A stretch of DNA of 39,640 nt from the NCBI GenBank assembly GCA_004282875.1, contig SHLT01000012.1, forward strand, positions 1-39,640, written 5' to 3'. Both the position numbers and the translations under genes were made by a program. Source of the stretch: Chromatiales bacterium. Lineage in GTDB: Bacteria; Pseudomonadota; Gammaproteobacteria; Steroidobacterales; Woeseiaceae. The notes under the pieces were generated by a model, which was not told the origin of the DNA, did no database searches, and saw only the letters and a program-made list of their open reading frames with translations. Numbering within the stretch: the first letter of the stretch is position 1; each line of letters begins with the position of its first letter. Positions 1 through 39,640 of this stretch are shown here, one piece after another.

Positions 1-746
<746 letters not shown>

Positions 747-762
747 ATCGGGAGGCTATCGC

Positions 763-1566
763 ATGCGCAAAACCCAGGTTTACTTGTTACTGTTCGTCAG
801 TTTTCTCGTTCCCCTGGCCGCGCAGGCTCAGGACGCAGAGTCTATCCTCGCGAAGGCGCGGGACATGCAGATCGCACGCTGGGACGGCATCGATAGTTAC
901 ACGATCGAACGGTCTACCGCCGGAACCTCGATAACGGTCGACTACATTCGCGTTGACGAAACCTCGTTTCGCATGGTGCCGAGAGTGGGCATGGCCGGGA
1001 TGTCCGAGTCGGGCGACGGGACCGTTGTCGACTTTGACGAAATGCAGGACATTGCCCGGAACGCGCAAAACCTCGGCGTCGAGTCGGTGGCTGGGCGTAA
1101 GGCGTTTCACCTGAAGGCTGATGATGTTGACCACGTCGAGGAAGACGGGGATCAGACTATCGTTTTCGACACCTTCGACATCTGGCTTGATACGACCGAG
1201 TACGTGCCGCTGAAGATGATCATCCACGGGACCGCAACAACCCCCGAAGGCACGCGCGACATCGTGATGAAGAAAGTCGACACCGACTACCGCAAGGTGC
1301 CCGGCAGCAACCTGTACGAGGCGTATCACCAGGTCATGACGATGAGCGGCGTCCTGGACGAGAAGCAGCAGAAGCAGCTCCAGGAGGCGCAGGTACAAAT
1401 GGCCGAGATGGAGAAGCAGCTCGCGAGCATGCCGGAGGGCCAGCGTCAGATGGTGGAAAACATGATGCGGCCAAAGATAGAGATGATGAAGCAGATGGCG
1501 GCCGGTGGCGGCATGGAAATTGTCACCGAGATCATCGATATCAAGGTGAACAGCGTCGCGAACTAG
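763..1566 (+). CDS. Exported LolA/DUF4412-like protein of unknown function
   Basis: A 267-residue protein with a clear Sec signal peptide (about residues 1-22, cleavage after AAQAQ), so it is probably periplasmic. The mature part has a stretch like those in LolA-fold and DUF4412 proteins (IWLDTTEYVPLKMIIHG, about residues 145-161). It ends in a Met/Gln/Glu-rich, probably helical region (about 195-255) with a MPEGQRQMVENMM motif. I do not recognise a specific function; a lipid or protein carrier role is only a fold-level guess. It starts 16 bp after rho with GGGAGG at 750-755. Its TAG stop shares a CTAG tetramer with the convergent downstream gene. Confidence 0.8.
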   Translation: MRKTQVYLLLFVSFLVPLAAQAQDAESILAKARDMQIARWDGIDSYTIERSTAGTSITVDYIRVDETSFRMVPRVGMAGMSESGDGTVVDFDEMQDIARNAQNLGVESVAGRKAFHLKADDVDHVEEDGDQTIVFDTFDIWLDTTEYVPLKMIIHGTATTPEGTRDIVMKKVDTDYRKVPGSNLYEAYHQVMTMSGVLDEKQQKQLQEAQVQMAEMEKQLASMPEGQRQMVENMMRPKIEMMKQMAAGGGMEIVTEIIDIKVNSVAN

Positions 1567-1937
1567 CCTCGCCGGTCCAGCCAGCGGCGGGCCGCAAGTT
1601 CGTCGGAAAACAGGCGGCCGTTAACCAGGCCACGATTCAACAGCACCGATTCCACGAGCTGCGTCCTTTCGTAGGCCGCCGGGTTCAGCTGCACCCAGGC
1701 GATGCGGTGATCGATTGTGACGCCCGCCTCGAGGAAGATCGCCTGGTGGTCGATTGCATCGGCGAGCTTGAGCGGACGATCCATATTGGCCACGCCCAGG
1801 ATAAACATGCACCCGTGTTCGTCGCTGGCCTTGATAATGTCCTTCCACATTTGCGCAATTGACTGCCGATCCGGCAGGCGCGAGACATGCACCTCGATGA
1901 TCGAGTTGACATATTCGATGGTGTATTGCGCAGTCAT
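1563..1937 (-). CDS. Small STAS/SpoIIAA-like protein of unknown function
   Basis: A 124-residue soluble protein without signal peptide or membrane segment. The alternating pattern (YTIEYVNSIIEVHVSRLPDR, a helix, then CMFILGVANMDRPL and a C-terminal helix) resembles the small alpha/beta SpoIIAA-like or STAS fold, in which proteins often modulate partners. That is inferred from the pattern only. The C-terminal part (GRLFSDELAARRWLDRR) is typical of such proteins. It converges on the upstream exported-protein gene with a 4-bp overlap and diverges from the ECF sigma gene across about 120 bp. Confidence 0.7.
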   Translation of the reverse strand: MTAQYTIEYVNSIIEVHVSRLPDRQSIAQMWKDIIKASDEHGCMFILGVANMDRPLKLADAIDHQAIFLEAGVTIDHRIAWVQLNPAAYERTQLVESVLLNRGLVNGRLFSDELAARRWLDRRG

Positions 1938-1960
1938 GTATTAAGTCTAGACGCCAACTA

Positions 1961-1991
1961 TCGACCTGTCGAATCGCCGGAAAGGTACAAT
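1961..1991 (+). promoter_or_regulatory. Possible promoter for the ECF sigma operon
   Basis: The 123-bp divergent gap holds TACAAT at 1986-1991 (5 of 6 to the sigma70 -10 box) with a weak TCGACC at 1961-1966 and a long 19-bp spacer. It lies about 70 bp upstream of the sigma factor start. An ECF-type autoregulated promoter could equally be present; I cannot tell from one copy. Confidence 0.25.
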
Positions 1992-2060
1992 AGCAGGTGT
2001 TCGCGACCGATTTCGGCCGCTGCAACCGTCTAACGGTCGAATACCCGGAGGGGTGCGTAG

Positions 2061-2681
2061 ATGGCGGTCTGGCTCGAAGATAAAAAGTTTGTAAAACAGT
2101 TGCTTGCCGGCGACGAGCGAGCTTTCGACCAGTTTTTCAATGAGAATTTCAGCCGCCTGTATCGCTTCTGTCTCACGCGCCTGTCCGACGATCCGGATGC
2201 GGCGCGGGAGGTCGCCCAGATCACGCTGACCAAGGCCGTGCGCAAATTACACACGTACAAGGGCGAAGCCGCGCTCTTCACCTGGTTGTGTTCAATCTGT
2301 CGCAATGAGACCAGTGACTGGCTGGCGAAGCAGGGCCGATACCGCGAGCACATCGTTCTGACGGAGGAGTTCCCCGAGGTTCAGGCTGCCGTCGAATCAT
2401 TCCGCATCGTCGAACCGCCGGGACCGGACCAACACTATCGCCGCGTCGAGCTCGTGCGGCTCATCCAGGTCGCGCTCGATGCGCTGCCTCCGAAGTACGG
2501 TGACGCCCTCGAGTGGAAGTACATCGAGGGTTATTCGACCAAGGAAATATCGAAACGCATGAACATTGGTACCGAAGCCACCCAGTCGTTGCTGGCGCGT
2601 GCCCGGAGGGCGTTCGCCGACGTCTATTCATCGTTGACCGAAGGCATCAACCGTCAACAGAGCGAGTCCGTGAAACCATGA
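2061..2681 (+). CDS. ECF-type RNA polymerase sigma factor
   Basis: A 206-residue sigma70-family protein of the ECF layout. Region 2 spans about residues 22-90 (FDQFFNENFSRLYRFCLTRL through TWLCSICRNETSDWL). Region 4, with its helix-turn-helix, spans about 130-192 (ALPPKYGDALEWKYIEGYS, then KEISKRMNIGTEATQSLLARAR). Region 3 is absent, as expected. It should direct RNA polymerase to a small regulon under control of the adjacent membrane anti-sigma factor, with which it overlaps by 4 bp (ATGA). The start ATG follows GGAGGGG at 2047-2053. The FecI-like role is inferred from the neighbouring FecR and TonB-dependent receptor genes. Confidence 0.93.
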   Translation: MAVWLEDKKFVKQLLAGDERAFDQFFNENFSRLYRFCLTRLSDDPDAAREVAQITLTKAVRKLHTYKGEAALFTWLCSICRNETSDWLAKQGRYREHIVLTEEFPEVQAAVESFRIVEPPGPDQHYRRVELVRLIQVALDALPPKYGDALEWKYIEGYSTKEISKRMNIGTEATQSLLARARRAFADVYSSLTEGINRQQSESVKP

Positions 2682-3673
2682 GCAAAATCGAGCAAGACAG
2701 CCTGGAAGAACTGCTGAAACAGGCGGCGCCGCGTCCCGTCCCGTCGCCAGATGATGCGGCGACAGCCCGAGCGGCAGTACACGAGGAATGGCGACAGGTC
2801 ACCGCGGGGCGTCGTTCTCGCCGGCGCGTCGTACAATATGCCATCGCAGCGACCGTCCTGCTGGGCGTCTTCGGCGTGCTCAATATATTGCGCACACCGC
2901 CGGTCGATATCGTTCGCGTGGCGTCGATCGAAAAAAGCATTGGTTCTGTCTTCGTGCTCGGCGACCAGGCGGAACTGCTTGAAGTGACTGACGAGATGCA
3001 GGTTTTCTCGGGCCAGACCATTGTCACGCGGGACGATTCCGGACTGGCGCTAGCCTGGGGCAACGGCGGTTCGCTGCGTGTCGATGCCAATTCGCGTATT
3101 GAATTTACGGATGATGACGCCGTGTTTCTCATTTCGGGTCGTGCCTATTTTGATTCTCGACCCGGGTCAGGCGTTGCCGGTACTGATGTCGGGAAAACGC
3201 CCTTGTTTACCTTGCGCACCGAACTTGGCGATGTGCATCACGTGGGTACGCAGTACATGGGAGAGGTCGACGACGACGAGCTGACTGTCAGCGTGCGCGA
3301 AGGCGAAGTTCTCGTTGACGGCAAGTTCCATAAAGAAACGATTGCGTCGGGCTACAGGGTATCGATGGCCGGCCGGCAGCAGCCGAGCGTGTCGAACATC
3401 AGTCGCAGTGGCGAAGCCTGGGAGTGGGTGCACAGGACGATGCCGCCGAGGCAGGTCAAAGGACAGACCTTGCACGAATTCGTGAGCTGGGTGAGCCGGG
3501 AACTGGGCCTCGACTTTCACTTTGATGAAGAACTGGTGGAGGCCGCCAGGACGGTTGAAGTTCGCGGAGACTTCAGATCCGGAGCGACCGATGCCTTGAG
3601 AAACGGTCTCCTGTCGGCCGCGCTCGACTGGCATATTGAAGGGGGAGTGCTCTATATCACAGAAAATCAGTAA
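2678..3673 (+). CDS. FecR-type membrane anti-sigma factor with C-terminal STN-like domain
   Basis: A 331-residue regulator. A short cytoplasmic N-terminus (1-50) should bind the sigma factor. One membrane helix follows at about 51-71 (VVQYAIAATVLLGVFGVLNI). A periplasmic FecR domain runs from about 85 to 255, with the SGQTIVTRDDSGLALAWGNG and SVREGEVLVDGK beta segments. The last 71 residues (LHEFVSWVSRELGLDFHFDEE to the end, ALDWHIEGGVLYI) resemble the STN fold seen at the N-terminus of the next protein, the receptor. The chosen ATG at 2678 overlaps the sigma factor stop. A longer frame from 2513 would lie on top of sigma region 4 and was not accepted. In FecR systems the periplasmic end receives the receptor's signal. 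Confidence 0.9.
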   Translation: MSKIEQDSLEELLKQAAPRPVPSPDDAATARAAVHEEWRQVTAGRRSRRRVVQYAIAATVLLGVFGVLNILRTPPVDIVRVASIEKSIGSVFVLGDQAELLEVTDEMQVFSGQTIVTRDDSGLALAWGNGGSLRVDANSRIEFTDDDAVFLISGRAYFDSRPGSGVAGTDVGKTPLFTLRTELGDVHHVGTQYMGEVDDDELTVSVREGEVLVDGKFHKETIASGYRVSMAGRQQPSVSNISRSGEAWEWVHRTMPPRQVKGQTLHEFVSWVSRELGLDFHFDEELVEAARTVEVRGDFRSGATDALRNGLLSAALDWHIEGGVLYITENQ

Positions 3674-5957
3674 CTGGCTCGGTCGCAGCATTGTTGCTGC
3701 GATGTGCCTGCTGGCGTTAGGTGCGCCAGCGGACGGGCAGGATGCGACTTACGCCGGGCGACAGGTGAGCAGCGTCATCGAGGAATTTCGCGAGCGTGGC
3801 GTAGAACTCGTCTACAGCACCAATCTCGTCACCGACGACCTGCACGTCGCCTTTGAGCCGGAACCCGGTACGCCGCGCGAGGTCCTGCTGCAAATTCTCA
3901 GGCCGCACAACCTGACCATTCTTGAAGAGTCGGGCGTGTACGTGATCGTTCGCGATGGCGAGCGGACAGCATCCGGGGAGAAGACCGCAGCCGAAGTGCA
4001 GGTCGCCCGCCCGGAAATCGAAACGGTCATCGTCGCCGCGAGCCGCTACGAAATATCGCGCGACATCACGTCGTCGTCATTTTCACTGGACCAGCGATCG
4101 ATCCAGAACATGCCCGATATCGGTGAGGACCCGATTCGGGTAACCCAGCGCTTGCCGGGCACGGCGGCCAGCGGCGCTTCGGCCGTTGCCCATTTCCGCG
4201 GTGGCGAGCACAACGAGATCGGCATCATGCTGAACGGGCAATGGCTGTTCGATCCGTTTCACATGCGCGACTACCAGAACATATTCAGCGCCATCGACGC
4301 GCGCGCCATCGATGGTGTCGAGGTCTACACGGGCGGGTTCCCCGTGCGCTACGGCGACCGCATGAGCGGCATGGTGCTCATGGATTCCCTGGATGCCGAT
4401 GAGTCCCGCCACCATGAAATTGGTATTAGCGTATTCAACACGTCGGTCCTCACTGCCGGCCGCGAAGGCGATCACAACTGGCTGTTCTCCGCGCGTCGCG
4501 GCAACCTGGATCTCGTCATCGACCCGAAGTTCGGCCAGCCCTCGTATTTCGATGTGTTTGGTGAGTATGGCGTCGAGATCTCGCCGAATGTGCGGCTGTC
4601 GGCGAATGCCCTGTTCGCTAACGACCAGGTCGAGCTCGTGCTGGAGACAGACCCGGCCGAACGTGAATCAGTCGTCAGCGATACACGCAATGCACAGTTC
4701 TGGTTACGCCTGGACAGTAACTGGTCGTCGACACTTGCAAGCACAACCGTGTTGTCGTTTGTCGACTACTCGAACCGCCGCAATGGAGAGGCCAACGATC
4801 CCGAGAAACTGGTCGCGGCGGTGCGGGACTATCGGGATGTCAGGCAGGTCGGCTTGCGGCAGGACTGGGCCTGGAGCGCGTCTCCGCGACATCACACCCA
4901 GTGGGGCATTCACGCTGTATTTGGCGAAGCGGACTACGTGTATGACGGCACCGCCAGCTACTTCGGTTTGCAGGCGTTGTACGGTGTGCCTGACGTCAGT
5001 CGCTCCTTGTCGGCGAGCCCGGACGGAGGCAGCTACGCGCTGTACGTGTCCGATCGCTGGCAAGTGTCGGAGCGGGCCATCCTCGAGTGGGGGCTGCGGT
5101 GGGACGACCAGACATATACGGACCTGGGATCCGACTCGCAGTTGAGTCCACGAGTCAGCCTGCTCTGGCATCCACGTGACAACCTTGAGCTGCGCTTCAG
5201 CGTGGGCAGATATCACCAGTCTCAGCCTATCCAGTCACTGCAGATCGAGGACGGCGTCACCGAGTTTTGGCCGGCACAGCGGGCGGATCATGTGATTGCG
5301 GGCATTCGCTTCATGACGGACAACGATACGGCGCTGCGCGCCGAGGTTTTCCAGAAGGAAATTCGCGATCTGCGACCGCGCTTTGAAAATTTGTTTGATC
5401 CATTGGGCGTCATGCCCGAACTCCAGGCAGATCGCGTCAGGCTCGAGCCGACGCGTGGCCGGGCGCGCGGCGTAGAGCTGTCGGCCGATCGCACGAGCGG
5501 CCCCTGGAACTGGTGGGGATCCTACACCTGGTCGACTGTGGATGACCGGATCGGTGGCCGGGATGTTCCGCGGAGCTGGGATCAACGGCACGCAGCCCAG
5601 GGCGGGTTTGGCTGGCACAACGAAAAGTGGAGCTTCTCGGCGGCTGCGAGCATTCATTCCGGTTGGCCGACGACAGACCTGGCGCTGGTGTCGGAGGACA
5701 CGGCGGTGCCGGGTCCGCGCAACGCGGAGAGCTTGCCGACGTTTGGCAGCCTCGATCTTCGCCTGAGCCGGACATTTGATGTCAGGCGGGGCAGGTTGCT
5801 GGCATTTGTCGAAGTATCCAACGCCACGAACCGCCGCAACGTCTGTTGCATCGACTGGGATCTCGATGAAGATGAGGCCGGGAACCCCCAGCTCGAAAAC
5901 AGCCGCGACTACTGGATGCCGCTGCTGCCGGCCGTCGGCATTCTCTGGGAATTCTGA
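3636..5957 (+). CDS. TonB-dependent outer-membrane receptor with N-terminal STN signalling domain
   Basis: A 773-residue transducer-type receptor. After a signal peptide (hydrophobic core about 15-32) come an STN domain (about 38-108, QVSSVIEEFRERGVELVYSTN to SGVYVIVRDGE), a plug (about 128-245, containing HFRGGEHNEIGIMLNGQ and VEVYTGGFPVRYGDRMSG) and a long beta-barrel ending in the outer-membrane-type terminal phenylalanine (VGILWEF). It should import a ligand with TonB energy and signal binding to the FecR-like protein. The substrate is not evident. The start is uncertain. The full signal peptide needs TTG at 3636, inside the anti-sigma gene. The next ATG in frame, near 3702, would shorten the signal peptide to almost nothing. 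Confidence 0.9.
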   Translation: MKGECSISQKISNWLGRSIVAAMCLLALGAPADGQDATYAGRQVSSVIEEFRERGVELVYSTNLVTDDLHVAFEPEPGTPREVLLQILRPHNLTILEESGVYVIVRDGERTASGEKTAAEVQVARPEIETVIVAASRYEISRDITSSSFSLDQRSIQNMPDIGEDPIRVTQRLPGTAASGASAVAHFRGGEHNEIGIMLNGQWLFDPFHMRDYQNIFSAIDARAIDGVEVYTGGFPVRYGDRMSGMVLMDSLDADESRHHEIGISVFNTSVLTAGREGDHNWLFSARRGNLDLVIDPKFGQPSYFDVFGEYGVEISPNVRLSANALFANDQVELVLETDPAERESVVSDTRNAQFWLRLDSNWSSTLASTTVLSFVDYSNRRNGEANDPEKLVAAVRDYRDVRQVGLRQDWAWSASPRHHTQWGIHAVFGEADYVYDGTASYFGLQALYGVPDVSRSLSASPDGGSYALYVSDRWQVSERAILEWGLRWDDQTYTDLGSDSQLSPRVSLLWHPRDNLELRFSVGRYHQSQPIQSLQIEDGVTEFWPAQRADHVIAGIRFMTDNDTALRAEVFQKEIRDLRPRFENLFDPLGVMPELQADRVRLEPTRGRARGVELSADRTSGPWNWWGSYTWSTVDDRIGGRDVPRSWDQRHAAQGGFGWHNEKWSFSAAASIHSGWPTTDLALVSEDTAVPGPRNAESLPTFGSLDLRLSRTFDVRRGRLLAFVEVSNATNRRNVCCIDWDLDEDEAGNPQLENSRDYWMPLLPAVGILWEF

Positions 5958-6454
5958 TAGACGCGAAGGTGTGCGTCCGCCGCACCGGATCGCTCGATGT
6001 CGGGGATGATCTCTATTCGCAATGTCGGTTCGAGATGACGCAGGATCGATACCTCGCTGTCGTCGCAACAAATGATGCGACTGGCGCGCCGGTAGATTGC
6101 CTGCGCCAGCGCGCCCGTGCCGCCCTCAAAATCACCGCGATGGGTCAGGACGAACGGTATCGAGCGAGTCAGGGCGAGCAGCAGTCCGGCCTGCCCAGCC
6201 GCCATGTCGTGAATGTGCACGATGTCCAGCTGCGGCATCAGGCAATAGGCCATCACCGCGGATCGGACGACGGGTCCGACGGCGATATCGTCCATGGCGT
6301 CGAGCTTCTTCGCCAGCGTCGCATTGCGCACCAGCACATGCTGCGCGACGCCTTTTTCCTGCAGGCCCTCGACCAGGCTAACGAAGCTCTCGCTGGTTCG
6401 GTCGAAGGATTTTGCGAGGTTGATATGGCCAATGGCCAGGTCAGTCTTCCTCAT
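5909..6454 (-). CDS. Truncated family-4-type glycosyltransferase (N-terminal domain only)
   Basis: A 181-residue protein matching only the acceptor-binding N-terminal Rossmann half of a GT-B glycosyltransferase: HINLAKSFDRTSESFVSLVEGL, then QLDIVHIHDMAAGQAGLLLAL, PFVLTHRGDFEGG and RRASRIICCDDSEVSILRHL. Full-length relatives are normally 350-400 residues. The C-terminal nucleotide-sugar domain is missing. After about residue 150 the similarity ends, and the last 16 codons run antisense into the 3' end of the receptor gene. It could be a decayed remnant or a functional one-domain protein. Its start overlaps the end of the upstream HEAT-repeat gene by 14 bp, suggesting translational coupling. 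Confidence 0.7.
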   Translation of the reverse strand: MRKTDLAIGHINLAKSFDRTSESFVSLVEGLQEKGVAQHVLVRNATLAKKLDAMDDIAVGPVVRSAVMAYCLMPQLDIVHIHDMAAGQAGLLLALTRSIPFVLTHRGDFEGGTGALAQAIYRRASRIICCDDSEVSILRHLEPTLRIEIIPDIERSGAADAHLRVYQNSQRMPTAGSSGIQ

Positions 6455-6899
6455 CGTCGTTTACCAGGCCAAGTGTCTCGGCGAGCGACGCACCCTGTGG
6501 GTGGTCGAGGATGAGTTGCGACGCTTCGCTCCGCACCGCCGCGGAAGGATCCGTGAGTAGCGTGAGCGCAATGTCGAGGGCCTCGGCATCCGGCACCCCG
6601 GCCAGTTCGGTGAGGCCCCGCGTCCTTACCCTGGGGTCCGCACTTCGCGTCTTCGCGAAGGCGCTGGCTAACAACGCATCGTGAATCGTGATGTCGATCG
6701 CGTGGACCGGCTCGCCACCTGGCGAGAAAAGGAACAGGCGGTGGCCGCGCGGGCCTTCGAGAAGCATATAGCTTTGGTGCTTGTACTCGCGGTGAATGCG
6801 CTCGCGCAGCGCCTCGTCGGCCAGCGCAACATCGAAAAAAAGCAACGCGAGGCCGACAACGGCCCCGCGTTGCAGTGCTGTTTGCCGTCTAGTCATCAA
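6441..6899 (-). CDS. Exported HEAT-repeat-like protein
   Basis: A 152-residue protein with a probable signal peptide or anchor (about 1-28, VVGLALLFFDVALA). A short beta-rich part (YMLLEGPRGHRLFLFSPGG) follows, then two HEAT-like helical repeats (about 85-140, DPRVRTRGLTELAGVPDAEALDIALTLL broken by helix-turn-helix spacing, then DPSAAVRSEASQLILDHPQ). HEAT repeats usually serve as protein-binding scaffolds; the partner is unknown. It overlaps its upstream neighbour by 11 bp and its downstream neighbour by 14 bp, so the three genes form one tight minus-strand operon. Confidence 0.75.
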   Translation of the reverse strand: MMTRRQTALQRGAVVGLALLFFDVALADEALRERIHREYKHQSYMLLEGPRGHRLFLFSPGGEPVHAIDITIHDALLASAFAKTRSADPRVRTRGLTELAGVPDAEALDIALTLLTDPSAAVRSEASQLILDHPQGASLAETLGLVNDDEED

Positions 6900-7698
6900 C
6901 TTCGGTCAGGAAGCAACTTTCGATGGCGGTCTGATTCCAGCTTTCCTCGCGTGCGAGTACCTCGTACTTGAAGGAATCGCTCTGCTCGAGAAATTCTTCC
7001 GGAATCGTCATTGCAGTGACATCAGGGGGGAGGATGACACTGAAGACAGTCGTGAACTCTTCTCCGTCGGGCGTTTCGAGTTCGACTTCGACGACGACCT
7101 CGTAGTTGACGATTGTGATGTCTGACGAACTCTGCGGATAGCCGAGTGACGGATGGGTCAACGCAACCTCAGGCCACGCGATGACATACTCGTCAGCTTC
7201 GATGACCGGTGCATCGTAGCCAGGTTCCTCGTCATCGCACTGCATCGCTGCCGCAACGCCGTTTACGGTCGGCGCAGGCGGGGCGGGCATGGCATGCGTG
7301 ATCTCGGTCTCGTTTTCCAGCTCCTCGCCATCAAGCGTTTGCCCTTCCACCTCGTAGGTGCCCTCGGGGAAACGATTGAAGAACTGCTCCGGCGCGAGTT
7401 CATCGAAGGTTGGTTCGGCGCTTTCGAAGAAGATCTCTGTCATACCCTGCCGGCGCAAGCGACCGCGCGCATGGACATTGAGTATGGTGCGCCCGTCCGC
7501 GTCTTCGATCTGCATACGCTTCCACGGACCGCCGTCGACCAGGGCGTGAATACCGAGATCGCCATCGGTGTTGTTGAGCTCGAAGAATACTTCGGCGACG
7601 TCCCAGGGAATCTCTTCGTCGTCGTGATCGTCGGCGAACGCAGGCGCAATCAGCAACGCAGCTGCGCCTGTACCGATACACAGGTATTTCATTTTCAT
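6889..7698 (-). CDS. Exported acidic protein of unknown function
   Basis: A 269-residue protein with a Sec signal peptide (MKMKYLCIGTGAAALLIAPAFA, cleaved about residue 22). The mature part is acidic and beta-rich, with repeated Ig/fibronectin-like strand patterns (AEVFFELNNTDGDLGIHALVDG; VNYEVVVEVELETPDGEEFTT; DSFKYEVLAREESWNQT). I do not recognise a named family. It begins the three-gene unit with the HEAT-repeat protein and the glycosyltransferase fragment, and its ATG follows AGGAGAG on the minus strand. Confidence 0.78.
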   Translation of the reverse strand: MKMKYLCIGTGAAALLIAPAFADDHDDEEIPWDVAEVFFELNNTDGDLGIHALVDGGPWKRMQIEDADGRTILNVHARGRLRRQGMTEIFFESAEPTFDELAPEQFFNRFPEGTYEVEGQTLDGEELENETEITHAMPAPPAPTVNGVAAAMQCDDEEPGYDAPVIEADEYVIAWPEVALTHPSLGYPQSSSDITIVNYEVVVEVELETPDGEEFTTVFSVILPPDVTAMTIPEEFLEQSDSFKYEVLAREESWNQTAIESCFLTEVDD

Positions 7699-7807
7699 GC
7701 TTATCTCTCCTGACTGTTTGGGGGCTACCCGGTAAGACGGTCAGGAGGAGGAAAATCGGTCGCTGGACGATGCGGGCGGCAACAGCAACCGCAAGTGTTG
7801 CTAGGCG

Positions 7808-8416
7808 CTAGTCACGCGACTCCAGGAAGGTCACGACGCCGCTTTCCACGGAATATTCGGCGCCGACGATCAGGAGATCCCCGGACTCCACCAATTTCTC
7901 GACAATGATCGATCCGTGGTGCAGGCGCTCGACAGAACGAAAGACGTTGGCGATAACCGCATCCTGCAGCGACGTATGCTCGTTCTCCTCGAGCAGCGGC
8001 TCAACGGCGGGTCGAATGCGGTCCACGATCGCCCGCAAGTTGGGCGATCGATGTGCCTGTTCCCGGCGCAGTTCCTTGAGAGTTGCATCAACGGCCCCGC
8101 AGTTGCTGTGCCCGAGTACAACCACGAGCCTGGTTCCCAGCACCGCGGCCGCATACTCGACACTGCCGACCTGCGATGGCGCAACTATGTTTCCCGCTAC
8201 ACGAATGACGAACAGGTCGCCCAGACCCTGGTCGAAAATCAGTTCAACAGGGGCACGAGAGTCGGAGCAGGCCAGCACGATCGCAAACGGGTTCTGGCCG
8301 GCTACAAGATCGCCGCGCTTGGTTTGGCGTATGGATTCTTCAATGGTGCTTTCGCCCGATACAAAGCGTCGATTGCCGTCTCGCAGGCGTTCAATGGCGT
8401 CATTCGGAGAAATCAT
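7808..8416 (-). CDS. Beta-class carbonic anhydrase
   Basis: A 202-residue zinc enzyme interconverting carbon dioxide and bicarbonate. The zinc ligands of the beta class are in place: Cys50 and Asp52/Arg54 in ACSDSR, and His103 and Cys106 in GHSNCGA. No signal peptide is seen, so it is cytoplasmic. It starts 9 bp after moeA and is the last gene of the long minus-strand run. A supply of bicarbonate would suit the biotin carboxylase encoded in the same run, although the PurH/PurD steps do not use it. Family assignment is firm; the gene symbol is left open. Confidence 0.93.
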   Translation of the reverse strand: MISPNDAIERLRDGNRRFVSGESTIEESIRQTKRGDLVAGQNPFAIVLACSDSRAPVELIFDQGLGDLFVIRVAGNIVAPSQVGSVEYAAAVLGTRLVVVLGHSNCGAVDATLKELRREQAHRSPNLRAIVDRIRPAVEPLLEENEHTSLQDAVIANVFRSVERLHHGSIIVEKLVESGDLLIVGAEYSVESGVVTFLESRD

Positions 8417-8425
8417 GTCTGAACT

Positions 8426-9622
8426 CTACCATCGATAAAGAAGCACTGGCGTGCCTGCCGGGAACTGCGACTCGTCAAGCGCAAGCTCCACATAGCCGTC
8501 GGTGCCCGACAACGCCGTGAAATCGCCGGACGTGTTGGTCTTGACCGGCATGGCCAGGACCTCACCCGCCGAACTGGAGACGAGGCGCACGGGCTGGAAA
8601 CAGGTGAGCGCGGGCTCGAAGGTCACGTCGGACGTTAGCGCGGCAAACTCGGGTGGTCGAGTGTGTGCAGCCGATGCCTTCGACAGCGCCGGAATGACGT
8701 ATTGTCGACAACAAACCAGCGCCGACACGGGATTGCCCGGCAAGGCAAACACGGCCTTGCCGCCCGGCGCTGTTCCGAACCACATCGGCTTGCCCGGGCG
8801 CTGGCTGATCCTGTGGAAGTTCACCCGGACGCCGAGTTCGGCGAGGACTTCGGGCACGTAGTCGGCTTTGCCCATCGATACCCCGCCGCTCAGGATCAGC
8901 ACATCGGCTTCCCGCAAATGCCCGGCAATGCGCTCACGCAGCACGTCGCGCTCGTCGACGAGATGATCGTGCGCGCAGTCGGAGTAGCCGTGTTGCAATA
9001 GCAGTGTCTGGATGGCCGGACCGTTCGACAACCGTATCTGGTGTGGTTTGATGGGAGCGCCCGCAGCAATGAGTTCGTTGCCCGTGGATATGACACGAAT
9101 GACCGGCAGTCGGCTGACTTCGACGCTGGCCAGGCCGGCCGAGGCAATAACAGCGACGTCCGCCGGCGCGATGCGCTTGCCGGGTCCCAGCAAGTGACTT
9201 CCCGCGGCGTGATCCGATGCGCGCGGGTGAATAAACTGCTGTGCTCGCGGTTCGTAAGCCGCCTCGAGCGTCGCGACGCCGTCATTCGTTGCGATGCGTT
9301 CGACGGGGACGATGCAATCCGCGTTGGCAGGCAGCGATGCGCCGGTCATGATCTCAATGCAATGGCCGGGCATTAGCTCTGCCGCCGCATCGCCGGCCAT
9401 CTGCGTGCACTGAATGTCAAACTGGCGCTGGCCGCCCGCGAAATCTGCGTGTGAGATCGCGATGCCGTCCATCATGACGCGGTCGAAAGGAGGCTGGTCG
9501 CGCTCGGCGACAACAGTCTGGCGCAGGACGCGCCCGGCTGCGAGAGTCAGGTCGACAGCCTCAGGCGGCAGTTCCGGCATAGCGGCCAGGATCCGGTCGA
9601 GCGCCTCGGCTGTGGTCAGCAC
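8426..9622 (-). CDS. moeA: Molybdopterin molybdenumtransferase MoeA
   Basis: A 398-residue enzyme that inserts molybdate into adenylated molybdopterin in molybdenum cofactor synthesis. Seen motifs are [10 protein letters not shown] in the N-terminal domain, [10 protein letters not shown], the catalytic-domain [17 protein letters not shown], and [14 protein letters not shown]. The length is close to E. coli MoeA (about 411). It follows purD after 3 bp. That is not a functional pairing, but a molybdopterin enzyme, MsrP, is encoded elsewhere in the window. No other moa/moe genes are present here. Confidence 0.95.
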
Positions 9623-9625
9623 GGC

Positions 9626-10915
9626 TTAAGAGCGCTCCCGCGCGATCGCCCGGTGCCCGATGTCGCGTCGGAAATAGGCGTCTTCCCAGTCGATTTTGTC
9701 GACTGCCGCGTAGGCGTCCTGTGCAGCCTCTGCAACCGTGTCACCGAGACCGACGACGCACAATACGCGACCGCCGCTGGTTACGACCTGGTCGCCATCC
9801 ATTGCGGTACCCGCATGAAAGACCTTCTGTGTGTTGCTGTCGGCGACGTCGAGACCAGTAATGACCTTGCCCTTCGCATAAGCTGCCGGATAGCCGCCCG
9901 CCGCCATGACGACGCCGAGTGCCGCGCGCGTGTCCCAGGTCGCATCGCGCTCCCGCAAGTCGCCTTCGAGCGTCGACAGGCAGACATCGACGAGATCGGA
10001 CTTGAGCCGTGCCAGGACAGGCTGGGTCTCGGGATCACCCATGCGGCAATTGAATTCAATGACCTTCGGCGTGCCGTCGTCCATGATCATGAGCCCTGCA
10101 TACAGGAAGCCGAGGTAGGGATTGCCATCGGCTTTCATGCCATCGAGGGTTGGCCGGATGACCTCATCCATGATGCGTTTCTGGATGTTCGCCGTGACGA
10201 CCGGCGCCGGGGAGTAGGCGCCCATGCCGCCTGTATTTGGGCCGACGTCGCCTTCGTCGCGCGCCTTGTGATCCTGAGAGGTGGCCAGCGGCAGGACCGT
10301 GTCACCGTCTGTAATGACGATGAAGCTCGCTTCTTCACCGTCCAGGAACTCCTCGACGACAATTGTCGCGCCTGCCTCGCCGAAGCTGCCACCGGCGAGC
10401 ATATCGGTTGCCGCCTGTTCGGCTTCCTCGAGCGTCATGGCGACGATAACGCCCTTGCCGGCCGCAAGGCCGTCGGCCTTGATGACGATCGGTGCGCCCT
10501 GTTTCCGGATGTAGTCGAGGGCCGGCTCGAGTTCCGAGAAGTTCCCGTAGGCGGCTGTCGGGATAGCGTGCCGCGCCAGGAAGTCCTTGGTAAACGCTTT
10601 GGACCCTTCGAGCTGCGCGGCGGCGGCTGTCGGGCCGAAGCAGGGCAAGCCCAATGCATTGAACCTGTCGACGATCCCGGCGACCAGTGGCGCCTCGGGT
10701 CCGACGATGGTCAGGCGGACACCTTCCGTTTGCGCCAGCGTCGCGAGCGCTTCGATGTCGTCGGCGGAGACGTCCACATTTCGGACTTTATCCTCGCGCG
10801 CGGTGCCGGCATTACCGGGCGCGACGAGGACTTCATTCACACGGGGCGACTGGGCGCACTTCCAGGCCAGCGCATGTTCGCGGCCACCGGATCCGATTAT
10901 GAGAATATTCATCAA
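9626..10915 (-). CDS. purD: Phosphoribosylamine-glycine ligase (GAR synthetase)
   Basis: A 429-residue ATP-grasp ligase for the second step of purine synthesis, joining glycine to phosphoribosylamine. Typical features are the N-terminal [28 protein letters not shown], the ATP-grasp stretch [13 protein letters not shown] with [13 protein letters not shown], and [14 protein letters not shown]. The length is the usual one. Its ATG overlaps the purH stop by 4 bp, so the two are translationally coupled. Confidence 0.98.
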
Positions 10916-12462
10916 TGCCGGAAGTGTCGCATGCCCGTGAAGACCATCGCGAGACCGTGCTCATTGGCGGCCGCGATGACCTCGTCGTCTCGCATGGAGC
11001 CGCCGGGCTGGATGATCGCCGAGATACCGGTTTCCGCGGCCGCATCAATGCCATCGCGGAACGGGAAGAAGGCATCGGATGCCATGACGGAACCACCAAC
11101 GTCGAGGCCTTCGTCCGCGGCCTTGATCGCCGCGATCCTGGTTGAGTAGACGCGGCTCATTTGCCCGGCGCCGACGCCGATGGTCATGCTGTCTTTGCAG
11201 AAGATAATGGCATTGGATTTGACGTATTTAACGACGGTCCAGGCAAACAGCATGTCCTCGACCTGCTCGGGACTCGGTGCTTTTTCCGTGACGACCTTGA
11301 GGTCGTCGGCTGTAATGACCCCGAGGTCGCCGGTCTGGACGAGCAGGCCGCCGGAAACTTTCTTGAAATCGAATCCGCCGGCAACGGCATCGGACCATGG
11401 GCCGGTCTCGAGCACGCGGACGTTCTTCTTGGCCGCGCAGACGTCGGCCGCATCGGCCGCGATCGTCGGCGCGATAATGACTTCAACAAACTGCTTTTCG
11501 ATAATCGCCGACGCCGTCTTGGCATCGAGCGGCCGGTTAAATGCGATGATCCCGCCAAATGCCGATGTCGGGTCCGTCCTGAACGCTTTTTCATAGGCTT
11601 CGAGGATGTCCCCGGCGACCGCAACACCGCAAGGATTAGCGTGTTTGACGATGACGCAGGCCGGGCTCTCGAACTGTTTGACGCATTCGAGTGCCGCGTC
11701 GCTGTCCGCGATATTATTGTAGGACAGGGCCTTGCCCTGCACCTGCTTGGCGGATGCCAGCGAGCCCGGAGCGGCCTGTTGATCGACGTAGAACGCCGCT
11801 TCCTGGTGGGGATTCTCACCGTAGCGAAGTTTTTCCGACAGCCCACCCGAATACAAGAAGCGCTCGCCGAGTACAGCATCGTCAAGCGATGCAAAAAGAT
11901 ACTTCGTAATCGCCGTGTCGTAGCTTGCCGTATGTGCGTAGGCTTTGGCGGCCAGGCGCCGCCGGTCTTCGAGTTCGAGTCCGTCGCCCTGCAGTTTGCC
12001 GAGTACCGAAGCGTAGTCGTCCGGGCTGACGCAAACAGCCACGCCGTCGTGATTCTTGCTCGCCGCGCGAATCATTGCGGGCCCGCCGATATCGATATTC
12101 TCGATGGCGTCGTCGATCGTCGCGTCATCACGGGCGATCGTCTGTTCAAACGGATAGAGATTAACGACGAGCAGGTCGATCGGCTCGATGCCGTGTTCGT
12201 CCATGACGGCTTCGTCGGTGCCGCGGCGGCCCAGCAAACCGCCGTGAATCACGGGGTGCAGCGTCTTGACGCGGCCGTCCATGATTTCGGGAAAGCCCGT
12301 CTTTTCGGATACCTCGATGACCTCAAGGCCCGCTTCACGGAGCTGGCGGCAGGTGCCGCCGGTGGACAGTACTTCGACGCCGAGTTCGGCGAGGCCCTGT
12401 ACAAAAGGGACCAGTCCACGCTTGTCAGAAACACTGACCAGCGCGCGTCTTACATTGAACAT
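10912..12462 (-). CDS. purH: Bifunctional AICAR formyltransferase/IMP cyclohydrolase
   Basis: A 516-residue enzyme carrying out the last two steps to IMP. The N-terminal MGS-like cyclohydrolase domain shows [14 protein letters not shown] and [16 protein letters not shown]. The transformylase domain shows the catalytic [13 protein letters not shown] and, near the end, [12 protein letters not shown] and [18 protein letters not shown]. It lies 19 bp after fis and overlaps purD by 4 bp, reproducing the common dusB-fis-purH-purD order. Confidence 0.98.
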
Positions 12463-12481
12463 GTTTTATCCTGGGGAAGGG

Positions 12482-12754
12482 TTACTGAATGATTGAATAC
12501 GATCTGAGTTTCTTGCGCAGAGTGCCGCGGTTGATGCCGAGAATTCCGGCAGCCTGGCTCTGGTTACCGTCCGTATAGTCCATCACGGCCTTGAAAAGCG
12601 GGCGTTCTACCTCGCCAATGACGAGATCATATAACTCGCCAGGGCGGTCGCCATTGAGCGTAGCGAAATACTGATCGAGGGCGTCTTCAGTGTGTTTGCA
12701 GAGTGGCTTCTTGCTGGAGTTCAGGTTGGTTTTTTTGTTCTTTTTCTGTGCCAC
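12482..12754 (-). CDS. fis: Nucleoid-associated DNA-binding protein Fis
   Basis: A 90-residue protein that matches Fis along its helical core (ALDQYFATLNGDRPGELYDL) and ends in the helix-turn-helix GNQSQAAGILGINRGTLRKKL. It is expected to bend DNA and regulate growth-phase genes. The N-terminal tail is lysine- and asparagine-rich (MAQKKNKKTNLNSSKK) and unlike E. coli Fis. The ATG at 12754 would overlap the dusB 3' end by 68 bp. There is no other obvious start before the conserved core. The dusB-fis linkage matches enterobacteria and pseudomonads. Confidence 0.95.
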   Translation of the reverse strand: MAQKKNKKTNLNSSKKPLCKHTEDALDQYFATLNGDRPGELYDLVIGEVERPLFKAVMDYTDGNQSQAAGILGINRGTLRKKLRSYSIIQ

Positions 12755-13742
12755 GTTGGTCCATCCCCGAGAAGTACTGCTCCGTCAAACGTAGTTGTTC
12801 CGAAGCGCTGTCAACACGCACCACCCGATGCCGATATGTTTCGGCGTTTTCCAGGTTTTCGCAGTACCAGGTCAGATGTTTGCGCGCCACCCTGACACCG
12901 GTGGTTTCCCCATAAAACCGGTGCAGTTCGTCAAGGTGGCCGAGCATAATATCACGCAATTCATTTTTTTCTAGCTGCGTATTTACCGCAACCGGATCGA
13001 GCGCGGCGTTCAGCTCGCGGAAGATCCATGGATGGCCTTGCGCACCCCGGCCGATCATCAAGCCGTCAGCATTCGTTAGGCGCAAAACTTCAAGCGACTT
13101 CTCAACTGTAGCGATGTCGCCGTTGGCGATAACGGGGATCTCGACATTTTCCTTCACGCGCGCAATCGTCTCGTACTCGGCGTCACCTTTGTAACGATCC
13201 GCGCGCGTACGGCCATGAATAGCCAGGGAGCGGACGCCGGCATCCTGTGCAATTTTTCCGATCTGGACTGCATTGCGATGCTCCCGGTCCCATCCCGTCC
13301 TGAATTTCAGCGTTACGGGCACGTCGACGGCGTTCACGACGGTACCAAGAATGGACGCGACGAGTTTCTCGTCCCTGAGCAGCGCCGATCCCGCCGCCTT
13401 CTTGCAGACTTTCTTAGCAGGGCAACCCATGTTGATGTCAATGATCTGCGCGCCGCGCTCGACGCACGCCTGCGCGGCGATCGCCAGCTGCTCCGGTTCG
13501 GAACCGGCGATCTGCACGGCCACCGGTTCTGCATCGAGGTCGAGGTCAAGTCGATGCCGCGATTTGGGTGTTTGCCAGAGGCTTGTATCGGCGGTGGTCA
13601 TCTCCGAGGTCGTCATACCCGCACCGAAATGCCGGCAGATGCGCCGAAACGGCGCATCCGTCACGCCGGCCATGGGCGCGAGCACAAAGGGGCTTGTGAG
13701 CGTATAGGGTCCTATGCGGAGCGGCTGACGTTGCTCGGCCAC
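12687..13742 (-). CDS. dusB: tRNA-dihydrouridine synthase B
   Basis: A flavoenzyme that reduces uridine in tRNA. From a GTG at 13742 it has 351 residues and begins VAEQRQPLRIGPYTLTSP, directly followed by the family signature LAPMAGVTDAPFRRICR. Further motifs are INMGCPAKKVCKKAAGSALL (the catalytic Cys lies in this region), FRTGWD, SLAIHGRTRADRYKG and IANGDI. A longer frame to 13901 exists but would lie inside the upstream zinc-ribbon gene and lacks family similarity. The GTG is placed 1 bp after that gene's stop. The C-terminus overlaps fis. Confidence 0.95.
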   Translation of the reverse strand: MAEQRQPLRIGPYTLTSPFVLAPMAGVTDAPFRRICRHFGAGMTTSEMTTADTSLWQTPKSRHRLDLDLDAEPVAVQIAGSEPEQLAIAAQACVERGAQIIDINMGCPAKKVCKKAAGSALLRDEKLVASILGTVVNAVDVPVTLKFRTGWDREHRNAVQIGKIAQDAGVRSLAIHGRTRADRYKGDAEYETIARVKENVEIPVIANGDIATVEKSLEVLRLTNADGLMIGRGAQGHPWIFRELNAALDPVAVNTQLEKNELRDIMLGHLDELHRFYGETTGVRVARKHLTWYCENLENAETYRHRVVRVDSASEQLRLTEQYFSGMDQRGTEKEQKNQPELQQEATLQTH

Positions 13743-13743
13743 C

Positions 13744-16023
13744 CTATTTGAAGCCGTCGTCCTTGCAGCGCAGCCGGGCATCCGCGGTGCGGTAGCAGGC
13801 CCGGAGCCTGAAACTCGCGGCGGCAACATCGGGAGATTCGATGGTGATAACGGCATTAAATGTATTGCCGGGCTCAACCAGCTTGCGCGGGTCGAGATCA
13901 TTGGTCAGGTAGTCTGCGGGGTCGAGGACGCGACTGCCAATGGTCTCTTCGAAACGATCTGTCAATGAAATGCCAATCAGCGGATAGGGGAGAGGCTTGT
14001 CCGACTTATTGCCGACACGCGAATAGATTGTCAGGTTTTCGTCACCCTCGTCGGTGCTTCCCTTGGTGGCCTCGAAGCGCCAACCGGTGATGTCCCACTC
14101 GGGCGACAGCGGCTTGCCGAGCGCGCGATAGAGTGGCCCGATCACATTATTGAACGCCGGTATCGTCGCGAGCGTATCGCGAGACTGGTGCACGTATTGC
14201 ACGCCGAGGACAAGCACTAGCAGAATTATGCCGGCTATGAGTCCATAGCGACGATGGCCGGTGTGTACGGCGTCTTCGGATTCGCGCGCTGCGGCATCGA
14301 TACTGGCTAATGTTTCCGCGGCCGCAGCGGTGTCAGCCTCTGTCGTATCAATATCCCCGGCCGAGCTAAAGGCCTCGCCTTCCATGATGATTGATTCAAA
14401 GCCGGCACTCGTGTCCTTGAGTGCTTCCTCGCCCTTGCTCCTTTTTGCGCTCTTCTTGCCTTTTCGTGCCTTGTCTTCAGCGTCGGCCTCGGCAATGACG
14501 ATGGTCGAAGCGAAGCCGTCCTCGTCTTTGACGGCGAGCGCGAGCAGATCCTGGTCGATCTGCATATTGATGGTTTGCTCCTCTTCCGTCATTGGCGGCA
14601 CGTCGTAGCGGTCGTCCGGCTCGACTTCGTCGACGATGTCCGGCTCCTGGCCTTCGTCGTCGGCCTCATCGAGGTCTGCCGCCAGTTCGTCGTCGAGGTC
14701 ATCCTGACGCGCTTCTGTACCCTCGTCCCGGGGTTCATCGCCCCCGATCAGCTCGAGCTGCGTTGCGTCTTCGGGTTCCGGTTCGGCAACCGCTTCCAAC
14801 ACGGCATCGAGATGCGTTTCGTCCACCTCGTCGACGAAGTCCTCGTCGAGCAGGTCCTCGAGTTCAATTCCCTCGTCGTTGCTCCCGGCGAGCAGCTCGT
14901 CGAGATCGATGTCGTCCTCGACGGGCAGTTCCTGTTGCGCCTCGAGGGCTTCGTGCATGCCGCTCAGATCAATGCCCATTGCCTCGGCCTGAATTGCAAA
15001 CTGGGAATCCATGTCGAGCGGTTCTTCGAGGTCGATATTGTCCAGATCGACGTCCTCGAGTTCGACTTCCTCGGTCGCGGCTTCGAGGGCTTCGGCGACA
15101 TCGTCGTCGGGTAGTTCGAGCTCCTGCGGTGCGTCCGGTTCGTCCGCCAGGTCGGGCTCGCCGAGCGCGTCGATCACGACATCGGCCGGCGCCGCCACAG
15201 CCTCTGCGAGATCTGCGAATTCGCCGAGAATGTCGTTCCACTCATCCGGCTCGCTCAGGTCGAGGTCTGCCTGGGGATCGTCTTCGACGGCTTCCTCCGG
15301 TTCAGGATCCGGCTGCAGGTCGCCGGTTGCGAAATCGCCCTCGACATAGCCGTCATCATCCAGTGCAAAATCCTCGGGCAGAGGCGTATTGTCGTCAAAG
15401 CGAATTTCGTCAACCGATGTCCGGGTGAATTCATCGGCCGGCTCCTCAAAAATCTCGGGCGCGTCGACGACGGCGGGTGTTTCGGTCAGGAACTGATCGA
15501 CCGGCGTTGGCGACTCATCCAGGAATTCATCAATTATCTGGTCGTCCGCAGCCGCCTCAGCCGCCGGCTCGTCAGCAGGCAGGTCAACAACCGGGTAAGC
15601 AGCAGCGTCAGCAGCCAGGTCAACAACCGGGTCGCCAGGCGCTTCGGCAGCCGGTTCGGCTACCGGGTCGTCGGCCGCGGCCTCTCCAATTTCCTCGTCA
15701 TCCAGTACGCGCCACTCGACGCCCGTATCCTCGATGCGAATATCCGACCCCGCCAGCTCATCCAGTGTTTTCAAGAGGGCGGCGCTTTGCTCAGCCGAAA
15801 TGGACTTGGGGAGTCCGTCACCCGGGGCTGGCTCGGGTTTGAGTTCGGGTAAAACGGCATCGCCTTCGACGGCAACTTGCTGCTCAGGCATGGTTTCCGA
15901 CAGGTAGGCAAGTGCATTGAATGCGTTGCCACAGCCGCCGCAACGGACTTTACCGGCGGCCTGCTTCAGGACATCCGCCGTCACGCGAAACGCGGTGCTG
16001 CAATCAGGGCATTGCGTATACAT
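13744..16023 (-). CDS. MJ0042-type zinc-ribbon/DUF3426 membrane protein with giant acidic linker
   Basis: A 759-residue protein. It has an N-terminal zinc ribbon (Cys5, Cys8, Cys28, Cys31), a very long Asp/Glu/Ala-rich region (about 50-590), one membrane helix (about 593-613, YGLIAGIILLVLVLGVQYV) and a C-terminal DUF3426 domain (about 614-759, with PLSPEWDITGWRFEATKGS and the two late cysteines). Family members between prmA and dusB are usually 250-400 residues, so the linker is greatly expanded. Part of it consists of near-repeats such as PVVDLAAD/PVVDLPAD with a 12-residue period. The function of the family is unknown to me. The start adjoins the prmA stop without a gap. Confidence 0.9.
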   Translation of the reverse strand: MYTQCPDCSTAFRVTADVLKQAAGKVRCGGCGNAFNALAYLSETMPEQQVAVEGDAVLPELKPEPAPGDGLPKSISAEQSAALLKTLDELAGSDIRIEDTGVEWRVLDDEEIGEAAADDPVAEPAAEAPGDPVVDLAADAAAYPVVDLPADEPAAEAAADDQIIDEFLDESPTPVDQFLTETPAVVDAPEIFEEPADEFTRTSVDEIRFDDNTPLPEDFALDDDGYVEGDFATGDLQPDPEPEEAVEDDPQADLDLSEPDEWNDILGEFADLAEAVAAPADVVIDALGEPDLADEPDAPQELELPDDDVAEALEAATEEVELEDVDLDNIDLEEPLDMDSQFAIQAEAMGIDLSGMHEALEAQQELPVEDDIDLDELLAGSNDEGIELEDLLDEDFVDEVDETHLDAVLEAVAEPEPEDATQLELIGGDEPRDEGTEARQDDLDDELAADLDEADDEGQEPDIVDEVEPDDRYDVPPMTEEEQTINMQIDQDLLALAVKDEDGFASTIVIAEADAEDKARKGKKSAKRSKGEEALKDTSAGFESIIMEGEAFSSAGDIDTTEADTAAAAETLASIDAAARESEDAVHTGHRRYGLIAGIILLVLVLGVQYVHQSRDTLATIPAFNNVIGPLYRALGKPLSPEWDITGWRFEATKGSTDEGDENLTIYSRVGNKSDKPLPYPLIGISLTDRFEETIGSRVLDPADYLTNDLDPRKLVEPGNTFNAVITIESPDVAAASFRLRACYRTADARLRCKDDGFK
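15580..15632. repeat. Short direct repeat in the acidic linker of the DUF3426 gene
   Basis: The 17-mer CAGGTCAACAACCGGGT occurs at 15580-15596 and again at 15616-15632, 36 bp apart. This is an exact multiple of three and encodes two copies of a PVVDL-type segment 12 residues apart. It suggests recent in-frame duplication within the linker. Confidence 0.8.
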
Positions 16024-16923
16024 CTAGTCGTCTAACCGTTTCAAACCTGTCAATCGTGACCATATCTGGCCGTCCTGTTCCCTGAAAACGGGTTTATCAA
16101 ACTCGATCCAGGGCCTGTAAGCCTGCATTACCTCGTCGGCTTGTTCACATAATACGCCCGACAAGGCTAGGATACCGCCCCCCGCCAGCAGTGATGTGAT
16201 GGAATCGGCAAACTGGACAAGCGGTCCGGCGAGAATATTTGCGACGACGACGTCGAATTCCCCCTGAATTCCGCTCGGGCTACCTGTTACGCGTAATGTC
16301 TGGTTGACCTGGTTGTGGACGGCGTTTTGCTGCGTGGCGGTAATTGCCTGCGGATCTATGTCCATTGCCGTTGCTGACCGGCAGCCCAGCTTCAGGGCGG
16401 CAATGGCGAGAACGCCTGAGCCGCAACCGTAATCCAGCAGTTTCTTGCCGGCGAGCTCGAGGCCATCCAGCCACTCGAGGCACATTGCCGTGGTGGGATG
16501 CGTGCCGGTCCCAAATGCGAGCCCGGGGTCGAGGTCGACAACGACCGCATTCTCCGCATCGACGGTGTCGCCCGTCGGGCAAATCCAGAGGCGTTCGCCA
16601 AACCGCATGGCGCCGAAGTCCTTCAGCCATTCGCGCTCCCAGTCGCGGTCGGCGAGATCCTCGATATGGTGCAGCGGGAGCCTGTCGATACCGAGTTCGG
16701 CCGTAAGCGCATTGCTAAATGCCGCCACGTCCGTGTCGCCGGAGAGCAAACCCGTGACCCGCGTATTGGACCACAGCGGCGTTTCCCCGGGCCCCGGCTC
16801 GAGAACCGGATCGTCTCCGGCATCGGACAGGGTGACTGAATGAGCGCCGAGTCGCAGGAATGCATCCTCAACGATGCCTGGATCCAGCGCGTCGAGGTCC
16901 ATGACGAACTGCCGCCATTGCAC
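16024..16923 (-). CDS. prmA: Ribosomal protein L11 methyltransferase
   Basis: A 299-residue SAM-dependent methyltransferase that trimethylates ribosomal protein L11. The N-terminal L11-recognition domain is followed by FGTGTHPTTAMCLEWLDGL, the SAM-binding LLDYGCGSGVLAIAALKLG and the catalytic-type VVANILAGPLVQFA. Length and motifs match E. coli PrmA (293). It follows accC after 14 bp in the conserved aroQ-accBC-prmA order. Confidence 0.97.
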   Translation of the reverse strand: MQWRQFVMDLDALDPGIVEDAFLRLGAHSVTLSDAGDDPVLEPGPGETPLWSNTRVTGLLSGDTDVAAFSNALTAELGIDRLPLHHIEDLADRDWEREWLKDFGAMRFGERLWICPTGDTVDAENAVVVDLDPGLAFGTGTHPTTAMCLEWLDGLELAGKKLLDYGCGSGVLAIAALKLGCRSATAMDIDPQAITATQQNAVHNQVNQTLRVTGSPSGIQGEFDVVVANILAGPLVQFADSITSLLAGGGILALSGVLCEQADEVMQAYRPWIEFDKPVFREQDGQIWSRLTGLKRLDD

Positions 16924-16937
16924 TTTCTTGTGCTCCG

Positions 16938-18281
16938 TCAGGTCAGCCCGAGACGTTTCTCGAGATAATGAATATCCGTTCCACCGGCCTGGAAGGCCGC
17001 GTGTTGGAAGATTTCCTGGTGCAGCGGCACATTGGTCTTGATGCCTTCGATGACAATTTCCGACAGCGCATTCTTCATACGGGCGAACGCCGCATCGCGA
17101 TTCTCGCCGTGCGCGATTAGCTTGCCGATCATCGAATCGTAGTAGGGCGGTACCCTATAGCCGCTGTATACATGGCTCTCCATGCGAATACCCGGGCCGC
17201 CGGGTGAGTGCCAGAGCGTCACAAGTCCGGGTGATGGCATGAAGTTTTTCGGGTCTTCTGCATTGATACGACACTCGATCGCATGGCCCTGTATTTTGAC
17301 GTCGTCCTGCGTGATGGTCAGTTTTTCGCCGCTCGCGATTCGCAATTGCTCGCGTACGATATCGACACCCGTGATCATTTCGGTCACGGGATGCTCGACC
17401 TGCAGGCGCGTGTTCATTTCGATGAAGTAGAACTCGTCGTCCTCGTACAGGAACTCGAATGTGCCGGCACTGCGATAGCCGATCTCGCGACAGGCATTCA
17501 CACAGCGATCGCCGATCCGTTGGCGCTGTTCTTCGGTGATGCCCGGGGCAGGGGCCTCCTCGATGACTTTCTGGTGGCGGCGCTGCATGGAGCAGTCGCG
17601 CTCACCAAGGTGAATCGCGTTGCCATGGGTGTCGGCAAGTACCTGGAACTCCACGTGTCGTGGTTTTTCCAGGAACTTCTCCATGTAGACGACATCGTTG
17701 GCGAACGCTGCCCGTGCTTCGGCCTTGGTTACGGTGATGGCTGCGATCAAAGAGGCTTCCGCGTGCACGACGCGCATTCCGCGGCCGCCGCCGCCGCCCG
17801 ATGCCTTGATGATGATCGGGTAGCCGATCTCGCGGGCGAGGCGCATGTTCTCGTCCGGATCGTCGCCAAGAGGGCCGTCAGAGCCAGGAACACAGGGAAC
17901 GCCAGCCGCTTTCATGGCCTTGATGGCCGAGACCTTGTCGCCCATCAGGCGAATCGAATCGGCTTTCGGCCCGATGAACGTGAAGCCACTCGATTCGCAG
18001 CGCTCCGCGAAGTCGGCGTTTTCAGAGAGAAACCCGTAGCCCGGATGAATCCCTGTGGCGTCGGTGACCTCCGCCGCGCTGATAATCGCGGGCATATTCA
18101 AATAGCTGTCATTTGACTGCGGCGGTCCGATGCAGACGGTCTCGTCGGCGAGCAGGACGTGCTTCAGGTTGTTGTCCGCGGTGGAATGCACGGCAACGGT
18201 TTTGATACCCATTTCACGGCAGGCGCGCAGGATACGTAGCGCGATCTCGCCGCGGTTGGCAATTACGATTTTTTCCAACAT
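16938..18281 (-). CDS. accC: Acetyl-CoA carboxylase biotin carboxylase subunit
   Basis: A 447-residue ATP-grasp enzyme that carboxylates biotin on AccB with bicarbonate and ATP, the first step of fatty-acid synthesis. Motifs are [20 protein letters not shown] at the N-terminus, the glycine-rich ATP loop [46 protein letters not shown] and [16 protein letters not shown]. It lies 14 bp after accB. The carboxyltransferase subunits AccA/AccD are not in the window. Confidence 0.98.
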
Positions 18282-18295
18282 GTCGACGGACTCGC

Positions 18296-18778
18296 TTAGT
18301 CGCCCTGGCGTTGGTCGATGACGAACAATGTCTGTCCGAACTCGACGGGTTCGCCATTCTGGATTCGAATCGATTTAACGACGCCGGAGACGTCGGCTTC
18401 GATCTGGTTCATCATCTTCATGGCCTCGATGATGCAAAGCGTGTCGCCCTCATTCACGCGATCGCCGACCTGGACGTAAGGTGCGGCACCAGGCGACGAC
18501 GCGGCATAGTAAGTGCCGACCATTGGTGCGGTGACTTCGAATCCGTCCTCTTCAGCGACCTCAGCCGGCGCCGCGGGTGCTGGCGCGGGTGCTGCCGCCG
18601 GCGCGGGCGCAGCCGCTGGCGCAGCCACGGGTGCTGCAGCAACGACAGGTGCCGCCGCTGGAGCATGTGCTGAATATCGACTGATTCTTACCGACTCTTC
18701 GCCTTCCGTAATTTCGATCTCTGCGATCCCTGACTCATCCAGTAGTTCGATCAGTTTTTTTACTTTTCTAATGTCCAT
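18296..18778 (-). CDS. accB: Biotin carboxyl carrier protein of acetyl-CoA carboxylase
   Basis: A 160-residue carrier protein. The N-terminal part ([20 protein letters not shown]) is followed by an Ala/Pro-rich flexible linker (about 35-75) and the biotinyl domain with the biotinylated lysine in [17 protein letters not shown]. It shuttles carboxybiotin between AccC and the carboxyltransferase. It starts 2 bp after the aroQ stop and is co-transcribed with accC. Confidence 0.98.
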
Positions 18779-18780
18779 TT

Positions 18781-19230
18781 TTAGCCCTCGGCTTGCCCGA
18801 CGTACTGACTGGCACCCTGCACCGCCAGTTCGTAGCCATATGCCCCAAACCCAAACAGGCAGCTACTCGCGATATCGCTGAAGTAGCTGTTATGCCGAAA
18901 CTCCTCCCGCGCAAACGTATTGCTCAGGTGAATCTCGATAAACGGAATCTGAACCGCGAGCAGCGCGTCGCGCAGAGCAATGCTCGTGTGCGTGAACGCC
19001 CCCGGGTTCAGGATAATGAATGCAACGCCGTCATTGGCGGCTTGCTGCACCCGGTCGATCAGTTCGTGTTCGGCATTACTCTGGAAACACTGCAAGCTGT
19101 GACCCAGCGATGTCGCCATCGCCGTACAGCGCGCCTCGATGTCTTCGAGACGATCGGCGCCATAGACATCGGGTTCACGGGAGCCCAGCAAATTGAGATT
19201 GGGGCCGTTGACAAGCAGCAGATCGGACAT
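18781..19230 (-). CDS. aroQ: Type II 3-dehydroquinate dehydratase
   Basis: A 149-residue enzyme of the shikimate pathway that converts 3-dehydroquinate to 3-dehydroshikimate. Family motifs are [20 protein letters not shown] with the catalytic tyrosine, [34 protein letters not shown] and [19 protein letters not shown]. It is the first gene of the accBC run. Upstream is a 136-bp gap with an A-rich stretch and the large palindrome. Confidence 0.98.
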
Positions 19231-19310
19231 TTTGTTGTCGTTTTGGCGAGTTTGCCGAAGATGGCGGCAATACTAACCCTTTTTTCCGATTTTTGCGCAA
19301 GTTTCGCACT

Positions 19311-19362
19311 CAATCGGTACCAGTTACCGTATCTCTGGGAATACGGTAACTGGTACCGATTG
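19311..19362. repeat. Perfect 22-bp inverted repeat with 8-nt loop
   Basis: The arms 19311-19332 and 19341-19362 are exact reverse complements around the loop CTCTGGGA. Each arm contains its own smaller inverted repeat, CGGTA-N5-TACCG. It starts 4 bp after the stop of the TlpA-like gene and lies about 80 bp upstream of aroQ on the same strand. There is no adjacent run of T on either side, so it is not a textbook intrinsic terminator. A REP-like element, a miniature mobile element or an operator is possible. Confidence 0.9.
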
Positions 19363-19366
19363 GGTG

Positions 19367-19969
19367 TTACAGGAGGTCGAGGGCGGCGCTGGCCTGGTCC
19401 TTGCTGATTTCGTCTTTGTCGAGGCGTGACAAGATGGTGACGATGTCATCAAGGTGGTTCTGGTGCAGCTCGCCGAGGTAGGCGCCGAGCAGAGCGCCGT
19501 CTCGCGCGACGATCATTGTGAACGGCATTCCGATGAATTCGACGCCCGAGGTTTCGGCCACGGCCATTGCGTCCTGCTGTCCGGTCAGGATCGGGTAATT
19601 GAATTCGGCTTCTTCGGCGTAGTCTGCGACGAGGTCGGGGAAGTCGACGGCAATGCCGATGATCTGGAAGCCGTCATCACCGTGCTCATCCTGGAAGGCC
19701 TTGAGCAGCGGAATTTCCCGGCGGCAGGGAGCGCACCAGGTCGCCCAGAAGTTGATCAGGCGATGTGTACCCTGCCACTCGGAAAAGTCACGATTTTCAC
19801 CGTCAAGGTCGGGAAGTGTGAACGCCGGGTGGCTGACGGCGTCGAGCGTCGCCGGTTGCGGCGGTGCCTCCTGGATAGCGATTTCAGTCGGGATGCGTGC
19901 CGCGTAGAACAGGGCGCCGGCCATCAGTGCGACCAGAGCTGTCGCGAAAATCAGCATTACTCGTGGCAC
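19367..19969 (-). CDS. Membrane-anchored TlpA/DsbD-gamma-like thioredoxin-fold protein
   Basis: A 200-residue protein with an N-terminal membrane anchor or signal (about 4-24, VMLIFATALVALMAGALFYAA). A periplasmic redoxin domain follows (HPAFTLPDLDGENRDFSEWQG) with the active-site WCAPC at 78-82 (Cys79, Cys82). It should reduce or exchange periplasmic disulfides. It begins 4 bp after the DsbD-alpha-like lipoprotein gene and probably works with it. The usual neighbour in this chromosomal place is a full-length DsbD. Confidence 0.88.
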   Translation of the reverse strand: MPRVMLIFATALVALMAGALFYAARIPTEIAIQEAPPQPATLDAVSHPAFTLPDLDGENRDFSEWQGTHRLINFWATWCAPCRREIPLLKAFQDEHGDDGFQIIGIAVDFPDLVADYAEEAEFNYPILTGQQDAMAVAETSGVEFIGMPFTMIVARDGALLGAYLGELHQNHLDDIVTILSRLDKDEISKDQASAALDLL

Positions 19970-19973
19970 AGTC

Positions 19974-20519
19974 TTACTCCGTTTGATCAGCGGCGGATTC
20001 TAACTGAGCCGGCATCTCGACGCTCAGGACTTTCGAGACCGGCAAGTAGCACAGGCCGTCTTCCTTGCAGCCCTGGTAAGTCAGTTCGATATCCACGGAG
20101 CGGACCTCGGCCGCGTGCTGATGCATTCGGGAGGCCCCGCTTGCCTCGATATAGAATACAGCCTGTTCCCCGAACCACTCATCAACGACGATTTCGCTGG
20201 CACTCCATTTGTCCTCGATCGGGTCGGTCTCGACGTCGATGCCATCCGAGAGAGACCGGACGCCAATCTTGTCCTTATAGAGGTAGTAGCCCGGCAGCAT
20301 CTGGACCCGGAAATAGACGGTGTCATCCTCGGCGTAGGCGTCCGGGAAGAATACGTCGTCTGCCGGCAGTGGCTGCTCGCTGCCCTGTGACGAGAACACG
20401 GTCGCCGGTGGCGGGCGATCAAGCGAAATGGCCGGTTCCGGCGGTTCGGCTTCGGCGCAGCCCGAAAATATCGCCGCCAGCATGGCCGCCGCCGCGATTG
20501 TAGTCAGTCGTTTATTCAT
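19974..20519 (-). CDS. Stand-alone DsbD alpha-domain lipoprotein
   Basis: A 181-residue lipoprotein. From the ATG at 20519 it begins MNKRLTTIAAAAMLAAIFSGC, a lipoprotein signal with Cys21 as the lipidation site. The mature domain carries the DsbD-alpha pattern: SLDRPPP..., YYLYKDKIGVRS, and the redox pair YQGCKEDGLCYLP (Cys151, Cys157), closely like E. coli DsbD's YQGC...CYPP. A frame extended to 20690 would run over the groES promoter and was rejected. Full-length DsbD continues into an eight-helix membrane domain; here the gene stops and a TlpA-like gene follows. Confidence 0.85.
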   Translation of the reverse strand: MNKRLTTIAAAAMLAAIFSGCAEAEPPEPAISLDRPPPATVFSSQGSEQPLPADDVFFPDAYAEDDTVYFRVQMLPGYYLYKDKIGVRSLSDGIDVETDPIEDKWSASEIVVDEWFGEQAVFYIEASGASRMHQHAAEVRSVDIELTYQGCKEDGLCYLPVSKVLSVEMPAQLESAADQTE

Positions 20520-20569
20520 CAGAATCCTTCGATTCGGGCTCAAGCGATAAGTTTCCTGAGGGATTGTGC

Positions 20570-20597
20570 TTGAAAAACTTAAAGGGATGCCTATTAT
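20570..20597 (+). promoter_or_regulatory. groESL promoter
   Basis: TTGAAA at 20570-20575 (-35, 5 of 6) and TATTAT at 20592-20597 (-10, 5 of 6) with a 16-bp spacer form a good sigma70 promoter. CTTGAA at 20569-20574 could also serve as a heat-shock sigma32 -35. The -10 box abuts the CIRCE operator. Confidence 0.6.
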
Positions 20598-20623
20598 TAG
20601 CACTCCTTGCGGCCGAGTGCTAA
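20597..20623 (+). promoter_or_regulatory. CIRCE operator (HrcA binding site)
   Basis: A perfect TTAGCACTC-N9-GAGTGCTAA inverted repeat at 20597-20605 and 20615-20623, the canonical CIRCE sequence. It overlaps the end of the -10 box, so HrcA bound here would block groESL transcription at low temperature. hrcA itself is not in the window. Confidence 0.93.
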
Positions 20624-20688
20624 CAACGCTCAGCCCAGAAGCCGAAAAAATACGGTTTAAAATCAATAGTTTATAGGAGATATGCACC

Positions 20689-20979
20689 ATGAAGATGCGT
20701 CCGCTTCATGACCGGGTCATCGTAAAGCGCATGGAAGAAGAGCGCACGTCACCCGGCGGAATCGTTATTCCTGACGCCGCGGCCGAAAAGCCCATCAAGG
20801 GCGAGATCGTCGCTGCCGGCAACGGCAAGATCCTCGAGAACGGCGAAGTCCGCGCTCTCGACGTCAAGGTGGGTGACAAGGTCCTGTTCGGCAAGTACGC
20901 CGGCACCGAAGTCAAAGTTGAAGGCGAAGATCTGCTCGTGATGAAGGAAGACGACATCATGGCAGTCATCGAAGGATAA
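20689..20979 (+). CDS. groES: Co-chaperonin GroES
   Basis: A 96-residue GroEL cap protein. The sequence runs [20 protein letters not shown], then the mobile-loop region [16 protein letters not shown], and [20 protein letters not shown]. The ATG follows TAGGAGA at 20674-20680. It lies 15 bp before groEL in the standard bicistronic operon under CIRCE control. Confidence 0.99.
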
Positions 20980-22638
<1,659 letters not shown>

Positions 22639-22664
22639 CGTCCGTTTCCTGACCCAGGAAGAAC

Positions 22665-22696
22665 AAAAAGGCCCGGCAATTGCCGGGCCTTTTTTT
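22665..22696. terminator. Bidirectional intrinsic terminator between groEL and the lipoprotein gene
   Basis: The arms AAAAAGGCCCGGCAA (22665-22679) and TTGCCGGGCCTTTTT (22680-22694) are perfectly complementary, with a T run on the plus strand to 22696 and a matching A run on the other side. It can terminate groESL and the convergent minus-strand gene. Confidence 0.93.
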
Positions 22697-23222
22697 ATTC
22701 GCCCGTGATCTCGGCTAATCGTGGGTCGTTGTTCTGCTCTTCGGCCGTCTCGAGTGCCTGCATGAATTCGTCGAATTCGGCCCAGTCCTCCAAAATCTCA
22801 TCGCGGCGCTGGAGGCGCTCCAATTCCTGCTGCTCATAGTCCGTCAACGCCGGTTCGGGCTGAAGCTGGCCTGACCGCCGCTCGGCTTCAGCGAGTGAGT
22901 CGATGATCGCGTTGACCTGACCTTCATACTCTCGCGCCTCTCTCTCTTGCTTGCGGCGCGCTTCTTCCTCGCGCTCAGCGGCCGCGCGGCGATCTTGCCA
23001 GTCGGTAGTGATTTCGCAGGGCGGCAGGCAGGCATCCCACCGGTTGGCTGGATTGTCTTCCCAGCGTCGCCGTTGTTTGGCTCGCCGCTCGGGGCCATCA
23101 AGCGCAATGTCGAGGGCCATTTCGAACAGGCCGCCGGCCACGGCGCCCGAAGCTTCCTTGACCTGGCTCGTAGTGCAGCCGGTCAACAGTACGAGGGCTA
23201 ACAGAAGTGCCGAATAACGCAT
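22695..23222 (-). CDS. Charged lipoprotein of unknown function
   Basis: A 175-residue predicted lipoprotein: the signal MRYSALLLALVLLTGC has a good lipobox (LTGC). A glycine-containing segment follows (SGAVAGGLFEMALDIALDG). Then come a basic stretch, two cysteines in CLPPCE, and a highly charged Glu/Arg-rich part (about 75-150) likely to form a coiled coil. I do not recognise the family. Its stop lies inside the T run of the shared terminator. Confidence 0.8.
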   Translation of the reverse strand: MRYSALLLALVLLTGCTTSQVKEASGAVAGGLFEMALDIALDGPERRAKQRRRWEDNPANRWDACLPPCEITTDWQDRRAAAEREEEARRKQEREAREYEGQVNAIIDSLAEAERRSGQLQPEPALTDYEQQELERLQRRDEILEDWAEFDEFMQALETAEEQNNDPRLAEITGE

Positions 23223-23298
23223 CCTTTGACCCTAGCAAATTCCGCGGTGCGATTCACTGCCGCAAGTCACGCTAGAATAGTGCTTCGGAGGTGCTTTC

Positions 23299-24549
23299 AT
23301 GCAGGTTTTTGTTGTCGCAGTTACGGTTGCGCTCGTTGTGTCTTTCATGTGTTCGATATTCGAGTCGGTGCTGCTGTCTCTCAACCACGCGCGCGTGGAG
23401 TTACTGGCATCGCAAGGCAGGAAGTCGGGCAAGATTCTAAAGGCGTTCAAACAGCGTATCGATATTCCGATATCGGCAATTCTCATAACGAACACGGCGG
23501 CACACACAATTGGCACCGCGGTGGCGGGTGCGAGTTACGCCGACGTCTTCGATCCGGAGACACTTTGGATATTCACGCTTGTCTTCACGGTCGTTGTCCT
23601 GTTGCTGACGGAAATTATTCCCAAGACGCTTGGCGTGGCCTATGCGCGCCAGCTCGCAAAGCCCGTCGCGTACGGTATCCGCGCATTGACCGTCGTGTTG
23701 CGTCCGTTCGTTCTGATCACCGAGGCCATTTCAAGATCGCTGCGCAGCGATAAGGCCGCCCCGATTACGTCGCTGGACGAGATTCGCCTGTTGGCCTCCA
23801 TCGGCCATAGCGAAGGCGTGGTGGGCGAGCAGGCCGCGGGCATGATCGTCGGTGCGTCGCAGCTGCGCAACCTTGCGGCGACCAACGTCATGGTGCCCCG
23901 CCAGGAGGTCGTCTATTTGTCGCAAGATGCCAGTCGCGAGGATGTCCTGCGAACCATCAGCAAGTGCGGCTTCAGCCGTTTTCCGTATTCTCCATCGGCT
24001 GACCTCGATCAGGTGGTTGGCATCGTCTTTGCCAAGGAAGTGTTGTCCCAACTCGTTGACTCGACGTCGGATGGAATCGACTGGCAGGCCCTTGTGCACG
24101 ACGCCATCGTCGTTCCGGAGTCGGTGGCGCTCGACTCTCTGCTGAGAACGTTTCGGCAAAGACGCCGGCATATGGCACTGGTCGTTGACGAGTACGGTGA
24201 TTTCCAGGGCATCGTCACGCTCGAAGACGTCATCGAGGAGGTGGTTGGTGATATCTTCGACGAGTCGGACCTGCCGCATGAGGACCTGTGGCAACACCCG
24301 AACGGCACGGTGAGGGCCTTCGGTACGGCCGAACTGCACCGCGTTTGTCGCATGCTGAAAATCGACATGCCCGACGACATCGAGGTTGCCACGGTCGGCG
24401 GGCTGTTGTCCGAGGCCCTTGGCCGCATACCCGGGCCTGGCGACTCGCTCGACTGGCAGAACCATCAGCTGACCGTACTCTCGGCAAGTCAACGGGGCGC
24501 CGAACTGGTCTCTATCACCTCGCTCGAGGACGAAGAGACGGCTGATTGA
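23299..24549 (+). CDS. CNNM/CorC (HlyC)-type membrane protein with CBS domains
   Basis: A 416-residue protein. The N-terminal CNNM/DUF21 membrane domain (about 1-150) starts VFVVAVTVALVVSFMCSIFE and includes ITNTAAHTIGTAVAGASYA and LTEIIPKTLGVAYARQLAKP. A CBS pair follows (about 190-320) with MVPRQEVVYLSQD and LVVDEYGDFQGIVTLEDV, and a C-terminal CorC/HlyC domain comes last. Relatives are linked to magnesium or other cation homeostasis, often annotated as hemolysin-like. GGAGGTG just upstream supports the ATG at 23299. Confidence 0.92.
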   Translation: MQVFVVAVTVALVVSFMCSIFESVLLSLNHARVELLASQGRKSGKILKAFKQRIDIPISAILITNTAAHTIGTAVAGASYADVFDPETLWIFTLVFTVVVLLLTEIIPKTLGVAYARQLAKPVAYGIRALTVVLRPFVLITEAISRSLRSDKAAPITSLDEIRLLASIGHSEGVVGEQAAGMIVGASQLRNLAATNVMVPRQEVVYLSQDASREDVLRTISKCGFSRFPYSPSADLDQVVGIVFAKEVLSQLVDSTSDGIDWQALVHDAIVVPESVALDSLLRTFRQRRRHMALVVDEYGDFQGIVTLEDVIEEVVGDIFDESDLPHEDLWQHPNGTVRAFGTAELHRVCRMLKIDMPDDIEVATVGGLLSEALGRIPGPGDSLDWQNHQLTVLSASQRGAELVSITSLEDEETAD

Positions 24550-24614
24550 CGCCTGGTGTCGGCGGCCTGAAAACGCTCAAGTTGCAGAAGCCTGTCAATG
24601 CGCGGAATTCCGAA

Positions 24615-24642
24615 TTGCCAGGTTTCGGGAGGGGTGTATAAG
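24615..24642 (+). promoter_or_regulatory. Probable promoter of the hsp20 gene
   Basis: TTGCCA at 24615-24620 (5 of 6) and TATAAG at 24637-24642 (5 of 6) with a 16-bp spacer. A small hairpin, CTGGC...GCCAG (24650-24654/24663-24667), lies at the expected transcript start. Confidence 0.5.
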
Positions 24643-24678
24643 TGATCTGCTGGCAATAGATCGCCAGTGTTGTACGGG

Positions 24679-24688
24679 AAGGAGGTGA
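24679..24688 (+). promoter_or_regulatory. Extended Shine-Dalgarno sequence of hsp20
   Basis: AAGGAGGTGA is complementary over ten bases to the usual 16S rRNA 3' end. It ends 4 nt before the ATG at 24693. This fixes the start and suggests high translation efficiency. Confidence 0.85.
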
Positions 24689-24692
24689 GTCT

Positions 24693-25181
24693 ATGTCAAT
24701 CCTGCGCAAACTCGAGCCCCGCAAAGGGGCAATTGACGTAAGACGGACTATGCCTCTCACCCACAGCATGGAGGAGTTCTTCGAGAACTTCCCACCACGC
24801 CGCTGGATGGAGACGTTTGAGCCCTTTGGGAGAAGTTGGCCGATGGATATCGACTATGAACGGGCATTCCGTTTGGATGTCGTCGACCACGACAAAGAGC
24901 TCGTAGTCCGCGCTGAACTGCCCGGCGTTGAGAAAGATGACGTCGATGTGACGATCTCGGGCGACCGCCTGACGATCGGCGCGACAAGGGAGTTCGAGGA
25001 AGAAGACGAACGGGAGGACTTCTATCGGCATGAACTCGGCTACGGCAAACTTGTGAGAACAATTGCCTTGCCGGTTGAAGTGGATGCTGAACACATTCAC
25101 GCCGAACTGAAGGAAGGAATCCTGAAAGTCACGCTTCCGAAAATCCGGGTGGCGGAACGACACACAGTGAAAGTTGCCTGA
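24693..25181 (+). CDS. Small heat-shock protein (Hsp20/alpha-crystallin family)
   Basis: A 162-residue holdase chaperone. The N-terminal arm (to about 60) contains MEEFFENFPPRRWMETFEPFG. The alpha-crystallin domain runs from about 62 to 155 with VVDHDKELVVRAELPGVEKDDVDVTIS broken into its beta strands, then LTIGATREFEEEDER, FYRHELGYGKLVRTIALP and the GILKVTLPK signature. The C-terminal extension is short. It is monocistronic, with its own promoter, a very strong ribosome binding site and a terminator. Confidence 0.96.
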   Translation: MSILRKLEPRKGAIDVRRTMPLTHSMEEFFENFPPRRWMETFEPFGRSWPMDIDYERAFRLDVVDHDKELVVRAELPGVEKDDVDVTISGDRLTIGATREFEEEDEREDFYRHELGYGKLVRTIALPVEVDAEHIHAELKEGILKVTLPKIRVAERHTVKVA

Positions 25182-25203
25182 CGAAGTAACTGTGTTGTGA
25201 TTA

Positions 25204-25232
25204 CCGGGACGGCTGCGGCCGCCCCGGTTTTT
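25204..25232. terminator. Intrinsic terminator between hsp20 and msrQ
   Basis: The stem 25204-25227 is CCGGG, one A-C mismatch, CGGC, loop TGCG, GCCG, CCCGG, followed by TTTTT. It serves hsp20 on the plus strand. The minus-strand msrQ stop codon falls in the T run. Confidence 0.85.
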
Positions 25233-25833
25233 ATTTGCGCCGCCGAAATGCCCACCAGAGCCTGGCGCCCAGCAGGACGCTCAGTATGACGGCGTAGATC
25301 AAGGGCTCCGTAATGTCCTTCTTTACCTGCCACCAGTAGTGCCAGACACCGAGAATGCCGATGACATAGGTCAGGTTGTGCAGCGTCTGCCAGCGACGTC
25401 CCATGTAGCGGCGCGCCGCGTTGGTCGAGGTTGCTGCCAGCGCGGTCAGGAAGACGAGGGCCACAAAGCCGATGGTAATGAAGGGGCGCTTCACGATGTC
25501 CTCCAAAATGGCCGACATCAGCAGGCCCTGGTCGAGGATAAGCCAGGTCAGGAAGTGCATCAGCACATAAAAAAAGGTGAAGAGGCCCAGCATGCGGCGG
25601 AAGCGGGTAAGCCAGTTCCAGCCCGTCACTCGCCGCAGCGGTGTCACCGCCAGGGTGACCATGATGAAACGCAGCGACCAGTTGCCAAAACGATCGAGGA
25701 TCTCTTCGACGGGATTGGCGCCTAGCTGCCCGGTTACCTCGAACACGTCGCCCGCAACCAGCGCAAACGGCAAGAGGCAGGCAATAAAGACCAGTGGCTT
25801 ACCGAAGAGCCGGATTCGTTGCAGTGTGTTCAA
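25231..25833 (-). CDS. msrQ: Heme-binding membrane subunit MsrQ (YedZ)
   Basis: A 200-residue membrane protein with about six helices. It passes electrons from the quinone pool to MsrP. Family segments are NPVEEILDRFGNWSLRFIMV, LAVTPLRRVTGWNWLTRFRR, MLGLFTFFYVLMHFLTWLIL (with a heme-ligand histidine), GRRWQTLHNLTYVIGILGVW and HYWWQVKKD. It follows msrP by 8 bp in the usual msrPQ order. Confidence 0.95.
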   Translation of the reverse strand: MNTLQRIRLFGKPLVFIACLLPFALVAGDVFEVTGQLGANPVEEILDRFGNWSLRFIMVTLAVTPLRRVTGWNWLTRFRRMLGLFTFFYVLMHFLTWLILDQGLLMSAILEDIVKRPFITIGFVALVFLTALAATSTNAARRYMGRRWQTLHNLTYVIGILGVWHYWWQVKKDITEPLIYAVILSVLLGARLWWAFRRRK

Positions 25834-25841
25834 AACGGGTA

Positions 25842-26801
25842 CTAGAAGTTACGCCGGAGGTCGAGGCCTTTATAAAGGTGGGCTACCTGCTCGCCGTAGC
25901 CATTGAACATCAGCGTCGGCTGCTTGCTCGCAAACACGCCGGCGCCAATACGGCGTTCGCGCGCCTGGCTCCAGCGCGGGTGATCGACCTCGGGATTTAC
26001 GTTCGCGTAGAAACCGTATTCGCGCGGTTGCGACATGTTCCAGCTGGTTTGTGGCCGGCGCTCGGTGAAGCGAATTCCAACAATGCTCTTGATGCCCTTG
26101 AAGCCGTACTTCCACGGCACGACGAGCCGAATGGGCGCGCCGTTCTGGTTGGGCAGGGTTTCGCCGTACAAACCGACGGCAAGTATCGGCAACGGGTTGG
26201 TCGCTTCCGCAATCGTCAGTCCTTCGCGGTACGGCCAATCGAGAACGCGTCGCCGAACGCCGGGCATGCGCTCCGGATCGTTGAGCGTTTCGAACGCCAC
26301 GTATTTCGCTTTTGATGTCGGTTGCAGGTGCTTCACGACTGCGGCGAGCGAGATGCCGACCCAGGGAATAACCATCGACCAGGCCTCGACGCAGCGCATG
26401 CGGTAGATGCGCTCTTCAAGGTCGAAGGGCTTTACGAAGTCCTCAAAGTCGAACGTCCCGGTTTTCTCGGCCTCACCCTCGACCGTGATCGTCCAGGGCC
26501 GTGGTTCGAAATCTCTGGCATACACGACCGGGTCGCCTTTGCCGGTGCCGAACTCGTAGTAGTTGTTGTACGTCGTGATGTCGTCGTAGCTGTTGGGTTC
26601 CTGGTCGGTGCTGTAGGGGCTCTCGATGACGCCCGGCAGTTTTGCGAGCCTGCCCTCCGGTACCAGCGCACCGAGGGCGTTGGGCGCGAGGAGGGTGCCA
26701 CCGGCGATCGCGCCGGCCCGAATGAAATCGCGTCGATTCAGATAGTTCGTCTGGCTCGTAATTTCGGACGGCCGGATGTCGGACGGTTTTTTGATCAGCA
26801 C
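25842..26801 (-). CDS. msrP: Periplasmic methionine sulfoxide reductase catalytic subunit MsrP (YedY)
   Basis: A 319-residue molybdopterin enzyme that repairs oxidised methionines in envelope proteins. The twin-arginine signal is [19 protein letters not shown]. Conserved parts are [18 protein letters not shown], the [15 protein letters not shown] segment with the Mo-binding Cys, and [20 protein letters not shown]. The start chosen is GTG at 26801, preceded by GGGAG. A longer frame to 26861 overlaps the divergent membrane-protein gene. MoeA, encoded in the same window, acts in making its cofactor. Confidence 0.95.
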
Positions 26802-26819
26802 GGGAGCTCCCTGTCGATT

Positions 26820-27248
26820 ATGCTCTTCATTCAGACCGGACCAACGCAGAGAATATTGCACGTGAGCGCGACACGCATTCTTCCCTGGTACTACGCGGCA
26901 ACGCTTGTCTTTCTTCTGCTCGACTATTTCGGGGGCGTCAACGTCCGCGTGGCATTTCTCGATACGCTGCCAACAGCCCGCATGGCGTACTACGGCATCT
27001 GCTTTACCTGCTTTGGGCTGATGGTCTGGCGCCCCGCGTGGACGACCCTGATCGGAACGTTCGAGTCGCTGGTCACAATGATCGCCCTGATTTTCGGCAT
27101 GGCCGTTCGCGTAATGGTGCCAAATGACGCGATCTTCTCAGAAAATGCAGCGATCGTTACGACCGAGCAAATCGTGAATTTTGTGATCGCCGGGGCTGTC
27201 GCGTATTTTGCCTGGGTGAAGGGCCTAAGGGCGTTAACTGGTCGATAA
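26820..27248 (+). CDS. Small integral membrane protein of unknown function
   Basis: A protein of 142 residues from ATG 26820, or 128 from GTG 26862. It has about four membrane helices ([75 protein letters not shown]). I do not recognise a functional family. It diverges from msrP. The longer start leaves only 18 bp between the genes, and the GTG leaves 60 bp with room for promoters, so the real start may be 26862. The much longer frame beginning at 26322 is antisense to msrP. Confidence 0.72.
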
Positions 27249-27343
27249 AATGCAGTGAAATGTGCATATCTTTCTTAAAATTCGGATAATGTTACAAGAT
27301 TGGCTTCGGACAGTTTTGCCGGCCTGCTGACGTCAGCCAGCGT
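27249..27343. other. AT-rich intergenic stretch with a 12-bp palindrome
   Basis: No gene is seen between the membrane-protein gene and the DsbA-like gene (284 bp). This first part is more AT-rich than its surroundings. It contains the perfect palindrome GCTGACGTCAGC at 27326-27337, just upstream of a -35 box, which could be an operator. Confidence 0.5.
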
Positions 27344-27371
27344 TTGACCAGTCCCGTTAAGCGAATTTAAT
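27344..27371 (+). promoter_or_regulatory. Probable promoter of the DsbA/FrnE-like gene
   Basis: TTGACC at 27344-27349 (5 of 6) and TTTAAT at 27366-27371 (5 of 6) with a 16-bp spacer. It would give a leader of about 150 nt before the start at 27533. Confidence 0.5.
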
Positions 27372-27532
27372 GATATTTAGGCATTAATTAGAGCCATTTA
27401 ACCACAATTGCCCGGTTATTGGCCCAGCAAGGGTTTTCCCGACCCTGTTCAGGCTGGATTCAAGGCCGTCAGGCTACGCTTGATATCAACGAAACGACCC
27501 CTATGTCGGACATAACGAGGAGGATCGAGCGC

Positions 27533-28255
27533 ATGGGCGAGGCATTTTCCAATATTGTTCGCAGTAACGACCGTGTTGCACCCACGGCCGACTTGCATGT
27601 CGAGGTGATCGCGGATTTCGTGTGCCCCTTCTGCTTTGTCGGAAAACGTCACCTGGACGGGGCCCTCAAAGCGGTGCAGGGACCGAGCAGCGTGAGCTGG
27701 TATCCGTTCCAGCTAAACCCGGAGATTCCGGCCGAAGGGCTGCCCTTCGATGTCTACCTGACCAAGCGGTTCGGTAGCCCGGCCAATGTCGAGCCCGTGT
27801 TGCAGCATTTGACCGACGAAGGCCGCCGGTCTGGAATCGATTTCCGCTTCGACAGGATTCAGCATGTACCGAACACCCTGCCGATCCACCAGTTGATGCA
27901 GCGCGCCGAAACGATGGACGTCGATCAGTCCGCGCTGGCGGAGGACCTGATGTCGGGCTTTTTCGAGGACGGCAGAAACATCGGGGAGATCGGCATATTG
28001 ATCGATGTCGCGGAGCGGCATGGCATCGTCGCGAAAGAAACGCGCGATGCCGTTGGCAACGATGCGATCCGGCAGGCCGTGGTAACGCGTGAGGCGCGGG
28101 TGCGCAGTTCGGGGCTGGTTGGTGCGCCGGGATTCCTGGTCAATCGGCGCCTGCTGGTCGTCGGCGCGCAGTCGACCGACAACATGGTGAACGCCTTTGA
28201 TCGTGCAATGTTCGGGGAAGGGTCTGATTCGCTGGTTTCACCGGCGTTGCATTAG
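27533..28255 (+). CDS. DsbA-family (FrnE-like) thioredoxin-fold protein
   Basis: A 240-residue protein with the beginning LHVEVIADFVCPFCFVGKRHL, where CPFC (Cys31, Cys34) is the redox motif. The helical insert (about 70-190) and the late cis-proline region SSGLVGAPGFLVNRRLLVVGA are typical of the FrnE/2-hydroxychromene isomerase branch. No signal peptide is seen, so it is probably cytoplasmic. The ATG at 27533 is chosen because GAGGAGG at 27517-27523 precedes it by 9 nt. The upstream ATG at 27503 has no such site. It overlaps the convergent hydrolase by 18 bp. Confidence 0.88.
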   Translation: MGEAFSNIVRSNDRVAPTADLHVEVIADFVCPFCFVGKRHLDGALKAVQGPSSVSWYPFQLNPEIPAEGLPFDVYLTKRFGSPANVEPVLQHLTDEGRRSGIDFRFDRIQHVPNTLPIHQLMQRAETMDVDQSALAEDLMSGFFEDGRNIGEIGILIDVAERHGIVAKETRDAVGNDAIRQAVVTREARVRSSGLVGAPGFLVNRRLLVVGAQSTDNMVNAFDRAMFGEGSDSLVSPALH

Positions 28256-29179
28256 CCAGTCAATAAGCAGTGCGTTGACCTCGGCAGGCTTTTCCTGCTG
28301 AGTCCAGTGACCGCATTCGAGCATATGAATGTGCAGATCACTGACGAGCGGTTTCATGCCCTCGATGTGTTGTAGCCCGATGAGCACGTCATTCTCTGCG
28401 CCGATAAACAGGGTCGGAATGTCGACGACCGGATCAACCCCCTCCAGCTGCTTCCAGTTGTGGCTCCAGTTGCGGTACCAGTTGATGGGTCCGCTAAAGC
28501 CCGACCGCGAAAAGCCCGCGGCGTAGTAGTCGCGTTCGTCGTCGGTTAACAGCGCATCTCCGCTGGCCTCGTCGGCCAGGGTCTGCCGCAGCAGGCTGAT
28601 AATCTTGTATTGCGGTGGGAGCTTGTCGAACTGCTCCCGCGTGAGCTGGTGCTTGCGCATCATGCGGTCAATAAAATGCCTGGGGTCATCGGAAAAAACC
28701 CGGTCGGCTTCGTCCGAGTCCTGGAAGTTGACAATGTAGAAGCGGTCGCCGAACCGGTCCCGCATAATGTCGATCGGGTCTACCGGAGTACGCGGGTAAT
28801 GCGGGATGTTCAGGATGGCGAGGCTGTCAATGCGATCGGGCGCGAGCATCGCCATTTGCCATAGCAACAACGCGCCCCAGTCGTGGCCGACGAACGCGGC
28901 GCTTTCCAGACCGAGCGCATCGAGTAAGCCATGCACGTCGGCGATGAGTTCGGACACGCGATACGCCGAGACGTCGGCTGGCGCCGTGGTTCGACCGTAG
29001 CCGCGCTGGTCGGGCGCAATAGCCCGAAAGCCGGCATCCGCGAGCGCTGGCAACTGGTGTCGCCATGAGTAGGCGAGTTCGGGGAAGCCATGCAAGAGGA
29101 CGACGGGGGGCCCTTGACCCTGCTCGTAGACGGCCATGTCGAGGCCGTTGGACTTAACGATACGGGGTGCCGGAAACAT
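28238..29179 (-). CDS. Alpha/beta hydrolase, epoxide-hydrolase-like
   Basis: A 313-residue enzyme. Motifs are the oxyanion-hole LLHGFPELAYSWRHQ (HGFPE at 30-34), DQRGYGRT, the nucleophile elbow GHDWG with Asp100, and the catalytic histidine in ECGHWTQQEKP. The Asp nucleophile and HGFPE point to the soluble epoxide hydrolase/haloalkane dehalogenase branch; the substrate is unknown. No signal peptide is present. It converges on the DsbA-like gene and diverges from the zinc-finger gene. Confidence 0.9.
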   Translation of the reverse strand: MFPAPRIVKSNGLDMAVYEQGQGPPVVLLHGFPELAYSWRHQLPALADAGFRAIAPDQRGYGRTTAPADVSAYRVSELIADVHGLLDALGLESAAFVGHDWGALLLWQMAMLAPDRIDSLAILNIPHYPRTPVDPIDIMRDRFGDRFYIVNFQDSDEADRVFSDDPRHFIDRMMRKHQLTREQFDKLPPQYKIISLLRQTLADEASGDALLTDDERDYYAAGFSRSGFSGPINWYRNWSHNWKQLEGVDPVVDIPTLFIGAENDVLIGLQHIEGMKPLVSDLHIHMLECGHWTQQEKPAEVNALLIDWLMQRR

Positions 29180-29259
29180 GCAGCCATTTGACAGTAATTG
29201 CTGACAAACTACAAAGTGGCGCAGTTGAAGGTTCTTGCCGAGCCGCCAGGAGACAAAGA

Positions 29260-29586
29260 ATGTCGCGCGAGCGATTGTTGCAGTTGAAAGCCGAACTTGA
29301 GGCTGTCGCCGAAGCGGGTGACGAGTCGGCGGCTATCGTCGAACTCGATCAGTCCAAGGTCGGCAGATTGTCGCGCATGGACGCCATGCAGGCACAGGCG
29401 ATGGCGAAAGCCTCAGCCGAGCGGCGCGAGCAGATGCTGCGCCGCATCGACGCGGCTCTTGTTCGGGTTGAGAACGACGACTACGGGATTTGCGAGGAAT
29501 GCGGCGAGCCGATCAATCCGAAACGGCTCGAATTCGACCCTACAGTGACCCTGTGTATCGACTGCGCGAGCAGCGCTGAGCAATAG
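29260..29586 (+). CDS. DksA/TraR-type C4 zinc finger protein
   Basis: A 108-residue protein. An N-terminal helical part (RLLQLKAELEAVAEA to RREQMLRRIDAALVRVEN) is followed by the zinc finger CEECGEPINPKRLEF...CIDC with Cys78, Cys81, Cys99 and Cys102. It is shorter than DksA (about 150), so it is a TraR/YbiI-like relative. Such proteins can bind the RNA polymerase secondary channel, but the acidic tip of the DksA coiled coil cannot be confirmed. The ATG follows AGGAGA at 29248-29253. Confidence 0.9.
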   Translation: MSRERLLQLKAELEAVAEAGDESAAIVELDQSKVGRLSRMDAMQAQAMAKASAERREQMLRRIDAALVRVENDDYGICEECGEPINPKRLEFDPTVTLCIDCASSAEQ

Positions 29587-29607
29587 CCGGTCGCGCCCTG
29601 CGGGGTG

Positions 29608-29889
29608 TTACGGTCTCGATTCGCTTGAGATCGAACCTTCTGCAGTATCGCGTTCCAGGCTACGATGTAATTCCGCAGTCTGTTCCGCGATCTCGTCCCA
29701 TTCCCACTTGGGACGGCAGGTCTTTTTCTTCAGGCGTGACCCAACATTTACGTCGTTTCGACAAATGACCCGGTTCGGGTCGTCGCGCGCAAGCGTTGCC
29801 TCGGTCGACGACGTGCTTGCACAGGCCGTCAGACCTGCCGAGACCAGAATAAGTGCGATGCCGCAGGGCACAGAAATCAGAATACGCAT
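29608..29889 (-). CDS. Small lipoprotein with CRPKWEW motif
   Basis: A 93-residue predicted lipoprotein: signal to GLTAC (Cys23), then DDPNRVICRNDVNVGSRLKKK and CRPKWEWDEIAEQ. Small proteins with a VICR...VGSRL...C(R/K)xxxEW pattern are widespread in Proteobacteria, with no known function. A pair of cysteines in the mature part may form a disulfide. Confidence 0.75.
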   Translation of the reverse strand: MRILISVPCGIALILVSAGLTACASTSSTEATLARDDPNRVICRNDVNVGSRLKKKTCRPKWEWDEIAEQTAELHRSLERDTAEGSISSESRP

Positions 29890-29953
29890 ACCTGTTCTCC
29901 CTAAAACAGTGTCTGGATGAACTCCAGTCTACACCTTCGACCGCCCGGCGCTG

Positions 29954-30736
29954 CTAGAGTTTCACCCCTAGCGCCGACAGCAGGTGGCGCGTCCAGCGCT
30001 GCCGAAGCACCGGCACGAGAAATCGATAGAGGCGTCCCGACGTGTACTCATCCTTGCCTTTTTCGAGCGCCTCAAGGCCTTCGCGCACCACAACGTCAGC
30101 GTCATACCAGATAAACCCCGGTGTACTGCGTTTCATGCCCGAGAGCTTGTCCGAGGCGTGAAAATCGGTATGCGTGAACCCCGGGCACAAGGCCATGACG
30201 TGGATGCCCTGGCTCATGTACGCAGAGGACAGCGCCTTGGACAATGCGATCAGGTAAGCCTTGGTGGGCCCGTAGCTATAGTCACCGTGGACGGTCATCC
30301 GTCCCGCGACCGAGGCGACGTTCAGCACCCTGCCGTAGCCGCGCTCGATCATTGCCGGCATGAACTCATGGCACATTGCGGCGACCGACGTCATCATCAG
30401 GCGGATATACGCATCCTGTCGGCTCCAGTCGCGGGTTCGTATAAGGTCGGGTCCCTCCGAACCGGCATTGTTGACCAGAATATCGATCTCAAACCCGCGG
30501 CGCCGGGCCTCTGCGTATAGCTCGGCCGGTGCCCCGGGCAAAGACAGGTCGGCCGTCAAAACGTCGACCTCGACCCCATGCGACTCATGCAGTTCGGCGG
30601 CCAGTTGCTGCATCGGACCAGCCCGCCGAGCTACAAGTACAAGGTCCTTGCCGCCGGCCGCCAGCTGGCGCGCAAACTCGCTGCCGAGACCGGCCGAAGC
30701 GCCTGTAATCAGTGCCCTCGTCATGATGGCAGGCAC
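29954..30736 (-). CDS. Short-chain dehydrogenase/reductase
   Basis: A 260-residue NAD(P)-dependent oxidoreductase. It shows the cofactor loop ITGASAGLGSEFARQLA, VNNAGSEG, the catalytic Ser in VLNVASVAG and the Y-x3-K in SYGPTKAYLIALSKAL. The substrate is not evident. It diverges from the OPT transporter gene across 68 bp. Confidence 0.92.
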   Translation of the reverse strand: MPAIMTRALITGASAGLGSEFARQLAAGGKDLVLVARRAGPMQQLAAELHESHGVEVDVLTADLSLPGAPAELYAEARRRGFEIDILVNNAGSEGPDLIRTRDWSRQDAYIRLMMTSVAAMCHEFMPAMIERGYGRVLNVASVAGRMTVHGDYSYGPTKAYLIALSKALSSAYMSQGIHVMALCPGFTHTDFHASDKLSGMKRSTPGFIWYDADVVVREGLEALEKGKDEYTSGRLYRFLVPVLRQRWTRHLLSALGVKL

Positions 30737-30804
30737 TATCGCACAATCTGGCCGGCATTCTGAAGTAGAATCACGCGAACGACAGATCCGGACGAGAATA
30801 AAAA

Positions 30805-32769
30805 ATGCGCAAAGACGGACTCAGCCAGAAAGCTTATGTTCCCATCGCTGACGGCGATACCTATGACCCCTTCGTTGCCGCGAGCGAGTCGCCTGCGGAG
30901 TTTACGTTCAAGGCGGTCGGCCTGGGTATCGTGTTCGGCATTATTTTCGGCGCGGCCAATGCCTACCTTGGTTTGCGGGCCGGCCTCACGATCAGCACGT
31001 CGATCCCGGTTGCGGTCATGACCGTGGCGGTGTTCCGTGCACTGCGTGGAGTCGGCATACGTGGGACGATTCTGGAGACGAATATCTCGCAAACCACGGG
31101 TTCGGCTTCCAGTTCCCTGGCCAGTGGCGTGATCTTTACGTTGCCTGCGCTGTTCATGTGGGGGATGCCGCCCGAACTGCTGCAGATGACACTGCTCGCG
31201 ATGTCGGGTGGCCTGCTCGGTATCCTGTTCATGATTCCGCTGCGCCGTTTTCTCATTGAGCGCGAACACGGCAAGTTGCCGTATCCGGAAGGTACGGCAT
31301 GCGCCGAGGTGCTGGTTGCGAACGAAATCGGAGGCGGTCGGGCGCGCTTCGTCTTTTACGGACTGGCCGGCGGGGCATTCTTCAAATTCCTGACTTCCTG
31401 GATCAACGTCATTCCCGGCGCGGTCCACGCGAAGATTCCTTTCCTGAGGAAAGGCGAGCTGGGTATGGATCTGTCCGCCGCCCTGTTCGGCGTGGGTTAC
31501 ATTCTCGGACCGCGTATTGCGGCCGTGATGGTTGGCGGTGGCCTGCTGTCGTGGCTCATTATTATCCCCGCGATCGATTACTGGGGAGCGAATCTGACGG
31601 CGCCGTTTTACCCGGAAACGGTAAACCTCATTCGCGACATGTCGCCGAGCCAGATCTGGACCCGCTACGTACGCTATATCGGCGCAGGCGCCGTTGCGAC
31701 GGCGGGCATCATCACGCTGATTCGCAGCATCCCGGTTATGGTCAGCAGTTTCAAGATCGGTTCCGCAGAGCTAACCGAACGCATGAGCACGAGCGAGAAG
31801 CCGGTCGCTGTGCAGCGCACCTCGAATGACTTGCCGCTGAAGGTCGTCGGAATCGGCGTGCTTGCAATTGCGGCTGTACTAATTCTCGTACCGCAGGTTT
31901 TCGGCGCTGTCGGCGGAACCGGCATACGCGCGGCTGCCGCTATTTGCGTGGTTGTTTTCGCATTCTTCTTCGTCACGGTAGCCTCGCGCATCGTTGGCCT
32001 CGTCGGCGTGACCAGCAACCCCACCAGCGGTATGACGATCGCAGCCCTGCTCGGCACGGCGTCCATATTTTTGCTGTTTGGCTGGACCGACACGATGGGT
32101 AAGGCCGCGGCATTGACGGTGGGCTGTGTTGTCGCCATCGCGGCATCCATCTCCGGCGATACCTCCCAGGACCTGAAAACCGGGTTCTTGCTGGGTGCGA
32201 CGCCGCGGCGGCAGCAGACGGCCGAATTGATCGGCGTGCTGACGTCGGCAGTGTTTGTTTGCCTGACGGTTCTTGCGCTTGGCAAGGGCTTCGGTTTTGG
32301 CAGCACGGAATTGCCTGCGCCACAGGCAACGCTGATGAAGCTCGTCATCGACGGTGTGCTTGACCAGAACCTGCCATGGGCACTGGTCGCCATCGGTGGT
32401 GGCATTGCAATTGTCTGCGAACTCGCCCGGATTCCTTCGTTACCGTTTGCGGTCGGTGTGTATCTGCCAGTGTCGACGATGACGCCAATATTTGTTGGCG
32501 GACTCATTCGTCTATGGATGGAGCGCAAGGCGAAAGATGAAACGCAGGCTGCAGATCGACGTGAGCGGGGCGTACTGCTGGGCAGTGGTTTCGTTGGCGG
32601 AGAAGGCTTGCTCGGCGTCGGCATCGCACTGGTGGCCGTGGCCAAGAGCGCGCGTCCGGACGGTATCGGCACGGAATGGGCCGGTAGCGAGGTTGTCGCG
32701 ATGCTCGTCGGCGCGGCTGCGTTCGCCGTGTTTATTACCTGGTTCTTCCGGCAGGTGCGTGGCAAATAG
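30805..32769 (+). CDS. OPT-family oligopeptide transporter
   Basis: A 654-residue integral membrane protein with about 14-16 helices. Family stretches include PAEFTFKAVGLGIVFGIIFG, AANAYLGLRAGLTISTSIP, ETNISQTTGSASSSLASGV, LPYPEGTACAEVL, and SGDTSQDLKTGFLLGATPRR. Members carry oligopeptides or metal chelates with protons. The substrate cannot be read from sequence. It is followed by a weak terminator and the T-box leader, and so is probably not co-regulated with ileS. Confidence 0.94.
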   Translation: MRKDGLSQKAYVPIADGDTYDPFVAASESPAEFTFKAVGLGIVFGIIFGAANAYLGLRAGLTISTSIPVAVMTVAVFRALRGVGIRGTILETNISQTTGSASSSLASGVIFTLPALFMWGMPPELLQMTLLAMSGGLLGILFMIPLRRFLIEREHGKLPYPEGTACAEVLVANEIGGGRARFVFYGLAGGAFFKFLTSWINVIPGAVHAKIPFLRKGELGMDLSAALFGVGYILGPRIAAVMVGGGLLSWLIIIPAIDYWGANLTAPFYPETVNLIRDMSPSQIWTRYVRYIGAGAVATAGIITLIRSIPVMVSSFKIGSAELTERMSTSEKPVAVQRTSNDLPLKVVGIGVLAIAAVLILVPQVFGAVGGTGIRAAAAICVVVFAFFFVTVASRIVGLVGVTSNPTSGMTIAALLGTASIFLLFGWTDTMGKAAALTVGCVVAIAASISGDTSQDLKTGFLLGATPRRQQTAELIGVLTSAVFVCLTVLALGKGFGFGSTELPAPQATLMKLVIDGVLDQNLPWALVAIGGGIAIVCELARIPSLPFAVGVYLPVSTMTPIFVGGLIRLWMERKAKDETQAADRRERGVLLGSGFVGGEGLLGVGIALVAVAKSARPDGIGTEWAGSEVVAMLVGAAAFAVFITWFFRQVRGK

Positions 32770-32776
32770 GGGAGAA

Positions 32777-32798
32777 AAGCGAAAACCGCTTGTTTTTT
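32777..32798 (+). terminator. Possible terminator after the OPT gene
   Basis: A short stem AAGCG/CGCTT (32777-32781/32787-32791) with a 5-nt loop is followed by GTTTTTT. The stem is only 5 bp, so the terminator is weak. It would insulate the T-box from upstream transcription. Confidence 0.4.
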
Positions 32799-32818
32799 AG
32801 GTACTCAGAGGCTAATTT
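32790..32818 (+). promoter_or_regulatory. Tentative promoter of the ileS T-box transcript
   Basis: TTGTTT (32790-32795) and TAATTT (32813-32818) with a 17-bp spacer would start transcription about 32825, just before stem I of the T-box. The match is weak. An imperfect hairpin, GAGGC/GCCTC (32808-32823), overlaps. Confidence 0.25.
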
Positions 32819-32827
32819 GCCTCGCAA

Positions 32828-33078
32828 GACGCTGAAGGGGAGGAGTACGCAGCCCATTCAGGCCAAAGCGACCGGAGGACAGTGAGAGCTCCGGGCCTGG
32901 AACTGCCGAATATCACCCCGGAGTCGCCAACCGAAATGTGCGCAGAGTAGGCCTGGCCGGATGGTCCACGAAACGGATGTCGGGTCTTTGACCCATGAGG
33001 CAGCACTAGCTGCGAAGCCGGGTGGTACCGCGACGAATTCGATCGCCCCGGAGTGTGTATGCACTCCGGGGCGTTTTT
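32828..33078 (+). promoter_or_regulatory. T-box riboswitch (tRNA-Ile responsive leader of ileS)
   Basis: This is a complete T-box leader that senses uncharged tRNA. Stem I: GAC/GTC base (32828-32830/32923-32925), GGGG/CCCC (32837-32840/32916-32919), and a specifier loop with AGTA (32844-32847) facing GAA-T-ATC-A, where ATC (32912-32914) is an Ile codon. Above it are GCAG/CTGC, CAGGC/GCCTG, an AG bulge (AAAGCGA, 32865-32871), CCGGAG/CTCCGG and the distal loop with AGTGAGA. Stem II carries another AGTA/GAA pair. Stem III is GCAGC-ACTA-GCTGC (33000-33013). The T-box GGGTGGTACCGCG lies at 33020-33032. Its bulge UGGU (33023-33026) pairs with ACCA-3' of tRNA-Ile. The antiterminator (CCGGG/CCCGG and GCGA/TCGC) excludes the terminator stem. 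Confidence 0.95.
33044..33078 (+). terminator. Regulated intrinsic terminator of the T-box
   Basis: A 12-bp perfect stem CGCCCCGGAGTG/CACTCCGGGGCG (33044-33055/33062-33073) with loop TGTATG and TTTTT (33074-33078). Its 5' strand contains the CCCGG that the antiterminator needs, so the two structures are mutually exclusive. Regulation is therefore at transcription. Confidence 0.95.
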
Positions 33079-33096
33079 GTATGTGAGGAATGAACA

Positions 33097-36000
33097 TTGG
33101 CGTTTAAAGAAGTAACAGGTCGCTACAACGGACCAGCTCTCGAGGAAGAGGTGCTGGAGTTTTGGCGCGAGCAGGACGTCTTCGCAAAGACTGTCGAGGC
33201 CACGAAAGACGGTCCGCAATTCAGCTTCAACGAAGGTCCGCCCACGGCCAACGGCAAGCCCGGCATTCATCACGTGTTGGCACGCTCGTTCAAGGACATC
33301 TTTCCGCGGTACAAGACGATGCGAGGCTACTACGTGCCGCGCAAGGCCGGTTGGGATACGCACGGCCTGCCCGTAGAGCACGAGGTCGAAAAACTCCTCA
33401 AAAAGGAAGGCCGTATCGAGAGCTACGACAAGGCCGAGATCGAGGAGAAAGTCGGCATCGCCGAGTTCACCCGACTGTGCCGCGAGTCGGTCATGACCTA
33501 TATCGGCGACTGGGAGAAGATGACCGAGCGCATGGGGTTCTGGGTCAACCTCGACGAGGCGTATTACACGCTCAACAACTCCTTCATCGAGACAGTCTGG
33601 TATCTGCTCAAGGAAATCTGGGACAAGGACCTCATCTACAAGGGCTACAAGGTCGTCCCTTACGATCCGCGCATCGGCGCGACGTTGTCGTCACACGAAT
33701 TGGCCCAGGGGTACAAGGAAACCGAGGACCCTTCGATCACGGTGCGCTTCAAGCTTGAGGGCGAGGACGACACCTACATCCTCGTCTGGACCACGACCCC
33801 ATGGACGCTGCCGTCCAACCTCGCGCTCGCGGTCGGCACAGATATCGACTACAGCTATTGCCGCTCGGAAGGGCAGACGCTGATCGTCGCTGAAGCGCTG
33901 CGTGAAGCCGTGTTCCGCGATATCGAGCACGAAGTCGTGAAGACCGTGAAGGGCTCGGACCTGGTCGGTACGCGCTACGAGCGCCTGTTCGATTATCTCG
34001 ACGCTGAAGGCGACAAGGTATTCACGGTAATGGCGGCGGATTTTGTCAGCACGGAAGACGGCACGGGCATCGTGCACACGGCGCCGGCCTACGGCGTTGA
34101 CGATCTCGCATTCGGCCAGGCCAACGACTTGCCCGTCGTGCACGGCGTCGGTCTCGACGGCAATTTCGTCGATGCGGTCGAGCCGGTCAAAGGCCTGTTC
34201 TTCAAGGACGCGGACAAGATCCTGATTCGCATGCTCAAGGACCGCGGGCTCATGTTCCGGTCCGAACGTTACCGCCACAACTACCCGTTCGGCTGGCGTA
34301 CGGGCGACCCGATCCTCTATTACGCGAAGAATGCCTGGTATATCCGCACGTCGAAATTTGCCGAGCGCATGGCGGAGTTGAACCAGACGATCAACTGGGT
34401 GCCCGAGCACATCAAGGACGGGCGTTTTGGCAAATGGCTCGAGAACAACGTCGACTGGGCGCTGTCTCGTGAACGGTTCTGGGGAACCCCATTACCGGTC
34501 TGGACCGATGGCGAAAATTTCATGTGCGTAGGTTCAGTTGCCGAACTCGAGGAGCTGACGGGCAGGGAGTTGACCGAGCTTGACCTGCATCGGCCTGCGG
34601 TTGATGACGTCACGTTTGAGAAGGACGGCAAGACCTGGCAGCGCATCCCCGAGGTCATCGACTGCTGGTTCGACTCGGGCGCGATGTCCTACGCCCAGTG
34701 GCACTACCCGTTCGAGAACCAGGACAAGTTCGAGAAGCACTTCCCGGCAGACTTCATCTGTGAGGCGATCGACCAGACACGCGGCTGGTTTTACACGCTG
34801 CATGCGATCGCGACGCTGGTCTCCGACAGCGTGGCCTACCAGAACTGCATCTGCCTGAGCCATATCGTCGACAAGGACGGCAAGAAGATGTCCAAGTCGC
34901 TCGGCAACATCATCGACCCTTACGACGTCTTCAACTCGGTGGGCGCCGATGCCTTGCGCTGGTACTTCCTGGCCAGGCTTTCGCCCGATGTGCAAAAGCG
35001 CATCTCGGTCGACATTGTCGCCGACGTCGCGAGCTCGTTTATCAATACGTTCTGGAATACCTACGGGTTCTTTGTGCTGTACGCACGGCTGGACGAGATC
35101 GATCTTACTAAGGACGTACCGGTCGCCGATCGCCCGGAGATCGACCGCTGGGCGCTGGCGCTGCTGCACCGCACGATCACGACGGTCACGGACGCCCTGG
35201 ACCACTACGACGCCAAGGGCGCCGGCGAAGCCATCGAGTCGTTTGTTGACCAGCTTAGCAACTGGTACGTGCGCCGCAATCGGCGCCGATTCTGGAAGTC
35301 GACGGACCCGCAGGACAAGCAGGCGGCCTACCTCACGCTTTACGAATGCCTCAAGAGCGCCCACGAATTAATGGCGCCATTTGTGCCGTTCCTGGCCGAG
35401 AACGTGTACCAGAACCTCGTGCGGTCGGTGGATTCGGAGGCGCTGCCATCGGTGCACATGGGCAACTGGCCTGAAGCCGATGCCACGTGGCGGAACGAAG
35501 CGCTCCTGCACGATATCGACGTCGTGCAAAAGGTCGTCGGGCTCGGCCGTGCGGCGCGCAGCCATTCGGGCGTCCGAACGCGCCAGCCGATATCGCGTCT
35601 GCTGGTACGTGCGCCAAACGATGCGGCCGCCCGGGCGCTCGACAGTCACAAGGATCAGCTACTCGAGGAGCTAAACGTCAAGGCCGTGGAATTCATCGCG
35701 CGCGACGCGGGTCTTGTCAGCTACAACATCAAGCCGAACCTGCCGAAGCTGGGCAAGCAGTACGGCAGGCTTGTGCCGCAGATAAAGCAGGCGCTGCTCG
35801 ATGCCGACGGGGCTGCGATCGCTAGCGCAATCGCCAGCGGAGATACGTTCGAAATTGAGGTGGCGGGGCAAACGATCCCGCTCGACGGTGACGACGTCCT
35901 GGTCGAAACGCACTCCGCCGAAGGCTATTCCTGCGAGGCGGATTCAGGTTATCTCGCGGCGCTGGATACGATGCTGAGCGACGAGCTGCTGGCCGAAGGT

Positions 36001-36243
36001 CTGGCTCGTGAGGTCGTACGCTCGGTGCAGGATGCCCGCAAACAGGCCGGCCTTGAGGTATCAGATCGCATCACGCTGGGCGTATCGGGGTCGCCTGCCG
36101 TCGACGCGGCACTTGAAACGCATCGCCAGTACCTGATGAACGAAACACTGGCGATCGACTGGGTCGTTGGCCAGGAAGACGCGAAATACACGGCTGATCG
36201 AGACATGGGTGAGGAGCACTGGAAGATCGAGATCAGTCGCTAG
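33097..36243 (+). CDS. ileS: Isoleucyl-tRNA synthetase, class-2 (eukaryote-like) type
   Basis: A 1048-residue synthetase that charges tRNA-Ile. The HIGH motif appears as PGIHH (55-59) in NEGPPTANGKPGIHHVLAR, and KMSKS at 597-601. An editing (CP1) domain is present with VWTTTPWTLPSNLALAVG. Length, HIGH-region sequence and the lack of a C-terminal zinc-binding cysteine motif fit the IleRS2 type found in some bacteria and eukaryotes, often mupirocin-tolerant, rather than the usual proteobacterial IleRS1 (about 940). The start is TTG 33097 after GAGGAA (33085-33090). An overlapping 5-codon frame (ATG 33090) and an ATG-TGA at 33081 precede it. No lspA or ribF neighbour is seen. Confidence 0.95.
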   Translation: MAFKEVTGRYNGPALEEEVLEFWREQDVFAKTVEATKDGPQFSFNEGPPTANGKPGIHHVLARSFKDIFPRYKTMRGYYVPRKAGWDTHGLPVEHEVEKLLKKEGRIESYDKAEIEEKVGIAEFTRLCRESVMTYIGDWEKMTERMGFWVNLDEAYYTLNNSFIETVWYLLKEIWDKDLIYKGYKVVPYDPRIGATLSSHELAQGYKETEDPSITVRFKLEGEDDTYILVWTTTPWTLPSNLALAVGTDIDYSYCRSEGQTLIVAEALREAVFRDIEHEVVKTVKGSDLVGTRYERLFDYLDAEGDKVFTVMAADFVSTEDGTGIVHTAPAYGVDDLAFGQANDLPVVHGVGLDGNFVDAVEPVKGLFFKDADKILIRMLKDRGLMFRSERYRHNYPFGWRTGDPILYYAKNAWYIRTSKFAERMAELNQTINWVPEHIKDGRFGKWLENNVDWALSRERFWGTPLPVWTDGENFMCVGSVAELEELTGRELTELDLHRPAVDDVTFEKDGKTWQRIPEVIDCWFDSGAMSYAQWHYPFENQDKFEKHFPADFICEAIDQTRGWFYTLHAIATLVSDSVAYQNCICLSHIVDKDGKKMSKSLGNIIDPYDVFNSVGADALRWYFLARLSPDVQKRISVDIVADVASSFINTFWNTYGFFVLYARLDEIDLTKDVPVADRPEIDRWALALLHRTITTVTDALDHYDAKGAGEAIESFVDQLSNWYVRRNRRRFWKSTDPQDKQAAYLTLYECLKSAHELMAPFVPFLAENVYQNLVRSVDSEALPSVHMGNWPEADATWRNEALLHDIDVVQKVVGLGRAARSHSGVRTRQPISRLLVRAPNDAAARALDSHKDQLLEELNVKAVEFIARDAGLVSYNIKPNLPKLGKQYGRLVPQIKQALLDADGAAIASAIASGDTFEIEVAGQTIPLDGDDVLVETHSAEGYSCEADSGYLAALDTMLSDELLAEGLAREVVRSVQDARKQAGLEVSDRITLGVSGSPAVDAALETHRQYLMNETLAIDWVVGQEDAKYTADRDMGEEHWKIEISR

Positions 36244-36353
36244 CCGCGAATCTTGAACACTCGGGCAAATCAAATGTGATAGCCTCTTTTGACCGATCGC
36301 ACAGCAACATGTGCGACGAATAACAACAAAAACCGGTCAAGGGGTAAAGCTGC

Positions 36354-37775
36354 GTGCTGTTTAATTCACTCACGTTTGTGGTGTTCTTTGTGCTCGTCCT
36401 CGCGTTGCACAATGCGCCTTTCAGCTGGAGGACGAAGAAGACCAATCTTCTGATCGCCAGCTATCTCTTCTACGCGGCCTGGAATCCACCCTTCGTCATA
36501 TTGCTGTGGATCTCGACGATCATCGACTGGCACGTCGCGAAGCGCATGTTCGTCGAAAAGGCGAGGGGGCGACGCAAGTTGCTGTTGGCGGTCAGCGTCG
36601 CTGTTAATCTCGGGCTGCTCGGCTACTTCAAGTACGGTGAGTTCCTGCTCGAAAACTTCGTAGCGATGGCCGCCGCTGTCGGCATTGCATACCAGCCACC
36701 GGAGTGGAACATCATTCTACCGGTCGGCATTTCTTTCTATACGTTCCAGACCATGGCGTACTCGCTCGACGTTTATCTGCGGCGCGCCGAGCCGTCGAAG
36801 TCGTTCCTGGACTTCGCTCTCTTCGTCACGTTTTTCCCGCAACTGGTTGCGGGCCCGATCGTCCGACCCACGCACTTGTTGCCGCAATTCGCAGTCCCGC
36901 GGGTTGCGACCCCGAAGCAGCTGTACTGGGGCCTGGCACTGATGACGATCGGTATGTTCCAGAAAATCGTCGTCGCCGACGGTTTGTTGGCGCCGGCGGC
37001 CGATGCTGTTTTCAGCGCCGACAAGATGCTGCATCCACTCGACGCGTGGCTCGGCACGCTGGCTTTTTCGGGCCAGATATTCTCTGATTTCGCCGGTTAT
37101 TCCACGACGGCCATCGGCGTCGCGCTGACGCTGGGATTCGGTCTGCCGGATAACTTCCGCTTTCCTTATGCCGCAATTGGCTTCTCGGATTTCTGGCGGC
37201 GCTGGCATATTTCCCTCTCGTCGTGGCTGCGTGACTACCTCTACGTTCCCTTAGGCGGCAATCGCAAGGGCAACCTGAGAACCTACGCCAACCTGATGAC
37301 CACGATGCTTCTCGGTGGTTTATGGCACGGCGCCAGCTGGACGTTCGTGGTCTGGGGTGGTCTGCACGGCCTGTTTCTTGCCGCAGAGCGCTGGCTAAAG
37401 GCCCGAGTCGGTGACAAGGCCATCTGGAGCCGGCTGCCCGCCCAGGTGTTTCTCGCGTTGCTCACCTATTTCCTCGTGAATATCACGTGGGTGTTCTTCC
37501 GCGCCGGGGATTTCGCCACCGCGTGGCGCATGATCGTGACAATGCTGACCTTCGTTACCGAGGGCGAGAAAGTCCTGATCACACCGCACATTGTGCAGGT
37601 TGTGATAACGATCGGCATTATGCTGCTGATTCACTGGCGAATGCGCGAGCGCAAGCTCGACGAAGTTGTCGGGCGTATGCCGGCCTGGCTTACCGGTCTG
37701 ATCTGGGGCGTCATGCTAACGCTCATTATCATTACGCAGGGAGGAAGCGATGCCTTCATCTACTTCCAGTTCTGA
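36354..37775 (+). CDS. MBOAT-family membrane O-acyltransferase (AlgI/DltB-like)
   Basis: A 473-residue membrane protein of about ten helices. It has FNSLTFVVFFVLVLALHNAP at the start, ILPVGISFYTFQTMAYSLDVY, FVTFFPQLVAGPIVRP, FSDFWRRWHISLSSWLRDYLY and the catalytic-histidine motif GGLWHGASWTFVVWGGLHG. Such enzymes move acyl groups across the inner membrane to a polysaccharide or other acceptor. The start is GTG 36354 after AAGGGG. The next gene overlaps its end by 26 bp and should encode the periplasmic partner. The acceptor is unknown; no alginate or polysaccharide genes are nearby. Confidence 0.93.
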   Translation: MLFNSLTFVVFFVLVLALHNAPFSWRTKKTNLLIASYLFYAAWNPPFVILLWISTIIDWHVAKRMFVEKARGRRKLLLAVSVAVNLGLLGYFKYGEFLLENFVAMAAAVGIAYQPPEWNIILPVGISFYTFQTMAYSLDVYLRRAEPSKSFLDFALFVTFFPQLVAGPIVRPTHLLPQFAVPRVATPKQLYWGLALMTIGMFQKIVVADGLLAPAADAVFSADKMLHPLDAWLGTLAFSGQIFSDFAGYSTTAIGVALTLGFGLPDNFRFPYAAIGFSDFWRRWHISLSSWLRDYLYVPLGGNRKGNLRTYANLMTTMLLGGLWHGASWTFVVWGGLHGLFLAAERWLKARVGDKAIWSRLPAQVFLALLTYFLVNITWVFFRAGDFATAWRMIVTMLTFVTEGEKVLITPHIVQVVITIGIMLLIHWRMRERKLDEVVGRMPAWLTGLIWGVMLTLIIITQGGSDAFIYFQF

Positions 37776-38847
37776 GAGTACGGCGGCTATGAGCAAATAC
37801 GACCGGGGGCTGCCGGGCGACTCCATCAAGCCGGCTGCGTTGCTGGGCCTGGTTATCATGATCGTCATGCTGAGCGGCTGGGAAATGTACTGGCGCAGCG
37901 AAGGGTCGATTCCCTCTTATCGGAACAGCGAAGGCCTGTGGGCGATCCAACGCCGGCGCGTCGATGAGATCGAGGGCGAAAAGACCGTGCTGGCAGGATC
38001 GTCGCGTATGTTCTTTAACTCGCAGCTCGATGTCTGGGAGCGGGTGTCAGGGGAGCGACCGATACAGTTGTCACTGGAGGGAACCAGCCCTGTGTCCTTG
38101 ATGGAGGATCTCGCTGAAGACCCTGACATGACCGGTACCCTCATCGTCGGCGTTGCTGGCGAAATGTTTTTCACCGGATTCGAATTCCGCGGCAGCGCGT
38201 TCGAGCGATACGCGAATGAAACCCCGTCCCAGTGGCTGGGTCAGCAAATATCGATGCTCGTGGAGCCGTATCTTGCGTTTTACCAGTACGACTACAGTCT
38301 TTTTACGGTTATCAAGCGCCAGGCGTTTCCCAGGCGCGAGGGTGTTTTCTTCCTAATGGACGTGCGTCGTCTTGCCAATTACAGCAAAGATCGCAACGCA
38401 CGCATGTTCTCGAAGGTTGAGACCGATCCCGAGTACGCCGAGATTGCCAAGGAAATCTGGGCACAGTTCTACCGACCCATCGAGACGATGAGTGAAGATG
38501 AACTCGCGGCCGGGCTGGAGAATCACAATAAACAAATCGACCGCGCCGTCGCGGCGACCAGGAAACTGCAGGCAAGAGGCGTCGAGGTGATCTTTGTCCG
38601 GCACCCGTTTGAGGGTATTTACGACAAGATCGAACCTACGTATTTTCCTCGCGCGAGCAGTTGGGATGTACTGATTGAAAGGACCGGCGCTCTGGGTGTC
38701 CACTGGCAGGACCACGAGGAATTGCAGGGCTTCTGGCTCCCGGAGTCTTCACATCTCGCGGCCGCCGATGCCGATCGCTTTACCGAGGCATTGTATGAAA
38801 TTATCCGGCGCGAGCTAGCGGATCGAAATGTCGGGGAACAGCAATGA
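37750..38847 (+). CDS. SGNH-hydrolase-like membrane-anchored partner of the MBOAT protein
   Basis: A 365-residue protein with one N-terminal membrane helix (about 27-44, IKPAALLGLVIMIVMLSGW) and a periplasmic domain. The SGNH/AlgJ-DltD-like features are TVLAGSSRMFFNSQLD (possible catalytic Ser at 84/85), VIFVRHPFEG, and a late ESSHLAAADADRF with a candidate His. The family transfers acyl groups received from an MBOAT protein, so the two genes probably form one O-acylation machine. The start ATG 37750 follows AGGGAGGAAG. A later ATG near 37789 lacks such a site. Confidence 0.82.
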   Translation: MPSSTSSSESTAAMSKYDRGLPGDSIKPAALLGLVIMIVMLSGWEMYWRSEGSIPSYRNSEGLWAIQRRRVDEIEGEKTVLAGSSRMFFNSQLDVWERVSGERPIQLSLEGTSPVSLMEDLAEDPDMTGTLIVGVAGEMFFTGFEFRGSAFERYANETPSQWLGQQISMLVEPYLAFYQYDYSLFTVIKRQAFPRREGVFFLMDVRRLANYSKDRNARMFSKVETDPEYAEIAKEIWAQFYRPIETMSEDELAAGLENHNKQIDRAVAATRKLQARGVEVIFVRHPFEGIYDKIEPTYFPRASSWDVLIERTGALGVHWQDHEELQGFWLPESSHLAAADADRFTEALYEIIRRELADRNVGEQQ

Positions 38848-39299
38848 CGATGAAAATTCTGGTCTCACTGGACCTTTCCGAGGCGACACCGCGGGTCCTG
38901 CAGGTAACCGAGCGCATGTCGCGACAGTCCGCCGGCGAAGTGCGGTTGCTGCACGTGGCCGAAGCGGAGCCCGACTTCATGGGTTACGACGCGGGTCCCG
39001 AAGTTGTCAGGGACCAGGTTGCGAAAGAGTTTCGTGACGAGCATCGCGCTATTCAAAAGCATGCTGACGCATTGCGGGAGGCCGGCATCGAGGCCAGCGC
39101 CCGGCTTATCCAGGGCCCGATTGTGGAAACTGTATTGAAGGAAGTGAAGCGTTTTGAGGCAGACCTTCTGATCGTCGGTAGCCATGGATTCGGCGCAATA
39201 TACGATCTGCTTGTTGGCAGTGTCAGCCGGGGGCTGCTCAAGGAAGCCGACATACCGGTTCTGGTTGTGCCCATTCGAGACCCGTCTCTACGCCCCTAG
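38844..39299 (+). CDS. Universal stress protein (UspA family)
   Basis: A 151-residue single Usp domain: KILVSLDLSEATPRVLQVTERM at the start, and an ATP-binding loop LLIVGSHGFGAIYDLLVGSVS followed by DIPVLVVPI near the end. The G-2x-G-9x-G-S pattern predicts nucleotide binding. It overlaps the SGNH gene by 4 bp (ATGA), so it belongs to the acyltransferase operon. Its stop shares CTAG with the convergent outer-membrane gene. Confidence 0.93.
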   Translation: MTMKILVSLDLSEATPRVLQVTERMSRQSAGEVRLLHVAEAEPDFMGYDAGPEVVRDQVAKEFRDEHRAIQKHADALREAGIEASARLIQGPIVETVLKEVKRFEADLLIVGSHGFGAIYDLLVGSVSRGLLKEADIPVLVVPIRDPSLRP

Positions 39300-39640
39300 A
39301 AACTGTTGCGCAGCTCCAGCAGGAATTGCACATCGTCGATGGACGAGTCGCCGTTGAGGGGAAACGCGAGGTCCATGTGGACGACCTGGTCGGATACGCG
39401 CGTCAAGGCGAAGCGTAGCCCCACTCCCGCATCCGCAAGCCAGCCCCGATAGTCCGGGCCGAGCGGGTTAGCCCCCCAGACTCTTCCGGCGTCCGCAAAC
39501 ACGGCCGCACCGACGCGTGCGAAGCGAAACGGATACCAGTCGGTGAAGAAACGTTGCTCGACGGTTGCCAGCAATTTGGAGTCCCCGACCTGGTAGCGCA
39601 GAGGATACCCTCGCAACCCTGTCTTGCCTCCGATTTCGAC
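39296..39640 (-). CDS. Omp85/BamA-like outer-membrane protein, C-terminal part (5' end outside window)
   Basis: The reading frame is open to the window edge, giving about 114 codons of the 3' end. It reads GGKTGLRGYPLRYQVGDSKLL, the LRGY motif typical of Omp85/surface-antigen beta-barrels, then RFFTDWYPFRFARVGAAVF, ADAGRVWG and GVGLRFALTR. It ends in LRNSF with the terminal Phe of outer-membrane barrels. Which Omp85 member it is (BamA, TamA, two-partner TpsB or a surface-antigen protein) cannot be decided from this part. Confidence 0.85.
   Translation of the reverse strand, partial: VEIGGKTGLRGYPLRYQVGDSKLLATVEQRFFTDWYPFRFARVGAAVFADAGRVWGANPLGPDYRGWLADAGVGLRFALTRVSDQVVHMDLAFPLNGDSSIDDVQFLLELRNSF

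Follow-up and report, generated by a model that had tools for sequence, protein, structure and literature searches.

The stretch of DNA analysed here (the window) comprises 39,640 nucleotides of a Chromatiales bacterium of the gammaproteobacterial family Woeseiaceae (assembly GCA_004282875.1, contig SHLT01000012.1), and just ahead of its isoleucyl-tRNA synthetase gene, which starts at TTG 33097, lies a leader with the elements of a class I T-box riboswitch (Table 1). An earlier note on this DNA had described a complete T-box in front of the synthetase gene and had proposed a search with the Rfam covariance model RF00230 as a check. This search (cmscan on the window) gives a significant, full-length match on the forward strand at 32823-33053 (model positions 1-219 of 219, 79.7 bits, E 8.9e-18), and all class I elements are found where the note placed them. 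Within the span that it gave, 32828-33078, the elements stand, but the 5′ boundary is corrected to about 32823. In the scan of the whole genome (3.39 Mb), the leader is the sole RF00230 match (E 1.6e-17).

A default Rfam scan of the window, run at the gathering threshold, reported no family, because the leader's score falls below the RF00230 gathering score of 93 bits; it was found instead by a scan with an E-value threshold. Most copies in relatives also score below 93 bits, a value exceeded in 16 of the 107 Woeseiaceae family members and in one Arenicellales copy.

Table 1. Features of the ileS2 leader and gene in the window, with the evidence for each
Feature	Position	Strand	Evidence
Likely sigma-70-type promoter: −35 TTGTTT (32790-32795), 17-nt spacer, −10 TAATTT (32813-32818)	32790..32818	+	Recurrence in family
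T-box riboswitch (RF00230), whole element	32823..33053	+	cmscan, 79.7 bits
Stem I: GAC/GUC base, K-turn, GGGG/CCCC, specifier loop (AGUA/GAA), AG bulge, distal helix and loop	32828..32925	+	Covarying pairs in helices 1-5; alignment
Specifier AUC (Ile; read by tRNA-Ile GAU)	32912..32914	+	Invariant alignment columns A90 T91 C92
Stem II with GAA/AGUA S-turn	32926..32957	+	Helix 6: 92.1% of cells paired, compensatory changes
Stem IIA/B pseudoknot	32958..32978	+	Helices 7 and 8; compensatory changes in 4/4 pseudoknot pairs
Extra small hairpin GGGUC-UUU-GACCC between IIA/B and stem III, variable among relatives	32982..32994	+	Sequence; alignment
Stem III	33000..33013	+	Helix 9: 89.5% paired, 5/5 pairs covary
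Antiterminator with T-box bulge UGGUACC (33023-33029)	33018..33051	+	Helices 10-11: 99-100% paired; −12.6 kcal/mol as an isolated structure
T-box core GGGUGGUACCGCG, inside antiterminator	33020..33032	+	Sequence read against model
Intrinsic terminator: 13 bp hairpin (33044-33073) and UUUUU	33044..33078	+	Hairpin −27.4 kcal/mol as an isolated structure
Likely ribosome-binding site GAGGA, outside terminator	33085..33089	+	Sequence
ileS2, clade-2 isoleucyl-tRNA synthetase, 1048 aa, TTG start	33097..36243	+	TIGR00392, 935 bits; Pfam tRNA-synt_1, Anticodon_1, DUF5915
Altered HIGH motif GIHH, residues 56-59	33262..33273	+	Motif list of 90 IleRS

Structure of the leader and predicted control of ileS2

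The structure of the leader is supported by comparison across the gammaproteobacterial copies. Compensatory changes occur in 35 of 49 tested base pairs among 40 aligned leaders, and 92.8% of cells are paired, against 32-48% with partners shifted by 1-3 columns; because the tested structure was taken from the window sequence, the percentage of paired cells is biased in its favour, whereas the count of compensatory changes is not. The functional nucleotides are invariant across the same 40 leaders, including the UGGU of the T-box bulge, which is complementary to the ACCA end of a tRNA. Position 73 of tRNA-Ile, the partner of N in UGGN, is A. We judge from these comparisons that the structure is not due to chance. 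All 61 distinct leaders that were read have an AUC specifier, the codon that matches the downstream ileS. Covariation was used as structural evidence in place of the RNAfold minimum-energy fold, which for the whole leader is weakly better than shuffles (z −1.65) and holds the terminator, not the T-box antiterminator.

The segment CGCCCCGG serves both as the 3′ strand of the antiterminator and as the 5′ arm of the terminator hairpin, which makes the two structures mutually exclusive. A terminator hairpin with a T-rich tail (five or more T within eight bases) is present in 57 of 61 homologous leaders; in the four where the scored T-rich tail is missing, one case (L011) is a truncation artefact. 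In about six species (L084, L088, L101/L011, L105, L110, L167), REP-like long palindromes of the GGTGACTGCCACC type lie in the terminator hairpin, which they lengthen and do not break.

Upstream, the putative promoter falls below a strict consensus scan, and its motif (TTGTnTTT / GCTA(A/G)TTT) is found again at the corresponding position ahead of nearly all family leaders. A small terminator-like hairpin at 32777-32791 of the window lies 3′ of an OPT transporter gene, and its T-run overlaps the −35 element.

Given this anatomy, we infer that the leader responds to tRNA and controls transcription. RNA polymerase would start near 32824 and produce the leader transcript, in which stem I would capture tRNA-Ile(GAU) through pairing of specifier and anticodon. 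With an uncharged tRNA, the ACCA end would pair with the UGGU bulge and stabilise the antiterminator (33018-33051), leading to readthrough into ileS2, and with a charged tRNA the stronger hairpin (33044-33073) would form and transcription would be terminated. Sequestration of the ribosome-binding site was considered as a mechanism and rejected because the terminator does not include the GAGGA site. The cognate tRNA-Ile(GAU) was not among the tRNAs examined in two genomes (G540 and G000), and two pattern searches for it gave tRNA-Thr-like matches only, or nothing. Since tRNA-Ala(UGC) was also unseen there, an rRNA operon seems to be missing from the sequence examined, where it is possibly unassembled.

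Distribution within and beyond Woeseiaceae

The same leader, which the earlier note had suggested looking for in related genomes, is present once per genome in 89 of 107 genomes of Woeseiaceae, a family of marine type, in 43 of the 45 of good quality and in all 12 genera, and it precedes ileS in the inspected loci. One carrier (G540) is a complete genome on a single 4.06 Mb contig (100% completeness). The named relatives of the host genome belong to Woeseiaceae and to other gammaproteobacterial groups, and the order groEL, two conserved ORFs, ileS is a neighbourhood common to the family, G540 included, which indicates vertical inheritance and agrees with the gammaproteobacterial context that had been read from the flanking genes.

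Outside the family, carriers are few. The sample of the order contained one T-box genome among 289 (G577), the class sample of 369 genomes yielded no T-box outside the host genus, and the phylum sample of 398 gave one weak match of 26 bits (G1000), which was not counted; these large samples were searched with stricter filters, under which weak copies may be missed. No plasmid record with a similar leader was found. In an Arenicellales MAG a T-box of 115.8 bits stands before ileS, with a glutathione-transferase-like ORF between them (assigned by eye), and two further MAGs, L005 (99.4 bits) and L007 (61.5 bits), also have a T-box before ileS. The copy in L004 (85.6 bits) is identical in coordinates and score to that of G475, a host-family genome, and L008 and L009 have the ileS2 gene without a T-box. 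Two of the gammaproteobacterial loci (L007, 9565-9645; L008, 5732-5814) also have an SAH riboswitch, roughly 1.4 kb downstream of ileS.

The leader had been proposed to be a transferred or very rare regulatory RNA. Transfer agrees with the comparisons below, in which ileS2 apparently moved with its riboswitch; rarity holds outside Woeseiaceae only, as within the family the T-box is a family-wide trait.

The synthetase and the origin of the pair

The product of ileS2 carries DUF5915 at its C-terminus, and its close relatives have the same TTG start codon. Among the 90 IleRS listed, every row of the gammaproteobacterial clade has GIHH in place of HIGH. Swapped GXHH motifs in IleRS2 have been associated with up to 1000-fold higher mupirocin resistance (PMC10485003), and hyper-resistance of the Woeseiaceae enzyme may be predicted from the GIHH motif. 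No IleRS1-like match is listed in 36 genomes of the same genus, where only ileS2 and ValS-like proteins appear, whereas an IleRS1 with about 31% identity is seen in most of the order's other families. Because IleRS1 is absent from the matches in these 36 genomes, the native ileS1 appears to have been replaced by ileS2 in the host genus. By these sequence comparisons the ileS2 product is a xenologue, a point that the earlier note had missed. In another family of the same order, a clade-2-like IleRS with 38-43% identity occurs without a T-box (L182 in genome G056, and G043), and the L182 enzyme has its own long branch in the tree. The gammaproteobacterial Oceanococcus sp. MAG (L048) has a GXHH IleRS2 without a T-box that groups with Rhodothermota enzymes, apparently a separate transfer.

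In the IleRS tree, the gammaproteobacterial copies form one branch (support 100/100) that groups with Chloroflexota (97/95), and these Chloroflexota relatives mostly have a T-box before ileS and often several T-boxes per genome. A placement nested inside Chloroflexota (p-AU 0.002) was tried and dropped, as it depended on the row of a cyanobacterial MAG; with this row removed, monophyly of Chloroflexota excluding the gammaproteobacterial branch is not rejected (p-AU 0.17), and for this reason we claim only that the branch groups with Chloroflexota. Among the other carriers, an 8.5 kb contig of a Leptolyngbyaceae MAG (L046) has ileS2 with a T-box (core GGGTGGCACCGCG) and is possible contamination, and two T-boxes were found in a Poribacteria MAG and nine in an Armatimonadota MAG (G450 and G452, the genomes of L029 and L031).

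A single ancient transfer from a Chloroflexota-like donor most likely brought in the T-box and ileS2 together. Both the donor and the joint transfer are deduced from comparison. One joint acquisition is the simplest reading, probably followed by vertical inheritance with occasional loss of the T-box. We hold with high confidence that ileS2, the sole IleRS gene found in the genome, is under the control of a class I T-box, and that the two arrived by joint transfer, replaced IleRS1 and were inherited vertically with few losses, with carriers also in a few other gammaproteobacterial lineages. It is improbable that the T-box instead came in on its own, perhaps from Bacillota, and joined an ileS2 gene that was already resident, or that an ancestral gammaproteobacterial T-box was lost almost everywhere. 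T-boxes are portable and their tree is poorly resolved at depth, which leaves room for either history, but the ileS2 relatives around the gammaproteobacterial branch mostly have a T-box before ileS, and the gammaproteobacterial T-boxes form one branch (97/91), as do the enzymes, apart from the Chloroflexota T-boxes of non-ileS genes; moreover, a T-box is missing from almost every genome sampled from the rest of the order, class and phylum.

A vestigial leader, whose structure persists in a gammaproteobacterial host where the response to tRNA has been lost, would fit the few relatives that have lost the T-box and kept the promoter (L176 and L177) and the one in which an internal deletion fuses stem I to the antiterminator, again with the promoter retained (L178). 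These losses indicate that the T-box is not indispensable, but the strong covariation, the invariant functional nucleotides and the conservation of the terminator across 12 genera make a non-functional leader very unlikely. An assembly chimera or contaminating Bacillota or Chloroflexota DNA, for which the window genome being a 210-contig MAG and the Chloroflexota affinity of the IleRS outside the gammaproteobacterial branch might speak, has a negligible probability and was ruled out by the T-box in about 90 related genomes, the complete single-contig one among them, and by the conserved gammaproteobacterial neighbours.

Significance and comparison with known systems

Under joint acquisition, the T-box and the GXHH IleRS2 might have acted as a self-regulating cassette that displaced the native, essential IleRS and might make the antibiotic-tolerant enzyme inducible by its own inhibition; we offer this only tentatively, and it is somewhat less probable than not. 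Mupirocin-type inhibitors or a shortage of isoleucine would increase uncharged tRNA-Ile, and the riboswitch would then raise ileS2. More broadly, a family-wide gammaproteobacterial T-box suggests that a T-box can act as a lone module where other controls prevail, and the locus seems to offer a clear example of a riboswitch that moved along with the gene it controls as an essential enzyme was being replaced. The leaders altered in L176, L177 and L178 with their promoters kept are natural comparisons. Because the Rfam cut-off hides most Woeseiaceae copies, T-boxes are probably more widespread than is known.

According to surveys, T-boxes are confined to Bacillota, Actinomycetota, Chloroflexota and Deinococcus-Thermus, plus a small number of Deltaproteobacteria of the Geobacter type (PMC2494555, PMC3766115). 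The earlier note's statement that Gammaproteobacteria do not normally have them agrees with the papers found, except that a T-box-like hisS attenuator was mentioned for isolated members of this class in 2010 (PMC2965389). In the openly accessible literature we found no paper naming both Woeseia and T-box, and while the kind of riboswitch is known, its lineage and history here are apparently unreported.

Compared with the class I ileS T-boxes of RF00230 from Bacillota, Chloroflexota and Deinococcota, the Woeseiaceae leader has the same elements in the same order, the AUC specifier, the GGGUGGUACCGCG core, the competition between antiterminator and terminator, and ileS as its target; it differs in its gammaproteobacterial host, in that most copies fall below the cut-off, and in that each carrier genome has just one T-box, which precedes ileS in the inspected loci. 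The enzyme shares with the described GXHH IleRS2 (PMC10485003) the clade-2 type and the swapped HIGH motif, and differs in that the searched genomes of the host genus showed no accompanying IleRS1, in its gammaproteobacterial host, and in that its resistance is a prediction from sequence. The leuA T-boxes of Geobacter and Pelobacter (PMC2494555) come from a host group then classed as Proteobacteria as well, but differ in class, gene and amino acid. Likewise, the hisS attenuator is a T-box-like leader reported in Gammaproteobacteria (PMC2965389); it concerns a resemblance at hisS in isolated species, whereas the Woeseiaceae T-box precedes ileS, is family-wide and is supported by covariance.
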